A model generated the notes under the pieces. It ran no database searches, was not told where the DNA came from, and worked only from the letters and a program-made list of their open reading frames with translations. From Haloglomus litoreum (lineage in GTDB: Archaea > Halobacteriota > Halobacteria > Halobacteriales > Haloarculaceae), in contig NZ_CP119988.1 of NCBI RefSeq assembly GCF_029338515.1, positions 2,356,001 through 2,420,000 of the forward strand: a stretch of DNA of 64,000 bases, read 5' to 3'. The translations under genes and the position numbers were made by a program. Shown here piece by piece: positions 1 to 64,000 of the stretch; the first letter of the stretch is position 1, and the number at the start of each line of letters is the position of its first letter.

Positions 1-765
1 TTCGAGCGACGCGAACAGGGTATCCTCGAGCAGCCCCAGGAGCGCTCGCTCGGCCCCAGGGAGCGTGGGGTCCACGGTGGGGTCCGGGACCGCGGGGTCG
101 GCCAGCCGGTCGAGCGTGTCGAGGGCGGCCGACCCCACGAACCCCGCTCGGTCGTGGACCAGCAGGAACTCCGCCGGCCCGCCCGGTGGGATCACCTCGT
201 GTTCGACGGTGGTGTTCCGGTCCGAGAGCTGGGTGACGATGCCCGACGGCGGCTCGGGGGCGTAGACCGTCACCGTCCGGTGGCGGTCCTCGACCGCCGC
301 GAGGAACCCCTCCAGGTCCAGCTCATCCGGGAACTCGAGCCGGTTTGAGCGGGCGAACGCCTCCGGGGCCGGCGGGCCAGGTGGCGCCGCCTCGGCGGTG
401 TTCTCGGCCTCGTGGCGGTACAGCCACTCGATGAGCTGTCGCGTCGGCGCCGACAGCGACGCGAGGGCGACGGCGCCGGTGTCCGGGTCGTACTCGACGA
501 GTCCGGCATCCGCCAGCGCCGGGAGGTGGCGGTGGTGGAGTTCACTCCGGACCCGCTCGCGGTCGTCCCCGGTAGCCATCCCGCCGGCGTTCGCTGCGCG
601 CCAGCCGACGACGACATCGGCCACGACATCGAGCGGCAGGCGCCGGCCGTCGAGGGCGTAGACCGTGAACCGGCAAACGGGGTTCCGGAGCGCCCGGAGC
701 GTCCCGGGAGCGACCTCCATCTCTCCCGGACCGGTCGTCTCGCATTCGTCGTCCGGTTCGTTCAT
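1..765 (-). CDS. Winged-helix (DUF7344-like) regulator with C-terminal DICT-like domain, 3' end outside window
   Basis: 255 residues are visible from the ATG at 765, open to the window edge. Residues about 20-120 look like the DUF7344-type winged-helix domain common in haloarchaeal regulators (an LRNPVCRFTVYALDG helix, then a wing ending GLVEYDPDTGAVAL). Residues 155-255 resemble the DICT sensory fold: the order of strands and the LEDTLFASLE segment align by eye with the DICT protein at 22936-23667 (LDETMFTSYD). A low-complexity Pro/Ala linker joins the two parts. It is probably a DNA-binding protein controlled by the DICT module. The ligand is unknown. The true C-terminus lies beyond base 1. 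Confidence 0.75.
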   Translation of the reverse strand, partial: MNEPDDECETTGPGEMEVAPGTLRALRNPVCRFTVYALDGRRLPLDVVADVVVGWRAANAGGMATGDDRERVRSELHHRHLPALADAGLVEYDPDTGAVALASLSAPTRQLIEWLYRHEAENTAEAAPPGPPAPEAFARSNRLEFPDELDLEGFLAAVEDRHRTVTVYAPEPPSGIVTQLSDRNTTVEHEVIPPGGPAEFLLVHDRAGFVGSAALDTLDRLADPAVPDPTVDPTLPGAERALLGLLEDTLFASLE

Positions 766-953
766 CAATCTAGCTTCGACTGTGGGGAGTTAGTACTTCG
801 CGCCGATTCCCGGCAGGTGAGCGACGGGTGCACGACAGGTTCCAACAGCCAGGATTCCGGGGTAGACAGCCTCGACTGTCGGGTGCGTCGAGTGTGACCG
901 GAGGTCCGGCAGGGCGGCGGCGCCCGGTCGGCCCAGTGAGGAAAGGGGGCTGG
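766..953. other. Intergenic region upstream of the DICT-like regulator
   Basis: 188 bases lie between the start of the regulator and the end of aIF1A, both on the minus strand. I see no coding signal. A weak hairpin, gacag-cctcga-ctgtc, lies near 870. The promoter of the regulator must be here, but no strong TATA box stands out. Confidence 0.4.
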
Positions 954-1238
954 TTACTCGATGTGGCCTTCGCGGCGGAGCTGCTCGGCGTCCTGCTCGT
1001 CGTAGCGCCACTCCACGTTGGCCTTCTCGTCCTGCCAGTCCCACGGCTCGACGAGGACGACGTCGCCCTCGTTGATCCAGACCCGGTACTTCATGCGGCC
1101 GGGGATGCGGCCCATCCGGCTCTTTCCGTCCTGGCACTGCAGCCGGACGTGGTTGCCACCGTTGTGCTCGGTGACGACCGCGAACATCTCGTCGTCGTTG
1201 GGCATCCGGAGGTTCCGGCGCCCGCTCTCCTCGCTCAT
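954..1238 (-). CDS. eif1A: Translation initiation factor aIF1A
   Basis: This 94-residue protein has the full OB-fold S1-like body of aIF1A/eIF1A: an [16 protein letters not shown] opening, [20 protein letters not shown], then [18 protein letters not shown]. It binds the ribosomal A site during initiation. The length is normal for the archaeal family. The start is supported by a TATA-like element on the minus strand about 26 bases upstream (1261-1266), so the message is probably leaderless. It is a single gene, diverging from the small ORF at 1451. The identification is very safe. Confidence 0.97.
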
Positions 1239-1260
1239 ACAGATGGTAGGCCGCGTGGCC

Positions 1261-1266
1261 GTATAA
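1261..1266 (-). promoter_or_regulatory. TATA box for aIF1A
   Basis: TTATAC on the minus strand, centred about 26 bases before the ATG at 1238. This is the spacing of haloarchaeal leaderless promoters. Confidence 0.6.
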
Positions 1267-1420
1267 GGCTCCTGATACGCGCGGTACCACGGGCCATACC
1301 GGCCACCCCCGGGGGAGGAGGCGAACCATCGGCTGGTGGCGATTGGAATCCGGGGTCAACAGGTGGCAGGGGGAGTTCCTCACGACCACGTCCTACCGAT
1401 GCGTGGATGGCCCACCAACA

Positions 1421-1425
1421 TTTAT
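1421..1425 (+). promoter_or_regulatory. TATA element deciding the start of the 54-aa ORF
   Basis: TTTAT centred about 27 bases before the ATG at 1451. It overlaps the more upstream candidate ATG at 1424, so that one cannot be used on a message made from this promoter. Confidence 0.45.
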
Positions 1426-1450
1426 GACAGTCCCCCTGTTAATGACGCAC

Positions 1451-1615
1451 ATGAGTTACAAACAGCGACCAACCGGCGGGGAGGATGGGGCCCCGACGAC
1501 GGTCGTGGGTGTCCTGCATCGTCTCGCAGAGCGGTTCCGTACGCACGTCGCGGAGTGGCCGTCCCGGTTCGTCCGGATGCAGGAGGACGCGCTCGGCGGC
1601 CTCGACCGCCGGTAG
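1451..1615 (+). CDS. Small hypothetical protein
   Basis: 54 residues starting MSYKQRPTGG, acidic/basic mixed, with no membrane segment and an amphipathic helix-like middle (VLHRLAERFRTHVAEW). I do not recognise the family. In-frame ATGs exist upstream (1424, 1442), but the TTTAT element at 1421-1425 lies about 27 bases before 1451, which fits a leaderless start there. It converges with the Usp gene ending at 1617, leaving one base between them. Codon usage (G/C third positions) is like its neighbours. Confidence 0.55.
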   Translation: MSYKQRPTGGEDGAPTTVVGVLHRLAERFRTHVAEWPSRFVRMQEDALGGLDRR

Positions 1616-1616
1616 C

Positions 1617-2054
1617 TCACTCCTCGGCCAGCTTCACCGTCAGCACCGGCGCCGGCGACTTCCTGACGATCTCCTCGGTGACGCTCCCGATGAGGTAGTG
1701 GTCCAGCCCCGTGCGGCCGTGGGTGGCGAGGACGACCACGTCGACGGCGTGCTCGTCGACGTAGTCGAGGATACCGCTCGTCGGCGTCCCTTCCTGGACC
1801 ACACGGTCGATATCGAGCCCGTCGTCCAGCCCCGCGACCGCCTCGTCGATGGCCTCGTTGGCCCGTTCACGCTCGCGCTCGGTCCAGGCCTCCGGCGCGA
1901 GCCCGCTGGACGGGCTCTCGAAGCGGTTGCGCGTGTCGATCACCGACAGGACGTGGACCGTCGCGTCGTACGTCGTCGCGAGTTCGTTCGCGTGCGTGAC
2001 CGCCGCCCGGGTGCCCTCGCTCCCATCGGTCGGGAGCAGGATGTCGTCGTACAT
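1617..2054 (-). CDS. Universal stress protein, UspA family
   Basis: 145 residues, a single Usp domain. It starts MYDDILLPTDGSEGTRAAV, the classic first strand and Asp of the nucleotide site. It ends with HGRTGLDHYLIGSVTEEIV, matching the G-9X-G-S phosphate-binding part of the ATP-binding Usp motif, with Ala in place of the first Gly. The start is placed at the internal Met at 2054 rather than at 2081, because the family begins directly with this strand. It is cytoplasmic and probably ATP-binding. The exact stress role is unknown. Confidence 0.92.
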   Translation of the reverse strand: MYDDILLPTDGSEGTRAAVTHANELATTYDATVHVLSVIDTRNRFESPSSGLAPEAWTERERERANEAIDEAVAGLDDGLDIDRVVQEGTPTSGILDYVDEHAVDVVVLATHGRTGLDHYLIGSVTEEIVRKSPAPVLTVKLAEE

Positions 2055-2148
2055 GCGTGGGCGTTCGACGGGCGCCCTCAAAACGCCCGTGATGGGCCTG
2101 TCGGGTGAGATGGAGCCGGTGCCAGGTGCCGGAGGACCCGCGGGCGGT

Positions 2149-3270
2149 CTACAGTCCGATGAAGCCGGCGCCGCCGGCGGCCATCAGGAACAGGGCGACG
2201 GAGATGATGGCGAACAGCCCGCCGACACCCTTCTTGATCGTCCCGGTGTCCAGTGCGTTCGAGACGTAGGGGGCGATCTGCCCGCCCGTCACCGTCGCGG
2301 GGACCGTCCAGACGACCATGTTCCACGGCGTGCTGGCGAGGCTCAGCGAGTGGCCCCCGACCAGCCCCCCGCCGAAGACGTGGACCAGCGACGCCAGGAT
2401 GGCCGTCGCGGCCACGACGATGTGGTTCGTGCCGATGGCGACCCGGACGGGGACCTCCGTGCGGAGCATCGAGATGATGCCCAGCTCGCCCGAGCCGAAG
2501 CCGGCGAGCCCCTGGAAGGTGCCGCCGATGCTGTAGTTGGCGAACCGTTCGAGGTAGCCGCTCCGGGTGTAGCGGTAGTCGTCGCCCTCGCGGTCGACCC
2601 GGGTGACGTTGCCCTCGGCGTCCGTCTCGACGCCGGCAGGGCCGAGCTTGTCGTCGTCGTTGGGGAGGTCCTCGCGGACGCCACCGTCGGAGTGGGGCTC
2701 GCCACCGTCTGCGGCGGTGCCGGCCTCGGTGTCGTCGCCCGCCTCGTGTCCGTGTCCGAGGTCGGCCTTGAACAGCAGGTACGAGGCGGTCATCAGCGCC
2801 ATCCCCAGTGCCAGGTGGAACAGCGGCTCCGGGATGATGAAGGAGAGCAACGCGCCCCCGACGACGAACGGGATGGAGCCGGCGACGATGGTGAGCGCGA
2901 GCCGTCGGTCGACCAGCCCGTACTGGATGAACGCGATGGCGGAGCTGGAGAGACCGAACGACTCGCTGATGAGCCCCACCTTCACGATGGTCTCGGGCTC
3001 GAGCGGCTGTGCGAGCAACGGGAAGATGAAGATGAGGAACGGCACGAACAGCGCCGAGCCGCTGATCCCCACCGTGTTGACGGTGGTCGCCCCGACGATG
3101 AAGAACAGGAACAGCCACCAGTACTCGAACCAGTACCCCGACTCGACGCTGCCGGTCGGGGCGAAGAAGTACACGCCCACGACGAACAGCACCGGCGCGA
3201 GGAAGACGAACACGTGCTGGTACTTCAGGAAGGACTTCTGTACCCGGCTGGAGGACGGTGTATCGATCAT
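2149..3270 (-). CDS. Sulfite exporter TauE/SafE family membrane protein
   Basis: 373 residues with about eight hydrophobic segments in two blocks: residues 25-205 and 255-373. They are separated by a hydrophilic acidic loop rich in Asp and Gly (about residues 170-235), typical of haloarchaeal insertions. The block layout, with glycine-rich helix ends such as TVNTVGISGSALFVPFL and GLAGFGSGELGIISML, matches the TSUP (TauE/SafE) family, which exports sulfite, sulfoacetate or other organic anions. The substrate cannot be read from sequence. It may share a transcript with the 23-residue ORF just upstream on the same strand. Confidence 0.88.
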   Translation of the reverse strand: MIDTPSSSRVQKSFLKYQHVFVFLAPVLFVVGVYFFAPTGSVESGYWFEYWWLFLFFIVGATTVNTVGISGSALFVPFLIFIFPLLAQPLEPETIVKVGLISESFGLSSSAIAFIQYGLVDRRLALTIVAGSIPFVVGGALLSFIIPEPLFHLALGMALMTASYLLFKADLGHGHEAGDDTEAGTAADGGEPHSDGGVREDLPNDDDKLGPAGVETDAEGNVTRVDREGDDYRYTRSGYLERFANYSIGGTFQGLAGFGSGELGIISMLRTEVPVRVAIGTNHIVVAATAILASLVHVFGGGLVGGHSLSLASTPWNMVVWTVPATVTGGQIAPYVSNALDTGTIKKGVGGLFAIISVALFLMAAGGAGFIGL

Positions 3271-3397
3271 CGTTTCGTGACTACGACTCGGACTCCACGA
3301 GGAGAACGCGACTGGTCACACGGCACGACAGCGACGGCGTCGAGTAGGGAGTGCCCGGGACAGACTGCGGGCCTGGCGGCGCGGTCGACCGGGGCAT

Positions 3398-3469
3398 CTA
3401 GGAGAACTCACCCAGGAGCGAGCGGCGGAACCGTTCGGCGGCGCGAGCGGTGGACGGGACCGTGGTCAT
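3398..3469 (-). CDS. 23-residue ORF ahead of the TauE/SafE gene
   Basis: The ORF begins MTTVPSTARAAERFRRS and stops with TAG at 3398-3400. It is too short for most gene finders. A strong TATA element (ttttttatat on the minus strand, 3492-3501) is centred about 27 bases before this ATG, so a leaderless start here is well placed, while the TauE/SafE ATG is some 200 bases further on. It may be a small protein or a leader ORF of the exporter transcript. It is basic/amphipathic and not membrane-spanning. The family is unknown. Confidence 0.5.
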   Translation of the reverse strand: MTTVPSTARAAERFRRSLLGEFS

Positions 3470-3491
3470 GAGTAGGCGGCAGTAGGGTGGT

Positions 3492-3501
3492 CGATATAAA
3501 A
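3492..3501 (-). promoter_or_regulatory. TATA box for the 23-aa ORF / TauE-SafE transcript
   Basis: A run of T followed by TATAT on the minus strand, about 27 bases before the ATG at 3469. It is one of the clearest TATA elements in the window. Confidence 0.6.
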
Positions 3502-3638
3502 AAGGCCTTCCGTTGCAACACGGCGTGTGGACCCGGCACACGGTCCAGTACCGACACTCCCGGCGACCGGTATCGGGACCATCCGACCCGAGCTACGGGC
3601 CGGCGCTCGGTCCAGGATACGTGGGGGGTGCGCGCTGG

Positions 3639-4154
3639 TCAATCGGCATGGCCGGGAGCGGCCTCGGTCCCCGGCGTTGGGGCATCGAGTGGTGCTTCGC
3701 CCGCCCCGGTACGCGTCCCCGGGAGGAGATGGAGGTAGTCGTCCAGATCGAGTGCGAACCGCTGGTCGGCCGCCCGCTCCGGCTGGAGCCAGCGGAAGGA
3801 GAACGTCTCGCCGACCTCCGCACCGCTGCCGGTGACCTCGTGGTCCCAGCGCTCGCGCGGTTCGTGGATGGTCACCTGGAAGAAGTGCCGGACGTACCAC
3901 CGGTCGCCGTCGGCCGTGGCACGGCGATGCCAGCAGTCACTCGCCAGCTGGCGGATGTCGGACACCGCTCCGACGCCGGACTCCTCGGCGAGTTCCCTGA
4001 ACGCCGCCTCCCGGGCCGTCTCTCCCGGGTCGACGGTGCCCTTCGGTACCTGGAGAGTCTCGTGCGACGGCCCCTCGAACACCAGCACCGCGCCGTCGGC
4101 ACGCGTCGCGTAGACACACGATTTCTGAACGAATGTATCCCCCCGATCGATCAT
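3639..4154 (-). CDS. Nudix hydrolase
   Basis: 171 residues. The Nudix box spans residues 39-61 with all key positions: G39, E45 and the REUXEE core R53-E54-x-x-E57-E58, then G60. Nudix enzymes cleave nucleoside-diphosphate-linked compounds using metal held by those glutamates. The C-terminal 25 residues are Pro/Gly/Ala-rich and probably disordered. The starting Met is the first in frame and precedes a normal first strand (KSCVYATRADGAVLVFEG). The substrate is unknown. The gene stands alone, with minus-strand genes on both sides. Confidence 0.9.
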   Translation of the reverse strand: MIDRGDTFVQKSCVYATRADGAVLVFEGPSHETLQVPKGTVDPGETAREAAFRELAEESGVGAVSDIRQLASDCWHRRATADGDRWYVRHFFQVTIHEPRERWDHEVTGSGAEVGETFSFRWLQPERAADQRFALDLDDYLHLLPGTRTGAGEAPLDAPTPGTEAAPGHAD

Positions 4155-4262
4155 ACCGAGGACTCGAGAACTACAGTAATGAACACTTCTCTACATACGT
4201 CCCGAGAATCTGGCCATATATCACGTTTCGATCTCGGTAGCCTCGCGAGGGCGCAGACACGC

Positions 4263-4535
4263 TCACGTCGACGACGAGGAGGCGTCGGACGACGACCCGG
4301 ACGCGGGGGTCGAATCCTCGGGGTAGGACTGCCGGAGTTCCTCTTCGAACACCAGCCGCGTCACGTGCCCACAGTACGGACAGCGGAGCTCCGTCACCGC
4401 CTCGACGGTCCAGCCGTTGAGGACGCCGATCTCGCCACCACGGACCCGCTCCTCGAACGGGCGACCGCACTCGTCGCACTCGATCCCCGTCAGCTGGACG
4501 TAGGCGATGTTCTCGATGTCGAGCTGCTGTACCAC
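4263..4535 (-). CDS. Small zinc-ribbon protein
   Basis: 90 residues with two CxxC pairs, C20/C23 (ECDECG) and C52/C55 (RCPYCG), forming a zinc ribbon. A Ser/Thr-rich acidic tail of about 20 residues follows. Nothing else is recognisable. The spacing and the VEAVTELRCPYCGHV context resemble small archaeal proteins annotated only as zinc-ribbon containing. It lies 38 bases upstream of the spermidine-synthase-like gene's 3' end, on the same strand. Confidence 0.75.
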   Translation of the reverse strand: MVQQLDIENIAYVQLTGIECDECGRPFEERVRGGEIGVLNGWTVEAVTELRCPYCGHVTRLVFEEELRQSYPEDSTPASGSSSDASSSST

Positions 4536-4573
4536 GGGTGCGACCGTACCCGCTCGACCGGCATAAACCTCCG

Positions 4574-6217
4574 TCAGACGCCCGACACACGGACGGCACG
4601 GGCGTTCCGGGGTACGGTGGTCGGGGATCCCGCTCCCGGGTCGAGCGCGCGTGCGGGTGTCGCCGTCCCGTTTTGGGCCGTCTGGACGACGTATCGCTGG
4701 CCCACCATCGGGTCGAGCAGGCTGTCGACGGGCGCACGGTCGTCCCGGAGGACGGGCACGTCGTCCGTCCGCGGCGGCTCATCGCGGAGCGTCCGGACCT
4801 CGGCCGAGAGGTCGATGCCGATGTCGCGGCGCCCGTTCCGCTCCAGCAGCGTCTCCCGGTCGAGCCGCGTCCCGTTCCGGGTGGCCACGACCTGGATGTT
4901 CCCGACGAGCGAGCCACCGACCGTCGGGAACGTGTACACCTGCGGGAACACCTCCGACATGGTCCGGTACTCGGCGCGGTAGAACTTCGAGGCCGGGCCG
5001 GTCTCGGCGGAGATGACGTTCGCGTACAGCATCCCGTCGGCCGAGAGCCGGGACCGCGCCAGCTCGAAGAACTCCACCGTCGTCAGCTGGAACGGGACCT
5101 TGTCCTTCTTGTACGCGTCCAGCACGATGAGGTCGTAGGTGCGGTCCGTCTCGCGGAGGTAGCGCCGGCCGTCCTCCCGGTAGATGTTCAGTCGTGGGTG
5201 GGACTCGTTCACCGCGAAGTACTCCTTCGCCACCCGGACGACCTCGGGGTCGATCTCGACCACGTCGACGGTCGCGTCGTACTCCTCGAGGAAGCGCTTC
5301 GGGCCGGTGAACCCGCCCCCGCCGACGAACAGCACCCGGTCGATGTCGTCGGGGTCGTCGGCCAGCAGGTAGGGGAGGTGGAAGTAGCGGGTGTACTCGA
5401 AGACGTGCCGGGTTGGCCGGTCGACGTCCATCGCGCTGTGGCGCTGGTCGTCGAGGTACAGGGTCCGTGTGCCGTTGATCTCGCCCACCTCGAGTTCCTG
5501 GTACGCGGTCTGGGTCTCGTAGAGGACGCGCCCCTCGACACCGAAGCCGAAGGAGCCGCTCGTGGCCGCCAGGACGAGCAGCACCCCGACGCCGAGCGAG
5601 CGCGCCGTGAGCCCCGACACCGGCGGGTAGGTGAGGTAGACGGCCGTGCCGACGAGGAGCAGGCCGAAGACGAGGCCGATGTACTCCACCGAGAGCGACG
5701 GGATGAGGAGGAAGGTGGTGCCGAACGCGCCCAGGATGCTGCCGACGGTCCCGACGGCGTAGACGTGGCCGGAGGCCCGCCCCACGCCGTCGGCCTCGGC
5801 CAGCTCCGCGGCGTACGGGCTGATGTAGCCCAGCAGGTAGGTCGGCGGACCGAACAGGAGCGTGACGGCCGGGAGCGACGCGAACCGCGCCGGGAGCGGG
5901 AGTCCCGTGACCGCCGCCAGCATCAGGTCGCCCGCGAAGACGATGGCCGCGACGTACGCGGCGGTCGCCACCAGCGCCCACGCCATCCGCTCGGTGGAGG
6001 CGTGCTCGGCGGCGCGCTGGCCGCCGCGATGGTAGCCCAGCGAGAGCGCCGCGAGGAAGACCCCGATGATGGTCCCCCAGGTGTAGATGCTGCTCCCGAA
6101 CTGGGGGGCGACGATACGTCCCGAGAGGATCTCCAGCCCCATGCTGGCCACCCCGGAGACGAACACCGCCACGCCCGGTTCGGTCACGGTCGGCAGGCGC
6201 CCGCGGAGCGTACTCAT
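4574..6217 (-). CDS. Polytopic membrane protein fused to a spermidine-synthase-like domain
   Basis: 547 residues. Residues 15-225 carry about seven membrane segments like the MFS-type N-terminal half of fused SpeE proteins. Residues 230-470 form a Rossmann-fold spermidine-synthase-like domain, with VLFVGGGGFTGPKRF at about 296-309, the acidic loop EIDPEV at 321-326 and LDAYKKD at 366-372. In true aminopropyltransferases the first motif is GGGDGG and the second site is D-x-x-x-D. Here the Asp of the first is replaced by Gly-Phe, so polyamine synthesis is doubtful. A methyltransferase-like or sensor function is possible. The start at 6217 was chosen over 6340 because the upstream extension overlaps the P450 start and lacks family similarity. 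Confidence 0.85.
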   Translation of the reverse strand: MSTLRGRLPTVTEPGVAVFVSGVASMGLEILSGRIVAPQFGSSIYTWGTIIGVFLAALSLGYHRGGQRAAEHASTERMAWALVATAAYVAAIVFAGDLMLAAVTGLPLPARFASLPAVTLLFGPPTYLLGYISPYAAELAEADGVGRASGHVYAVGTVGSILGAFGTTFLLIPSLSVEYIGLVFGLLLVGTAVYLTYPPVSGLTARSLGVGVLLVLAATSGSFGFGVEGRVLYETQTAYQELEVGEINGTRTLYLDDQRHSAMDVDRPTRHVFEYTRYFHLPYLLADDPDDIDRVLFVGGGGFTGPKRFLEEYDATVDVVEIDPEVVRVAKEYFAVNESHPRLNIYREDGRRYLRETDRTYDLIVLDAYKKDKVPFQLTTVEFFELARSRLSADGMLYANVISAETGPASKFYRAEYRTMSEVFPQVYTFPTVGGSLVGNIQVVATRNGTRLDRETLLERNGRRDIGIDLSAEVRTLRDEPPRTDDVPVLRDDRAPVDSLLDPMVGQRYVVQTAQNGTATPARALDPGAGSPTTVPRNARAVRVSGV

Positions 6218-6333
6218 TCGTCCCGGATTGGAGGAGGGCCCGATTAAACGTTCCCCGCCCGCCGGCCGCGGACCCCAGCCGCCCTCTCCGGGTTCGGCGA
6301 AAGTCACTAACGGTCGCCACCCCTGGACAGTGT

Positions 6334-7743
6334 ATGGCACGCGAACTCCCGAAACCGCCCGAGGCCGGCATCCTCAACGCGCTGCGGTTCGGGACACAGA
6401 CGTTCCGCTTCCTGGAGGGGGTGCAATCGCGGTTCGAGGACATCGTCGCCGTCCCGGTCCCCGGGCGGGGCCCGCTCGTCATCGTCACCAACCCGTCGCT
6501 GGTCCACGAGGCGCTCTCGCGGCCCGAGGACTTCCCGCGCGTCCCGGCACAGGGGCCCTCGTCGATGATCGCCGAGCAGGGGCTCGTCCAGAGCGAGGGG
6601 GACCTCTGGCGCCAGCAGCGCGAGATCGTCGGCGACGCCTTCGCCGGACCGCAGGTCCGGGCGTACGCGAACACGGTGGGCGAGCGCGTCGAGGGGCTCG
6701 CGGGCGAGTGGCGCGAGGCACTCGAATCGGGGCCGACCGCTGCCGCGGATGGGGGGACAGCCACCTCCGCAGGCGCCGCACCCGACACCACCCGCACGCT
6801 CGACCGCAACCTCCACCGCGAGATGACCACGCTCACCGTCCGGGTGGCCAGCGAGATCCTGCTGGGCGAGGATATCGGCCGGTCGATGGCCGACCGGTTC
6901 CACTCCTGGATGAGCGTCGCGGGCGACGAGTTCGAGTTCGACGCGAGCGCGGCCGCGCCGGCGTGGTTCCCCACGCCGATCACCGCGGAGTTCGAGGGGG
7001 CCGCCGAGGGCGTCCTGCGGCTGGCCGAGTTGATGATCGAGCGGCGCCGCGAGGCGATGGCCCGCGGCGAGACCGATTCGATGGACATGCTGACGCTGCT
7101 GCTCGCCCGCGAGGACGACCCCGAGGTCGACTACCCCGAGAACCAGATCCGGGACGAGGTCGCGACCTTCCTCATCGCGGGCCACGAGACGACGGCGCTC
7201 TCGCTGACCTACACGACGACGCTGCTCTCGTGGCATCCCGAGGTACGCGAGAAGGTGCGCCAGGAGGCCCGCGACGTGCTGGGCGACGAGACGCCACGCC
7301 ACGAGCACGTCGCCGACCTGGAGTACACGGGGCAGGTGTTCCAGGAGGCCCTGCGCCTCTACCCGGCAGCCTGGGCCGTCTTCCGCCGGACGACCGAGGC
7401 GGTCGAACTCGGTGACTACCGGGTCCCGGAGGGCTCGGGGGTCATCATGCCGCAGTGGTCCATCCACCGGGACGGGCGCTACTTCGACCGGCCCGGGGAG
7501 TTCGACCCGTCGCGCTGGGCGGGCCGCAACCCCCAGTCCGTCGAGGCGTACTTCCCGTTCTCGTCGGGGCCGCACGCCTGCATCGGTCGGCAGTTCTCGC
7601 TGACGGGCGCCCGCCTGGCGCTCGCGCGCCTCGCCCGGGAGTTCGACGTGGACGTGCCCCGCAACGCGCTGGACGACCTCCGGGCGACGCCTACGCTCCG
7701 CCCGCCGGAGGGGGTCCCGGCGACGGTCCGGTTCGCGGAGTAG
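6334..7743 (+). CDS. Cytochrome P450
   Basis: 469 residues with all P450 landmarks: the I-helix oxygen-binding motif AGHETT (about 281-286), the K-helix ExxR (E338-R341) and the heme loop FSSGPHACIG with ligand Cys416. The His in place of Arg before the Cys is common in prokaryotic members. There is no N-terminal anchor, so the enzyme is soluble. It needs an electron donor, and no ferredoxin or reductase gene is adjacent. A TATA-like cactaac about 28 bases upstream of the ATG suggests a leaderless message. The substrate is unknown; fatty acids or terpenoids are typical for related enzymes. Confidence 0.95.
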   Translation: MARELPKPPEAGILNALRFGTQTFRFLEGVQSRFEDIVAVPVPGRGPLVIVTNPSLVHEALSRPEDFPRVPAQGPSSMIAEQGLVQSEGDLWRQQREIVGDAFAGPQVRAYANTVGERVEGLAGEWREALESGPTAAADGGTATSAGAAPDTTRTLDRNLHREMTTLTVRVASEILLGEDIGRSMADRFHSWMSVAGDEFEFDASAAAPAWFPTPITAEFEGAAEGVLRLAELMIERRREAMARGETDSMDMLTLLLAREDDPEVDYPENQIRDEVATFLIAGHETTALSLTYTTTLLSWHPEVREKVRQEARDVLGDETPRHEHVADLEYTGQVFQEALRLYPAAWAVFRRTTEAVELGDYRVPEGSGVIMPQWSIHRDGRYFDRPGEFDPSRWAGRNPQSVEAYFPFSSGPHACIGRQFSLTGARLALARLAREFDVDVPRNALDDLRATPTLRPPEGVPATVRFAE

Positions 7744-7790
7744 CCTGCCGCTACCCGTAGACAGGTGCCGGTGGGTCCACCGCCTCCGCC

Positions 7791-8726
7791 GTGGTCACCG
7801 TCGAGACACTCGTCGCCCTCCTGGTCCTCGTCTTCCTGCTACCGGTTCTGCTGGTCGGCGCCGCCGCGGGGTACGTCGTCGCCCGCCTGTTCGGCCTGCC
7901 CTCGCAGCTCCGGGTCTACGGTAGCGCGCTCGGTGTCGGCCGGTGGACGGCCGCCCTCCCGACGACCGTGGCGCTGGCCGTCGTGTTCGGCGTCGAGTTC
8001 GCGGCCGGCATCCCGGGCGAGGGGGAGCCGGGGGCGACCCTCGCGAGCGGCGCGACGGCGGGCCTGTTCGTCGGCGCGTTCGCCCTCTCGGTGGGCCTCG
8101 GTAACCTGCTCCGGTACCTCCGGGTTCGGACCGTCACCGACGCCATGGACGCCACCGACGGCCGGGTGACGGTCTCCGGGACCGCCGAACCGGGGCCGGA
8201 GGGGACGGTCGAGGCCCCGCTCAGCGGGGAGCCCTGCCTGGCCTGGGCCGTCAGGGTGCGCGAACACCACGGCATCGGCCGGCGGGGCATCCGCGGGCTG
8301 GCTCGAACGGACCACGGTGGCGTCCCGTTCGAGGTCCGCGACGGGACCGGGAGCGTCCGGGTCGACCCGGAGAGCCTCGAACTCGGCGGCTGGTCCGTCC
8401 CGCCACGCTCGGGCGACCACCGCGTCGAGGCCCGCGATGGCCTCCCGGACTGCGTCGCGGCCTACCGGGACGACCTGGAGCTCGGTGACGGCGACCGGCG
8501 CGTCTACGAGGAACGCCGGCTGACCGCGACCTCGCCGGTCACGGCCACCGGCCGGGTCGGCACCGAGGACGGCGTCGCCACGGTCGGGGCACCCGGAGCC
8601 CTGTACGACGAGCGAGCCACTGCCATCCAGCAGTCCCGCAAGCGTCGCGTCCTCGTGGGGGCCGCCGGCGCGCTGGTGATGGCCGGCTCGACGGTGCTGC
8701 TGGCGGCCGTGGTCGGGCTCGTCTGA
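7791..8726 (+). CDS. GIDE-like domain membrane protein
   Basis: 311 residues from a GTG start. Three membrane segments lie at about residues 5-30, 45-65 and 75-100, with a final one at the C-terminus (VLVGAAGALVMAGSTVLLAAVVGLV). Between them, residues 125-265 resemble the GIDE domain named after mitochondrial MUL1/MULAN: L-SGEPCLAWAVRVREHH, then PFEVRDGTGSVRVDPE. No RING finger is present, so ubiquitin-ligase activity is not implied. It is probably a membrane-associated protein with an extracytoplasmic or cytoplasmic beta-rich domain. The start is uncertain because only GTG codons are available. Confidence 0.7.
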   Translation: MVTVETLVALLVLVFLLPVLLVGAAAGYVVARLFGLPSQLRVYGSALGVGRWTAALPTTVALAVVFGVEFAAGIPGEGEPGATLASGATAGLFVGAFALSVGLGNLLRYLRVRTVTDAMDATDGRVTVSGTAEPGPEGTVEAPLSGEPCLAWAVRVREHHGIGRRGIRGLARTDHGGVPFEVRDGTGSVRVDPESLELGGWSVPPRSGDHRVEARDGLPDCVAAYRDDLELGDGDRRVYEERRLTATSPVTATGRVGTEDGVATVGAPGALYDERATAIQQSRKRRVLVGAAGALVMAGSTVLLAAVVGLV

Positions 8727-8912
8727 GCCGGCCACGCGCATCGGGCCGGCTACAGGCCGGAAACATATTCTTGGACAAAGATGCTTATAATCCAAGTAAT
8801 TGGGATTTTCAACATTAGTAAACGGAATATATAATTTGTATTCGAGATTGAACCAGAGATTCCCGCAGCCACCCTGGGACTCTTCCGCGTCGGTCCCCGA
8901 TGTGGGCGTACG
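8727..8912. promoter_or_regulatory. AT-rich intergenic region with TTGGA half-sites upstream of the DJ-1 gene
   Basis: Bases 8755-8850 are strikingly A+T-rich for this genome. They hold TTGGA (8771-8775), TCCAA (8791-8795) and TTGGGA (8800-8805), which form overlapping imperfect dyads around a TATA-like ttataa. A second TATA candidate, atatataat, follows near 8828. The layout looks like an operator/promoter region for the gene starting at 8913, with a leader of about 50 bases. The regulator is unknown. Confidence 0.5.
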
Positions 8913-9608
8913 ATGACTTCGGCACTACTGGTCGTCACCGAACACGGCTACTGGGGAGAGGAGTGTACCACGCCGCTGACCGAACTGGACGAGGCGGGCG
9001 TCGACGTGACGGTCGCGACGCCCTCGGGCGCCGCGCCCGAGGTGGACCCGGTCTCCGTCGACCCCGACGAGGTCGGCGAGGAGACCGCCGAGCGCGTACT
9101 CGAGGTCCACGAGAACGACGAGCGGTTGAACGACCCCGAGCCCGTCGCCGAGCAGTCCGCCGACGACTACGATGCCGTCGTCCTCCCCGGCGGACACGGC
9201 ACGGTCTGGGATGTGAACCAGGACCGGCACGCTCGCGCGCTGCTGCGGGACGCCGTCGAGGGCGAGGACGGCCTGGGGGTCGTCATCTGCCACGCGGTCG
9301 GCATCCTCGCACACACGCGGACCAGCGACGGCTCGTTCCTGGTCGACGGCCGGGACGTGACCGGCTTCCCCAACGCGTGGGAGGCGGACATCGTCGACGA
9401 GAACGACGTGATGCACGACGGTCGGAAGCTCCCGTACTGGGTCGAGGACGAGGTCGAGGCCGCGGGCGGGAACTGGGATGCCGAACTCGACGCGGAGACG
9501 AGCGTCACGGTCGACGGTGACCTGATTACGGTCCGGGGGCCGGAGTCCTCCGAGGCTGGCGCCCGGACGCTGCTGGAGGAGTTGCGCACCGCGCCCGCCG
9601 CAGACTGA
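8913..9608 (+). CDS. DJ-1/PfpI family class-I glutamine-amidotransferase-like protein
   Basis: 231 residues. The DJ-1/PfpI fold is shown by SALLVVTEHGYWGEE at the N-terminus, a DAVVLPGGHGTVWD acidic loop and the nucleophile elbow VVICHAVG with Cys126 followed by His127. This matches chaperone/glyoxalase-III members of the family (Hsp31-like), which detoxify methylglyoxal or act on damaged proteins. Which activity applies is inference. The start ATG at 8913 follows the AT-rich control region. Confidence 0.88.
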   Translation: MTSALLVVTEHGYWGEECTTPLTELDEAGVDVTVATPSGAAPEVDPVSVDPDEVGEETAERVLEVHENDERLNDPEPVAEQSADDYDAVVLPGGHGTVWDVNQDRHARALLRDAVEGEDGLGVVICHAVGILAHTRTSDGSFLVDGRDVTGFPNAWEADIVDENDVMHDGRKLPYWVEDEVEAAGGNWDAELDAETSVTVDGDLITVRGPESSEAGARTLLEELRTAPAAD

Positions 9609-9656
9609 CGGACGCCCGGTCGGTCTACGCTGTTCCTTCTCGACGCGACCGGGCGG

Positions 9657-9755
9657 ATGGCGTTCCCCCCGATGGCGGAACCGCTGCTGTACGCGTTCAG
9701 TATCATCAGTCTGACCTGGGGGCTCGTCTACGCCGGCTTCCGCCTCCGGCGATGA
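9657..9755 (+). pseudogene. Possible remnant of a small membrane protein coupled to the XRE gene
   Basis: A 32-residue ORF starting MAFPPMAEPLLYAFSII and ending in a single hydrophobic segment plus FRLRR. Its TGA overlaps the ATG of the following regulator (ATGA). In archaea, short XRE regulators of this type are often coupled to a multi-span membrane protein. Here only the last membrane segment remains and the frame is closed upstream by the DJ-1 stop, so I read it as a truncated partner gene. It could instead be a genuine one-helix small protein. Confidence 0.4.
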
Positions 9756-9941
9756 ACAACGACCTGCCCGAGCGCCGGGCCGAGCAGGGACCGAGTCAGG
9801 CGGCGCTCGCCGAGGCGGTCGGCGTCACAGACCATCAACTCCATCGAGCGGGGCCGCTACGACCCGTCGCTGGAGCTGGCGTTCGCACTGGCCGACCACT
9901 TCGACTGCCGCATCGAGGACATCTTCGAGCCCGACGGCTGA
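9752..9941 (+). pseudogene. Frameshifted XRE-family helix-turn-helix regulator
   Basis: Frame 1 encodes MNNDLPERRAEQG-PSQAALAEAVGVT. A second frame continues INSIERGRYDPSLELAFALA and DHFDCRIEDIFEPDG to the TGA at 9939-9941. Together these make a typical ~65-residue XRE repressor of the compact archaeal type. The usual GVTRQTINSIERG junction is broken: about five bases appear to be missing near 9828-9834, inside the turn before the recognition helix. Either the gene is inactivated or the assembly has an indel. Confidence 0.75.
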
Positions 9942-10024
9942 CACCACACGCTTCGGCCCTCCACCGGGACGCGGTTCCCCGACGTGGCGACACCCCTAAG
10001 CCCGCGACGGCCCTGCGTCCACGC

Positions 10025-10927
10025 ATGAGTCAGGCGCTGGTCATCGTCGCCCACGGGTCGCATCTCAACCCCGAGTCCAGCACGCCCACCTACGAGCACG
10101 CCGACACCATCCGGCAGGTCGGCGCGTTCGACGAGGTCCGGGTCGGCTTCTGGAAGGAGGAGCCCCACGTCCGCGAGGTCCTCCGGACCGTCACGGCCGA
10201 CGAGGTGTTCGTCGTCCCGCTGTTCATCAGCGAGGGCTACTTCACCGAGGAGGTCATCCCCCGCGAGCTGCGGCTGGAGGGCTGGGAGGAGGACGCCTGG
10301 GAGTCCGACGGCACGAGTGCGACCTCCGTCACGCTCACGGCCGCGGACACCGGCCAGCGGGTCCACTACTGTGGCCCGGCCGGCACCCACGAGGCGATGA
10401 CCGACGTCATCGTCCGGCGGGCGGAGACGGTGACGGGCGACCCGGACGTGGGCGAGGGATTCGGCCTCGCGGTGGTCGGCCACGGCACGAAGCGCAACGA
10501 GAACTCGGCGAAGGCCATCCAGTACCACGCCGACCGCATCCGGGAGACGGGCCGCTTCGACGAGGTCCGCGACCTCTACATGGACGAGGACCCCGAGGTG
10601 GACGACGTCACCGAGTTCTTCGAGAGCGACGACGTGGTGGTCGTCCCGCTGTTCGTGGCCGATGGCTACCACACCCAGGAGGACATCCCCGAGGACATGG
10701 GCCTGTGCGAGGACTACCGCGACGGCTACGACGTGCCGACCGAGGTCGACGGCACCCGCATCTGGTACGCCGGCGCGGTCGGGACGGAGGCGCTGATGGC
10801 CGACGTCATCGTCGAGCGGGCCCGTGACGCCGGCGCCGACGTGGGCGACGCGGTCGAGCGGGTCCGCGAGCTGACACGGGTCGCGGGCGTGGACGCCGAC
10901 TCCGAGGCCCCGCCGGCGGACGACTGA
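10025..10927 (+). CDS. cbiX: CbiX-type sirohydrochlorin cobaltochelatase
   Basis: 300 residues built as two CbiX half-domains. The first has VAHGSHLNPES near residue 10, and the second has VVGHGTKRNENS around His153. The conserved histidines chelate cobalt for insertion into sirohydrochlorin in the anaerobic cobalamin route. The start ATG at 10025 is preceded by a TATA-like element (cccctaag) about 27 bases upstream. No other cob/cbi gene is adjacent. The functional link is to the DR2241-family gene at 12201, across an opposite-strand protease. Confidence 0.88.
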   Translation: MSQALVIVAHGSHLNPESSTPTYEHADTIRQVGAFDEVRVGFWKEEPHVREVLRTVTADEVFVVPLFISEGYFTEEVIPRELRLEGWEEDAWESDGTSATSVTLTAADTGQRVHYCGPAGTHEAMTDVIVRRAETVTGDPDVGEGFGLAVVGHGTKRNENSAKAIQYHADRIRETGRFDEVRDLYMDEDPEVDDVTEFFESDDVVVVPLFVADGYHTQEDIPEDMGLCEDYRDGYDVPTEVDGTRIWYAGAVGTEALMADVIVERARDAGADVGDAVERVRELTRVAGVDADSEAPPADD

Positions 10928-10967
10928 CGGGCGGTCGCTGTCGCCCTCTCTCGAGCCGACCCGGCGA

Positions 10968-12050
10968 CTATCGCTCCAGCGACGCCGCCAGCGCCTCGAG
11001 CCGGGCGATGCGCTCGGCGGTCGGCGGGTGCGTGGCCGGGAACACGTCGCGGGAGATGAGGTCGCGGTATCCCTCGAACCGGCTGCTGTCGACCGGAACG
11101 AGGAACAGCGCCTCCAGTCCGCCGTCGATGTCCCGGAGGTCGCGGTCGGGGGCCCGGGCGGCCCCGGCGTCGAGTCGCCCCAGGGCGCTCGCCAGCGCGG
11201 CCGGGTCGCCGGTCAGGGCGGCGGCGGCCCGGTCGGCGGCGAACTCCCGGTACTGCGAGAGGAGCCGGAACAGGACGAGGCTGCCGACCCAGAACACGGC
11301 CGCCACGCTGACGGTCACGACGGCGGCCACGACGAGCACCACCGCCACGACCACGAACCAGTGGACGCTCCGCTTGTCGACGTGGCGCACGTCGACCGAG
11401 CCCACCGTCGAGAGCAGGCCCGCGAGGAGGTAGTAGACGACCATCACGACGAGCACGGTCAGCGTCGGGAGGAAGTTCGCGAGGGTCATCACCGCCGCGT
11501 CGCGGTTCCGGACGTGCGCGAGTTCGTGCGCCAGCACGGCGTCCCGTTCCCGGGCGTCGAGGGTGTCGAGGAGGGCCGTCGTCACCACGACCGTCGCGTC
11601 GCCGGCCCGGCGGCCGACCGCGAAGGCGTTGGGGACCCGCGAGGTCGCCACCGCCACCCGCGGGACGGGGACGTTCCCCTGGATGGCCAGCCGCGTCACG
11701 GCGGCGTGCAGCTCCGGGTGGCTCTCGGCGTCGACCTGGCGCGCGCCGAGCGAGCGGAGGGCCAGTCGGGGCGCCAGCGCGTACTGCGCGAGGAACCCGA
11801 GCGCGACACAGACCAGCACGACCGGGAGCGGCGGCCGGGTCGGCAACCGGACCGTCACCCCGGCGACGGCCGACAGCGCCGGCGGGAGCGCGGTCCCGAG
11901 CCCCCAGACGAGCACGTGGACGAACGCCACGGGAAGCGCCAGGACGAACAGCAGCGCCAGGACGGTCCGTGCGACGAGGCCCCGGTCGGCCGCCCAGCGG
12001 TCGCCGTCGTCCCCTCGCCCGGCCGATACGCGCCCGACACCCACGTTCAT
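10968..12050 (-). CDS. M48 family (HtpX-like) membrane zinc metalloprotease
   Basis: 360 residues. Two membrane segments lie at the N-terminus (about 27-50 and 65-90). The zinc site HELAH is at residues 175-179, followed by two more hydrophobic segments and the second metal-ligand region SQYREFAADRAAA (Glu of EFAAD). This is the HtpX layout: a membrane-bound protease for quality control of membrane proteins. I start at the ATG at 12050. The open frame continues upstream to 13358, but that part is antisense to the DR2241 gene and has no protease character. Confidence 0.9.
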   Translation of the reverse strand: MNVGVGRVSAGRGDDGDRWAADRGLVARTVLALLFVLALPVAFVHVLVWGLGTALPPALSAVAGVTVRLPTRPPLPVVLVCVALGFLAQYALAPRLALRSLGARQVDAESHPELHAAVTRLAIQGNVPVPRVAVATSRVPNAFAVGRRAGDATVVVTTALLDTLDARERDAVLAHELAHVRNRDAAVMTLANFLPTLTVLVVMVVYYLLAGLLSTVGSVDVRHVDKRSVHWFVVVAVVLVVAAVVTVSVAAVFWVGSLVLFRLLSQYREFAADRAAAALTGDPAALASALGRLDAGAARAPDRDLRDIDGGLEALFLVPVDSSRFEGYRDLISRDVFPATHPPTAERIARLEALAASLER

Positions 12051-12135
12051 ATCAGCGATACGTCGGGTGGGGAGAAGAACTAGTACGGCTACCGGGGGCG
12101 GGGCGGCCACGGCCTCCGCGGCCGACTCGGCAAGG

Positions 12136-12142
12136 CTTCTTA
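12136..12142 (+). promoter_or_regulatory. TATA-like element of the DR2241 transcript
   Basis: cttctta centred about 27 bases before the ATG at 12166. It would place the mRNA 5' end at or beside that ATG rather than at the main gene's GTG. Confidence 0.45.
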
Positions 12143-12165
12143 CCGGGCCGCCCGAACGACCGGAC

Positions 12166-12204
12166 ATGGACCCGAGGGGAACACCGACGGAGGTGGTGGC
12201 GTGA
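12166..12204 (+). CDS. Possible 12-residue minicistron upstream of the DR2241 gene
   Basis: The ORF MDPRGTPTEVVA overlaps the next gene's start by four bases (GTGA). The TATA-like element 27 bases upstream would make it leaderless. Inside it lies GGAGG (12189-12193), a Shine-Dalgarno-like site seven bases before the downstream GTG. The ORF may therefore serve translational coupling, or it may simply be a 35-base leader. No similarity can be judged at this length. Confidence 0.35.
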   Translation: MDPRGTPTEVVA

Positions 12205-13361
12205 GCGCGTCCGGCGCCGCGAGCGACGAGCGCGTGACCGTGAGCGACGAGGCGGTCGCTGCGCTCGTCGTGGCAGCCGAGGAGGGCGTCGCGTTCGACG
12301 GTCTCCGGGCCGTTCGCGAGGGCGACGGGGACGCGCCCTACCGCTTCGAGACACCCGACGTGACGCGCGAGGACCTCACCGAGTCGGAGTTCCGCGACGC
12401 CTGCACCAACCACCCCGAGTACGTCGACAACTGGTGGTTCTTCGAGGGTGTCGACCGGTCGCCCGCGGACCGGGCGTTCCTGCGCTGGCTGGAGAGCGGC
12501 GCGGCCGAGGACTGGGAGGTGCCGACGCGCTACGACGCGCTCCGGGAGGGTATCGTCCGGTCGTGGGGGGAGGTCGCCGTGACGGCCATGCTGGGCGCTG
12601 GCGGGCGCCGCTACGAACTCCGCCACGAGGACGAGGTCGAGACCCCACTCCCGGAGCTGGAGCGCCACGAGGACCCCCGGACGGCCCGCGACCTCGTGAA
12701 GCACGACGACCGGGGGCGCTATCGCCCGCTCAAGACCGCGCCGACGCTCCCGACGGGCTGGGCGTTTGTCGGCCTCGACGGCCGGGACTGCACCCGTGCG
12801 CTCGACCTGATCTACCCCGCGACGGTCGCCAACTGGCACCTCGAACGCGAGGGCGACCTGGACGTGGACCACTGGCGCCCGACGATGGAACGCCAGACGG
12901 GCATCTACGGCGTCGTGGAAACCTGGGACCGCGGCGAGGGGCACGAGCACGTCGAGTGGGTCGCGGAGGCCTGCTGTGACGACTCGCAGTGTCTCAAGCG
13001 CCGCGAGTGGCAGTACGACGACGAGACCGAGCTCGATGCCGACGGCGGCGACGGGGTGTTCCCCTGCCGGGAGCCCTGCTCGCTGGTCGTCTCGGCCGCG
13101 CGCAGGTGGACCCGACTGGAGGGCGAAGCGTCCCGGACCTACGAGTTCGACCTCACGCCGAGCGAGAAGGAACAGGTCGAGGCCATCATCGAGGCCGTCG
13201 CGGACGGCCGGGTCGACGAGATCCGCGAGGCCGACACCTCCGAGGGGGCCAACCGCTACCGGACGCGGTTCCTCCGCGCGAAACGGTTCGACGACGAGGG
13301 GAACCTCTGCGGCGTGCCGACCGACCCGGACGGGGACCAGGCGGCCGACGGTGAGCACTGA
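12201..13361 (+). CDS. DR2241-family protein with a Cys-rich Fe-S-type motif
   Basis: 386 residues from a GTG preceded by GGAGG. The C-terminal half carries C258-C259-x4-C264 and C289-x3-C293, a plausible 4Fe-4S site, within EACCDDSQC and FPCREPC. I recall this pattern from the DR2241 family, in which a CbiX-like region is linked to a 4Fe-4S-binding domain. Here the CbiX part is a separate nearby gene. It is probably a redox or chelatase-associated partner in cobalamin or related tetrapyrrole chemistry. The function is inferred from the family and the neighbourhood. Confidence 0.7.
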   Translation: MSASGAASDERVTVSDEAVAALVVAAEEGVAFDGLRAVREGDGDAPYRFETPDVTREDLTESEFRDACTNHPEYVDNWWFFEGVDRSPADRAFLRWLESGAAEDWEVPTRYDALREGIVRSWGEVAVTAMLGAGGRRYELRHEDEVETPLPELERHEDPRTARDLVKHDDRGRYRPLKTAPTLPTGWAFVGLDGRDCTRALDLIYPATVANWHLEREGDLDVDHWRPTMERQTGIYGVVETWDRGEGHEHVEWVAEACCDDSQCLKRREWQYDDETELDADGGDGVFPCREPCSLVVSAARRWTRLEGEASRTYEFDLTPSEKEQVEAIIEAVADGRVDEIREADTSEGANRYRTRFLRAKRFDDEGNLCGVPTDPDGDQAADGEH

Positions 13362-13400
13362 CCGGCGCCGGTCGTCACCTCGCCCTCCCCGGGCGGCGAG

Positions 13401-14033
13401 TCACGAGAGCAGCAGGTAGCCCGCCGCCAGCACCGCGGCCACGACCGCCAGCCCGCCCAGCGAGAGGTCGGGGGCGCCGGCCGGGAGGACCGCCGCCACG
13501 GCCAGGCCGACCGCGACCAGCCCCAGCACCACCGCCGGAAGGAGCCGGAGGGTTCTGCTCCGTGCCAGCGGCGAGGGGCCGCCGGCCGCGCCCGGCGGAT
13601 TCCTGTCTCCGCCCGGCGTGGTCGTGACCGCCCCGCCGCCGGAGCCACCGCGCGGCTCGGCGAGGTCCGGGTCGACGGCGACGGGCTCGTGGCTGCTGAG
13701 GTCGACCGTCAGGTCGACGAACCGGGTCTCCTGCCCGTAGGCGATGGCCACCTTCAGTCTCCCGGGGATCGGGGCGTAGTCGCCGTCGCTCGGCTCGACG
13801 ATGTCGACCCTGACACGACGGGTGCTCTCGCTCGGAACGTGATGGTTGGCGTTCGAGAGCCGCGCAACGCCCGAGAGCGCGTCGTCGAGGTGGAGGTGGA
13901 CGTGCGTGGCCATGCCGTGGTTCCGCAGGTCCACGACGAACGACCGGTCGACCGTCACCGACTCCGGGACCGCCAGTGATCGGGCGCCGTCCCGGTTGAT
14001 GTCGACAACGAGCCGGTCCGTCGCGTCAGTCAC
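13401..14033 (-). CDS. Membrane-anchored haloarchaeal protein with beta-rich N-terminal domain
   Basis: 210 residues. Residues 1-115 are beta-strand rich (DRSFVVDLRNHGMATHVHLHLDD), resembling an Ig/CARDB-like fold. A Gly/Pro linker follows, then two C-terminal membrane segments at about 160-182 and 186-209. No signal peptide is visible, so the beta domain may face the cytoplasm. It resembles a haloarchaeal family known only as DUF. I do not assign a function. The neighbour downstream on the plus side is the DR2241 gene, convergent. Confidence 0.65.
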   Translation of the reverse strand: MTDATDRLVVDINRDGARSLAVPESVTVDRSFVVDLRNHGMATHVHLHLDDALSGVARLSNANHHVPSESTRRVRVDIVEPSDGDYAPIPGRLKVAIAYGQETRFVDLTVDLSSHEPVAVDPDLAEPRGGSGGGAVTTTPGGDRNPPGAAGGPSPLARSRTLRLLPAVVLGLVAVGLAVAAVLPAGAPDLSLGGLAVVAAVLAAGYLLLS

Positions 14034-14083
14034 GGGGAGTGAGACACCCCGCCACGAGGAAAAGCTGTCGACGGTTCAGGTCC

Positions 14084-14281
14084 TCAGGCGGCCGCCTCGT
14101 CCCGCATGTCCGGCGGCAGCAGGTTCGGGATGCCGTCCTCGATGGGGTACTCCTCGCCACACTCGGTACAGACGAGTCGGCCCTCGAGAATCTCGTCGTC
14201 CTCGTCGCGCCGGATGACCTCCAGCTCGAGGTCGTGCTTGTCCAGGGGACAGCAGATGATGTCCATCAGGTCCTCCTTCAT
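14084..14281 (-). CDS. Trm112-family methyltransferase activator-like protein
   Basis: 65 residues with MKEDLMDIICCPLDKHDLEL at the start and four cysteines at 10, 11, 38 and 41 (CTECG), then the signature YPIEDGIPNLLP. This is the Trm112 fold: a zinc-knuckle partner that stabilises and activates several SAM methyltransferases acting on tRNA, rRNA and release factor. The start at 14281 was chosen because the upstream extension lacks family residues. The partners are not encoded next to it. Confidence 0.88.
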   Translation of the reverse strand: MKEDLMDIICCPLDKHDLELEVIRRDEDDEILEGRLVCTECGEEYPIEDGIPNLLPPDMRDEAAA

Positions 14282-14328
14282 GTGCCGGCCTTCGAGCGAC
14301 CGTGGCAAAAGGGTGCCGTTCGCGGGCA

Positions 14329-15144
14329 TCAACTGGTCGCGTTGCGGGCCGACGGGTACCACGTCGGCGCGGTGGGCGCCTCGCCCGGGTCAGGGTCGAC
14401 CAGGAAGTACCGGTCGATGTAGGCCACGCTCCCCGGGGAGCCGTCGACGCGCGAGGAGTAGGCCACCCGGAGTTCGCGCATCAGTCCTCGCCGGGAGACC
14501 GTCGCGCGGACGGAGACGGCCTGGTTGGGCCGCCAGTCGTCGGCGACACCGGGCGCCACGCTCGTCGTGCCCGAGAGTTCAACGGTCCCTGGCCGGGGCC
14601 CCGCCGTGACGTTCCGTGTCGCGAGGTCCAGCAACCGTGCCGGCCCCCGTGCCCGGTGACGTGGCGGCGGGACGACCGTCACGCGCCGGGTCACGATCCG
14701 TCCATCCTCCGTCTCCGAGCGGGCGATGATCGGTCCCGACTCGGGCGCCCACCAGACCGTCCGTGCCACCGTCTCCGTCCCGTCGCGGTCCCAGTCACGC
14801 CGGACCTCCGCCACCGTCAGGACCCCGTCCGGGCCCGCTCGCCGGAGTCGCTGGTAGCGGTAGACCGGCGGCCCCCGCGCCGGGCGGACCTCCAGCGTGA
14901 CCAGCCGCCCGTAGCGGTTGGCCGCGAGGACACTCCGGTGGGCCTGACCCAGCGCGCCGTGGTCCACGACGCCGCCGGCCGTGATGCCGGGGGCGAGCGT
15001 CGACGGCGTCGACGACAGCGTCGGGACCGGCGCCGGCGAGTACGTCGGCGTCTCCGTCCCCGGCCCGGCCGCGGCTCCCGGGAGTCCGACCTGGCAGCCG
15101 GCGGTGACGACCAGTAACACGACGGCCAGGGTGGTGTGTCGCAC
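14329..15144 (-). CDS. Secreted lipoprotein of unknown function
   Basis: About 271 residues from a GTG. The N-terminus VRHTTLAVVLLVVTAGC is a lipoprotein signal with lipobox Cys at residue 17. A Thr/Pro/Ser-rich linker (about 25-50) follows, then a beta-rich domain with WRPNQAVSVRATVSRRGLMREL. An ATG at 15168 would add eight residues. The GTG is preferred because a weak TATA-like gctgatag lies about 27 bases upstream of it. The protein is anchored outside the membrane. No specific family is recognised. Confidence 0.65.
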   Translation of the reverse strand: MRHTTLAVVLLVVTAGCQVGLPGAAAGPGTETPTYSPAPVPTLSSTPSTLAPGITAGGVVDHGALGQAHRSVLAANRYGRLVTLEVRPARGPPVYRYQRLRRAGPDGVLTVAEVRRDWDRDGTETVARTVWWAPESGPIIARSETEDGRIVTRRVTVVPPPRHRARGPARLLDLATRNVTAGPRPGTVELSGTTSVAPGVADDWRPNQAVSVRATVSRRGLMRELRVAYSSRVDGSPGSVAYIDRYFLVDPDPGEAPTAPTWYPSARNATS

Positions 15145-15241
15145 GTTCTCACACTCTCGTCCGGGCACCTATCAGCGTTCCCCCACCGCCGTGGCCCCGG
15201 ACACGCAATGGCCTTAACACCGGGCGCCGCAATGGAGGGTC

Positions 15242-15877
15242 GTGATTCGGAACCTCGCGCAAGGCCAGCGGAGTTTCACCAGCAACACGTTCCTGGTGGC
15301 TGGCGCGGACGTGATGAGCGACGGGGCCGACCCGGAGGCCACACCACTCGACCCCGACGAGGGCCGGACCGTCGTCGTCGATACGGGCAACGAGTTCGAC
15401 ATCGTGCCCGTCATCGAGCGCTACGTCGAGGACATCGATGCGGTCGTCCTGACCCACACCCACCCGGACCACGTGGGCAACACCGCCGAGGTGGTCGACG
15501 CGTTCGACGTCGACGTCTGGGGGTTCGACCCCGACCATTCCCTCGTCGACCACCGCATCGCCGACGGCGACACGGTCGAACTCGGGGCACATCAGTACGA
15601 CGCCATCCACACGCCGGGCCACAAGGAGGACCATCTCTGCTTCCACGCGCCCGACGCGGGCGTGCTGTTCGCGGGCGACCTCGTGTTCGCAGGCGGGAGC
15701 TTCGGCCGGACCGACCTCCCCGAGGGGAACCGGGAGGTCCTCATCGACAGCATCGACCGCGTCCTGGAGGCCGTCGGGCCGGACCTGCGCGAGATGCACA
15801 CGGGTCACGGCCCGAGCGTGACCGACTCGCCGTACGAGGACATCGACCTGTCGGCGCGGGCCGCACGGACGATGTGA
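15242..15877 (+). CDS. MBL-fold metallohydrolase (glyoxalase II-like)
   Basis: 211 residues from a GTG. The metal site HTHPDH spans residues 72-77. A second ligand region is HTPGHKEDHLCF, and the bridging Asp sits in FAGDLVFAGGSFGR. The final His is in HTGHGPS. The layout is that of glyoxalase II/persulfide-dioxygenase-like hydrolases. A cttaac element about 26 bases upstream supports a leaderless GTG start. It is cytoplasmic and its substrate is unknown. Confidence 0.88.
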   Translation: MIRNLAQGQRSFTSNTFLVAGADVMSDGADPEATPLDPDEGRTVVVDTGNEFDIVPVIERYVEDIDAVVLTHTHPDHVGNTAEVVDAFDVDVWGFDPDHSLVDHRIADGDTVELGAHQYDAIHTPGHKEDHLCFHAPDAGVLFAGDLVFAGGSFGRTDLPEGNREVLIDSIDRVLEAVGPDLREMHTGHGPSVTDSPYEDIDLSARAARTM

Positions 15878-15913
15878 GATACGGCCCCCTTCTCGCCGAA
15901 GCCGGCCGCCCCC

Positions 15914-16396
15914 TCAGCCGACCCAGATGGCGTAGTTCAGCACCGCAGCGAACGTCACCCACGCGAGGTAGGGGATCAGCAACAGGGCGGCACGGCGGTC
16001 CACACGGTCGAAGGCGGCGATGGTCCCGACGATGGCGACCCAGAGGAGCGCGATGATCGCGAGGCCGAGCCCCGGGCGCTGGAGGCCGAAGAACGCCGGC
16101 GTCCACGCCAGGTTGAGCACGAACTGGACGGCGAACGCCCCCAGGGCGAGACGGGTGGCCCGGGCGTCGGCGTCGGCGCGCCAGACGAGGTAGAGCGCGA
16201 CACCCAGCAGCGTGAACAGCAGCGTCCACACCACCGGGAACGCGACGGTCGGCGGGAAGAACCAGGGCCGCTCGAACCAGGTGGTGTCGGCACCGAACAG
16301 CAGCGACGGTGACGCGCCGAGCGCGTTCACGGCCAGCACCAGCGCGAGGGCCACCACTGCCTCCCGACCCGGCCGCTCGACATCCGTGTAGCTCAT
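15914..16396 (-). CDS. TspO/MBR family membrane protein
   Basis: 160 residues with five membrane segments. It has the family signatures WFERPWFFPPTVAFPVVWT, QFVLNLAWTPAFFG and LLIPYLAWVTFAAVLNYAIW. TspO proteins bind tetrapyrroles such as protoporphyrin IX and are linked to stress signalling. The length matches bacterial and archaeal TspO. It ends convergently with the MBL gene, with 36 bases between them. Confidence 0.94.
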   Translation of the reverse strand: MSYTDVERPGREAVVALALVLAVNALGASPSLLFGADTTWFERPWFFPPTVAFPVVWTLLFTLLGVALYLVWRADADARATRLALGAFAVQFVLNLAWTPAFFGLQRPGLGLAIIALLWVAIVGTIAAFDRVDRRAALLLIPYLAWVTFAAVLNYAIWVG

Positions 16397-16486
16397 CGGG
16401 CGTGGTAGGGGCGCTGCGATGGTAGCTCTTTCCCGGCCGAGCGGGCCGAGGGAGTGGGCCCCCGGCTACGCCCGGGGTCCGGCCGT

Positions 16487-16894
16487 TCAGTTCTCGGACC
16501 CGCCGCCCTCGTCGAGCGGGATGAGTGTGATCGGACGGGTCACCCGCTGGAGGAGCGAGTGGGCGACGCTCCCGAAGATGACCCGTTCGGTCCGCGAGTG
16601 GCGCCGGAGCGCGATGACGACGCGGTCGGCGTCGACCTTCTCGGCGTAGTCGGAGATCTCCTGCGACGGTGGCGTGCCACGGTTCAGCTGGTGGACCTCG
16701 ACCGTCGCGCGGTCGCCGAATCGCTCCTCGAACACGGCGAGCGCGGCCTCACCCCGATGGAGTCGGTCCACGTCGTCGGTCATCTGGACGTTGACCACGA
16801 CGAGGCGGTCGTCAGGGCCGATCTCGTCGTCGATCTCGTCGCAGATGGCGTTGCTGGCAGACTCCGCATCCGTGCCGATGAGGTAGGTCGCCAT
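16487..16894 (-). CDS. Universal stress protein, degenerate nucleotide site
   Basis: 135 residues starting MATYLIGTDAESASNAICDE. The Usp fold is clear. The usual GxxG of the ATP-binding motif is changed: RRHSRTERVIFGSVAHSLL keeps only the final G-S, so nucleotide binding is uncertain. A TATA element (cgatttatgc on the minus strand, about 28 bases upstream) supports the ATG at 16894. It is distinct from the Usp at 1617-2054. Confidence 0.88.
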   Translation of the reverse strand: MATYLIGTDAESASNAICDEIDDEIGPDDRLVVVNVQMTDDVDRLHRGEAALAVFEERFGDRATVEVHQLNRGTPPSQEISDYAEKVDADRVVIALRRHSRTERVIFGSVAHSLLQRVTRPITLIPLDEGGGSEN

Positions 16895-16973
16895 GTCCCG
16901 TGGCTCACGGAGCGCGAGCATAAATCGTCCCCCGAACTGTTCGCCGTGGTCGGTGGGGGCGTCTCGGGTGCGC

Positions 16974-17798
16974 TCAGTCCACGGCCGTCGCGAGCAGCGC
17001 CTGGTAGGCCGGTGCGTAGGCGTCCGCGACGGTTTCGGGGGCGTCGCGCTCGTCGCTCGTGAGCGCCGGGAGCTCCACCCGTGCGCGTGGCTCCAGCAGG
17101 TCGACGACGTTGCCGACCCGCTCCTCCAGCCGACCCTCGTGGGCGCTCCCCGATGCCACGTCACAGGCGTTCGCGTACCGCTCGCCGTCGTAGATCCGGA
17201 CACGGCGTGGTTCCACGACCGCCACGGCGTCGGGCTCGAACCCGTCCAGCGGGCGTGCGATGTCGGCGTACGATTCCACAACCGCACGGTCGGCTGCCGC
17301 GACGGCCTCCCCGATGGCCTCCATCGCGGGCCGGTGGCAGTCGGCCATCGCCGCGTTCGCCTCGTCGAGGTCCGCCACCCGGCGCGCGTCCGAGAGCGGG
17401 AGTCGCTCCGCGAGCCCCGACGGCAGATCGGCGGTCGCGTTGACGACGAACGCCGGGTCCTCGTCGGGCCCGGTCCCGCCGACGCGGTCCACGAGGAACT
17501 CGCGGTCGTCCTGTCCGAGCAGGCCCTTCCCCGCGCCGGGCGCGGGCGTCCAGAGCCGGTGGACCGGGTTGATGGCCTCGGGCCGGTGGTCGCCCGGCGC
17601 GGCCGATGCGAGGCGCTTCGCGTCCTTGCCGTAGAGGCGGCCGTCCTCGACGGCGCGCCGGTAGTCGTCGTGGTCGAACCAGTAGTCGTTGCCGGCGCGG
17701 GGCTTGTAGCCGGTCGCGCCGGTCTCGGCGAGCAACCCCACCGAGAAGGTCGTCTTGCCGGCGTCCACGCGGTCGCTACCGGCGACGAGCAGTTGCAT
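16974..17798 (-). CDS. Predicted P-loop ATPase/GTPase (dethiobiotin-synthetase-like fold)
   Basis: 274 residues opening directly with a P-loop, VAGSDRVDAGKTTFSVGLL (G7 to T16). The N-terminal deviant Walker A and the overall plan resemble the MinD/CobQ/BioD class of P-loop proteins. RAGNDYWFDHDDY and ADRAVVESYADIARP are likely switch and acidic segments. The function is unknown. It diverges from the NurA gene across a repeat-bearing intergenic region, which makes a shared role in DNA processing possible but unproven. Confidence 0.72.
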   Translation of the reverse strand: MQLLVAGSDRVDAGKTTFSVGLLAETGATGYKPRAGNDYWFDHDDYRRAVEDGRLYGKDAKRLASAAPGDHRPEAINPVHRLWTPAPGAGKGLLGQDDREFLVDRVGGTGPDEDPAFVVNATADLPSGLAERLPLSDARRVADLDEANAAMADCHRPAMEAIGEAVAAADRAVVESYADIARPLDGFEPDAVAVVEPRRVRIYDGERYANACDVASGSAHEGRLEERVGNVVDLLEPRARVELPALTSDERDAPETVADAYAPAYQALLATAVD

Positions 17799-17853
17799 GA
17801 CCGTCGCTGGGGGGTCGTGGTCCAAAGCCGCCACGGTCCGCGCGCGTCTCCCC

Positions 17854-17971
17854 GACACCGGGGCCGGCACACACTGTAGCGGGATACCGAGGGCGAAACC
17901 GCCTGAAGCCGGACACCGGGGGCGACACCTCCCGGAAGCGGGCCGCCGGGGCCCACACCGCCGGGAAGTGG
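17854..17971. repeat. Four degenerate ~30-bp tandem units
   Basis: Units begin at 17854, 17883, 17912 and 17942, with lengths 29, 29, 30 and 30. Each opens with ga(c/t)accg(g/a)gg or a variant, has a central cacac/accgcc block and ends near aag-gg. They sit in the 234-base gap between the divergent ATPase and NurA genes. No coding signal is visible. Confidence 0.6.
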
Positions 17972-17985
17972 TGGCCTCCACTTCC
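17964..17985. promoter_or_regulatory. Perfect 8-bp hairpin at the end of the repeat array
   Basis: ggaagtgg - tggcct - ccacttcc: an uninterrupted 8-bp stem with a 6-base loop, 48 bases before the NurA ATG. It lacks a T-run, so it looks more like an operator or 5'-leader structure than a terminator. Confidence 0.5.
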
Positions 17986-18032
17986 GCCGGGCTCTCGGGG
18001 GCTTCTTGTGGCTCGCCCGCGCAGGCGCGGCC

Positions 18033-19295
18033 ATGACCCTGGACCCGGTCCACTTCAAAGCGATCACCCGACTGGCGGGCCGGGTGTCCCGCGAGGACGC
18101 CGAGCGCGACCATCGGGACTTCGCCGAGACCGTCTGGCAGCAGTACCTCGACCCGCTGTACGACGACGGCGAGGTCGTCCTCGAACCGGTGGGCGAGCAC
18201 CGGCGCCGGCGCGTCCACGCCGAGGACATCGCGCTCGCCGACGACCCGTTCCCGACCCGGCACGGCCTCGACTCGGGCACCATCAACCCGACCACGTTCA
18301 AGAACGGCCTCGTCGTCGACGTCGCGCAGGCGGCGATGAGCGCGGTCCCCTCGGACGTGGACCTCCACCGCGGCCGGACGATGGTGACGGCGGTCCACAC
18401 CAACGACGCGACCACGACCTTCGAGGAGGACTGGCGGATGGACGACGAGGGGTACGTCCGCGGCCGGGTGCTGCACGTCCCCCGCGTCGACCGGACGGTG
18501 ACGCCCGTGGTCCACGAGCTCGCGCTCTACCTCGCTGAGATCACCCACGCGAACAGCAACCGCGAGATCGTCGACGACCTGCTCGTCCTCGACGGGCCGG
18601 TCTACCCGAAGGGGCTCCTGACGTGGGCCGACCGCGACCCCGAACTGCAGGAACTGCTCGCCGCCGAGGAGCAGCCCCAGGAGATCATCGGCCGGTACGT
18701 GAAGATGGTCGAGCACTTCGCCGACCGCGGGGTCCCCATCATCGGCTTCGTGAAGACGCCCGTCTCCCGGCAGGTCACCCGGACCATCCGGGAGAAGGAG
18801 GGGTCGGCGCCGTGGGTCAACGACGCGGCGTTCTTCTCGCAGGTCCTCTCCCCCGACCCCTACGGTACCGGGGCGAACGACCGCGACACCTCGTCGCTGA
18901 CGTTCACCAACTGGTTCGTCTCCCGGGGCGGCACCGACGGAGCCCTCTCGCGGCCATCGGTCCCGTACGACATCGAGCGCGAGCGCGACCCCGCGGACTA
19001 CGAGGTGACGTTCTGCATGCTGTACGACCCGCGCACGGACACCGTCTACCGCGTGGAGTCGCCCGCCGTGTTCACCCGGGACGAGGAGCTACGCGAGCGC
19101 CTGACCCGGCACGTCCTCACGTCGGTCGCGACCGAGCGCGGGCCACCGCTCGCGGTGCGGAAGGCCGACCAGCTCGCCCGCATCTCCCGGCGCGAGACGG
19201 TCGCGCTGCGCGAGGCGCTGGAGCGGGCCTTCGACTCGGAACTGGACACGAACTACGGCGACGAGCGGGCGGCGAAGTGGGGACTGGAGGGGTAG
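18033..19295 (+). CDS. nurA: NurA domain 5'-3' nuclease
   Basis: 420 residues. The NurA domain is shown by LDSGTINPTTFKNGLVVDV, with catalytic Asp80, and by GFVKTPVSRQVTRTI and LLVLDGPVYP (second acidic segment). NurA works with the HerA helicase to resect DNA ends in archaeal recombination and repair. No herA is present in this window. I start at the ATG at 18033; GTG at 18006 would add nine residues. The upstream neighbour is a divergent P-loop ATPase. Confidence 0.88.
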   Translation: MTLDPVHFKAITRLAGRVSREDAERDHRDFAETVWQQYLDPLYDDGEVVLEPVGEHRRRRVHAEDIALADDPFPTRHGLDSGTINPTTFKNGLVVDVAQAAMSAVPSDVDLHRGRTMVTAVHTNDATTTFEEDWRMDDEGYVRGRVLHVPRVDRTVTPVVHELALYLAEITHANSNREIVDDLLVLDGPVYPKGLLTWADRDPELQELLAAEEQPQEIIGRYVKMVEHFADRGVPIIGFVKTPVSRQVTRTIREKEGSAPWVNDAAFFSQVLSPDPYGTGANDRDTSSLTFTNWFVSRGGTDGALSRPSVPYDIERERDPADYEVTFCMLYDPRTDTVYRVESPAVFTRDEELRERLTRHVLTSVATERGPPLAVRKADQLARISRRETVALREALERAFDSELDTNYGDERAAKWGLEG

Positions 19296-19341
19296 CTGGC
19301 CGGGCGGCGGCCGGGCGACCGGTCCCACACCGGCGACCCGG

Positions 19342-19686
19342 TCAGTTCTCCGGCGGGTCGGCGCTCTGGATGACCTCGACCTCGACGCTGTCACCGACAA
19401 CCCCGAGCCGAGCGAACTGGGTCCGCACGTGCTCCGCCGCCGCCTCGATGGCGGCCTCTCGGTCCTCGAACCCGCGCGGCATCGGTGACTCGAAGGCGAC
19501 ACGGAGTTCGCGGTCGCCGACCCGCTGGACCTGGCCGCCGCTCTCGACCGTGTAGAACTCGTCGCACACCCAGACGTACGGCGAGCCGTCGTCCGGCGCG
19601 CCCCTGAACGAGGGCGCTTCCTCACCCGGTTCGTACAGGGTGCCGGTCAGGGTGGTCCCCCCGGCGCTCCCCTCGATGAGTAACAC
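19342..19686 (-). CDS. Small haloarchaeal protein (DUF7113-like)
   Basis: 114 residues from a GTG. The start VLLIEGSAGGTTLTGTLYEP is fixed by a TATA element (gttata on the minus strand, 19711-19716) about 26 bases upstream. The longer ATG at 19722 would lie upstream of that TATA box. The body is alpha/beta, with CDEFYTVESGGQVQRVGD and EAAIEAAAEHVRTQF. It resembles a conserved haloarchaeal DUF of unknown function. It converges with NurA. Confidence 0.7.
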   Translation of the reverse strand: MLLIEGSAGGTTLTGTLYEPGEEAPSFRGAPDDGSPYVWVCDEFYTVESGGQVQRVGDRELRVAFESPMPRGFEDREAAIEAAAEHVRTQFARLGVVGDSVEVEVIQSADPPEN

Positions 19687-19710
19687 GCACAGAACTAGCA
19701 CACCATCCGA

Positions 19711-19716
19711 TATAAC
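19711..19716 (-). promoter_or_regulatory. TATA box fixing the GTG start of the DUF7113-like gene
   Basis: gttata on the minus strand, about 26 bases before the GTG at 19686. Confidence 0.6.
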
Positions 19717-19757
19717 GCCCACGATGGGTGCAGATTACGGCCGAATCATGGAGAAAA

Positions 19758-19773
19758 TCCGGAAATTTCCGGA
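19758..19773. promoter_or_regulatory. 16-bp perfect palindrome between korB and the DUF7113-like gene
   Basis: TCCGGAAATTTCCGGA, fully self-complementary, lies about 45 bases upstream of the DUF7113-like TATA box and 52 bases after the korB stop. It could be a dimeric regulator site. There is no T-tract for termination. Confidence 0.55.
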
Positions 19774-19824
19774 ATATCTCGCTCCGCAGGAGTGAACTGT
19801 CGAGGTTCGCGGATTATCCCGCGT

Positions 19825-20775
19825 TCACTTGTGCGCGTCCATGAGGTCGTAGCTGCGCTCCCACTCGTAGTCGTCGTCGTGGTAGCGCTCCGCCAGGGAG
19901 TCCTCGGGCACGTCGCCGTGGGCGCGCTTCTCCTCCTGGTAGGAGGGCCGGTCGGGGTCGTGGTAGAACCGGCCGGTGAGCACCTCGCCCTCGTGGAGGG
20001 CGTCCTCGACGTCGTGCATCATCTCGCTGGCCTCGCGGCGGTCGTGGTAATCGAACTCGTAGTCGTCGGACTGCTGGACGTCGATGTACGGGACGTACTG
20101 CTTGGCGTCCTTGTTCCAGGTCGGGCACTGGGTGAGGAAGTCGACGTGCGCGAATCCGTCGTGCTGGATTGCCTCCTTGATGATCTCCTGGGCCTGGTTC
20201 GGGTTCACGGCCGCGGTCCGAGCGACGTAGGAGGCCCCACCGACGAGCGAGAGCGAGAGCGGGCGGATGGGCGCCTTCGCCGAGCCGTGGGGCTGGGTCT
20301 TCGACTTGTGCCCCATCGGCGAGGTGGGCGAGGTCTGCCCCTTCGTCAGCCCGAAGATCTCGTTGTTGAACACGATGTAGGTCATGTCGTGGTTCTCGCG
20401 GGCGGTGTGGACGAAGTGGTTCCCGCCGATGCCGTAGCCGTCGCCGTCGCCACCCGCGGCGACGACCTCCAGTCCGGGATTCGCGAGTTTCGCGGCCCGC
20501 GCGACCGGCAGCGACCGGCCGTGGATGGAGTGGAAGCCGTAGCTCTCGAAGTACGAGGAGAGCTTCCCGGAGCAGCCGATGCCCGTGACGAGCAGCACCT
20601 CCTCGGGGGTGTAGCCGAGGTCACCCATGGCACCCTTCAGTGCCTTCAGGACGCCGAAGTCGCCACAGCCGGGGCACCAGGTGGCCTGCGGTTCGATACC
20701 GGGAGTGAACGCCTCCCGGTCGGTCGGTTCCCGTTCCGCGTCGTCGTCGTGCTGGTGGAGTGGTGTGAAGCTCAT
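19825..20775 (-). CDS. korB: 2-oxoacid:ferredoxin oxidoreductase beta subunit (KorB type)
   Basis: 316 residues. WCPGCGDFG (C34, C37) and GIGCSGKLSS are the family cysteine motifs. GGDGDGYGIGGNHFVH is the thiamine-diphosphate and Mg-binding stretch, with NNEIFGLTKGQ after it. With KorA it oxidises 2-oxoglutarate or pyruvate to the acyl-CoA using ferredoxin, replacing NAD-linked dehydrogenases in haloarchaea. The start at 20775 follows the korA stop with one base between them. Which 2-oxoacid is preferred cannot be read from sequence. Confidence 0.94.
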   Translation of the reverse strand: MSFTPLHQHDDDAEREPTDREAFTPGIEPQATWCPGCGDFGVLKALKGAMGDLGYTPEEVLLVTGIGCSGKLSSYFESYGFHSIHGRSLPVARAAKLANPGLEVVAAGGDGDGYGIGGNHFVHTARENHDMTYIVFNNEIFGLTKGQTSPTSPMGHKSKTQPHGSAKAPIRPLSLSLVGGASYVARTAAVNPNQAQEIIKEAIQHDGFAHVDFLTQCPTWNKDAKQYVPYIDVQQSDDYEFDYHDRREASEMMHDVEDALHEGEVLTGRFYHDPDRPSYQEEKRAHGDVPEDSLAERYHDDDYEWERSYDLMDAHK

Positions 20776-20776
20776 C

Positions 20777-22666
20777 TCAGTCGCTCCCCGCGGGGACGTA
20801 GCGCGTGGCGGCGGTCGCGGGGTCACCGCTGCCCAGGCCCTCGACGGCCTCCACGATCTCGTGGGGCTCGAAGGGCTCGCCGTTGTACTTGAGCAGGCTG
20901 TGCAGGATGTCGCCGTGTGTGCCGAGCTCGCGCTGGACGAGGCCGCGGAACTGCCCAGAGGCGTTCATCTCGACGACCAGGCAGGTCTCCACGCTGTCGA
21001 GGAACTCCCCGACGTCGGCCTCGGGGAACGGCATCAGGTCCGAGACCGACAGTGAGGCCACACTGTGCCCGTCCTCGACGAGCCGGTCGACGGCCTCGTG
21101 GACGGTCCCCTGGTTGGAGCCGTAGGTCATCACGCCGACGGTCGCGTCGGCCGCGCCGTGGCGGACCTGGTTGCTCTCGCGCTCGTCGAGGCGCTCGCGG
21201 ATGGCCGCCAGCTTCCGCATCCGGCGGTCCATCTGTGCGACCCGGTTGTCGGGGTCCTCCGAGATGTGGCCCGTCGGGTGGTGTTCGTTCCCCGACGCGA
21301 GGTAGCGGCCGTCGGCCTGCCCCGGGATGGAGCGGGGCGAGACGCCCTCGGGGGCGCCCTGCGGGTCGTGCTGGAACCGCTCGAACGTCCCGGTGGCGTA
21401 GTGGGCCGCCTCGGCGAGTTCCTCTTCGGTGAGCGTCGCGCCCAGGTCCGGGTTCGGCTCCCGGTCGAAGAAGTCGGCGTCGACGTTCCGCAGCTCGCCC
21501 GAGAGCTTCTGGTCGTAGACGACGACGGCGGGCAGGTGGAAGTCGTAGGCCAGTTCGAACGCCTGCCGGGTCTGCTCGTAGGCCTCGCGCTGGTTCCCCG
21601 GCGCGAAGACCACCCGGCAGGAGTCGCCCTGGCTCGTGTAGAGGACGTGTTCGAGGTCGCCCTGCTCGGTCTTCGTCGGCATCCCCGTCGAGGGGCCCGC
21701 CCGTGTGGCCTCCACGAGGACCAGCGGTGTCTCCGTCATCTCCGCGAGGCCGAGCGGCTCGGACATGAGGGCGAACCCGCCGCCCGAGGAGCCCGAGAGT
21801 GCCTTGACGCCGGCGTGGCTCGCGCCGAGCGCGAGGGCAGCCGCCGCGATCTCGTCCTCGACCTGCTCGGCGATGCCGCCCATGTCGGGGAGGTGCTGGC
21901 TGAGCAGCGTGAACACCTCCGTCCACGGCGTCATCGGGTAGCCGGCGACGAACCGGCAGCCCTCGTCGATGGCGCCGTAGGCGATGCCGTTGGAGCCGGA
22001 GACGAGCGCCTGCTCGCTGTCGTGCTCGCCCTGGGGCATCCGCAGGTCGTGCGTGTGGTCCAGCTGGTTGGCCTGCTCGGCGGCGTACTCGAGGATCTCC
22101 AGGTTCGCCTCCAGCACGTCGCCGCTCATCCGGTCCTCCATCAGTTTCTCGATGGGTTCGAGCGGGTAGTCCAGCAGCGCACACGTGACGCCGACGCCGG
22201 CGGTGTTGCGCATCACCTCGCGTCCCTGGTCGCGAGCCATGCCCCGGAGATCCATCGGGTAGACGTGCCAGTTGTGCTCCTCGGCCCGGGCCTCGAAGTC
22301 CTCGATCTCGCTCGCGTCCAGCAGGCCCTCGTCGTAGACGACCACCCCACCGTCCCGGAGGTCGTCGAGGTTCTCGGCGAGGGGCTTTGCCTGCTCGTTG
22401 CCGTAGTAGGCGTGCTCCTTCGTGTTGCGGGCGAACGAGTCGCCCAGCGCGAGGAGGAAGTTGAAGCCATCACCACGGGCCCGTACCGGCTGGTCGTCGG
22501 CCCGGACCTCGACGTACGTGTGGCCACCGCGGATCCGCGAGGGATAGTGACGGTGCGTGAACACGTGAAGGCCGGACCGCATCAGTGCTTTCGCGAAGTT
22601 CTGGCTGGTCGAGTCGATTCCGTCACCGGAACCACCCGCGATGCGCCAGACGATTTCTCCTGTCAT
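20777..22666 (-). CDS. korA: 2-oxoacid:ferredoxin oxidoreductase alpha subunit (KorA type)
   Basis: 629 residues: a gamma-like domain at the N-terminus (WRIAGGSGDGIDSTSQNFA) fused to the pyrimidine-binding alpha domain (GSNGIAYGAIDEGCRFVAGYPMTP, split in sequence) and a transketolase-like C-terminal domain (VGVMTYGSNQGTVHEAVD). This is the archaeal two-subunit arrangement. I begin at the ATG at 22666, which follows a gtaaatatc TATA-like element (22697-22705) by about 35 bases. The open frame upstream of it has no family character. It forms an operon with korB. Confidence 0.94.
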   Translation of the reverse strand: MTGEIVWRIAGGSGDGIDSTSQNFAKALMRSGLHVFTHRHYPSRIRGGHTYVEVRADDQPVRARGDGFNFLLALGDSFARNTKEHAYYGNEQAKPLAENLDDLRDGGVVVYDEGLLDASEIEDFEARAEEHNWHVYPMDLRGMARDQGREVMRNTAGVGVTCALLDYPLEPIEKLMEDRMSGDVLEANLEILEYAAEQANQLDHTHDLRMPQGEHDSEQALVSGSNGIAYGAIDEGCRFVAGYPMTPWTEVFTLLSQHLPDMGGIAEQVEDEIAAAALALGASHAGVKALSGSSGGGFALMSEPLGLAEMTETPLVLVEATRAGPSTGMPTKTEQGDLEHVLYTSQGDSCRVVFAPGNQREAYEQTRQAFELAYDFHLPAVVVYDQKLSGELRNVDADFFDREPNPDLGATLTEEELAEAAHYATGTFERFQHDPQGAPEGVSPRSIPGQADGRYLASGNEHHPTGHISEDPDNRVAQMDRRMRKLAAIRERLDERESNQVRHGAADATVGVMTYGSNQGTVHEAVDRLVEDGHSVASLSVSDLMPFPEADVGEFLDSVETCLVVEMNASGQFRGLVQRELGTHGDILHSLLKYNGEPFEPHEIVEAVEGLGSGDPATAATRYVPAGSD

Positions 22667-22747
22667 AGTACCATGCGCCCTGGGGCGCCTTGTGGCGATA
22701 TTTACGGGGCGGTGGCAAAAGCGTTTGTGCCGTGGTAGCACACGAAA

Positions 22748-22797
22748 GTTCGTGAGAGTCGATAAACGTTCATGAGAGAGCGTGAGAGTCCGTGAAC
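22748..22797. repeat. Repeated CGTGAGAG elements in the korA/DICT divergent promoter region
   Basis: CGTGAGAGTC occurs at 22751-22760 and again at 22781-22790, exactly 30 bases apart. A variant, CATGAGAG, lies between them at 22771, and CGTGAAC follows at 22791. The elements sit in the 269-base region between two divergent genes and are absent from the neighbouring coding frames. They are likely sites for a regulator. Confidence 0.5.
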
Positions 22798-22896
22798 ATC
22801 GTTCGGCACTGGGGACGCACCGCTGTGAGATGCGGTCACAATGTGGCGCCACTGCGGCCGGCGTGCCGACGGTCCACTCTAGGTGATTTGGGAGAA

Positions 22897-22906
22897 GTTT
22901 TAAAAC
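22897..22906. promoter_or_regulatory. Palindromic TATA-like element before the DICT gene
   Basis: gttttaaaac, a 10-bp perfect palindrome centred about 34 bases before the ATG at 22936. It implies a short leader. Confidence 0.45.
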
Positions 22907-22935
22907 CGAAACTGTCGTCCCCCCGATTGAGAGTA

Positions 22936-23667
22936 ATGTCCCTCACCGAACTGATATCCGGTGTGGAGGACCACGAGAAGCGCCTCACGGTCTTCAACAC
23001 CGACGACGAGACCGTCGAGGCCGTCCGGGAGCAGTTCCGCGACCGGAACCTCTCGGTCGTCGGGGATCGCTCCGAGAGCGGCCGGCCGGGGTCGTTCGTC
23101 GTGCTCTCGAGCATGCGGGACGGGGTGGACGAGTTCGTGACCGCTACCAGCGTCGACGAGGTGCTCACGGCACCGCGGCGCGAGGCGTCGGACGTCGAGG
23201 GCGACGTCCACCACCCCATCCTGGACCACCTCGATGAGACGATGTTCACCTCGTACGACACCCGGCAGATGGTCGCTGCCTCCCGGGAGATCGAGGACCG
23301 CGCCTGGCGGCTCGGCGAAGGGTCGCTCCACGCGGGCTTCCAGCAGCTCTCCATCCTCGCGGACCAGATGGACGTCTACACCCGGCTGGCCTCCCGCGAG
23401 GGGCTCGACGTCCACGCCTACGCCTGCCCTGACGCCGAGGTGCCCACCCACGATACGGACCTGACCATCCACGTCGAGCGCTCCGAGGAGATCGCCGACT
23501 CCTGGTTCGTCGTCTACGACGGCAACGGCGCCGACGTCAACAAGTGTGCCCTGCTCGCCGAGGAGCGCGAGGACCGGGCGTTCTACGGCTTCTGGACCTA
23601 CGACCCCGACACGGTCGACTGGATCGTCGAGTACCTCGAGGGAGCCTACGGGCTCATCGAGCAGTGA
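22936..23667 (+). CDS. DICT sensory domain protein
   Basis: 243 residues consisting of a DICT domain and little else. MSLTELISGVEDHEKRLTVF opens it, HLDETMFTSYDTRQMVAASR is the conserved middle, and LHAGFQQLSILADQMDVYTRL precedes a beta-rich C-terminal half with DSWFVVYDGNG. DICT domains occur in signalling proteins of halophiles and cyanobacteria, often next to light- or redox-linked genes. No DNA-binding domain is present, so it likely acts with a partner. It diverges from korAB. Confidence 0.88.
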   Translation: MSLTELISGVEDHEKRLTVFNTDDETVEAVREQFRDRNLSVVGDRSESGRPGSFVVLSSMRDGVDEFVTATSVDEVLTAPRREASDVEGDVHHPILDHLDETMFTSYDTRQMVAASREIEDRAWRLGEGSLHAGFQQLSILADQMDVYTRLASREGLDVHAYACPDAEVPTHDTDLTIHVERSEEIADSWFVVYDGNGADVNKCALLAEEREDRAFYGFWTYDPDTVDWIVEYLEGAYGLIEQ

Positions 23668-23791
23668 CCGGCGGCGAGCACCCGGTCTCAAATCCGATTC
23701 GAGTTGTCACGATTCCGCATCCTCCCCCCGAGGTTCCGGCCGGCCAGCGGGATTTTGAATACTTATCAACCATTCAGTAGTTTACTGGACG

Positions 23792-23798
23792 TTATATA
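23792..23798 (+). promoter_or_regulatory. TATA box for the COG1361-like gene
   Basis: TTATATA centred about 27 bases before the ATG at 23822. A small dyad cagta-gtt-tactg lies just upstream (about 23775-23787). Confidence 0.6.
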
Positions 23799-23821
23799 CC
23801 CGCCGTGTGTCCTGGCATCCA

Positions 23822-25834
23822 ATGAGTTCCGGTCCCGATTCCTCCCGCTTCGCGCGCGCATCCCGTGTCCTACTCGTCCTCGCTCTCGTCTCCTCGACAG
23901 TCGCCGCGGCCGCCGTTCCGGCGGCGGCCTACGTCGAGGGGAAACCCGATATCTCCGTCACGCTCTCCGACGGCACCGTCCAGCCCGGCGCCGAATCCAC
24001 GCTGGAACTGACGCTCGTCAACAGCGGGAAGGTGGAGGTGGGCGCAAGCGGCCAGGCGCTCGCCGGCAAGGAGCAGGTCGTCACCACCGCTCGCGGGACG
24101 GTGGTCCGTGTCGAGCCGGCCCGCAACAGGAACCCCATCGAGGTCAAGACCGGGGAGGTGGCCGTCGGCTCCGTCCCCGAGGGCGCCCGTCCGGTCCCGA
24201 TCCAGGTCTCGGTCCCCGAGAACGCCGAGCCCGGCACCTACGAACTGGATGTCGAGGTCGAGTACGAGCACTACGACTTCATCCCGGGCGGGAACGTCAA
24301 CAAGTACGGTGAGGAGCAGCGGACGAAGGAGTTCACCGTCGAGGTGACGGTCGAGGAGACCGCCCGGTTCGAGGTCGTCGACACGACCACGAACGTCCCG
24401 GTCGGCGGGAGCGGCGCGGTGAACGTCACCGTCGCGAACGTCGGCAACGAGGCGGCGTCCGACGCGTCGCTGTCGTTGCAGTCGACGAACGCGGCCCTGA
24501 CCTTCGGCGGCACGCCGACCGCCGAGTCCTACGTCGGCGAGTGGGCTCCCGGCGAGCGCCGGAGCGTCACCGTCGGCGCCGACGTGGCCTCCACTGCGAC
24601 GACCCGCTCGCTAGCCATCGCGACGACCGTCAGCTACGAGGACGTCGACGGTGACGCCCAGCAGGCGTCGCTCTCGACCGGCGTGGTGCCACGGTCGGAA
24701 CAGCGGTTCACCCTCGCGAGTGCCGAGACGAGCGCCGCCATCGGCGACCAGGGGCGCCTGACCGTCGCGCTCACGAACACCGGCGACCGGACGCTCGACG
24801 ACGCGACGGTCCGACTCGAGTCCAGCAACGCCGCGCTCACCTTCGGCGGGTCGCCGACGGCGCGGACGTTCGTCGGCGAGTGGGCACCCAACGAGACCCG
24901 CGAGTTCCAGGTGGAGGCCGGCTTCGCCCCCTCCGCCGAGGAGCGTAGCTACGCCCTCGACGCGACGGTCTCGTACACCAACCCCTCGGGTCGCACGGAG
25001 CGAACCGACCCGGTGACCGTCGGCGTCAGGCCGGCCCCCGAGCAGTCGTTCGACCTCGGCGGGCACGAGACCGCACTCCGGGTCGGCGAGGAGGGGGAGC
25101 TGACCGGACGCATCGTCAACGAGGGGCCGGGTGAGGTGGAGAACGCGGTCCTGGTGCTGGAGCCGCCCGCGAACGTCGTGACCGCCGAGCGCGAGTACGC
25201 CATCGGTGACCTCGGCCCACGCAGTAGCGCCGAGTTCCGGTACGACGTGGAGGTCTCCTCGGAGGCCCGCGAGGGGCCCCGCCAGTTCACCTACCGGCTG
25301 CGCTACGAGGACGACGGCGGTGACACGGTCACCTCCGACCCGCTGTACGCGCGTGGGAGCGTGGCCCAGCAGCGCGATACGTTCTCCGTGGACACGAACG
25401 CCTCGCTGGCCGCCGGCTCCAGCGAGACCATCGAGGTCCAGGTCACCAACGAGGGTGACGAACCCCTGACCGCCGTCAGCGCGAAGCTGTTCGCCGACGC
25501 ACCCATCGGCGCGAGCAACGACGAGGCGTTCGTCGAGGAGCTGGGACCGGGCGCCACCGAGACCCTGACCTTCCGCATCAGCGCGGCCGGCAGCGCCATC
25601 CCGAAGCCGTATCCCGTCTCGCTGGACTTCCAGTACGACGAGCCCGACGGTGACACGAAGATCTCCGACAGTTACCAGGTCGCTATCGACGTGACCGAGC
25701 GCCAGGGCGGCGGCCTGCTGTCGACGTTCGTGGTCCCCGGCGGGCTCGGCGGCGCGGGCCTGGGACTCGGCGTCGTGCTCTCGCTGGGTGGGCTGGCCGC
25801 GGTCGGCCTGGGCCTGGTCGGGCGACGGGAATGA
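23822..25834 (+). CDS. COG1361-like exported surface protein
   Basis: 670 residues. The Sec-type signal sequence ends near residue 38 (AAAVPAAAYVEG). Several beta-sandwich modules follow. Two are near-repeats: NAALTFGG-P-A, then VGEWAP, then a beta strand, occur twice about 120 residues apart. A single C-terminal membrane segment and GRRE tail anchor it with the body outside. Such COG1361/CARDB-like proteins are often paired with RND transporters. It overlaps the transporter gene by ATGA, so the two are translated together. The role is probably accessory or adaptor, by inference. Confidence 0.8.
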   Translation: MSSGPDSSRFARASRVLLVLALVSSTVAAAAVPAAAYVEGKPDISVTLSDGTVQPGAESTLELTLVNSGKVEVGASGQALAGKEQVVTTARGTVVRVEPARNRNPIEVKTGEVAVGSVPEGARPVPIQVSVPENAEPGTYELDVEVEYEHYDFIPGGNVNKYGEEQRTKEFTVEVTVEETARFEVVDTTTNVPVGGSGAVNVTVANVGNEAASDASLSLQSTNAALTFGGTPTAESYVGEWAPGERRSVTVGADVASTATTRSLAIATTVSYEDVDGDAQQASLSTGVVPRSEQRFTLASAETSAAIGDQGRLTVALTNTGDRTLDDATVRLESSNAALTFGGSPTARTFVGEWAPNETREFQVEAGFAPSAEERSYALDATVSYTNPSGRTERTDPVTVGVRPAPEQSFDLGGHETALRVGEEGELTGRIVNEGPGEVENAVLVLEPPANVVTAEREYAIGDLGPRSSAEFRYDVEVSSEAREGPRQFTYRLRYEDDGGDTVTSDPLYARGSVAQQRDTFSVDTNASLAAGSSETIEVQVTNEGDEPLTAVSAKLFADAPIGASNDEAFVEELGPGATETLTFRISAAGSAIPKPYPVSLDFQYDEPDGDTKISDSYQVAIDVTERQGGGLLSTFVVPGGLGGAGLGLGVVLSLGGLAAVGLGLVGRRE

Positions 25835-28404
25835 GCGGTCCTGTCGACTACCAGCGGTTCGTCGACGCGGCGGACGACCAGATCGTCAACCATCCCCGGC
25901 GCGTCGTCGGCGCGTTCCTCGTGCTGACGCTCGTGTTCGGCGCCGGCCTCGGCGCCGTCTCCACGGACGCCGGGACCGCGGGGTTCACGCAGGACGTGCC
26001 CGCGCAGGTGGCGTTCGAGGAGGTACAGAACGAGTTCGAAACGAGCGCGTTCGCGACCGATACCGGGAGCACCCAGCTCATCCAGCGCGGCGAGAACGTG
26101 CTCTCGAAGAAGGGACTGGTGCGGATGCTGGAGGTGCAGAACCGGGTCGAGGACCACGACGAACTGCGGGTCACGTCGACGGCGTCGGCCGCGACCATCG
26201 TCGCGACCACGCTGGACCCGGAGGCCCGGACGACCGAACAGCAGATCCGCGCGGTCGAGCGGGCCACGCCCCGCGAGATCGACCGCGCGGTCCAGACGGC
26301 GGCCGACCGGAACCCACGGTTCGTGGGGCTCCTCTCGAACGACTTCAACCGTGGCTCGGCGGCGGCCGGCGCGACCATCGGCGTCGTCACCCACGAGGTA
26401 CCCGCCGGACTCTCGGCATCGGCGGGGCAGGGCGGAACCAGCCCGCTGACGCCGCTCCAGCTCCGGACGGATTACGTCGTCGACAGCGTCGGCGGCGACA
26501 TCATCGTCTTCGGCTCGGGGATCATCTCCGCGGAGTTCAGCAACGTCATCTTCGACTCGCTGATCATCGTCGTCCCGGCGGCGGTCCTGTTCATCCTCCT
26601 GTTCCTCATCATCTCCTACCGGGACCTCGCAGACCTCATGCTGGGGATGGTGGCGCTGGCGATGGCACTGATCTGGACGTTCGGGTTCATGGGGCTCGCG
26701 GGTATCCCGTTCAACCAGATCCTCATCACCATCCCGCCGCTGTTGCTGGCGGTGGGCATCGACTTCGGGATACACGCGGTGAACCGCTATCGGGAGGAGC
26801 GGGTCACGGGACTGGATATCGGCCCGGCGATGCGCGTGACGACCGACCAGCTGCTCGTGGCGTTCTTCATCGTCACGGGCACGACGGTCATCGGGTTCTC
26901 CGCGAACCTCACCTCCGCGCTGCCACCCATCCGGGACTTCGGCATCGTCGCCGCCGTCGGCATCGTGTTCACCTTCCTCATCTTCGGGGTGTTCCTGCCG
27001 GCGGCGAAGGTGCTGCTCGACCGCTCCCGGCAGAAGTACCCCATCCCCACCTTCTCGACGACGCCGCTCGGCGCGGAGGGCTCGCGGCTCGGCCGGGCGC
27101 TCTCGGGCGGGGTCTTCATCGCGAAGCGGACGCCGGCCGTCTTCCTCGTCGTCGCGCTGGTCGCGTCGGGCGGGATGGCCTACCACGCGACAGGCGTGGA
27201 CACGACGTTCTCGAACGAGGACTTCCTGCCGCCGGAGGAGAACCCGGACTACCTGATGGCGCTCCCGGAGCCGTTCAAGCCATCGGAGTACAGCGTGACG
27301 GCGCTGACCAACTTCCTCTCCGAGAAGTTCGAGTCCAGCCAGTCGGATACGGTCACGGTGTACGTGGAGGGGCCGTTGCAACAGGACCAGGCGCTGGAGG
27401 TGCTGTATCGGGCGGGTGACGACCCGCCGGACGCGCTCGTCCAGCAGAACGGGCGAGCGGACGCCACCTCCGTCGTCAGCGTCATCGACGATTACGCCGC
27501 CCGGGACGAGGAGTTCCGCGAGCTGGTCGCCCGCAACGACCGCAACGGCAACGGCGTCCCCGACGACGACCTGCCGGCCGTGTACGACGCGCTCCTGGCC
27601 GAGGACTCGCCCGTCCGTGGACAGGCGCTGCGCTACATCACCGAGGACCGGCGCTCGACCCGGCTCGTCTACAGCGTGAAGGCCGACGCCACGCAGGGCG
27701 AGATCACCGAGGACGCACGGAGCGTCGCGGCCGACATGGAGCGGCCACGGACGTCGCTCGTCGCCATCGCGACCGGGTCGACCGTCGTCTTCGAGGCCAT
27801 CTCGGGGCTGATCCTCGACTCCGCGGTCACGTCGCTGATCATCGCGCTGACAGGGACGGCCGTCTTCCTCCTGTTCGTCTACTGGGTACTGGAAGGCAAA
27901 CCCTCGATGGGGGTCGCCAATCTCATCCCCATCGTGGTGACGGTCTCGTTCGTCGCGGGGTCGATGCGCGTGTTCGGTATCTCGTTCAACGCCTTCACCG
28001 CCACGATACTGGCCATCACCATCGGCCTGGGCATCGACTACTCCGTCCACGTCACCCACCGGTTCGCCGACGAGTACCGGGAACGCGAGCTGTACGAGGC
28101 CCTGGACCGGACCGTCCGGGGGACCGGCGGCGCGCTCGCGGGCTCGATGCTGACGACGGTGTTCGGCATCGGCGTGCTCGTCCTGTCCGTCTTCCCCGCC
28201 ATCGGCCAGTTCGGCATCCTCACCGGCCTGAGCGTCATCTACGCCTTCGTCTCCTCGCTGCTGGTCCTCCCCTCCGCGCTGGTCGTCTGGGCCCGCCTCT
28301 TCGGCGGCGGCGGCGGCCTCGCGAGCGACGAGCCGTCGACCGGACCCACGCCGGAGGACGTGTCGGCCACGGGGGGCGACGTGTCCGCGGGCGAGGCGGG
28401 CTAG
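25831..28404 (+). CDS. MMPL/RND family transporter
   Basis: 857 residues. One N-terminal membrane helix is followed by an external domain, then five to six helices (about 245-400), a second external domain and a final helix bundle to about residue 830. This two-fold repeat, with GIDFGIHAVNRYREE and its echo GIDYSVHVTHRFADEY, is the RND/MMPL signature. These proteins export lipids, hopanoids or drugs. The C-terminal 35 residues are acidic and probably cytoplasmic. It is coupled to the COG1361-like partner through an ATGA overlap. Confidence 0.92.
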   Translation: MSGPVDYQRFVDAADDQIVNHPRRVVGAFLVLTLVFGAGLGAVSTDAGTAGFTQDVPAQVAFEEVQNEFETSAFATDTGSTQLIQRGENVLSKKGLVRMLEVQNRVEDHDELRVTSTASAATIVATTLDPEARTTEQQIRAVERATPREIDRAVQTAADRNPRFVGLLSNDFNRGSAAAGATIGVVTHEVPAGLSASAGQGGTSPLTPLQLRTDYVVDSVGGDIIVFGSGIISAEFSNVIFDSLIIVVPAAVLFILLFLIISYRDLADLMLGMVALAMALIWTFGFMGLAGIPFNQILITIPPLLLAVGIDFGIHAVNRYREERVTGLDIGPAMRVTTDQLLVAFFIVTGTTVIGFSANLTSALPPIRDFGIVAAVGIVFTFLIFGVFLPAAKVLLDRSRQKYPIPTFSTTPLGAEGSRLGRALSGGVFIAKRTPAVFLVVALVASGGMAYHATGVDTTFSNEDFLPPEENPDYLMALPEPFKPSEYSVTALTNFLSEKFESSQSDTVTVYVEGPLQQDQALEVLYRAGDDPPDALVQQNGRADATSVVSVIDDYAARDEEFRELVARNDRNGNGVPDDDLPAVYDALLAEDSPVRGQALRYITEDRRSTRLVYSVKADATQGEITEDARSVAADMERPRTSLVAIATGSTVVFEAISGLILDSAVTSLIIALTGTAVFLLFVYWVLEGKPSMGVANLIPIVVTVSFVAGSMRVFGISFNAFTATILAITIGLGIDYSVHVTHRFADEYRERELYEALDRTVRGTGGALAGSMLTTVFGIGVLVLSVFPAIGQFGILTGLSVIYAFVSSLLVLPSALVVWARLFGGGGGLASDEPSTGPTPEDVSATGGDVSAGEAG

Positions 28405-28514
28405 CGCCAGCGGGCCGAAACCGGCGGTAGCAACCCCGGAACAGACGTTTTGATGTTGTTGTCAGAATCGCTTAAGGGACGGATGTGTACCATCCGGGTA
28501 CGCGAACCCGTCCC

Positions 28515-29126
28515 ATGTCCCACCCATCGACATCCAGCGAGACCGTCCCGCGCCCCGCGCCGGAGCGACTGGCGAGGGTCTCCGGGAGCAACGTCGCCGT
28601 GGTGGGGGAGCCGATGGTCGGCAAGAGCGGCGCTGCCCTCGATACCCTCCGGGCGGCCGTCGATGACGGTCGCGAGGCTCTCCTGATCTCGGCAGCCCGC
28701 GGCCCGGGCCGACTCCCCCTCCCCGAGGGCGTGACCGTCGTGGACTGCACGCCCGGCCCGCCATCCGACGACGCGGTCTCGGTGAACTCGCCGGGCGACC
28801 TGACCGGCATCGGGATGCCCGTGTCCCGCTTCCTGAACGACGCCGACCGACCGGTGGTCACGGTGGATTCACTGACCTCGCTGCTGCTCTACTCGGAGAC
28901 CCGGTCGGTCTTCCGCTTCCTCTCGGTGCTCTCCACACAGGTCGCCCGAGCCGGTGGGCTCGGACTCTACCTCGTCGACGAGGGCGCCCACGACGAGCGG
29001 ACCTCCCGGACGTTCGCGCAGCTGTTCGACGGACAGGTCCGACTCCGGGACGGGCTGGGTGGGCCCGAGGCCCGGGGGAAGGGCGTGGACGCACTGCCGG
29101 CGGAGTGGATCCCCGCCCGTCGCTGA
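28515..29126 (+). CDS. RecA/KaiC-like P-loop protein (DUF7504-like)
   Basis: 203 residues. The Walker A motif is GEPMVGKSG (G31-S38), and the strand VVTVDSLTSLLLY is a Walker B-like segment. It is much shorter than KaiC and lacks a second domain. Haloarchaea have many such single-domain proteins near signal-transduction genes; their role is not established. GTG at 28485 would add ten residues. I choose the ATG because a cttaagg element (28471-28477) lies about 41 bases before it and only 11 before the GTG. Confidence 0.7.
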   Translation: MSHPSTSSETVPRPAPERLARVSGSNVAVVGEPMVGKSGAALDTLRAAVDDGREALLISAARGPGRLPLPEGVTVVDCTPGPPSDDAVSVNSPGDLTGIGMPVSRFLNDADRPVVTVDSLTSLLLYSETRSVFRFLSVLSTQVARAGGLGLYLVDEGAHDERTSRTFAQLFDGQVRLRDGLGGPEARGKGVDALPAEWIPARR

Positions 29127-29162
29127 GACGCCCGGTCGAGGCCGGCGGCGCCGACCGCTCGG

Positions 29163-29963
29163 TCAGTGCCAGCGCTCGCGCAGCGCGGTCGCCTGCTCCG
29201 GGTCGTGCCCGAGCAGGACGGTGGCATCGGTCCGACGCTCGATGTCCTTCAGCCGGCGGAGCGACTCCCGCCACGCCTGGTTGCTGGTCGTGAGCGACTG
29301 CCCCATCGGCGCCTCGTCCTCGTAGTTCGGTCGGAGGAACGCCTCGTCCCCCGCGACGAGGACCGTCCCGTGGGCGTCCGTCTCGAGCCGTGCGCCCAGC
29401 AGCCCGGGCGTGTGCCCCGGCAGGTGGAGCAGGTCGAAGCCCGCCAGCAGTTGCCGCTCGTCCGCCACCACCTGCCAGTTCAGGTCGTGGTCGAAGTCGC
29501 TGGCGAGGTAGGCGTTCGCTCCCGCCGGCGTCTTCGCGGACAGGTACGCGAACTCGACCTCCCGCTGGTGGACGTACACCGGAACGTCCGTCCCGGCGAA
29601 CTCGTAGAGGCCGCCGGCGTGGTCGAGGTGGAGGTGGCTCTGGACCACCACGTCGATGTCGTCCAGCGCGTAGCCGACGTCTCCCAGAGCCGTCTCGAGG
29701 TCCCGCTCGGCGGCGTCGGGGTGTGCGAACGCCTCGAACAGCGGCTCTGGCCAGTAGCCGTCGGCGGCCTCCGGGTGCGAGCCGGTGTCCCAGAGCACGG
29801 TCGCCTCGGGGTGGTCGACCAGCAGGTTCCAGACCGCGAACTCCCCGTAGTCGGCGTCGGGGTTCCGGTTGGAGTAGGTCGCGGCCGTCGTCCCGTCGAC
29901 GGCGAAGTTCCGGTCGGACATGATCGTCCCGCGGTCCAGCAGGTGGAGGTCCATCTCGACCAT
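29163..29963 (-). CDS. MBL-fold hydrolase of the N-acyl-homoserine-lactonase-like group
   Basis: 266 residues. The metal motif HLHLDHAGG starts at His110 (H110, H112, D114, H115). LPGHTPGLLG and the bridging Asp in VLVAGDEAFLRPNYE complete the site. The order and the NLLVDHPEATVLWDTG strand fit AiiA-like lactonases. Actual lactone substrates in a haloarchaeon are unproven. The start at 29963 removes a Pro/Arg-rich upstream extension. Confidence 0.85.
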   Translation of the reverse strand: MVEMDLHLLDRGTIMSDRNFAVDGTTAATYSNRNPDADYGEFAVWNLLVDHPEATVLWDTGSHPEAADGYWPEPLFEAFAHPDAAERDLETALGDVGYALDDIDVVVQSHLHLDHAGGLYEFAGTDVPVYVHQREVEFAYLSAKTPAGANAYLASDFDHDLNWQVVADERQLLAGFDLLHLPGHTPGLLGARLETDAHGTVLVAGDEAFLRPNYEDEAPMGQSLTTSNQAWRESLRRLKDIERRTDATVLLGHDPEQATALRERWH

Positions 29964-30120
29964 ACGCCGACTACGCGCCCACGGACCAAAACCCCCACTC
30001 ACCACCACCCGAGCCGAGTACCCTCGGACGTATCGGGTCACTACACGGTACCCGGTCCACCACCAGCAGGATGGGAGTCCGCAGCAAACGGTTTGGCACC
30101 GACTGGGGTAGCGGGTCTTC

Positions 30121-31185
30121 ATGCCCTCGACGCGGCGCGCGTTGCTCCGGTCGGTCGCTGCTGGCGCAGCCGTCTCCCCCCTTCCCGGCCTCGGCCGGGC
30201 CACCGCAGCGGAGCCACGTGTCCCCACGGTCATCGGCCCCGATGGACCGGGCGTCCCCGTGTCGATACCTCGCCGGTGCCAGGAGGCCTACGAGCGGGCG
30301 TATCGGGCGACTCGAACGCTCGCCGACCGACTGGCCGATGCCGGAAGCGGAACCGATCTGACGGTCGCCGTCACGTCCGACGCGGACCGGTGGTGCGGGG
30401 AGCGCCGACTCCCACGACTGCAGGTCCGGGTCACCGGGGCGGACCACCCGCCCGTCCCCCGGGAGTTCGCCGACCTCCCGGTCGAGGTGGCCGACGTGGC
30501 CCGGCGGGAACGCGGCACGGGCGGCGGGGAGCGGTCGCGGGCGACCGGGACCTGTGCCGACCCCTGCAACCTTCGGAACTTCGACCCCGTCCCGGGCGGC
30601 GTGTTCGCCGAGGGAGGGACGACGACCTGGGTCGTCCGGCTGCTCGACACCGACTACCTGCTGACCGCGAACCACACCCTCCAGTCGGGCGACCCGGGCT
30701 GTGGCGACGTGGAGACCTCCATCCTCTACCAGTACCGCCAGCGGGTCGGTCCGGTCCTCGCAGGCGACGACGTCGAGGACTGGGCGCTCGTGGGGCTGGG
30801 ACGCGATGCGGACGTGAGCGGGTTCCACCCCGGGGTGCCACAGCGGGAGGAGCGGTTCGGCGGCCACTTCAGCATCCGTGGGCTGCTGGATGTCATCGCC
30901 AGACGCGAGACACTCTACGCGCTCGGGACGACGACCTGCGAGACGGCCGGCCCGGCGGACTGGATCGGGACACACCTGAGCGAGTGCGGCCGCAGTACGC
31001 CCGTGGCCAGCGTGGACGCCGTCTCCGACTACGGTGACTCCGGCGGGCCGGTGTACGGCATCCGGGGGGAGCACCTGGTGTTCCATCACATGGGGAACAG
31101 TGCCATCATCTGCGGCCCCGGGTTGAGTGGTGTGCCCGGCGTCCACCTCAGCAGCAAGTACGGGTTCTCGTTCGCGACCGGGTGA
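30121..31185 (+). CDS. Tat-exported trypsin-fold serine protease
   Basis: 354 residues. The twin-arginine signal TRRALLRSVAAGAAVSPL ends near residue 30. The chymotrypsin-type triad is visible: His185 in LTANHTLQ, Asp220 in DDVEDWALVG and Ser307 in YGDSGGPVYG. Paired cysteines (for example near 145/149 and 194) suggest disulfides. It differs from the usual subtilase (halolysin) exoproteases of halophiles. It is probably secreted and folded before export. It stands alone on the plus strand. Confidence 0.85.
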   Translation: MPSTRRALLRSVAAGAAVSPLPGLGRATAAEPRVPTVIGPDGPGVPVSIPRRCQEAYERAYRATRTLADRLADAGSGTDLTVAVTSDADRWCGERRLPRLQVRVTGADHPPVPREFADLPVEVADVARRERGTGGGERSRATGTCADPCNLRNFDPVPGGVFAEGGTTTWVVRLLDTDYLLTANHTLQSGDPGCGDVETSILYQYRQRVGPVLAGDDVEDWALVGLGRDADVSGFHPGVPQREERFGGHFSIRGLLDVIARRETLYALGTTTCETAGPADWIGTHLSECGRSTPVASVDAVSDYGDSGGPVYGIRGEHLVFHHMGNSAIICGPGLSGVPGVHLSSKYGFSFATG

Positions 31186-31198
31186 GGTCGGGAGGGGG

Positions 31199-32395
31199 CT
31201 ACAACCGAGGGAGCGAGCCGATGAGACCGCCGGAGTCGGTCGGGGAGTCCGTCGGGGTCGGAGTGGCATCAGTCGGGTCCGGAGCAGCGGTCGTCGGGGT
31301 CGATACCGGCGTCGCACCGCTCGTGGGCGTGTCACCGCCGTCGTCACCCAGCACGCCGTCCTCGGTCGCCGTCGGCGTCGGGCTGGCCGTCGGCGTCGCG
31401 TCCACGCTACTGTCCCCGCCCGCGCTGCTGTTCCCGCTCTCGTTCTTCGTCCCGAAGATGTCCGTCTCGAACTCCTGGACGTAGGTCATCCGATCCAGCG
31501 GGACGCGGACCTGCTGGCCGGTACCGGGGAGTTCGACCTTCGCGTAGAAGTCGATGCGGAGCGTGGTCCGCTGGTCGTTCTGGAGGTGCGAGACCCACCA
31601 GTCGTCGAGGTTCCGGTTGTCGATGGTCGGGGTCGTGGTGATGGTCTCCGTGGTCTCACCGGGGATGACGTAGGTCCGTTCCGTCGCGCCCTCACCCATC
31701 GAGATGTTGTTCATGGAGATCTCGTACCCGACCTCCGTGATGGTGTAGGGCTCGAGCTGGGGGTTGTAGACGACGAACTCCATCGGGATGGGCGTCTCCT
31801 GGCTGTCGACCTCTCCCCACTCCCCGCTGGTCCGGTTGATGTAGAGGACGGGGTTGTCGTAGACGGGGCTCTCCGGGCCGTTCACCGGCCGCGTCTCGTT
31901 GGAGGCGAACGCGCTGATGATGTCGGTCTCGACCCGCTTGCGCTGGTCGAGGTCGAACGAGCGGTTGCCCAGCAGCGAGGTCTTGACCGTCGCGTCGATG
32001 GTGACGTTGGTCACCTCGTCGTTGCGGATGTGCGAGACCCACCACGGCGGGATGCGGTCGTTGAGCATCCGCGTCTCGAACGGGAGCGTGGTGTTGCCCG
32101 ACTCCACGTCCAGCCCCGCCTTCGACCCGTGGGCCATCTCCACGTCGTTCATGGAGACGGTGTAGTTGACCGTCGAGCCGCCGAGGCGGACCCCGATGGG
32201 GTTGGGGTTGTTGACGACCAGGTCGGTCAGGATGATGGTCCGGTCCTGATCGACCTCGCCGAATCGGTTCTCCACGTCGACGACCGACGGAGCGCCGATC
32301 ACGCCGAGGGCGAAGGCGCCGCCGAGGCTGGCGATCAACACCCCGAGCGCGGCGACGACGGCCTTCACCCGGGCGATCGCACGGTCGTCCATCAT
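31199..32395 (-). CDS. LEA type-2 (WHy-like) domain membrane-anchored protein
   Basis: 398 residues. An uncleaved N-terminal helix (ARVKAVVAALGVLIASLGGAF) is followed by two WHy/LEA14-like repeats, about 45-165 and 195-315. Each holds LVVNNPNP or FVVYNPQ and a matching PWWVSH or DWWVSH strand. The C-terminal 80 residues are a Thr/Pro/Ser/Asp-rich tail typical of glycosylated haloarchaeal surface proteins. LEA14 domains are linked to desiccation and osmotic stress. The start at 32395 (two adjacent ATGs) is supported by a gttgata element about 30 bases upstream. Confidence 0.78.
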   Translation of the reverse strand: MMDDRAIARVKAVVAALGVLIASLGGAFALGVIGAPSVVDVENRFGEVDQDRTIILTDLVVNNPNPIGVRLGGSTVNYTVSMNDVEMAHGSKAGLDVESGNTTLPFETRMLNDRIPPWWVSHIRNDEVTNVTIDATVKTSLLGNRSFDLDQRKRVETDIISAFASNETRPVNGPESPVYDNPVLYINRTSGEWGEVDSQETPIPMEFVVYNPQLEPYTITEVGYEISMNNISMGEGATERTYVIPGETTETITTTPTIDNRNLDDWWVSHLQNDQRTTLRIDFYAKVELPGTGQQVRVPLDRMTYVQEFETDIFGTKNESGNSSAGGDSSVDATPTASPTPTATEDGVLGDDGGDTPTSGATPVSTPTTAAPDPTDATPTPTDSPTDSGGLIGSLPRL

Positions 32396-32455
32396 ACCCG
32401 GTCGGAATCGTGGCCGGCGTATCAACCTTCTGTCCCTTCGTCGTCGACGGTTCGT

Positions 32456-33511
32456 TCAGTCAGCGGCCTGCCGTGTCTCCCCGCCACGAAGCATCGGCCG
32501 GGGCGCGCTCAGCAGGCCCAGGAACCCACCGACCACGGCCGCCATGAAGACCGCGCCGACCCAGAGGTGGACCGTCCACGACAGCCCGCCTCGGGCGGCG
32601 AGGGAGGCGAAGTGACCCGCGACGAGCGCCGCCGGCGGGACGGCCCCGACGACCGGCGGCCACCGCCCCGCGTCGAGTGTCCACCGTGCCAGCCACACGC
32701 CGCTCTCGGCCAGCAGGCCGGCACCGACGTACCAGGGGACCAGCCACGGGTGGGCCCCGAGCCAGGCGCCGGCGGCCGCCGGGACGACGACGAGCAGCGC
32801 GACCACCCCCGGGGCGAGTCGCACGCGGGTCGACAGGAAGAGGACCACCGCCGCGACCAGGCCCGCGTGGAAGAGGAGCCCGGACAGCCCGTGGGCCGCC
32901 CCCACACCGCCGCTGCCGGCGAGCAGGAAGGCCGGGTGGGCGTAGACGGTGAAGACGGTCGCGACGACGGCGGCGAGCGTGGCGGTGACGACGAGCGGCC
33001 CCTGCGCGACCCAGCCCTCGGTGGGCTCGCCCGAACGGGCCCTGGCGAGCGTCGCGCGCAGGGGCGAGGTGCAGAACAACACGCCGCCCGTCGCCAGCGC
33101 GAGGTGTGTCGGGCTGGCGAGCGCCTCGACATCCGCCTCCGCGCCGAAGGTCGCGTGCCAGAGCGCGTCGCCCGGGCCCGCCAGCGCGAAGAGGACGAGG
33201 CCGACGAGGCCGAGGCCGTAGCCCGTCGGGACCGCATCCAGCCAGTCCGCCCCGCGCCAGCGCTCCCGCTGGATGACGACCGCCAGCAGCCCGGCGACAG
33301 CGAGGAACCCGGAGTAGATGACGGTGTGCTCCGGCGTGAGGAACCCCTCCTCGGCGAAGGAGAACCCCTCGACGTGGGACCGGACGTCCAGCACCAGCCC
33401 CGCCGTCCCCCAGCAGACGCAGGCGGTCACCAGCCAGTCGAGGCGGCGGTCGGCGAGCCAGTCGGTCCCGTCGCCGTCGGTGCCCGTCGCGGAGACCGTC
33501 GTTCCCGTCAT
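32456..33511 (-). CDS. Polytopic membrane protein, function unknown
   Basis: 351 residues with about nine membrane segments spread over the length and short loops. LADRRLDWLVTACVCWGTAGLV leads into the first. A conserved-looking HVEGFSFAEEGFLTPEHTVIYSG stretch follows it, and HLALATGGVLF and HPWLVPWYVGAG lie further on. The His-rich loop positions are reminiscent of membrane enzymes, but I cannot place the family. It lies 60 bases downstream of nothing obvious and precedes the LEA gene on the same strand. Confidence 0.65.
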   Translation of the reverse strand: MTGTTVSATGTDGDGTDWLADRRLDWLVTACVCWGTAGLVLDVRSHVEGFSFAEEGFLTPEHTVIYSGFLAVAGLLAVVIQRERWRGADWLDAVPTGYGLGLVGLVLFALAGPGDALWHATFGAEADVEALASPTHLALATGGVLFCTSPLRATLARARSGEPTEGWVAQGPLVVTATLAAVVATVFTVYAHPAFLLAGSGGVGAAHGLSGLLFHAGLVAAVVLFLSTRVRLAPGVVALLVVVPAAAGAWLGAHPWLVPWYVGAGLLAESGVWLARWTLDAGRWPPVVGAVPPAALVAGHFASLAARGGLSWTVHLWVGAVFMAAVVGGFLGLLSAPRPMLRGGETRQAAD

Positions 33512-33666
33512 GTCGAGCCGTGGCACGGTCACGGTCGAAAGGGTAGTGCCGGACCTGACCGGTCGTTCATGACCACGGTGTCGGCGGTCCGGAGCAGCTG
33601 CCGCGCCCCCGGCCCGGTCGTCGCGCGAAACGGCAGTCTCAAGTGGTCGCCGCCGGAGGCTCGCGT

Positions 33667-33855
33667 ATGGAATCTACGGCCACGTCGGACAAGTCCGTGG
33701 GGTTGAGCGTCCTCTTCGGGGCGCTGGGTGTCGTCGCGGCGCTCGGGATGTTCCTCACGGCCATCGCTCACGACCAGCTCGGCTCGGGCATCGCCTTCGC
33801 CGTCGCGATGATCGGCGGCGCGCTGTCGGTCGCTGCCGTCCACATCTACGGCTGA
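33667..33855 (+). CDS. Two-helix small membrane protein
   Basis: 62 residues: hydrophilic MESTATSDKSV, then membrane segments at about 13-33 and 39-60. It resembles small haloarchaeal DUF proteins of unknown function. Third-position G/C bias supports coding. The next gene lies 104 bases further on. Confidence 0.65.
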   Translation: MESTATSDKSVGLSVLFGALGVVAALGMFLTAIAHDQLGSGIAFAVAMIGGALSVAAVHIYG

Positions 33856-33959
33856 CCGACGATCCGGCTATCGTCGGTTGCGCCCCCGAGTCTCCGGAAA
33901 TCCGGCACGTGTGATACGAACCGACAACCGTTAAGTCCGTCCCGCCCCTACTGGTTTCC

Positions 33960-34184
33960 ATGACCGAGATGAGCGAGGAGGACGAACGTATCCTGTCCTA
34001 CCTGCGCGACAGCGTCTCCGGGGGCGAGCGCTACTTCCGGGCGAAGAACATCGCCACGAAGGTCGGGCTTACCGCCAAGCAGGTCGGTGCCCGACTCCCC
34101 CGCCTCGCCGAGGAGTCCGAGGACGTCGACATCGAGAAGTGGGGTCGCGCACGCTCCACCACCTGGCGCGTCACCCCGGAGTGA
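33960..34184 (+). CDS. Small winged-helix protein (DUF7123-like)
   Basis: 74 residues: DERILSYLRDSVSGGERYFR, then KNIATKVGLTAKQVGARLPR, a clear helix-turn-helix, and a wing ending STTWRVTPE. It resembles a haloarchaeal family of short wHTH regulators. A TATA-like ccgttaagtc about 30 bases upstream supports the ATG at 33960. Targets are unknown. Confidence 0.75.
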   Translation: MTEMSEEDERILSYLRDSVSGGERYFRAKNIATKVGLTAKQVGARLPRLAEESEDVDIEKWGRARSTTWRVTPE

Positions 34185-34272
34185 CGCTCCGACGGACGCC
34201 GCCCGCGACCACCCGGGCCTCGGCTGCCGACAGGACCGCCCCGCTTTTCTACCGACGCCCCGACACGAGTGT

Positions 34273-34710
34273 ATGACCGTCCGCGTCGAGCGAACCTTCG
34301 AACTCGCGGCCCCGCCCGCCGACGTGTGGGCGTTCATCGCCGACCCCCGCAAGCGGGCCGAGCCCATCAGCGTGGTCGAGGAGTTCGAGGTGACCGGCGA
34401 CCGAACCGCCGTTTGGCACGTCGCGCTCCCCATCCCGTACACGGACCGGACCATCGCGGTCGAGACCGAGGACACCCGGGTCGACGAGCCACGCCACGTC
34501 GAGTTCGTCGGCCGCTCGAAGGCCATGAACGTGCAGGGTGAACACACGCTCGAGCCGACCGACGACGGTGGGACACGGCTCGTCAACCGGTTCGTGGTCG
34601 ACGGGAAGGTGCCGGGCGTCGAGCGGTACTTCAAGGGGAAGCTGGACGGGGAACTGGAGAACCTCGAACGCGCCATCCGCGAGGACCTCGGGCTCGAGAA
34701 CCGCCCATGA
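34273..34710 (+). CDS. SRPBCC (START-like) domain protein
   Basis: 145 residues. VRVERTFELAAPPADVWAFI is the standard first strand and helix of the SRPBCC/polyketide-cyclase fold, ending in a long helix (GKLDGELENLERAIREDLG). Such proteins bind hydrophobic ligands, and a CoxG-like subgroup exists. Its last four bases overlap the nitrilase start (ATGA), so the two are translationally coupled. Confidence 0.82.
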   Translation: MTVRVERTFELAAPPADVWAFIADPRKRAEPISVVEEFEVTGDRTAVWHVALPIPYTDRTIAVETEDTRVDEPRHVEFVGRSKAMNVQGEHTLEPTDDGGTRLVNRFVVDGKVPGVERYFKGKLDGELENLERAIREDLGLENRP

Positions 34711-35573
34711 GCGACGCACCGCGCGCCGCCGGAGCGGCGAGGGACGACGAGACCTGGCGGGTCACCTGCGCCCAGATCGAGGTCCGGGCCGCCGACCTCG
34801 ACGGGAACGTCGAGCGCGCCGTCGCAGCCATCGAGCGCGCGGCCGAGAACGGGAGCGACCTCGTCGTCCTCCCGGAGATGTTCACGGTGGGCTACTTCGC
34901 GTTCGACTCGTACGCCCGGACCGCCGAATCGATCGACGGTGAGACGATGCGTCGTCTGGCGACGGTGGCCGCCGACCGGGACTGTGCCGTCCTCGCAGGA
35001 ACGTTCGTCGAGGACCTCGCGGCCACGGCCGCGGAGACGGACGTCGAGGTGCCCGCGACGGAGGGGTACGCCAACACGGCCGTCCTGTTCGACCGCGAGG
35101 GCGAGCGGCGGGCGGTCTACCGGAAGCACCACCTGTTCGGCTACGGCTCCGCCGAGCAGGAGCTGCTGACGCCGGGCGAGTCGCTGGGTGTCGCGGACCT
35201 CGGCGGCCTGACCGTCGGGACGACGACCTGCTACGATCTCCGGTTCCCGGAGCTGTACCGCGACCTCGTCGACCGGGGCGTCGACCTCGTGGCGGTCCCG
35301 AGCGCGTGGCCGTACCCGCGCGTCGAGCACTGGCAGCTGCTCCCCCGGGCCCGCGCGGTCGAGAACCTCTGCTACGTGGCCGCCGCGAACGGCAGCGCCG
35401 ACTTCGGCGACGACCGGCTCGTCGGGCGCTCGACGGTGTACGACCCATGGGGAACGGCGCTCGCGTCCTCCGACGAGGACCCGGCGCTCGTGACGGCCGA
35501 GGTCGACCCGGGGCGCGTTCGGCGCGTCCGCGAGGAGTTCCCCGCACTCCGGGACAGACGCCACCCGCTGTGA
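34707..35573 (+). CDS. Carbon-nitrogen hydrolase (nitrilase superfamily)
   Basis: 288 residues with the complete catalytic triad: Glu57 (VVLPEMFT), Lys140 (VYRKHHLFGYG) and Cys175 (GTTTCYDLRFPEL). These enzymes hydrolyse amides or nitriles, with omega-amidase and N-carbamoyl hydrolases as likely relatives. The N-terminal 15 residues are extra. It is coupled to the SRPBCC gene by an ATGA overlap. The substrate is unknown. Confidence 0.9.
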   Translation: MSDAPRAAGAARDDETWRVTCAQIEVRAADLDGNVERAVAAIERAAENGSDLVVLPEMFTVGYFAFDSYARTAESIDGETMRRLATVAADRDCAVLAGTFVEDLAATAAETDVEVPATEGYANTAVLFDREGERRAVYRKHHLFGYGSAEQELLTPGESLGVADLGGLTVGTTTCYDLRFPELYRDLVDRGVDLVAVPSAWPYPRVEHWQLLPRARAVENLCYVAAANGSADFGDDRLVGRSTVYDPWGTALASSDEDPALVTAEVDPGRVRRVREEFPALRDRRHPL

Positions 35574-35862
35574 CGGGCCACCGCGACCGGCGCCGCCCGC
35601 TCCGGGTGCATCGACGGAAGTGTCAGACGGAGGGCTGACTCGGGCCGGAATCGCCCCCCGGGAGCGCCGTCGTCGAAGCGAGAATTTATATGCAACGGGG
35701 AGCAATCCGTAATTGCCCAAACGACGCTTTTCTCGTCGTGAGGGCGACAACAACAACGCGCCCGCCACATCGCGCCGGGACGCCCGGCACCCGGCGCATA
35801 TCCACCGGCCCCATTCCACCTCGCCCCTTTCCGCACCGTCCCCAGCCCCGGCAGTGCCGGCC
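35574..35862. other. 289-base convergent intergenic region with a promoter-like element
   Basis: The region lies between the ends of the nitrilase (plus) and glycosyltransferase (minus) genes, where no promoter would be expected. It contains a strong TATA-like atttatat at 35684-35691 and two small dyads after it. No ORF shows haloarchaeal protein character. The simplest reading is a small non-coding RNA transcribed on the plus strand. Confidence 0.45.
35702..35739 (+). ncRNA. Candidate small RNA 5' region with two hairpins
   Basis: gcaat-ccgta-attgc (35702-35716) and acgacg-cttttct-cgtcgt (35721-35739) follow the TATA element at 35684-35691. The predicted 5' end is about 35715. The 3' end is not visible. 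A TTG-started ORF at 35713 exists but reads as a low-quality Arg/Pro-rich sequence, so I favour RNA. Confidence 0.3.
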
Positions 35863-36993
35863 TCAGTACTGGTCCATCGCGCTGCGGTACACCGCCGCCA
35901 GCCGGTCGACCGCGTGTTCGACGCTGATGGCGTCCCGACGGTCGAGACACGTCTCCGAGAGCGCCTCGCGGTCGACCAGCGTCCAGCGGATGGCCTCGCG
36001 GAACGAGGCCGTGTCCCCCGGCTCGAAGTGGAACCCCGTCTCGCCCTCGTCGACCGTCTCGGCGAGCGCGCCGCTGTCGACGCCGACGACGGGGGTTCCG
36101 CAGGCGTTGGCCTCCAGGGCCACCAGCCCCTGGGTCTCGACGGGGCTCGGGAAGAGGAACGCGTCGAGGCTGCTGTAGAAGGCCGGTAGCTCCTCGCGGT
36201 CGAGGAAGCCCAGGAACCGCACGTCGGCGTCGAGCCCCTCGGCGCTGGCCATCAGACTCGCGCGAGCGGGCCCATCACCGCCGAAGACGACCGTCGGGCG
36301 CTCCCCGTCGACGCGGAACCCGTCGACGGCGTCGAGGATCGCCCCGAGGTCCTTCTCGTAGCCGTGTCGCCCCGTGTACCCTAGCAGGAGCCCGTCGCCG
36401 AGGTCGTGTCGCTCGCGGAAGGCCGCCGTCTCGACCGGCCGGAACCGGTCCGTGTCGACGCCGTTGGGGACCACCTCGACGGCCGCGGAGACGCCGATGT
36501 CCTCCAGGTGCTCGCGGGCCGGCTCCGAGGGGACGACCACGGCGTCCGTGCGGTCGAGGTACCAGCGTTCGTAGCGGCGCGCGACCGCCTCGACGGCATC
36601 CGCGAGCCGTCCCTCCGCGATGTAGTCGGCGTACTCGGCGGTCGGGGTGTGGTAGGAGGCGACCAGTGGCAGCTCCTCCCGGCGCGCGAAGCGGGCGCCA
36701 CCGAGGCCGAGCAGGAACGGCGTGTGCGCGTGGACGATGTCGATGTCGTCGCGCTCCACGGCGGTCGGGACACCGGGGAGCCCGAGGTGGAACCCCTCGT
36801 AGTAGGGGAACTCGATGCTCCTGACGGGGTGCTCGGTCGAGGCCGGGTCGTAGTCGGTGGCAGCAGGGTAGACGACGTGCATCCGGCCGCCACGGCGGCC
36901 CCACCGCTCGCGCCACGTGCTCACGGTGTAGGTGACGCCGTTCACGGTCGGCAGGTACGTGTCGGTGAACGCCGCGACCGTCGGGACCGACAT
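35863..36993 (-). CDS. GT4-family glycosyltransferase
   Basis: 376 residues in two Rossmann-like halves. The N-terminal acceptor half has FTDTYLPTVNGV, and DIVHAHTPFLLGL before a YHTP loop. The C-terminal donor half has GRHGYEKDLGAILDA and the EX7E-type loop PSPVETQGLVALEANACG. It most resembles the mannosyl/glucosyltransferases acting on glycolipids (PimB/MgtA-like group). It is cytoplasmic or membrane-associated. Donor and acceptor cannot be fixed from sequence. Confidence 0.92.
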   Translation of the reverse strand: MSVPTVAAFTDTYLPTVNGVTYTVSTWRERWGRRGGRMHVVYPAATDYDPASTEHPVRSIEFPYYEGFHLGLPGVPTAVERDDIDIVHAHTPFLLGLGGARFARREELPLVASYHTPTAEYADYIAEGRLADAVEAVARRYERWYLDRTDAVVVPSEPAREHLEDIGVSAAVEVVPNGVDTDRFRPVETAAFRERHDLGDGLLLGYTGRHGYEKDLGAILDAVDGFRVDGERPTVVFGGDGPARASLMASAEGLDADVRFLGFLDREELPAFYSSLDAFLFPSPVETQGLVALEANACGTPVVGVDSGALAETVDEGETGFHFEPGDTASFREAIRWTLVDREALSETCLDRRDAISVEHAVDRLAAVYRSAMDQY

Positions 36994-37075
36994 CGGCCGT
37001 CGGTTGACGGGGCCCCGTTTAATCCGTTCGGGTTCGCGGACGGCGCCGTCCCGAGGAATCGCCGGGGAGGAGGAG

Positions 37076-38047
37076 TCAGGCCGCGAGGCCGTCCTCGGCC
37101 TCGAGGAGTTCGTGGTAGCGGTTCCGGATGGTGACCTCCGAGATGTTGGCCACCTCGCTGACCTCGCTCTGTGTCACCTTCTCGTTGCAGAGCAGCGAGG
37201 CGGCGTAGACGGCGGCCGCTGCCAGTCCGACGGGGGACTTCCCCGAGTGGATGCCGGCCTGCTTGGCCGACTGGAGCAGTTCACGGGCGCGGCGCTCGGC
37301 CTCATCGCTCAGGTCGAGGTCGGACGCGAACCGGGGGACGTAGCTCTCGGGGTCGGCCGGCTTGATCTCCAGTTTCAGCTCGCGGACCACGTAGCGGTAG
37401 GTCCGGGCGATCTCGTCCTTCTCGACGCGGGAGACGCCGGAGATCTCGTCGAGGCTCCGCGGGGTACCGGCCTGCCGGGCGGCCGCGTACAGCGCGCTCG
37501 TCGAGACACCCTCGATGGAGCGCCCGGGAAGCAGGTTCTCATCGAGTGCGCGCCGGTAGATGACGCTCGCGGTCTCGCGGACGTTGTCGGGGAGGCCCAG
37601 TGCGCTGGCCATCCGGTCGATCTCGCCGAGTGCCTGCTTGAGGTTGCGCTCCTTCGAGTCACGGGTGCGGAACCGCTCGTTCCAGGTCCGCAGGCGCTGC
37701 ATCTTCTGGCGCTGGCGCGAGGACAGGCTGTTGCCGTAGGCGTCCTTGTCCTGCCAGCCGATGTTGGTCGAGAGCCCCTTGTCGTGCATCATGTTCGTGG
37801 TCGGGGCGCCGACGCGGGACTTCTCGTCCTTCTCCTTGGCGTCGAACGCGCGCCATTCGGGCCCGCGGTCGATGTTGTCCTCGTCGACGACGAGGCCACA
37901 GTCCTGGCAGACCACCTCACCGTGTTCGGTGTCGGTGGCCACGTCACCACCACACTCCGGACAGACGAGCTCCTCGTTCTCGTCGGACTCGTGCTCCGCC
38001 GTTTCCTCGTTCTCACGCTGAAAGCGTCTGACACTCGTATCTGTCAT
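37076..38047 (-). CDS. tfb: Transcription initiation factor IIB (TFB)
   Basis: 323 residues. The zinc ribbon C29-x2-C32 ... C47-x2-C50 is followed by the B-finger/linker RGPEWRAFDAKEKDEKSRVG. Two cyclin-like repeats come next (about 120-215 and 220-320), the second ending with a helix-turn-helix, SEVSEVANISEVTIRNRYHE. TFB recruits RNA polymerase to TBP-bound promoters. Haloarchaea carry several paralogs, so this cannot be called a specific numbered copy. The 5' leader may be up to 45 bases, given the TATA-like atttaag near 38120. Confidence 0.96.
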   Translation of the reverse strand: MTDTSVRRFQRENEETAEHESDENEELVCPECGGDVATDTEHGEVVCQDCGLVVDEDNIDRGPEWRAFDAKEKDEKSRVGAPTTNMMHDKGLSTNIGWQDKDAYGNSLSSRQRQKMQRLRTWNERFRTRDSKERNLKQALGEIDRMASALGLPDNVRETASVIYRRALDENLLPGRSIEGVSTSALYAAARQAGTPRSLDEISGVSRVEKDEIARTYRYVVRELKLEIKPADPESYVPRFASDLDLSDEAERRARELLQSAKQAGIHSGKSPVGLAAAAVYAASLLCNEKVTQSEVSEVANISEVTIRNRYHELLEAEDGLAA

Positions 38048-38362
38048 TGTGTACTGGGCCGCGATAGGGAGTGGAGGTAAGAAGTTCCCTACTCGTTATC
38101 ACGTTGGGTCCGAGCCGACTTAAATTCTCGGGCTGAAATGGACGGCAGGGTCACGGAGGAGGCCCAAATTCATCGCGAATCGCGCTCCCGAAGAAGTATC
38201 ACGATTCCGAACGGATGTTGTTCCAGAGACAGGTCGGGCCCTGGAACACCGGCCGATCGATCGGCGGTCGGAGGAGCGGAGGTCCTCTTCATGCCGGGAG
38301 GAGCGGTCAGCCGGGGACGTGGAGTCGAAACCCTTAGTGCCGGGTCAGACGCAGGGCCGGGC
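38048..38362. other. 315-base divergent intergenic region with two adjacent dyads
   Basis: It separates tfb from gatC. A bidirectional TATA-like tract (cttaaattc, about 38118-38126) lies near the tfb side. On the gatC side are an 8-bp stem hairpin (38219-38226 pairing with 38241-38248) and, three bases later, the palindrome at 38252-38265. A second weak TATA-like ccttagtg lies near 38330, about 30 bases before the gatC ATG. An in-frame extension of gatC to 38138 looks non-coding. Confidence 0.5.
38252..38265. promoter_or_regulatory. 14-bp palindrome upstream of gatC
   Basis: GCCGATCGATCGGC, perfectly self-complementary, follows directly after an 8-bp-stem hairpin (38219-38248). It could be a regulator site or part of a structured leader. 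Confidence 0.45.
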
Positions 38363-38644
38363 ATGAGCGATACGGACGCGGTCGACCCCGAGGAGGTCCG
38401 CCACGTTGCGGGCCTGGCCCGCGTCGACCTCGACGAGGACGAGGTCGAGCGGTTCGCCGAGCAGTTCGGCGACATCCTCGCGTACTTCGACGCGCTGGAC
38501 GACGTGCCGGAGACGGACCGCGAGGCCGACCTCGCGAACGTCTTCCGCGCCGACGAGGTACGCGAGGGACTCACGCAGGCAGAGGCCCTGCAGAACGCCC
38601 CCGAGTCCGAGGACGGCCGCTTCAAGGGGCCGCGGGTGGGATGA
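38363..38644 (+). CDS. gatC: Asp/Glu-tRNA amidotransferase subunit C
   Basis: 93 residues. VDPEEVRHVAGLARVDLDEDE, then FAEQFGDILAYFDALDDVPE and the C-terminal EALQNAPESEDGRFKGPRV match GatC along its whole length. It forms the belt between GatA and GatB in the complex that amidates misacylated Asp-tRNAAsn/Glu-tRNAGln. The ATG at 38363 is the family start. It overlaps gatA by four bases. gatB is not in this window. Confidence 0.94.
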   Translation: MSDTDAVDPEEVRHVAGLARVDLDEDEVERFAEQFGDILAYFDALDDVPETDREADLANVFRADEVREGLTQAEALQNAPESEDGRFKGPRVG

Positions 38645-40017
38645 TGGCGGCGCAGGACCCCGAGGAGGCACCCGGCGAGGGGCGCCTCGTTCCCGACGAC
38701 TTCGACGACGACCACGGTGCCTTCCTCACCGTCGAGACGGTCGCCGGCGCCGACGACGGCCCGCTGGCCGGCGCCACGGTCGCGGTGAAGGACAACATCT
38801 CGACCGAGGGCGTCCGCACGACCTGCGGCTCGGCGATGCTGGCCGACTACGTCCCGCCGTACGACGCGACCGTGGTCGAGCGCCTGAAGGACGCCGGCGC
38901 GACGGTGGTCGGCAAGACGAACATGGACGAGTTCGGGATGGGCACCACGACCGAGACGAGCGCGTTCGGCCCGACCGACAACCCGGCCGCACCCGGCCGG
39001 GTGCCGGGGGGCTCCTCCGGCGGCTCCGCGGCCGCCGTCGCGGCCGGGCAGGCCGACTTCGCGCTCGGGAGCGACACGGGCGGCTCCATCCGCTGTCCGG
39101 CCGCGTTCTGCGGCGTGGTCGGCATCAAGCCGACCTACGGCCTGATCTCGCGCTACGGCCTCGTCGCGTACGCGAACTCCCTGGAGCAGATCGGGCCCAT
39201 CGCCCGGGACGTGGAGGGGGCGGCGACCGTCCTCGACGCCATCGCCGGCCCGGACGAGCGGGACGCGACCACGCGCCACGACACCCGCGAGGACCTCGTC
39301 GACGACTTCGGCGGCCAGCACCCCGCCGACACGACGACGTACGCCGACGCCGCCGACGGGGAGGTCGACGGCCTCTCTGTCGGCGTCGTGACGGACCTCG
39401 TCGAAGGTGCCGACGAGGCCGTCGTCGAGACCTTCGAGGCGGCGCTGGACGACCTGCGCGGCGCGGGCGCGACCGTCCACGAGGTGTCGCTGCCCTCGGT
39501 CGAGACTGCGGTGCAGGCCTACTACGTCATCGCGATGAGCGAGGCGTCCTCGAACCTCGCACGGTTCGACGGCGTCCGGTACGGCCACTCGGGCGGCTAC
39601 GACGGGGACTGGAACGAGACGTTCGCGAAGGCCCGCGAGGAGGGCTTCGGCGAGGAGGTCAAGCGCCGCATCCTCCTCGGCACCTACGCCCTCTCGGCGG
39701 GCTACCACGACAAGTACTACAAGCAGGCCCAGGACGCCCGTGCCTGGGTGAAGCAGGACTTCGACGAGGCGTTCGAGTCGGCGGACGTGCTCGCCTCGCC
39801 GACGATGCCGGTCCCGCCGTTCGAACTCGGGGAGTCGCTCTCGGACCCCCTCCAGATGTACCTCGCCGACGCGAACACCGTCCCGGTCAACCTCGCCAAC
39901 CTGCCGGCCATCTCCGTCCCGGCCGGCGAGACGGACCGCGGCCCCGTCGGCCTGCAGCTCGTCGGGCCGGCGTTCGGCGAGGAGACCATCATCCGCGCGG
40001 GCAGCGCGCTGGAGTGA
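38641..40017 (+). CDS. gatA: Asp/Glu-tRNA amidotransferase subunit A
   Basis: 458 residues, an amidase-signature enzyme. The catalytic Lys50 is in TVAVKDNIST, cis-Ser125 in VPGGSSGGSAAAV and the nucleophile Ser149 in GSDTGGSIRCPA. It releases ammonia from glutamine for transamidation of Glu-tRNAGln or Asp-tRNAAsn. An acidic inserted loop (about 200-240) is a halophilic feature. It is coupled to gatC. Confidence 0.95.
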   Translation: MMAAQDPEEAPGEGRLVPDDFDDDHGAFLTVETVAGADDGPLAGATVAVKDNISTEGVRTTCGSAMLADYVPPYDATVVERLKDAGATVVGKTNMDEFGMGTTTETSAFGPTDNPAAPGRVPGGSSGGSAAAVAAGQADFALGSDTGGSIRCPAAFCGVVGIKPTYGLISRYGLVAYANSLEQIGPIARDVEGAATVLDAIAGPDERDATTRHDTREDLVDDFGGQHPADTTTYADAADGEVDGLSVGVVTDLVEGADEAVVETFEAALDDLRGAGATVHEVSLPSVETAVQAYYVIAMSEASSNLARFDGVRYGHSGGYDGDWNETFAKAREEGFGEEVKRRILLGTYALSAGYHDKYYKQAQDARAWVKQDFDEAFESADVLASPTMPVPPFELGESLSDPLQMYLADANTVPVNLANLPAISVPAGETDRGPVGLQLVGPAFGEETIIRAGSALE

Positions 40018-40290
40018 CCGCGGACGGTCGGCGCCGGTAGCGCCCCTGGCCCGGGTCGCTCGCCCGGGCGAACCGTTTTCGACCCCGGCGGCTCGCAGTC
40101 GGTCGAGGTTGTGTCGGTGGGGCCTGAGTCGGCGGATGCGACCGAGAGACAGTCGAGCCCAGGTATTTCTGGCGAGGGCCACGTTTTTATCGAACAATCG
40201 CTCAGCTCTGGCAGGAATGCCGCAGATAGATGACTTATCGACAGAAGGTGGTCGCATCGACGACGCCCCCAATCTGGCCCACCATCCGCC
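40018..40290. other. 273-base intergenic region between gatA and the DUF6517-like gene
   Basis: Between convergent genes, yet it contains a good plus-strand TATA-like tttttatcg near 40182-40190. Its downstream spacing would start a transcript around 40215, at the short ORF reported separately. The rest has no visible signal. Confidence 0.4.
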
Positions 40291-40333
40291 TCACGTCACG
40301 GTCCGAATCAGCCCGAACGCCTCCTCCCGGTAG
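40217..40333 (+). CDS. Candidate 38-residue small ORF
   Basis: It starts MPQIDDLSTEGGRIDDAP, is acidic, and ends inside the 3' part of the opposite-strand DUF6517-like gene. Its ATG lies about 30 bases after a TATA-like element in an otherwise unexplained gap. The second half is probably constrained by the antisense gene. It may be a small protein or merely a transcript. Confidence 0.3.
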   Translation: MPQIDDLSTEGGRIDDAPNLAHHPPHVTVRISPNASSR

Positions 40334-41076
40334 GCGTCGGGCGTGAGCCCGAGGTCGATGTCCAGCGTCATGTCCAGCGCCGAACTCAGCTGCTTGTCGA
40401 TGGTGTCCGTGTAGTTCTCGGCGGCGTGGACGGCGCCGGAGACGAGCGTCGATTCCACGTCCTCGTTGTACCAGACCGCGAGCCAGCCCCGGACCGGGAC
40501 CGGCTGGCCCTCCAGCGTGATGGTCTCACCGCCGGTGACGGTGAAGCCGAAGTCGTCGACCGGGTAGGTCGCGCTGTACCGGACGAGGTCGGCCGTCTGC
40601 CCGGAGTCGACCGCCAGCGTCGACTCGCCCAGGACCTCGATGTCCGTGAGGCCGTCGGCCTCCATCTCCCTCTCGAAGTCCGACTTCGCGGACTCCTTCG
40701 TCCGCTGGAGCACCTCCTCGCGCCCGATGCCGAGCGGGAGGCTGTCGAGTTCCGGGTCGAACTCGATGCGGGTGGCGAAGAAGACGCTCAGCTGTCCGGT
40801 GACCGAGCCGAGCGTCTTCTCGGCGATCTCCTGTCGGAGCGCCTCGTCCTGGTAGCGGATGGTGTGCCCACGGGCCGTGACCGTTCCGGCGGCGTACTCC
40901 TGGGTGAACACCTTGCCGGACTCCTCCGCGTCCTCGCGCCAGCCCCCGGCCTCCAGTTTCGTCTGGTCGACCTCCGGCGGGGGGACCTTCCCGAGAGCGC
41001 TCCCGATGAACCCACAGCCCGCCAGGCCGACACCGGCGGCGAGCGAGGACGCCCCGAGGAACTTGCGCCTGTCCAT
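40291..41076 (-). CDS. Tat lipoprotein, DUF6517-like
   Basis: 261 residues. MDRRKFLGASSLAAGVGLAGC is a twin-arginine signal with the lipobox Cys at 21, so the protein folds in the cytoplasm and is then anchored outside. The body is a beta-rich domain with VTARGHTIRYQDEALRQEIA and GWLAVWYNEDVESTLVSG. It resembles a haloarchaeal lipoprotein family of unknown function (DUF6517). The ATG at 41076 is fixed by the signal peptide. Confidence 0.78.
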   Translation of the reverse strand: MDRRKFLGASSLAAGVGLAGCGFIGSALGKVPPPEVDQTKLEAGGWREDAEESGKVFTQEYAAGTVTARGHTIRYQDEALRQEIAEKTLGSVTGQLSVFFATRIEFDPELDSLPLGIGREEVLQRTKESAKSDFEREMEADGLTDIEVLGESTLAVDSGQTADLVRYSATYPVDDFGFTVTGGETITLEGQPVPVRGWLAVWYNEDVESTLVSGAVHAAENYTDTIDKQLSSALDMTLDIDLGLTPDAYREEAFGLIRTVT

Positions 41077-41271
41077 GTCCACGGCTGGTCGTTCGGAGGG
41101 AAGGGCCTGCTGGCTGGTTATGACGGTTCGTGAAGTGTTGGCACGGCCGCGGGACGGCCGAGCATCACCTTCGCGTGTGCCGGTCCGGTCATGGCGGACC
41201 GCGGTCGGGCATAAATACCCCGTGGTAGACCGGCAACCTTCAAGCCGGAGCCGGGTGAACCTCGAATCGGT

Positions 41272-42945
<1,674 letters not shown>

Positions 42946-43043
42946 CGACGGGCGAGCAGCGTCTCGCCGCGTTCTCCTATTTTGAACGAGCAGGCAGCCG
43001 CCGGCGTGCGGTTCATGTCCTTCGGGCTGCAACGTAGTGTCGT

Positions 43044-44198
43044 ATGGAACTCGACCTGCTAGCGGCGTCCATCGTCCCCGAGCACGCACGCGACGCCAAG
43101 GCCGAGGCTCGCGAGTTCGCGCAGGAACACATCGCACCCAACGCCGAGGACCACTTCGACAGCGGCGAGTACCCGTGGGAGGTGCTGGAAGCGGGGATGG
43201 ACGCCGGCCTCGTGGCCGCCGACGTCCCCGAGGCGTACGGCGGCCGGGGCTGGGACCTGTACGAGATCCTGGCCGCCGCCGAGGAGTTCTACCGGGCTGA
43301 CGCCGGCATCGGGCTGGTCCTCCAGCTCGCCTCCTTCGGTAGCGAGATGCTGGTCGAGTACGGCTCCGAGGCCCAGAAGGAGGAGTACCTCGCACCCGTC
43401 GGCCGGAACGAGCAGCTGACGGGCCTCGCGGTGTCCGAACCCGAGACGGGGAGCGACCTGGCAGGGATGACGACGACCGCCGAGAAGGAGGGCGACGAGT
43501 GGGTGCTGGACGGTGAGAAGTACTGGGTCGGCAACGGCGTCGAGGCCGACTGGCTGACGCTGTACGCGAAGACGGGCGATGACCCCGACAACCGGTACGG
43601 CAACTACTCGCTGTTCATCGTCCCGACCGACACGCCCGGGTACGAGGCCGAGCACACCCCCGAGAAGATGGGGATGCGCGCCTCGAAGCAGGCCCACATC
43701 GTCCTCGACGGCTGCCGCATCCCCGAGGAGAACCTCATCGGCACGGAGGGTGCCGGCTTCTACATGCTGGCCGACTTCTTCAACCACGGCCGCGTCGTCG
43801 TCGGCGGGCACGGGCTGGGTATCGCCGCGGCAGCCATCGAGGAGGCCTGGGACTTCGTCCACGGCCGGAACGCCTTCGGCCGGCAGGTCAACGAGTTCCA
43901 GGCCGTCCAGCACACGCTCGCGGATATGCGGCTCACCTTCGAGCAGGCGCGCTCGCTGAACTGGCGCGCCGCCGAGCACGTCGTCGAGAACGAGCAGGCC
44001 GGCCTCTGGGCGTCGATGGCGAAGGTGGCCTCCACGGAGGCCGCCGTGGACTGTTCCGAACGCGGGATGCAGCTGCACGGCGGCCGGTCCATCTTCCACG
44101 ACCGGCGCATTGCCCGGGCCTACCGTGACGCCCGCATCCCGGTCATCTACGAGGGTGCCAACGAGATCCAGCGGAACCTGATCTACAGTCAGTCCTGA
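43044..44198 (+). CDS. Acyl-CoA dehydrogenase
   Basis: 384 residues in the three-domain ACAD plan: an N-terminal helical domain, a beta domain with LTGLAVSEPETGSDLAG (FAD/substrate contacts) and a C-terminal helical domain with QLHGGRSIFHDRRIARAYRD. The final helix is VIYEGANEIQRNLIY; a Glu (YEGAN) is the likely catalytic base. It oxidises acyl-CoA to enoyl-CoA, passing electrons to ETF. It shares a probable operon with the preceding ligase. Confidence 0.93.
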   Translation: MELDLLAASIVPEHARDAKAEAREFAQEHIAPNAEDHFDSGEYPWEVLEAGMDAGLVAADVPEAYGGRGWDLYEILAAAEEFYRADAGIGLVLQLASFGSEMLVEYGSEAQKEEYLAPVGRNEQLTGLAVSEPETGSDLAGMTTTAEKEGDEWVLDGEKYWVGNGVEADWLTLYAKTGDDPDNRYGNYSLFIVPTDTPGYEAEHTPEKMGMRASKQAHIVLDGCRIPEENLIGTEGAGFYMLADFFNHGRVVVGGHGLGIAAAAIEEAWDFVHGRNAFGRQVNEFQAVQHTLADMRLTFEQARSLNWRAAEHVVENEQAGLWASMAKVASTEAAVDCSERGMQLHGGRSIFHDRRIARAYRDARIPVIYEGANEIQRNLIYSQS

Positions 44199-44253
44199 AC
44201 GGGGCACCCGCCCTCCCTCCGTCGATTGCGTGATCCCGGCTATCCGGCCCCCA

Positions 44254-44281
44254 GCGGCCGCAGAATCGGCCGTTCGGCCGC
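44254..44281. terminator. GC-rich hairpin after the acyl-CoA dehydrogenase
   Basis: gcggccg and cggccgc pair across a 14-base loop. It ends four bases before the TATA element of the next gene. With no T-run, it may be a terminator or a boundary element. The call is weak. Confidence 0.35.
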
Positions 44282-44284
44282 AGG

Positions 44285-44291
44285 TTTAATA
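44285..44291 (+). promoter_or_regulatory. TATA box whose spacing points to ATG 44316, out of frame with the exoprotein
   Basis: TTTAATA, centred about 27 bases before the ATG at 44316. That ATG reads MQTERGG into a seven-G run (44331-44337) and stays out of frame with the exported protein. Losing one G would join the frames. Confidence 0.5.
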
Positions 44292-44364
44292 CACCCCGTT
44301 TCCCACCTGATGGTAATGCAGACAGAACGAGGGGGGGTTTCCGGGCGTCCCGACCCGGTCTGCG

Positions 44365-46158
44365 GTGAAGCCCGTGCGTGATGCGGGCGTCCTCCACGAC
44401 CTGGTGGTACTGGGCTGTGCACTGTTGCTCCTGACCGCGACAGCACCGGTGACCGGCACGCCGTCACCGAGCGACGGCGCCGGTGTCGACGCACTGCAGG
44501 ACGAGGACACCGGCGCCGTCGACGGGGCCTGCGTCTGGGAGAACACGGTCACCGGCGACGCCTACGGGAACGAGTTCGGCGTCACCTGCACGAACTCTAC
44601 GCTCGATGGCGGGACCATCGAGTTCGACATGCGGAACGGGTGGGCGTACCTCGTCGTCGTCGAGGTTCCCGACGGTGTCGAGGAGGCACGGTTCGAGGCG
44701 CGCCCGACGGGGCCCCCGGAGGCGCCGCAGGTCATCACCGACTACTCGGGGGTCGAACCCGAGAACATCGTTCCGCTACGCGGGTCCACCATCCTCCGCC
44801 CGGTCGAGGTGCTCCGGCCACAGGACGGCCAGCGGCGCGTCTTCCGAACCGCCCGCGAGGAAGCGTTCCAGGCAGATACCGACCCCCAGCGCCGGGAGGT
44901 GGCCGTCGCCATGACGCCGTACGTCACCCTCGGGTCGCCCGCGGACCAGCAGGTCCGGGCGTACCCGGCGGGCCCGATGCGTGCGAGCCTCGACCTGCCG
45001 CCGGGCGTCTACGACCTCGAAATCCGGGCGTACAAACCACGGGTCTGGAACCTGAACGAACTCGACCGCGACCTCGAACGGAAGTTCGTCGCGGGGTCGC
45101 CGACGACCCGCTCGACCCTCTCGGTCGGCGTGGGGGACTGCAACCCGCGGTTCTCCGCCCCGCCCAAACTGCGTGAACTCGACGTGCGCGAGACGGAGTA
45201 CCGTGCGGACCTGACCGACGCGGGGGAGACACTGCGCTCCTCCGGCGGCGGTGGCGGGAGCGGCGCGGCCCGGGCCGCCCAGGCGGCGTCGGTCGCGGAC
45301 GACGCCGTCAGAGGCGGCGAGGGGAGTCTCTCGGGCGCGATGACGCAGGGCCTGCCGAACGTGGCGCTGAAACGGGCCTACGAGGGGCCGAACGGCGATC
45401 GTCCGGACCGGAACCCGGACGTCGAGCAGAAGCGTGCCGATTCGAGCGCCCTGAACCCCATCGAGCGCACGAAGCGCGACCTCGACGAGCGCGTCACGCT
45501 GAGTCAGGGGTTCGCCGAGGAGACAGCGGCGGCGACCGACGCCCTGCGGCGCATCCAGCGCGAACGGGCGACGACGCGGGCCGAGATCCGCCGCTGTCAC
45601 GGCGGGGGCTACACCACCGGAGCAACCGGTGACGACGGGGACACCACGAACGAGGAGCAGTACCGCGCGGACATCTCGGAGGAGGCCGCCATCGAGGCCG
45701 TCGCCAGGGGGATGCGGGAACGCGGGATGGTGCCGCCCGCGACGTCCGGCCTGACCCTGGAGAACTACCTCTACACGGATGTCCTGCAGGGGAGCCGTGG
45801 CGGGACCGAGACCGGAACGCGCGTCGTCTACATGCGCGTCAGCCCGGACGGCAACCCCCTGCCGAACCCCGAGACCGTCGCCCAGCAACGGGCCAGCGGC
45901 GAGGTCGAGACGGGGTCGCTGGAGGGTGCCTCGCACATGCTGACGTTCAAGCAGTTCCGCTACCCCGACGGCGGGCACGACGCCGCCGCGCAGTTCGTCG
46001 AGGTGGAGACGGGCATCATCCGGGGCCAGCAGATGGGCTCGGGCGGGGGCGGGACCGCGGGCCTCACCGACGCCGTCGACGCGGCGTGGACCGAGCTCGA
46101 CGTGACGTTCGGCCGGCCCGACGACGGTCGCGTCGCGCCCGACAACGGGGGTGCCTGA
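44365..46158 (+). CDS. Exported protein with coiled-coil region, family unknown
   Basis: 597 residues from GTG 44365. A signal sequence (about 11-31, DLVVLGCALLLLTATAPVTG) is followed by a beta-rich region (50-260). It contains paired cysteines and ends in GDCNPRFSAPPKLRELDV. A central stretch (300-400) is helical and charged, with KRDLDERVTLSQGFAEETAA, a likely coiled coil. A C-terminal domain runs from 430 to 590. The start may be wrong because of a possible frameshift at the G-run upstream. Its stop overlaps the next gene by eight bases, so the two form an operon. No known family is recognised. Confidence 0.65.
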   Translation: MKPVRDAGVLHDLVVLGCALLLLTATAPVTGTPSPSDGAGVDALQDEDTGAVDGACVWENTVTGDAYGNEFGVTCTNSTLDGGTIEFDMRNGWAYLVVVEVPDGVEEARFEARPTGPPEAPQVITDYSGVEPENIVPLRGSTILRPVEVLRPQDGQRRVFRTAREEAFQADTDPQRREVAVAMTPYVTLGSPADQQVRAYPAGPMRASLDLPPGVYDLEIRAYKPRVWNLNELDRDLERKFVAGSPTTRSTLSVGVGDCNPRFSAPPKLRELDVRETEYRADLTDAGETLRSSGGGGGSGAARAAQAASVADDAVRGGEGSLSGAMTQGLPNVALKRAYEGPNGDRPDRNPDVEQKRADSSALNPIERTKRDLDERVTLSQGFAEETAAATDALRRIQRERATTRAEIRRCHGGGYTTGATGDDGDTTNEEQYRADISEEAAIEAVARGMRERGMVPPATSGLTLENYLYTDVLQGSRGGTETGTRVVYMRVSPDGNPLPNPETVAQQRASGEVETGSLEGASHMLTFKQFRYPDGGHDAAAQFVEVETGIIRGQQMGSGGGGTAGLTDAVDAAWTELDVTFGRPDDGRVAPDNGGA

Positions 46159-48481
46159 CGTGGGGCTCCTCACTCCCCCCTCGCGCCGTGCGCTCGTCAC
46201 GGTCGCCCTCGTCGTCCTCGTCGCGCTCGCGGGCTGTAACGGGCTCTCCGACCTCGGCCTCGACGACGCGGTGCCGGGCGGCTCGGACGGGGACGCCTCG
46301 TTCGCGGCCGTGACGGCCAACGAGTCGCTCGACACGGTGTCGTCGTTCACCCTCGACATCGAGACGCGGACGGCCCGCGGTGACCGGACGGTCGAGGAAC
46401 GACAGACCATCCGGGCGGGCGACGGCCGGGTGGCGGCCACCCAGCGCCGGCGCATCACGGGCGAGGCGGAGACGGTCGTCTCGACCGACTCCTACAGCGA
46501 GGACGGGATGACGTACCTCCGGACGGGCATCCCCGGCGTGGAGGCGTACAGCTACGAGCGGCGGGCGACGGACTCGTTGCTGAACGGGACGGCGCCGACG
46601 AACCTCTCGGCGCAGTTCGCGTTCGACCACGCCCGGACCGACGACGGCGACCACCTGTTCACCGTCGACGACCCCGGTCAGATCCGCGGTGACGTGGCGA
46701 CCGACGACGTCCGGAACGTCTCGGTCAGGGTGCGCGTCGACGACGGTACGGGCCGCATCTCGGACCTGACGTACCACCTCGAACTCGCGGCCGACGGCGG
46801 CACACTCACGTACCACACCGAGCGTACGCTGTCGGCGGTCGGCGAGACGACGGTCGAGCGCCCCGACTGGCTGGCCGAGGCGGCACGGCGGACCGGCGGG
46901 AACGTGACGCTGTCTGACGGCGGTGGCGGTGCCACCGACCTCGGCGACCCCATCGGCGGCGGGACGGTCTACCCGTCGCTCTCCGTCTCCGAACTCCGCG
47001 AGGAGGTCGTGGTGCGTCGGCAGGCCGGCTTCGACGTCCGGAACGCGACGCGCGGTGACTACACCGCGCTCCGGCAGGGGCCGTTCGTCCACGACGGGCA
47101 GGTGTACGGCGTCGTCACCGGGAACAAGGACACCTACGAGGAGAACGTCTCGCTGTTCACCGCCGTCTACGCGTTCGAAACGGAGACGATGGCGCCGAAC
47201 TGGCGGTTCGAACTCCCGGCCGACCACGAACTCGCGGGCGCGCCGACGCTGACCGACGGGACCGTCTACCTGGTCGGCGCGGAAGTGGCGCGCCCCGAGA
47301 CGCCGGGCAGTTACACCCTCTACGCGGTGGACGCGGCGACCGGTGAGGAGCAGTGGTCGCGGGACATCGGGAGCATCCGTCGGGGACAGCTCCAGCGCAT
47401 CCGCGAGCGGACCCGGACCCAGCCCTACCCCAGCTTCCTGCTCGACGGGCAGGTCGCGGTCCGGGACGGCCGGGTGTACGTCGTGAACGCGACGCTGGGC
47501 CCACAGCGCCTGCTCGCGCTGGACGCCGAGTCCGGTGACGAGGTGTGGCGATTCGACGGTGTCGTCTCCGGCGTCGCCCACCACGAGGACCGCGTCTACC
47601 TCGGCGGCTCGACGGACGCCGGGAACGGGACGTACGCGCTCGACGCGGCCACCGGCCGACAGGTGTGGTTCCACCGCGACGCCGAGGCGCCGTACCCCCT
47701 GTTCGCGTCGCTGGCCGACGCGGACGGCGTCTACCTGCGGTCGCTGTCGAACGCCTCGACGCGGACCACCATCCTTGCGCTCGACGCCGAGGACGGAACC
47801 GTCCGGTGGGAGTTCGCCGACGGCGGGCCACCGATGAGCCTGCTCGACAGCAACGCCTCGGCCGGGACGGTGTTCCTGCGAATCGGGGCCCAGGAGATGC
47901 AGAAGCTCGACGCCGGGACGGGCGACATCGACTGGCACATCGGCACCAACCGCGAGGCCGTTCGGTGGCGGGCCGTCGCGGGCGCGGCGAACGTCTACCT
48001 CGGTGACGACTACGAACTGTGGGGGGTCGACCGGACGGACGCCCGCTTCGAGGGCACGGAGTCCGAGGGAACGTGGACCGTCCGGCGGGACCCGAACTCG
48101 CTGGGCTCGAACGAGCTGTCGGCGGTCCGTGAGGTGAACGGCATCGTCTACACACTCGACGACGCCGGGACCGTGCAGGCATACGACGCCGACGACGGGG
48201 AACGGCTGTACGAACACCAGTTCCAGTACGCGGAGATCACCCGGGTCGCCGTCACCGACCGGAAGGCGTACGTCGGGCTGGATACGGGCCAGCTGTACGC
48301 GCTGGCGCCGGTGCCCGAAGCGGTCGCCCAGCGGGAATCCGCCACCCCGGCCGGCGACGCGACAGCGGCCGACGCCGGCGACGGAGGACGGCCGACGAGC
48401 GCGGTCGGCCCCGGGTTCGGGCTCGTGGGGGCGCTCGCCGCGCTCCTGCTGGGCCTCGTGACCCGGAGGTGGTGGGCGTGA
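46151..48481 (+). CDS. Lipoprotein with PQQ-like beta-propeller and PGF-CTERM-like tail
   Basis: 776 residues from a GTG overlapping the previous gene. The signal ends VALVVLVALAGC with lipobox Cys29. Residues 50-260 form a beta-rich domain (TLDIETRTARGDRTVEE). Residues 310-720 hold PQQ/YVTN-type propeller repeats such as LYAVDAATGEEQWSRD and LALDAESGDEVWRFDG. The tail GPGFGLVGALAALLLGLVTR looks like a PGF-CTERM archaeosortase signal. Having both a lipobox and a C-terminal sorting signal is unusual. It lies outside the membrane. The function is unknown. Confidence 0.78.
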   Translation: MPDVGLLTPPSRRALVTVALVVLVALAGCNGLSDLGLDDAVPGGSDGDASFAAVTANESLDTVSSFTLDIETRTARGDRTVEERQTIRAGDGRVAATQRRRITGEAETVVSTDSYSEDGMTYLRTGIPGVEAYSYERRATDSLLNGTAPTNLSAQFAFDHARTDDGDHLFTVDDPGQIRGDVATDDVRNVSVRVRVDDGTGRISDLTYHLELAADGGTLTYHTERTLSAVGETTVERPDWLAEAARRTGGNVTLSDGGGGATDLGDPIGGGTVYPSLSVSELREEVVVRRQAGFDVRNATRGDYTALRQGPFVHDGQVYGVVTGNKDTYEENVSLFTAVYAFETETMAPNWRFELPADHELAGAPTLTDGTVYLVGAEVARPETPGSYTLYAVDAATGEEQWSRDIGSIRRGQLQRIRERTRTQPYPSFLLDGQVAVRDGRVYVVNATLGPQRLLALDAESGDEVWRFDGVVSGVAHHEDRVYLGGSTDAGNGTYALDAATGRQVWFHRDAEAPYPLFASLADADGVYLRSLSNASTRTTILALDAEDGTVRWEFADGGPPMSLLDSNASAGTVFLRIGAQEMQKLDAGTGDIDWHIGTNREAVRWRAVAGAANVYLGDDYELWGVDRTDARFEGTESEGTWTVRRDPNSLGSNELSAVREVNGIVYTLDDAGTVQAYDADDGERLYEHQFQYAEITRVAVTDRKAYVGLDTGQLYALAPVPEAVAQRESATPAGDATAADAGDGGRPTSAVGPGFGLVGALAALLLGLVTRRWWA

Positions 48482-48560
48482 GCACCCCGCTCGGCCCGCC
48501 GGGGACGGCCGACGCTCCCCGGCCGCAGGTTTACGGTCCCCTGGGGGGTGGGTCAGGACG

Positions 48561-49814
48561 ATGACGCGACCAGACGGGGGCCGACGACGTTACTCCAGAC
48601 GCGCGTTGCTCGCGGGGGGACTCACCGCGGGCGTGACCGGCCTCGCCGGGTGTACCGACGGGTTCGGCGAGGGGCTCGGCGGCACCGGCACCGAGGCCAT
48701 CTTCCAGCGGGTCTCGTTCGACGACCCGTCCGAACTGGACGGGTGGCCGTCCCGCGGGTACAGTCCGACGAACCTCGGGTGGAAGCCGAACACGACCGGC
48801 CCGACGGGGAACGTCGGCGTGGAGTGGGCGTTCGACACCGGCACGGCCCAGCCGATGGGGAGCAGCCCGGCGGTCGTCGACGGGACGGTGTACGTCGGCC
48901 ACGCCGACGGCGGCGTGTACGCGGTGGACGCGGCCTCCGGCGAGGAGGTCTGGAGCGCGACCACCGGCGACCCCATCCGGTGGAGTTCGCCGACGGTCGC
49001 CGACGGGACCGTCTACATCGGCTCCACGGACGACCACTTCTACGCGTTCGACGCGGGCTCGGGCGACCTGCTGTGGCGCCACGAGACCCGGAGCGACGTG
49101 AACAGTTCGCCGGTCGTGGCGGATGGGCGGGTGTTCTTCGCCACCGACGCGGGGTACGTCTATGGCCTCGACTCGCTCACCGGGAGCGTCGTCTGGGAGA
49201 CGCCACGGCCCGTCGGTGGTCGCATCCAGAGCGGACTCGCGGCCGCCGACGGGACGGTGTACGTCACCGGCGGGCAGGTCATCGCCTTCGACGCCGCCAG
49301 CGGTGCCGAGCAGTGGCGGGCGGGGAGCGGCGCCAACCAGCCGCCCAACGGCACGCCGACGGTCGCCGGTGACCTCGTCCTCGGCGAGTTCGGGCAGTAT
49401 CTCGGCGCGGTCACGACCGACGGCGAGGAACTGGGCGGCGCCTACCGCTACGGCGTGAACGGGTGGGGGAGTCCCGCCGTCGCCGGGGACACGGTGTACG
49501 TGGCCACCAAGGGGTACAGTCCGGACCCGACGGTCCACGCCGTGGAGATCAGGGCGTCGAACGTGACGATGAAGGCGACGGTGGCGTGGCAGGCCACGAC
49601 GGGCCGTGGCATCTTCTCCAGTCCGGCCGTCGTCGACGGGACCGTCTACGTCGCCAGTAGCGCACCCAGCGTCGCGGCGTTCGGCGCCGAGGACGGCGCC
49701 GAGCGCTGGCGGCTGGAGGTGCCGGTCTCGGACTACTCCTCGCCCGCCGTCGTGGACGGACGGCTCTACGTCGGCGGTATCGACGGGAAGCTCTACGCGC
49801 TCGGGGAAGGGTAG
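48561..49814 (+). CDS. Tat lipoprotein with PQQ-like beta-propeller
   Basis: 417 residues. The twin-arginine signal YSRRALLAGGLTAGVTGLAG leads to lipobox Cys31. Seven to eight propeller repeats follow, each with SSPAVVDGTVYVG or a close variant and a YAVDAASGEEVW strand. Such propellers act in outer assembly (BamB-like) or in redox chemistry. Haloarchaea have no outer membrane, so this is probably a cell-surface scaffold or receptor. It lies 79 bases after the other propeller gene, on the same strand. Confidence 0.82.
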   Translation: MTRPDGGRRRYSRRALLAGGLTAGVTGLAGCTDGFGEGLGGTGTEAIFQRVSFDDPSELDGWPSRGYSPTNLGWKPNTTGPTGNVGVEWAFDTGTAQPMGSSPAVVDGTVYVGHADGGVYAVDAASGEEVWSATTGDPIRWSSPTVADGTVYIGSTDDHFYAFDAGSGDLLWRHETRSDVNSSPVVADGRVFFATDAGYVYGLDSLTGSVVWETPRPVGGRIQSGLAAADGTVYVTGGQVIAFDAASGAEQWRAGSGANQPPNGTPTVAGDLVLGEFGQYLGAVTTDGEELGGAYRYGVNGWGSPAVAGDTVYVATKGYSPDPTVHAVEIRASNVTMKATVAWQATTGRGIFSSPAVVDGTVYVASSAPSVAAFGAEDGAERWRLEVPVSDYSSPAVVDGRLYVGGIDGKLYALGEG

Positions 49815-49904
49815 TCGGCGGGAATCGAGTAGAATCCGGCCGTAACTACGTCCGAAGGGGTAATCAGACTTCGGTCGACGGACTTCGACGACTGCCCAGG
49901 TATT

Positions 49905-51041
49905 TCACAGGTCCAGCACCTCCTTCGCGATGATGTTGCGCTGGATCTCGCTGGCGCCCTCGCCGATCTGGTAGATCTTCGTGTGTTTGTAGTGCCGGGA
50001 GACGGCGTAGTCGGTGGTGTACCCGTTGCCGCCGTGGAGCTGGATGGCGTCGGAGGCGACCTCCTCGGCGATCTCGCTCGCGTACAGCTTCGCCATCGAC
50101 GCGAGTTTCGTCGGCTTCTCGCCGTCGTCCACCCGTTGTGCCGCATCGTACACCAGCCGACGCGCCAACTCGACCTTCATCGCCATGTCGGCGACCTTGT
50201 GCTGGACCGCCTGGAACTCGCGGAGCTCGCGGTCGAACTGTTCGCGCTGCTTGACGTAGTCGACGGTCTCCTCCAGGCAGCCCTGCGCGATGCCGAGCGC
50301 CTGGGCACCGATACCGACGCGCTCCTCCTCGAAGAACTCCATCAGCTGGTAGAAACCGGCGTCCTCGTAGCCGACGAGGTTCTCCTCCGGGACGCGAACA
50401 CCGTCGTAACGCAGCTGTGCGGTCTCTGAGGCGTTCCAGCCCAGCTTGTGGATCTCGCTCTCGACCTCGAAGCCGTCGCGGTCGGTCTCGACGATGATGG
50501 CCGAGATACCGCCGTGGCCCTCCTCGCCCGTGCGGCACATCGTGAGGACGTAGTCGGCGATGGTACCGTGCGTGATGAACGTCTTGACGCCGTCGATGAC
50601 GTACTCGTCGCCGTCCTTCTCCGCCGTGGTCTCGATGCCGGCCGCGTTCGAGCCGTGGTTCGGTTCGGTGTTGCCGAGGGCGCCGATGAGGTCGCCGTTC
50701 GCGACGCCCCGGAGGATCCACTCCTTCTGCTCCTCGGTGCCGTACTCCTTGATCATCCGCGTGCCGAACTGCGTGCCGATCGCGGCGAGCATCCCCGCAT
50801 CGACGCGTGAGATCTCCTCCATGAACAGGCTCATCTCCAGCTGCGAGAGCCCGGCGCCGCCGTACTCGACCGGAATGGAGCCGCCGACGAGACCGGCGTC
50901 GACGGCCTGTTCCCAGACCTCACGGGGCCACTCGCCAGTCTCCTCGTGGTGCTGGGCCACGGGGGCGATCTCGTTCTCGGCGAACTCGCGGGCCGTCTGC
51001 CTGATGGCACGCTCCTCCTCGGACAAGCCAAAGTCGACCAT
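49905..51041 (-). CDS. Acyl-CoA dehydrogenase
   Basis: 378 residues, the full ACAD plan: [20 protein letters not shown] at the N-terminus, [17 protein letters not shown] in the beta domain and [19 protein letters not shown]. It ends with [19 protein letters not shown]. The Glu of GEGAS is the probable catalytic base. It is distinct in sequence from the paralog at 43044. The start at 51041 removes a short non-homologous extension. It precedes the histidine-kinase gene's end by 55 bases on the same strand. Confidence 0.94.
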
Positions 51042-51095
51042 ACCCCTCTCCCCGGGTGCATGAGGGAAGGGGTTTGCCCTCACATCAACGGTCCA

Positions 51096-52220
51096 CTAAT
51101 GTAGAGTTGCTTCACGGGCGGCGTCGACCGATTCGGCGTCCAGTAGTCGGAGTTCCGCGACGGTCCCGCGGGGCTCGTTCGCTCCGAGGGCGAACCGGCC
51201 GCCGTACGCCTCGGCCAGCGTCGAGACCAGGTAGAGTCCGAGCCCGGTGCCGCCCGAATCCGGCCCCCGGCTCCCCTCGACGAGGTACCGTTCGCGGAGT
51301 TCCCCCGCGACGCCCGGGCCGTCGTCGGCGACGCGGACGATGACCTCACGGCCCACGCGCTCGACCGTGACCGTCACCTCGGGGCTCGGTCCGTCGTGGT
51401 GGACGACGGCGTTGGTGAGGAGGTTCTCCAGGACGGCCCCGAGCATCGGGTCGGCCAGCGCGCGCACGTCGCGGTCGAGGTCCGTCTCGAACGATGCCTC
51501 CGGGTGACCCTCCCGCGCGATCGCCACCTCGCGCTCGACGACACGACCGACATCGATCGCCACCGGCTCGATGCCGTCGGCGAGCGTCCGCATCAGGACC
51601 CGGACGGTCCCGACGAGGTCGGCCATGTGGTCGGCGCGCTCGCGGATGGTCCGGAGGTACCGGGCTCCGTCCTCGTCGACGTGCTGGTCCAGCAGGTCGC
51701 CGTAGCCGTCGACCACCTGGAGCCCGTTGAGGACGTTGTGCCGGAGGAGGTGGTTGATGAACGTCAGCGCGTCCTGCTGTGCGGCGGTTCGCTCGAGGAG
51801 TCGGGCGTTCTGCGCCGCGCGGGCCCGGTTCATTCCGATCACCAGCCCGAGCGCGGCCCCGAAACCGCAGAACAGGGCGAGGTCCGCGAAGATCGAGCGG
51901 GTACCGGATCCCGCGAGGACATCTCCGAGTCGTGACCAGAGATAGAGCCCGGCGACGACGACCACCACGCCGGCCATCCAGTAGGTCGCGCGCTGGATCT
52001 CCCGGTACTCCAGGTCGGTCCGCGCGACGTAGATGGCGCTCGCGACGATCGAGAGCGGGACGAAGATGTCCATGAAGCCGTAGAAGAGGAGGGTGACCAG
52101 CGGCTCGCCGCGGAAGTGATAGGGTATCGCAACGACACCGCCGGCGGTCAGCAACCCGCCCATGAGGCCGATGCCCCAGGCACGGGGCGGACGGACCTGC
52201 TTCCCCCCACGGACACCCAT
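51096..52220 (-). CDS. Membrane sensor histidine kinase
   Basis: 374 residues. Four membrane segments occupy 15-135. The dimerisation box FINHLLRHNVLNGLQVV carries the phospho-acceptor His161. The N box ENLLTNAVVHHD, G1 VADDGPG and G2 GGTGLGLYL complete the HATPase. The LRHNVLNG form is typical of haloarchaeal kinases. No response regulator is adjacent. A ggttatct element (52243-52250) about 26 bases upstream supports the start. The input signal is unknown; the membrane domain has no clear extracellular sensor. Confidence 0.9.
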   Translation of the reverse strand: MGVRGGKQVRPPRAWGIGLMGGLLTAGGVVAIPYHFRGEPLVTLLFYGFMDIFVPLSIVASAIYVARTDLEYREIQRATYWMAGVVVVVAGLYLWSRLGDVLAGSGTRSIFADLALFCGFGAALGLVIGMNRARAAQNARLLERTAAQQDALTFINHLLRHNVLNGLQVVDGYGDLLDQHVDEDGARYLRTIRERADHMADLVGTVRVLMRTLADGIEPVAIDVGRVVEREVAIAREGHPEASFETDLDRDVRALADPMLGAVLENLLTNAVVHHDGPSPEVTVTVERVGREVIVRVADDGPGVAGELRERYLVEGSRGPDSGGTGLGLYLVSTLAEAYGGRFALGANEPRGTVAELRLLDAESVDAAREATLH

Positions 52221-52367
52221 ACCGTTTCAGTGTCGCCTCGGGAGATAACCTTGCCGCCCGGGCCGCCGAGGTCGCTATCGCGGTTCGACCGCGGAACAGG
52301 GGGCCACCGCTGCGTAGAGTGTTACCTCGGCACAACCACTAAGCCATCCGGACCCGGTGGTGGTTCC

Positions 52368-53873
52368 ATGAACTTCGCGAACTACCTGGACATGGCAGCC
52401 GCGGAGGCACCGACCGACCTCGCCATCACGGACCCGCAGCGGGACCTGACCTATCGTGAACTCGCTGGAGAGACCGACGCGTTCGCCAACGCGCTGGCGG
52501 AACTGGGCGTCGAGCCGGGGGACCGGGTCGCGCTCTACCTCCCGAACAGCACCGCGTTCGTGGCGAGCTACTTCGGCGCGATGAAGCACGGCGCCATCCC
52601 GTTCCCCATCAACATGCGGTTCGAGGGGCCGGAGGTGGAGTACGTCCTCGACGACGCCGGCGCGACGGCGCTGGTGACGGTGGGCCAGTTCGAGGACGCC
52701 GCGGCCTCGTTCGAGACCGACGCCCTCGAGCATCTCATCGTCGCCGAGGGGGAGCGGGGCCACGACTACAGGTCGCTCGTCGGCGAGCACGCCGGCGTGG
52801 GGTACGACATCCACCCGCGCAAGAGCTACGAACTGGCCGAGCTGCTCTACACCTCGGGAACCACCGGCCGGCCGAAGGGCGTCAAGCACACGCACGGGAA
52901 CCTGCAGGCGAACGCCGACGGCCTCATCGGCGCGATGAACTGGACCAGCGACGAGGCCGCGCTGACGGTCTGTCCGTGCTTCCACGTCTCCGGCCTGAAC
53001 GTGACCACGACGCCGTTCGTCGTCGCGGGCGCGGAGAACCACCTCCTCCCGACCTGGGACATCGACCTCGCGCTGTCGACGATGGCCGAGCGCGACGTGA
53101 CGTACGCCTTCTTCATCCCGACGATGCTGGTCGACATCCTCAACCAGGGCATCGGCGACCACGACCTCTCGGCGCTGGAGACGGTCGGGGTCGGTGGCTC
53201 GCCGATGCCCAAAGAGCGCATCGAGGCCGCCGAGGAGCTGCTCGACATCAAGCTCCTGGAGGGGTACGGGATGACCGAGACGACGCCACTCGCGGCTATC
53301 AACACCCCCGACCAGGACGTCTACAAGGCGGGGAGCATCGGCCCACCGGCCCGCGAGGTGGTCGACGTCCGCATCGAGGACCCCGAGACGAAGGAGGCCG
53401 TGGGGACGAACGAGAAGGGCGAGATGCTCTGGCACGGCGACACCATCACGCCGGGCTACTACAACCTGCCCGAGGAGAACGAGCAGGCCTTCGTACAGCG
53501 GGAGGGCAAGGAGTGGCTCCGCTCGGGCGACGTGGCGCGGATGGACGAGGACGGCCACCTGTTCGTCGAGGACCGCATCGACGACATGATCATCACCGGC
53601 GGGGAGAACGTCTACCCCCGCGAGGTCGAGGAGGTGCTGTACGGCGTCGAGGGCGTCGCGGAGGTCGCCGTCGTCGGCGCGCCGGACGACCGCCTGGGCG
53701 AGCGCATCATCGCGTTCGTCGTCGGCGACGTGACCGCGGACCAGCTGGAGGCCGGCTGTCGCGGGACGCTCACCGACTACAAGGTCCCCAAGGAGTTCCG
53801 CGTCGTCGACGAGTTGCCGAAGACCTCCACGCAGAAGATGGACAAGGTGGCGCTGCGCGACCAGCTGGAGTGA
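52368..53873 (+). CDS. Acyl-CoA ligase (AMP-binding), first of a tandem pair
   Basis: 501 residues. YTSGTTGRPKGVKHTHGN, GYGMTETTPLA, WLRSGDVARMDEDGHL and KTSTQKMDKVALRDQL are the adenylation motifs. It shares long identical stretches with the next gene (DAFANALAELGV, PGYYNLPEEN), so the two are recent paralogs. It activates a fatty or aromatic acid to the CoA ester. The start ATG at 52368 is the family start (MNFANYLDMAAAEAP). Confidence 0.92.
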   Translation: MNFANYLDMAAAEAPTDLAITDPQRDLTYRELAGETDAFANALAELGVEPGDRVALYLPNSTAFVASYFGAMKHGAIPFPINMRFEGPEVEYVLDDAGATALVTVGQFEDAAASFETDALEHLIVAEGERGHDYRSLVGEHAGVGYDIHPRKSYELAELLYTSGTTGRPKGVKHTHGNLQANADGLIGAMNWTSDEAALTVCPCFHVSGLNVTTTPFVVAGAENHLLPTWDIDLALSTMAERDVTYAFFIPTMLVDILNQGIGDHDLSALETVGVGGSPMPKERIEAAEELLDIKLLEGYGMTETTPLAAINTPDQDVYKAGSIGPPAREVVDVRIEDPETKEAVGTNEKGEMLWHGDTITPGYYNLPEENEQAFVQREGKEWLRSGDVARMDEDGHLFVEDRIDDMIITGGENVYPREVEEVLYGVEGVAEVAVVGAPDDRLGERIIAFVVGDVTADQLEAGCRGTLTDYKVPKEFRVVDELPKTSTQKMDKVALRDQLE

Positions 53874-53902
53874 GCGGCCGCCTCCGTCCGGAGGCGGCCC
53901 GC

Positions 53903-53909
53903 ATACCTT
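53903..53909 (+). promoter_or_regulatory. TATA-like element fixing GTG 53935
   Basis: taccttt is centred about 28 bases before the GTG at 53935. It argues against the slightly longer GTG at 53926. Confidence 0.45.
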
Positions 53910-53934
53910 TAGGGTCGCCGTTCGTGTGAGGCAT

Positions 53935-55452
53935 GTGAACTTTGCTCATCACGTTCGGCAAGCGGCCAGGGACCGGCCCGGGCGGACGGCCCTGACGGAC
54001 CCCGGGCGGTCGGTCACCTTCGCGGAACTGGACGCAGAGACGGACGCGTTCGCCAACGCGCTGGCCGAGTTGGGCGTCGACCCGGGCGACCGTGTCGCGC
54101 TCTACCTGCCGAACAGCATCTCGTTCGTGGCCGCCTACTTCGGCACGATGAAGCGCGGCGCCATCCCGTTCCCTATCAACCTCAGGTTCGAGGGCGAGGA
54201 GATCAGCTACGTGCTGGAGGACGGTGGCGCCCGCGTGGTCGTGACCGCCGGGCCGTTCGAGGACGCCATCGCGGACCTGGACGCCGGTTCCGTCGAGGAA
54301 CTGGTCGTCGCGGGCGGTGACCGGGGCCGCGACTACGCGTCGCTCGTCGAGCAGCACGCGGGGCATCACGAGGTCCACCCGCGGAAGGAGGCCGAACTGG
54401 CCGATATCATGTACACCTCGGGGACCACCGGCCGTCCGAAGGGGGTCAGGCACACCCACCAGAACCTCTCGACCAACGCCCGGGCCATCCTCACCCGGAT
54501 GGAGTGGTCGGCGAACGACGTCGGCCTCACCGTCAATCCGTGCTTCCACGTCGCGGGGCTCCACGTCACCGTCTCCCCGTTCCTCGTCAGTGGCACCACC
54601 AACCACCTGCTGGCCGACTGGGACCCGGCGACGGCGCTCTCGACGGTCGAGGAGCACGGCGTCACGACCAGCTTCTGCATCGCGACCATCATCGTCGACC
54701 TAGTGAACTTCGAGGACGCGGCGTCGTACGACACGTCGACGCTCTCGGTGGTCGGGTGCGGCGGGTCACCGATGCCGAAAGAGCGCATATCGACGTTCGA
54801 GGAGCGCTACGATGCCACACTCGTCGAGGGGTACGGGATGACCGAGACGACGCCCGCGGCCGCGCTGAATCACCCGGGCGAGGACGCCGTGCGCAAGCCC
54901 GGGAGCATCGGCACCGTCATCGCGGACGTGGTCGACGTCCGTATCGAGGACCCGGAGAGCGGTGAGCCGGTCCAGCGCGGGGAGCTCGGCGAACTGCTCT
55001 GGCACGGTGACACCGTGACGCCGGGCTACTACAACCTCCCCGAGGAGAACGAGGCGGCGTTCGTCCAGCGGGAGGGCAAGCGCTGGCTCCGCTCGGGCGA
55101 CATCGCCCGGATGGACGAGGACGGCCACCTGTTCATCGAGGACCGTATCGACGACATGCTCATCACGGGTGGCGAGAACGTCTACCCCCGCGAGGTGGAG
55201 GACGTGCTGTACCTGCTGGACGGGGTCGCGGAGGCAGCGGTGTTCGGCACCCCGCACGAGCGACTCGGCGAGCAGGTGACGGCGGCCATCGTCCGGGACG
55301 ACGACGCGCTCGACGACGATACCGTCGAGCGTCACTGCCGGGAGCACCTGGCCGGGTTCAAGATCCCCCGCCGCATCCAGTTCGTCGACGCGATGCCACG
55401 GACGTCCACCCGGAAGATCGACAAGGTGGCGCTGCGGGAGCGGCTGGAGTGA
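53935..55452 (+). CDS. Acyl-CoA ligase (AMP-binding), second of a tandem pair
   Basis: 505 residues from GTG 53935 (VNFAHHVRQAARDRPGRTAL), chosen by alignment to the preceding paralog and the TATA spacing. YTSGTTGRPKGVRHTHQN, GYGMTETTPAA, WLRSGDIARMDEDGHL and RTSTRKIDKVALRERL mark the adenylation domain. It lies 61 bases after its paralog. The two probably differ in acyl-chain preference. An SDR gene follows 102 bases downstream. Confidence 0.92.
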   Translation: MNFAHHVRQAARDRPGRTALTDPGRSVTFAELDAETDAFANALAELGVDPGDRVALYLPNSISFVAAYFGTMKRGAIPFPINLRFEGEEISYVLEDGGARVVVTAGPFEDAIADLDAGSVEELVVAGGDRGRDYASLVEQHAGHHEVHPRKEAELADIMYTSGTTGRPKGVRHTHQNLSTNARAILTRMEWSANDVGLTVNPCFHVAGLHVTVSPFLVSGTTNHLLADWDPATALSTVEEHGVTTSFCIATIIVDLVNFEDAASYDTSTLSVVGCGGSPMPKERISTFEERYDATLVEGYGMTETTPAAALNHPGEDAVRKPGSIGTVIADVVDVRIEDPESGEPVQRGELGELLWHGDTVTPGYYNLPEENEAAFVQREGKRWLRSGDIARMDEDGHLFIEDRIDDMLITGGENVYPREVEDVLYLLDGVAEAAVFGTPHERLGEQVTAAIVRDDDALDDDTVERHCREHLAGFKIPRRIQFVDAMPRTSTRKIDKVALRERLE

Positions 55453-55554
55453 GCCACGGGCGCACGCCGGTCCCAGGCCCGGGTGACCGGGGTCAAGAAC
55501 CAGCCTGCTCTCGACAGGGGTGCTTACTTGTACCCGCCGCGGGTGTGGTACGCC

Positions 55555-56382
55555 ATGTCCGACAACAGCGCGCCGACGGACAGCTGGCCAGCCACACCCC
55601 CCTCCACCGACATCTTCGCCGACGACCTCCTCGAGGGAGAGGTCTGTCTCGTGACCGGCGGCGGGACCGGCATCGGCGAGGAGATGGCCCTCGCGTTCGC
55701 CGAGCACGGCGCCGACGTCGCCATCGCCAGCCGGGATATGGACCACCTCGAACCCGTGGCCGCGGCCATCGAGGAGAAGGGTGTGAACGCCTGCGCGACC
55801 ACCGTCGACGTCCGAGACAAGGAGAAGGTCGACGAGATGCGCGACACCGTCCTCGACGAGCTGGGCGAGATCACCGTGCTCGTCAACAACGCCGGCGCGA
55901 ACTTCGTCACCCCCTTCGAGGACCTCTCGGTCAACGGCTGGCGCGCGGTCGTCGGCACCATCCTCGACGGGACGGCCTACTGTACGATGAGCGTCGGGGA
56001 GCATATGCGCGAGAACGGCGGCGGCTCCATCATCGCGATGGGCGCGACCAACAGCGTCGACGGGGCCCCCTTCCACGCCCACTCCGGCGCGGGGAAGGCG
56101 GGTATCCACAACCTGATGCAGACCGTCGCCAGCGAGTGGGCGAAGTACGGCATCCGCGCCAACACCATCGCCCCCGGCATCATCGAGACCGAGGGGGTGT
56201 CGGAGGCGGCCGGCGGGGCGCTCCCGGCGGAACTGCTGGAGGGGATGGCCGCCGACCGCTTCGGCGTCGCGAAGGACTGCGTGCCGCTGGCCGTCTTCCT
56301 CGCGAGTCGCGCCTCCGCGTACGTGACCGGGTCGTACTACCAGGTCGACGGCGGCCACCTCGTGCGACAGTCGCCGTACTGA
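55555..56382 (+). CDS. SDR, 2,4-dienoyl-CoA reductase-like
   Basis: 275 residues. The cofactor loop is GGGTGIG (35-41), with NNAGANF after it. The usual catalytic Tyr-x3-Lys is Ser177-x3-Lys181 in FHAHSGAGKAG. This matches the dienoyl-CoA reductase (DECR) group, where the standard Tyr is replaced. NADPH-dependent reduction of dienoyl-CoA from unsaturated fatty acids fits the adjacent ligases and dehydrogenase. The start at 55555 is preferred because a TATA-like gcttact lies about 30 bases upstream. Confidence 0.85.
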   Translation: MSDNSAPTDSWPATPPSTDIFADDLLEGEVCLVTGGGTGIGEEMALAFAEHGADVAIASRDMDHLEPVAAAIEEKGVNACATTVDVRDKEKVDEMRDTVLDELGEITVLVNNAGANFVTPFEDLSVNGWRAVVGTILDGTAYCTMSVGEHMRENGGGSIIAMGATNSVDGAPFHAHSGAGKAGIHNLMQTVASEWAKYGIRANTIAPGIIETEGVSEAAGGALPAELLEGMAADRFGVAKDCVPLAVFLASRASAYVTGSYYQVDGGHLVRQSPY

Positions 56383-56427
56383 CACCGGTCCGGGACGGTT
56401 TCCACCCGCGACCGACTGGGGCCGCAC

Positions 56428-56565
56428 ATGGGCCACTGCATCGCCTGCGGCGCGGAACTCGTCGAGGTCGTCGAGAGCGACACGGAGGCGAAGTTCAGCG
56501 ACGCCACCGTCTGGGAGTGCGACGAGTGCGGCGCCACCCTCGGCGTGACGGAGTACGGGGTCTGA
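56428..56565 (+). CDS. 45-residue zinc-ribbon protein
   Basis: MGHCIACGAELVEVVESD has the first CxxC pair (C4, C7), and WECDECGATLGV the second (C31, C34). It is a tiny single zinc ribbon of unknown partner. The ATG follows 45 bases after the SDR stop. It is coding by motif rather than by length. Confidence 0.6.
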   Translation: MGHCIACGAELVEVVESDTEAKFSDATVWECDECGATLGVTEYGV

Positions 56566-56623
56566 GGCCCCCCGACCGGGCGCCGGAACGCCCATGCCAC
56601 CGCCGGCCGTAGGAGCCCCCGTC

Positions 56624-57196
56624 ATGGTCAGGATGGAATCCGAGGCGGACGCCCTGGAGCGGGGCGACGCCGCCCCCGAGTTCGAACTGCCGGGGACGGA
56701 CGGCGAGACGTACACCCTCGACAGTTTCGCCGACAACGACGCCCTGTTGCTGGTGTTCACCTGCAACCACTGCCCGTACGCGAAGGCGAAGTTCGAGGCG
56801 CTGAACGGGATCGCGGCGGACTACGACGACGTCGCGGTGGTGGGCATCAATCCGAACGACGCCGCGGAGTACCCCGACGACTCCTTCGAGAAGATGCAGG
56901 AGTACGTCGACTCCGGGCAGGTCCAGTACGACGCGTACCTCCGCGACGAGAGCCAGGCGGTGGCCGCGGCGTACGGGGCCACCTGCACGCCCGACCCGTT
57001 CCTGTTCGCTCAGCACTCGGGGGAGTGGCACCTGAAGTACCACGGCCGCCTCGACGACGCGATGAGCCCCGACGACGAGCCCTCGGGCGAACCGGGCTTC
57101 GAGATGCGCGAGCTCATCGACACCGTCCTCGCGGGCGAGAGGGTGGAGACCGAGATGCGACCCTCGCGTGGCTGTTCCATCAAGTGGCGTGACTGA
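56624..57196 (+). CDS. Thioredoxin-fold (AhpC/TSA-like) protein
   Basis: 190 residues. ALERGDAAPEFELPGTDGET is the peroxiredoxin-like opening and VFTCNHCPYAKAK holds the CxxC at 47/50. A cis-Pro loop comes at GATCTPDPFLF. The Cys-Asn-His-Cys pair and the two-Cys context suggest a thiol oxidoreductase rather than a peroxidase. A C-terminal GCSIKWR carries one more Cys. Met at 56633 is an alternative start. Confidence 0.82.
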   Translation: MVRMESEADALERGDAAPEFELPGTDGETYTLDSFADNDALLLVFTCNHCPYAKAKFEALNGIAADYDDVAVVGINPNDAAEYPDDSFEKMQEYVDSGQVQYDAYLRDESQAVAAAYGATCTPDPFLFAQHSGEWHLKYHGRLDDAMSPDDEPSGEPGFEMRELIDTVLAGERVETEMRPSRGCSIKWRD

Positions 57197-57264
57197 GGGG
57201 ACCGACGGCGCCCGCCCCCCACCGAGCGGCAACCGTTTTGACCGGGGCCGTCGACGGTCGTGGT

Positions 57265-57423
57265 ATGGCCCTCACGGACTACCTCGACGAGGTGAGCCCC
57301 GGCACGGTAATCGTCGTCGCCATCGTGCTGATCGTCTTCCCGGAACCCGCGACCTCGACGCTCGGCGCGGGGCTCCTCCTGTTCGGCCTCGCGTGGCTGG
57401 CCTACGAGTGGAACCGCCCCTGA
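57265..57423 (+). CDS. Small two-helix membrane protein
   Basis: 52 residues, MALTDYLDEVSPGTVIVVAI, with two hydrophobic segments (about 12-28 and 33-48). It resembles short haloarchaeal membrane DUF proteins. It ends 4 bases before the opposite-strand MBL gene. Confidence 0.65.
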   Translation: MALTDYLDEVSPGTVIVVAIVLIVFPEPATSTLGAGLLLFGLAWLAYEWNRP

Positions 57424-57427
57424 ACGG

Positions 57428-58093
57428 TCACTTCCCACCCGCGGCGATCGCTCCGATACGCGCGCTCCCAGCAGCCACGGTGCCGCCGTGGAAGCAGTGC
57501 GTCGTCTCGATATCGAGCGCTGCGAGCCGGTCGGCCGACGTCAGCGCCGTGTCCATGTCCTCGGTGAATCCCTCGTTCGGCCCCTGCAGGCCGTCGGCGT
57601 CCGCCGTCAGCGCGTCGGCCGCGAACAGCACCCGCTCGTCGGGGAGGTAGACGGAGACGTGGCCGGGCGTGTGTCCCGGCGTCGGGACGACGCGTGCCGG
57701 CCCGCGGTCGGTGTGGAACGTGACGCCCTCATCGAACGTCACGTCGACGCGGCCGGGCGGGTAGCGCTCGCCCGGGCCGCGGGTGTCCGCACGGCCGTCC
57801 ACGGCGCGGGCCTCGTGCTCGCTCGCGAGGACGGTCACGTCGGTCGCGTCCTGCAGGGCGGCCAGTCCGCCCGCGTGGTCCCAGTCGTGGTGGGTCACCA
57901 GGACCGTCGCCAGGTCGTCGAGCGCGAAGCCCGCCTCGCCGAGGCGCTCGCGGAGCTGGTCGAGCGCTCCGTCGGGCCCGACATCCAGCAACAGGAGGCC
58001 GCGAGGCGTCTCGATGCCCGCCGGGTTGATGGTCACCTGGCCGTCGCCGTGGTCGAACGTGAGCGGGAACGTGTGGACGCCGTCGGGGAGCAT
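57428..58093 (-). CDS. MBL-fold hydrolase
   Basis: 221 residues. The metal site is THHDWDHAGGL, with VPTPGHTPGHVSVYLPDE and LFAADALTADADG supplying the further ligands; the order HxHxDH is kept as HHDWDH. Such proteins are lactonases or thioesterases. Another MBL protein occurs at 29163. The start at 58093 is the family Met (MLPDGVHTFPL). Confidence 0.86.
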   Translation of the reverse strand: MLPDGVHTFPLTFDHGDGQVTINPAGIETPRGLLLLDVGPDGALDQLRERLGEAGFALDDLATVLVTHHDWDHAGGLAALQDATDVTVLASEHEARAVDGRADTRGPGERYPPGRVDVTFDEGVTFHTDRGPARVVPTPGHTPGHVSVYLPDERVLFAADALTADADGLQGPNEGFTEDMDTALTSADRLAALDIETTHCFHGGTVAAGSARIGAIAAGGK

Positions 58094-58179
58094 ACGATGG
58101 GGTATGCGGGCGGATACCATCGTCCTTCGGGCGTGGTGGGGTCGGAACGGTTTTCCCGCGACCGGGTGAGCGAACGTGG

Positions 58180-59133
58180 GTGAGACGTCGGCTCGGCTAC
58201 GCCTCGTTCGCCCTCGCCGTGCTCGCCCTCCTCGCCGGGAGCGCCATCACCGCCCGCCAGCCCGACATCGGGAGCGTCGCGGGGACGCCGCTCTGGGTGG
58301 TCGCCAGCAAGTCGCTGCTCGCGCTGGGCATCACCTTCGGCGCGTACGGCCTGTACGCGTTCGTCCTGGGCTTTCTCACGAGGCGGACGCCGGACAAGCG
58401 CCGCCAGCACGACATCCGCAACGTCCTCCGCCTGCTGTTCCTCGCCGCGGTCCTCATCGCGGTGCTCGGGGTCATCACGGACCAGTGGGTCGGCGTGCTG
58501 TTCTCGCTGGGCGTGGTGGGCTTCGCGGTCACGTTCGCGCTCCAGCAGCCCCTGTTCTCGCTCATCGGCTGGGTCTACATCATGGTCAAGCGCCCGTACC
58601 AGGTGGGCGACCGTGTCGCCATCGAGGGGACAAAGGGCGACGTGGTCAGCGTCGACTTCCTCGTGACGACGGTCTGGGAGATCAACGGCGAGCTCGTCAC
58701 CTCGAACCAGCCCTCCGGCCGCATCGTCACCCTCCCGAACAGCGTCGTCCTCTCCTCGCACGTCTACAACTACTCCTGGGAGGGGTTCCCCTACGTCTGG
58801 AACGAGCTGCCGGTGCAGGTTGCCTACGAGACCGACCTCGACTACGCGCGCGAGCTGATGGTCGAGGAGGCCGACGACTTCCTCGGCGACGAGATGGCCG
58901 ACCACATCGCCGACTACCGGGAGCGACTCGCCGAGACGCCCGTCGAACTGGAGGTCCGAGACCGACCGGCGGTCAACATCGTCCAGAAGGAGTCCTGGGT
59001 CGAACTCCGGCTGCGCTACCTGGTCCACCCGCGCCGTGGCCAGCGGGTCCGGAACGAACTGTACCAGCGGATCCTCGAGCGGATGAACGAGGAGCCCGAG
59101 CGCGTGAAGTTCCCCGTCAGTCGGAACCGGTAG
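58180..59133 (+). CDS. MscS-type mechanosensitive channel
   Basis: 317 residues from a GTG. Three to four membrane helices span 5-125. The pore-lining stretch is LGVVGFAVTFALQQPLFSLIG, and the beta domain that follows begins RPYQVGDRVAIEGTKGDVVS with PNSVVLSSHVYNY. The C-terminal domain is alpha/beta. MscS channels release solutes under hypo-osmotic shock. The GTG is the only start before MRRRLGYASF. Confidence 0.9.
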   Translation: MRRRLGYASFALAVLALLAGSAITARQPDIGSVAGTPLWVVASKSLLALGITFGAYGLYAFVLGFLTRRTPDKRRQHDIRNVLRLLFLAAVLIAVLGVITDQWVGVLFSLGVVGFAVTFALQQPLFSLIGWVYIMVKRPYQVGDRVAIEGTKGDVVSVDFLVTTVWEINGELVTSNQPSGRIVTLPNSVVLSSHVYNYSWEGFPYVWNELPVQVAYETDLDYARELMVEEADDFLGDEMADHIADYRERLAETPVELEVRDRPAVNIVQKESWVELRLRYLVHPRRGQRVRNELYQRILERMNEEPERVKFPVSRNR

Positions 59134-59160
59134 CCGGCGCATGGTTCCAGAGCCCGTGAC

Positions 59161-61062
59161 TCAATCGTCGCCGGAGCGACCGTCCCCGTCGTCGCGGACC
59201 TGCTCGGCCACCGTGTCGGCCCCGTCCACGCGCCGGCGGAGCATGCGCTCGTGTGCGACCTGCAGTTCCTCGGCGGAGAGCCCCACGTCGAGCGCCGCCA
59301 GGACCGCCTCGTCGAGGGCCTGCTGTGTCCCCGCGCCGTCGAGCAGTCGCTCGCCAGCCTCCCGGATGGCCGCCCGCTCCTCGACCGAGAACCGTGCCGG
59401 GTCCGGAATCGGGACCGAGGCCACCTCGTAGGTGAGCAACTGGAGCGCACCACCGCCCTCGTGCCGGCCCCAGAGTTCGAGCAGGACCTTGTGGAGCGTC
59501 GTGTTCAGCAGGTGTGGGACCACGTTCCCGTACTCGGTCACGTCGACACGCTGGATGGCGTTCGTCGGCGCGAACCCGCCCGCGTTCTCGACGGTGAACA
59601 CCCGTTCGTTGTAGAAGACCGGGTGCAGCACCTCGGGCGCCGGCAACTCCCCGAGGTTGAACCACGGCGTGTGCTGGGAGACGGTCCGCCCCTCGGGGAC
59701 GCCCTCGGCCTCGCCGTGCTGGATGTAGGTGAGAACCGCGTCGTGGCCGTCCTCGCGGAGCGCCGTCTTCACGGCCTCCTCCAGGTCGGTATCCGAGGTC
59801 CCGGGCCGTTCCTCGCGGACCGCCTCGACGTAGTCGTGCATGTCGAGGAGGAACTGGTCGGTGGCTTCGAGCCGCCGGGTCTCGATGTCACGGAGCGACC
59901 GGATGGCGGGCCGCAGGAACCGGCCCGGGAGGTCCCACCGGGCCACGTCGCTCCGGTCGGGCAGGAAGAACCCGTTGTTGCCGGTCTTGTGCCCGAACGA
60001 GACGTCCGCGTAGGTGTCGAGGGGGACCGTCCGGTCGCGCTCCACCAGCTCGATGAACGGCGTGGGGGCCGTCAGGTAGTACCCGAGTTTGGAGCCTCCT
60101 CGCGCCGCGAGGGTCCGTTGCGAAACGCTCACGACGCGGTGGGAGTCGTCGGCTTCCACCGCGAACGGCTGCGACCCTGGGACGGTCCGGTCCCCGTCGA
60201 CGATGCGCGCGAGCCGCCCGGGAGAGACCGGGTCGGTCAGCCGGACGAAGTCCGTCACGGTGTCGGCACGCGCGGCCGGGTCGCTGCACCGCTCCGCGAA
60301 CAGCAGGACCGTGTCCACCAGGGCGTCGAACGCGCGTGCAGAGAACCCGACGACGGCCGCCAGTCTCGTGTGGTCGTAGAGGAACCGCTGGAGGTCCTCC
60401 CCGTACCGGGTGTCGAGCCACTTCGTCGGGACCAGGAACCCGAGCCGGCCGCCCTCGCGGAGGAACTGCAGTCCGTGGGTGACGAAGTAGACGTACGCGT
60501 CCGACCGCGTCGAGAGCTTCCGGTCGCCGTCGTGGTAGGGGTGGTCGCCCTCGGGCCCGAACGCCCGGAGGTGGTCGCGGTAGTGGTCCCTGTCGGGAGC
60601 CAGCTGCTCCTGGCGGATGTACGGCGGATTGCCGACCACGGCGTCGAAGGTCCCCTCGCCGGTTCGCCCCTCGCCGGCGAACGCTCCGGGTGAGCAGTCG
60701 AAGAAGGACGCCTCCATGGTCCGGACCTGCTGTTCGTCGGGCCACTCGTCCCCGGCGGTGAGGTTGCTCACGGCCAGGGCCAGCGCGTCCCCGTCGACAT
60801 CCACGGCCACGACGTGGTCGAGGACCTCGCTCGGTGTCGCCGCCGACGCCGTCTCCGCGAGGCGGTCACGCGCCGCGACGGCGAACCGCCCGCTTCCCGC
60901 CGCCGGGTCGAGCACACGGGCCGGACCGGCCGCACGGGGCCGGATGGCCCACTCGCAGACCCCCGCCGCGATGGCCGGCGGGGTGTAGTAGGCCCCCAGC
61001 GCCGCCCGCCGGTCGTCCGAGAGGCCCGCCTCGTATCTGGCCCCGGGCGAGTCCTCCTCCAT
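59161..61062 (-). CDS. Eco57I-type N6-adenine DNA methyltransferase, apparently orphan
   Basis: 633 residues. Motif X is ALGAYYTPPAIAAG (YYTP at 25-28), motif I VLDPAAGSGRF (52-60) and motif IV VVGNPPYIRQE (NPPY 145-148). GFLVPTKWLDTRYGEDL and the target-recognition-like region VSFGHKTGNNGFFLP follow. The NPPY form marks adenine-N6 methylation. No nuclease motif is visible in the protein and no restriction endonuclease gene is beside it, so it may be an epigenetic or leftover methyltransferase. It ends 28 bases from MscS, convergently. Confidence 0.85.
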   Translation of the reverse strand: MEEDSPGARYEAGLSDDRRAALGAYYTPPAIAAGVCEWAIRPRAAGPARVLDPAAGSGRFAVAARDRLAETASAATPSEVLDHVVAVDVDGDALALAVSNLTAGDEWPDEQQVRTMEASFFDCSPGAFAGEGRTGEGTFDAVVGNPPYIRQEQLAPDRDHYRDHLRAFGPEGDHPYHDGDRKLSTRSDAYVYFVTHGLQFLREGGRLGFLVPTKWLDTRYGEDLQRFLYDHTRLAAVVGFSARAFDALVDTVLLFAERCSDPAARADTVTDFVRLTDPVSPGRLARIVDGDRTVPGSQPFAVEADDSHRVVSVSQRTLAARGGSKLGYYLTAPTPFIELVERDRTVPLDTYADVSFGHKTGNNGFFLPDRSDVARWDLPGRFLRPAIRSLRDIETRRLEATDQFLLDMHDYVEAVREERPGTSDTDLEEAVKTALREDGHDAVLTYIQHGEAEGVPEGRTVSQHTPWFNLGELPAPEVLHPVFYNERVFTVENAGGFAPTNAIQRVDVTEYGNVVPHLLNTTLHKVLLELWGRHEGGGALQLLTYEVASVPIPDPARFSVEERAAIREAGERLLDGAGTQQALDEAVLAALDVGLSAEELQVAHERMLRRRVDGADTVAEQVRDDGDGRSGDD

Positions 61063-61160
61063 GGGTGTGGCTTCGGAGCCACCGTGATAACGGTTCGTCC
61101 TCCGCGAGTGAGCGCCGTTCCGGCCATGGGTTTACGCCCCCGGCCGACCGACCGACCCCC

Positions 61161-61844
61161 ATGGACACCGAGGAGTTCCTGCCGTCGGTCACGGCCTCGT
61201 TCGCCGAGGCCGTCGGCCCGGAGGCGGACGCGGTGGTCGAGGAGATGGACGCGCGCGCCGACCGCGAGGGGTTCCCGACGGTCGGCCCCGCGGTCGGCGG
61301 CTGGCTCCGGCTGCTCGCACGGGCCGTCGACGCCGAGCGCGTCTTCGAGTTCGGCTCCGGGTACGGCTACTCGGCGTACTGGATGGCGCCGGCGCTCCCG
61401 CCGGACGGCGAACTGGTCCTGACCGAGTTCGACGAGGACGAACTGGCCGACGCCCGCGAGTACCTCGAACGGGGTGGCTACGCGGACCGGGCCGTCTTCG
61501 AGGCCGGGGACGCGCTCGCGACCGTCGAGGGCTACCGCGGCCCGTTCGACCTCGTCCTGCTGGACCACGAGAAGGAGCGCTACGCCGAGGCGTTCGAGGC
61601 CGTCCGGGAGAAGGTCCCCGTCGGGGGGGTCGTCTGTGCGGACAACGCGATGACCGCCGGACCCATCGAGTTCGACGCGCTCCGGCGACTCGTGGGCGGA
61701 GCCGAGGACGCCGACGACGTCGACACCACGGACGCGACCCGCGGCATCGCCGACTACCTGGAGACGGTCCGTGCGGACCCGGCATTCGAGACGACGCTCC
61801 TCCCGCTGGGCGAGGGGCTGTCGGTGAGTATCCGCGTCGAATGA
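61161..61844 (+). CDS. Class I SAM O-methyltransferase
   Basis: 227 residues. The SAM site is VFEFGSGYGYSAYWMA (motif I) with ELVLTEFDEDELADA as the acidic loop; LVLLDHEKERYAEAF carries the metal-binding Asp. The plan is that of catechol/caffeoyl-CoA-type O-methyltransferases. The ATG at 61161 is the first in frame. The substrate is unknown. It diverges from the DNA methyltransferase. Confidence 0.88.
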   Translation: MDTEEFLPSVTASFAEAVGPEADAVVEEMDARADREGFPTVGPAVGGWLRLLARAVDAERVFEFGSGYGYSAYWMAPALPPDGELVLTEFDEDELADAREYLERGGYADRAVFEAGDALATVEGYRGPFDLVLLDHEKERYAEAFEAVREKVPVGGVVCADNAMTAGPIEFDALRRLVGGAEDADDVDTTDATRGIADYLETVRADPAFETTLLPLGEGLSVSIRVE

Positions 61845-61994
61845 CGGCTAATCTGCATATATGTCCTGAAAATAGGGCGCAAAATCTAGAACCATATTAT
61901 AATGAGATAATCGTCGACTTTCGCGCTATTCGACACGTTACCGGAGAGCGTGGCCACTCACGGTTTCGATGCGCTCGACGAAGGAATCCCGGCT
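61845..61994. other. AT-rich convergent intergenic region
   Basis: 150 bases between the O-methyltransferase and S17e genes. The first 80 are very A+T-rich for this genome, with gcatatatg and catattataatg TATA-like tracts. A 60-codon ORF (61841-62023) overlaps it, but its codon use is unlike the neighbours and I do not call it. It may simply be a termination zone or an undetected small transcript. Confidence 0.4.
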
Positions 61995-62180
61995 TCAGGC
62001 GACGGGGCGCTTCTTCCGCGTGACGTAGCCGGCGATGCGGTTGCGGACGCCCTTGGACTCGACGTTGGTGGTCTCCGTGACGACCTCCTTGTTGTGCTCG
62101 AAGTCCTGGCCGAACGCGTCCGGGTAGCGCTCGAGCAGTCGGTTCCCGATCTTCTTGATGTAGGCGGGCTTGATGGCCAT
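61995..62180 (-). CDS. rps17e: 30S ribosomal protein S17e
   Basis: 61 residues: [39 protein letters not shown] and the basic tail VTRKKRPVA match archaeal S17e at full length. The Met at 62180 is the family start. A gtttttag element (62208-62215) lies about 31 bases upstream, which fits this start better than 62192. Confidence 0.96.
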
Positions 62181-62237
62181 GGTGTCCGACAACTCGTCGG
62201 TCCGTACCTAAAAACGTTCGACTCCCGCCCTGGCGTG

Positions 62238-62936
62238 TCACTCGTCGGCACGACCGTCCCCGGCGTGGGCGCTCCCCCCGGCGCGGTCGGCCTCCCAGTC
62301 GACGAGCTCCTCGAACCGGTCCCAGGCGGCTCGCTCGCGGTCGCCCGCACAGGAGTCCACCACGTCGGCGTAGTGGGCGATGCGCTCGCGGAGCGCCGCG
62401 TCGTCGAACCCGGGCACACCGAGGCGCGAGGCCGCCACGGTCGCCTCCACGACAGCCGCACGCGCGCGGTTGTGCGTCGGTACCTCGCGCGAACGGACGA
62501 CCGATTCGACCGGTCGGAGCGCCCAGTCGACCCACTCCGTCCCGTCGTCGGTCCCCGAATCGAGGCGTTCGACCCGGACGCGGGCCCAGGCCGCGGCGCG
62601 TTCGAGGACCGGGTCATCCTCCTCGCGGACGCTGCACGCCGCCTCGACGAAGTCCACGGGGTTCGTCCAGAACTGGACGTACCCGCCGCCGCGCGCCTCG
62701 AAGTTGCGGCGGGTCCGGGTGCGACCCCAGGTGCGGGCCGTGACCGTGCCGGGGGCTGCCTCCGGCGCTGCGTCGGGCGGCGAGAGCCCCAGCGCCGCGA
62801 CGTTCCAGCGGTCGTTCGGGCCGCGCGTCGTCACGACGGATTCGGTGACGCCCCGTCCCGCGAGGTCGACCGGCCAGTCGGCGCTGGGCGGGTTCTCCGC
62901 CTCCGGTGAAGGCCCGGCCACCGGGTCGTCGGTCAC
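62238..62936 (-). CDS. DUF447 family protein
   Basis: 232 residues. GVTESVVTTRGPNDRWNVAAL followed by RTWGRTRTRRNFEARGGGYV and FWTNPVDFVEAA are the split-barrel FMN-binding-like core of DUF447. The function is not established. Its ATG overlaps the CitG-like stop by four bases, so it is translated with it. A similar pairing is known from archaea that make methanopterin-type cofactors, but I cannot confirm that role here. Confidence 0.85.
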   Translation of the reverse strand: MTDDPVAGPSPEAENPPSADWPVDLAGRGVTESVVTTRGPNDRWNVAALGLSPPDAAPEAAPGTVTARTWGRTRTRRNFEARGGGYVQFWTNPVDFVEAACSVREEDDPVLERAAAWARVRVERLDSGTDDGTEWVDWALRPVESVVRSREVPTHNRARAAVVEATVAASRLGVPGFDDAALRERIAHYADVVDSCAGDRERAAWDRFEELVDWEADRAGGSAHAGDGRADE

Positions 62937-63778
62937 ACCGCCACCCCCCGGCGGAGCGCCACGAACAGTGCACCGGCCGTCAGGTCGGCCGTCGTCCCCG
63001 GATTGACACCCTCGGCGACGAGTTCGTCGGCCAGTTCCGCCGGGGTGAGGTCGCCGTCACGGGCCGCCCGCGCCCGCTCGCGGACGCGCTCGGCCGTCCC
63101 GTGGTCGTGGGTCTTCACGACGAACGTATCGAGGTCGGTCGCGAGCATCTCGAGGAAGACGCGGGCAGCGCGGTCGGGGACCGGGCCGTCGTCGGCCCGG
63201 ATGGCCGCCGCGCCGTCGAAGACCCGGGGGAACCCGTCGACCCACTCGGCCGCCACCCCGTCCACGTCCGCCGAGCGCTCCATCACCTCGAACAGGGTGA
63301 GGTCGCGCTCACGGAGTGCGGCCGCCGCATCGCCCCCGCGGCGGACGTCCAGGTCGTCCATCCCCTCGGGCGGGTCGTCGACGGCCACGTCGACCGCGTC
63401 GAACGCGCGGTAGAAGCCGACGGCGTCCTCGACCGTCGTCGCCGCCACCACATCGGCGGCCCCGTCCGGCGAGAGGTCGCCGGCGTGGTCGGCGTACACG
63501 AGCGGGAGCACGGTCAGGATGGCGCCGAACTGGGTGTTCCCGCCCTGCTGGTGGCGCATCCCCTCGATGGCGCGACGGAAGGTCTCGCCCAGCGGGGCAT
63601 CCGGCACCGCGCGGAAGGCCGGTTCGGCCCCGACGGCGCCGGCGAGGAAGTGCTCGAACCGGAGGTCGTCGTGGTCGTGGAGCCGGTCGACGTTCCCGGG
63701 TTTCGGCGTCCCGGTCACCTCCAGCAGCAAGGCGAGGACCGCGTCCTGTGCGGCGGTTCGTGGACTCCGGCCCGTCAC
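62933..63778 (-). CDS. CitG-like triphosphoribosyl-dephospho-CoA synthase family protein
   Basis: 281 residues from a GTG. LLLEVTGTPKPGNVDRLHDH is the family KPGNVDR motif; HQQGGNTQFGAILTVLPLV and VVKTHDHGTAERVRERA follow. CitG makes the prosthetic-group precursor of citrate lyase from dephospho-CoA and ATP, but archaeal members often sit in other contexts. There is no citrate lyase here. It overlaps both neighbours by four bases (GTGA and ATGA), in one operon. Confidence 0.87.
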   Translation of the reverse strand: MTGRSPRTAAQDAVLALLLEVTGTPKPGNVDRLHDHDDLRFEHFLAGAVGAEPAFRAVPDAPLGETFRRAIEGMRHQQGGNTQFGAILTVLPLVYADHAGDLSPDGAADVVAATTVEDAVGFYRAFDAVDVAVDDPPEGMDDLDVRRGGDAAAALRERDLTLFEVMERSADVDGVAAEWVDGFPRVFDGAAAIRADDGPVPDRAARVFLEMLATDLDTFVVKTHDHGTAERVRERARAARDGDLTPAELADELVAEGVNPGTTADLTAGALFVALRRGVAV

Positions 63779-64000
63779 GGGTTCTCGCCTCCGCCCGCCG
63801 CGGTCGGCCGCCGTCCCGAGGCCGACCCGTCGGACCACTCGGCCACCGCGGCCCGGACGCGAGAGAGGACCTCGGGGCGGTCGCTCGGCCGACCGACCGA
63901 GACCGCGTCGGCGCCGTACGAGAGGTACTCCCGCACGGTTCGGCGATCCCGGACGCCGTTGTTGGCGACGACGAACGCGTCGGGGCAGGCCGCGACCACG
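63775..64000 (-). CDS. tRNA-dihydrouridine synthase-like TIM-barrel protein, 5' end outside window
   Basis: Only the last 74 codons are visible, ending GGGENP. DAFVVANNGVRDRRTVREYL and YGADAVSVGRPSDRPEVLS match the C-terminal phosphate-binding part of Dus-like barrels. It is the first gene of the overlapping operon, and its stop overlaps the CitG-like GTG. Archaeal members of this group are not all proven tRNA-modifying enzymes. A Gly/Ala-rich tail of about 20 residues is probably disordered. Confidence 0.7.
   Translation of the reverse strand, partial: VVAACPDAFVVANNGVRDRRTVREYLSYGADAVSVGRPSDRPEVLSRVRAAVAEWSDGSASGRRPTAAGGGENP

Follow-up and report, generated by a model that had tools for sequence, protein, structure and literature searches.

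We have found that three consecutive genes for predicted exported proteins (here A, B and C), located in a 64 kb stretch of haloarchaeal DNA (the window, meaning the whole stretch analyzed), appear to be linked as one unit, and this linkage is well supported by their co-occurrence in other genomes. The module is rare, and no earlier description of it was found in the sources searched. It is mostly made of known families, newly combined around an exported family that is undescribed. All three reading frames were confirmed on the plus strand at the coordinates listed below, together with the other features of the region.

44199-49894 (no strand): region without counterpart in three genomes of the same genus, between two acyl-CoA dehydrogenase genes
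44275-44288 (+): promoter-like element CGGCCGCAGGTTTA, 14 nt, upstream of A, running into the TATA-like TTTAATA
44365-46158 (+): gene A, exported protein of 597 aa
Parts of A (residues): signal peptide 1-52; N-terminal domain 53-264; helical hairpin 265-426; C-terminal domain 427-590
45643-46134 (+): C-terminal domain of A, common to a LysM protein of the genome G030
46151-48481 (start GTG 46151) or 46160-48481 (start GTG 46160) (+): gene B, 776 or 773 aa
48410-48478 (+): PGF-CTERM-like tail of B, tripartite (GPGFG, hydrophobic stretch, RR)
48520-48533 (+): second copy of CGGCCGCAGGTTTA, upstream of C
48561-49814 (+): gene C, 417 aa, with Tat motif, lipobox and PQQ_2 propeller

We searched for A in 97 relatives, for its C-terminal domain in 391 genomes of the class and for the full-length protein in 146 genomes of the family, while full-length B was searched in 142 family genomes and C in the 391 class genomes at E <= 1e-40. 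Full-length A was found only in the genome of the window and in G317, a member of another genus, and the same was true of full-length B. At its threshold C was found in these same two genomes, plus one partial match in G271, which was discarded as a carrier of the module: the region surrounding the match had no recognizable A or B. One scan of genome contigs with A gave no match, and a second one retrieved only the metagenome-assembled genome (MAG) G030. The weak matches to the A profile across the class and the phylum were taken as chance, those examined being unrelated genes such as the tryptophan synthase beta gene.

In G317 the three genes are on one strand and abutting, with the stop of C directly before the ATG of A (TGAATG) and an overlap of 4 nt between A and B. 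Their order is C-A-B versus A-B-C in the window. Conservation of the gene order had been proposed in the earlier note as one way to check the cluster; the content is indeed kept, with all three genes together, but the order is permuted. To find the three genes together in a second genus and in another order indicates one real unit. The suggestion of an undescribed functional unit is supported in that the full-length A, B and C co-occur and abut in one other genome and the coupling of A and B appears in a third (G451, see below). The number of complete independent copies beyond the window is one (G317). Between the two genomes the identity was 52% for A (full-length in G317), 43% for B and 54% for C. 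By parts, the N-terminal domain of A had 46.9%, the hairpin 59% and the C-terminal domain 56.5% in this single pair, with 56% for the DUF7537 domain of B, 38% for its propeller and 56% for the propeller of C. The four cysteines in the exported part of A are all conserved in G317. In A and C the third codon positions diverge more than the first two, with a weaker signal in B; such excess of third-position divergence is expected for genes under selection.

Protein A had no match in Pfam, NCBIfam, PHROGs, PADLOC or the PDB sequences, and PDB sequence profiles gave no significant match. The defence-system models did not match A, B or C. We consider that A is a predicted exported protein of an undescribed family, with a signal peptide (residues 1-52) identified by reading the sequence and a helical hairpin flanked by C259 and C411. 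The full-length model was too poor for use (pLDDT 43.5). Describing A as a coiled coil, as had been done before, is fair for residues 265-411, which form long helices in this low-confidence model. A also has a separate C-terminal domain. This domain, the DUF7537 domain of B and the 14 nt element before A and C were all absent from the earlier note.

The eight-base overlap described for A and B holds exactly with GTG 46151 as the start of B. However, the GTG at 46160, one base past the stop of A, agrees better with the G317 ortholog in length and alignment, and leaves a gap of 1 nt instead. Judging from the reading frames, A and B are coupled whichever start codon B uses. The N-terminal half of B belongs to DUF7537 (PF24381; 49.5 bits over residues 15-244, gathering cut-off 31.7; 55.6 bits in the G317 ortholog) and is followed by a PQQ_2 propeller (PF13360; 101.2 bits, cut-off 27.6). 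The sole cysteine of B is that of its lipobox, LVALAGC. Against TIGR04126 (PGF-CTERM) B scored 15.3 bits and its ortholog 20.0, both below the curated cut-off of 24.5, and the tripartite tail (motif, hydrophobic stretch and basic residues) is present in both orthologs with GPGFG kept. The description of B as a lipoprotein propeller with a PGF-CTERM-like tail thus holds by the lipobox and tail read from the sequence, even with a score below that cut-off. C was likewise rightly called a Tat lipoprotein propeller, having a Tat motif with lipobox RRALLAGGLTAGVTGLAGC (RRALLAGG..LAGC) and a PF13360 match of 144.2 bits (same cut-off, 27.6). Its only cysteine is again that of the lipobox, and the lipobox cysteines of B and C are conserved in their orthologs. 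Both proteins appear to be anchored on the outer side of the membrane, and B is a candidate for dual lipid anchoring, with the signals conserved in its sole ortholog.

The PQQ repeats of B and C could suggest a quinoprotein, i.e. a PQQ-dependent oxidation system. We regard this as very improbable: the PQQ-dependent dehydrogenase model TIGR03075 gave 49 bits for B and 101 bits for C with a cut-off of 480, and each protein has one cysteine, that of the lipobox. The BamB equivalog TIGR03300 did not reach its cut-off of 285.2 either (67.9 bits for B and 125.3 bits for C).

The distance of 79 nt between B and C (48482-48560) is as reported before and contains the second copy of CGGCCGCAGGTTTA. This element is present in exactly two copies in the 64 kb of the window, with no other at up to 2 mismatches, although the pattern was spotted after the fact and a chance estimate is not strict. 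As C has a promoter-like element of its own, it is probably transcribed separately from A-B, and the two copies suggest that both transcription units share one element.

A third genome, G451, from another genus of the family, contains a contig of 5.1 kb with a partial A-like gene (244 codons, open at the 5' end) without the A C-terminal domain, and this gene overlaps by 4 nt a gene for a DUF7537 lipoprotein without propeller. A coupled stop-start junction of A and B is thus seen in every one of the three cases, as TGAcGTG in the window, as GTGA in G317 and as ATGA in G451. The similarity to A is remote (BLASTP E 1e-6 in a single comparison; hhalign 4e-5 with probability 69.5) and extends over the hairpin and the PPGVYD and G-C motifs. 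The fragment has just two cysteines, which correspond to C259 and C411. After the pair comes a gene for a CPBP-protease-like membrane protein (L056 1811-2647, plus strand, read from the sequence), and beyond it a PQQ propeller gene on the opposite strand. The propeller of B, missing here, is also its least conserved folded part between the window and G317.

We also sampled 25 DUF7537 loci with a clear reading frame elsewhere, and none of them (0/25) had an A-like coupled gene, which argues for a specific pairing of A with DUF7537. Together with the coupling in G451 of an A-like gene to a lipoprotein that has only DUF7537, this points to DUF7537 as the partner of A. Since G451 lacks both the B propeller and the A C-terminal domain, the ancestral core looks like the N-terminal domain and hairpin of A plus a DUF7537 lipoprotein, and the propellers and the A C-terminal domain may be add-ons gained or lost around it. 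Besides, the genome of the window (G000) has about 14 DUF7537 matches and two sibling genomes have 13 each, whereas most other genera have 1-8, which looks like an expansion of these lipoproteins in the lineage.

The three genes could also be unrelated exported genes, neighbors by chance, that moved once as a block. The different order in the two genomes and the separate promoter-like element of C would agree with this, as would how common both PQQ propellers and DUF7537 lipoproteins are. However, the junctions are tight in both genomes and on different sides of A, the three genes stay together despite the permutation, and the A-B coupling is seen again in a third, divergent genome. We find such a chance block quite unlikely and keep the reading of a linked unit.

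Three genomes of the same genus align with the window through the whole of the upstream acyl-CoA dehydrogenase gene, and the alignment resumes at the downstream one. The module is absent at the site from all three, which have 1.2, 0.9 and 0.2 kb there instead. In G001 (L053 2268-3509) the site contains a TumE-type toxin gene and an HVO_A0114 helix-turn-helix gene, in G002 (L054 2265-3189) a Fic/Doc gene, and in G003 (L055 2309-2526) it is nearly empty. Based on these alignments, the gap between the acyl-CoA dehydrogenase genes (window 44199-49904) is a variable accessory-gene site in the genus. No clear repeat was seen at the ends of the module. Composition was considered as a sign of transfer and set aside, the difference between the module (72% GC) and its neighbors (66-69%) being too small. 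The simplest reading would be a gain of the module in the lineage of the window, the alternative being loss in the three siblings.

The C-terminal domain of A has 48-56% identity across three genomes and, predicted alone from the three sequences, gave a good model (pLDDT 79.3, pTM 0.78). By structural alignment it was similar to CapZ (Z up to 8.1), to CsgG (Z 5.5 over 110 residues) and to PelC (Z 4.8), the last two values lying in a range that may reflect a common arrangement only. There was no sequence match to CsgG or PelC, and Foldseek searches of the PDB and of viral models gave nothing at E < 0.001. The model fits, but does not establish, the CsgG/TolB-N-like arrangement expected from the sequence. 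This similarity bears on a possible function in envelope biogenesis or protein quality, in which DUF7537 (lipid- or protein-binding) and the BamB-like propellers would help to fold or place A and other exported proteins. For the propellers there are matches to PF13360, the BamB family profile, and to BamB structures, and CsgG and PelC are lipoproteins to which the A domain has a modest fold similarity. However, a general function would be expected to be widespread and hardly any genomes carry the module, the BamB equivalog cut-off was not reached and the Z-scores are in the uninformative range. We consider this role rather improbable.

Beyond the A family, the A C-terminal domain was seen once among the genomes searched, in G030 (MAG QH_10_67_22). 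Searches with the domain in plasmids and phages, and with A-family queries in viral contigs, gave no match. The G030 protein is encoded as follows.

L003 2-2078 (-): G030 LysM protein with a GNQAVQRQ stretch, adjoining a gene with a DUF4157-like N terminus

Here the domain is internal, between the GNQAVQRQ stretch and the LysM domain. The neighboring gene is cut by the contig end to a stub of 101 aa, whose N terminus resembles those of DUF4157 proteins in its motifs; a Pfam search of the stub gave no DUF4157 match. G030 has the genes of a contractile injection system (sheath, tube, LysM tube protein, gp25, baseplate J, hub and Pvc16_N). The LysM and DUF4157-like genes stand apart from the main cluster and are candidate orphan cargo genes. 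Divergent to the LysM gene lies another gene (L003 1615-4311, plus strand) whose large, acidic product, as judged by its sequence, begins like an ATPase, contains long coiled-coil stretches and has membrane segments at its C terminus. This product is a possible partner of the contractile system. Predicted haloarchaeal toxins of contractile injection systems combine DUF4157 and LysM, including a DUF4157-LysM protein of Halogeometricum rufum (PMC11297309), and the toxins of the H. borinquense system include DUF4157 proteins (PMC11566945). A search for sheath genes found none in the genome of the window or in G317, and found them in G030, which indicates that A is not cargo of a contractile system in the first two. 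A has one domain in common with a cargo-like protein, yet is not itself predicted to be such cargo there. The earlier claim that none of the proteins has a known partner system has to be amended in two points, the common DUF7537 family in the N-terminal half of B and the presence of the A C-terminal domain in that cargo-like protein.

Because the domain is shared with a protein of a contractile system and the site holds toxin-antitoxin-type genes in two siblings, a module for antagonism is a live rival, if an unlikely one. The N-terminal part and hairpin of A would be a carrier for display or delivery, the C-terminal domain an effector-type payload that a contractile injection system would also deliver in another haloarchaeon, and B and C would anchor A or protect the producer. 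The recurrence of the domain beside GNQAVQRQ and LysM, next to a truncated DUF4157-like gene and in a MAG with a contractile injection system, agrees with this, as do the toxins just cited and the G451 relative of A that lacks the domain. However, rather than being variable, the domain ranks with the best-conserved parts of A, it is internal in G030, and no toxin fold or immunity gene was recognized. Moreover, the DUF4157 assignment comes from N-terminal motifs in a stub that Pfam does not match, and the genome of the window has no sheath gene.

The reading that we prefer, to which we give about even chances, is a mobile, accessory and membrane-tethered surface module, probably gained horizontally, where A has the DUF7537 domain of B as its partner. 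A would be exported, probably by Sec, and would fold outside the cell with its cysteines oxidized, stabilized by disulfides. It would be made in step with B by way of the coupled stop-start junction and would pair with the DUF7537 domain. B would be anchored at the membrane's outer face through its N-terminal lipid, probably with a second one added by an archaeosortase at the C terminus. The B propeller and C, a Tat lipoprotein propeller in its own right, may act as binding platforms, completing a membrane-proximal complex under the S-layer, and the A C-terminal domain may be the part that contacts a substrate or a neighbor. Gene coupling alone is no proof of protein contact. Complex formation, the roles of the parts, dual lipidation and gain over repeated loss are what we infer. 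The single complete second copy with its permuted order, the promoter-like element of C, the lack of the C-terminal domain in the G451 A, the propeller on the other strand there and the PGF-CTERM scores below the cut-off all count against a surface complex. A bolder version, which we think has little chance of being right, has a dual-tethered DUF7537 lipoprotein displaying A as a carrier, a C-terminal domain used via two delivery routes and propellers as exchangeable recognition parts. If true, with the domain both in A and in contractile-system cargo, this would be an undescribed archaeal contact system.

Many haloarchaeal lipoproteins and PQQ propellers have no assigned partner; through the module, one of the DUF7537 lipoproteins now has a specific one at the genetic level. 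This lipoprotein, B, is also a candidate for lipid anchoring at its two ends, and the module connects surface proteins with a domain of a cargo-like protein of contractile systems. Its location at a site with toxin-antitoxin-type genes in related genomes suggests a role in microbial interactions. All this would gain greatly in importance should the C-terminal domain turn out to act as an effector, or should B indeed carry a lipid at either end.

Among known systems, the VARTIG modules of Thermococcales (PMC8416519) are also accessory archaeal surface-protein modules of unassigned role at variable loci. However, A, B and C have no match to immunoglobulin domains, and, unlike in VARTIG or polymorphic toxin modules, the A C-terminal domain is not hypervariable (56.5% versus 46.9% for the N-terminal domain in the one ortholog pair). 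The cargo of haloarchaeal contractile injection systems (DUF4157/LysM; PMC11566945, PMC11297309) resembles A through the C-terminal domain found in one cargo-like LysM protein, but A carries a signal peptide and the genomes of the window and G317 lack the sheath gene. With the CsgG and PelC fold lipoproteins the resemblance is modest (Z 5.5 and 4.8), perhaps a common arrangement only and with no sequence match. BamB and the PQQ-like propeller lipoproteins (PF13360, TIGR03300) share with B and C the propeller repeats and the lipoprotein nature, although both score far under the equivalog cut-off and the archaeal envelope has no outer membrane. The PGF-CTERM archaeosortase substrates (TIGR04126; Haloferax volcanii ArtA, PMC7157517) have the PGF motif, hydrophobic stretch and basic end seen in both B orthologs, whereas B scores below the cut-off and has an N-terminal lipobox in the same protein. 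Finally, by its N-terminal half with the lipobox, B is a clear member of the DUF7537 haloarchaeal lipoproteins (PF24381); while the others sampled are not coupled to an A-like gene, B is coupled to A and adds a propeller and a PGF-CTERM-like tail.
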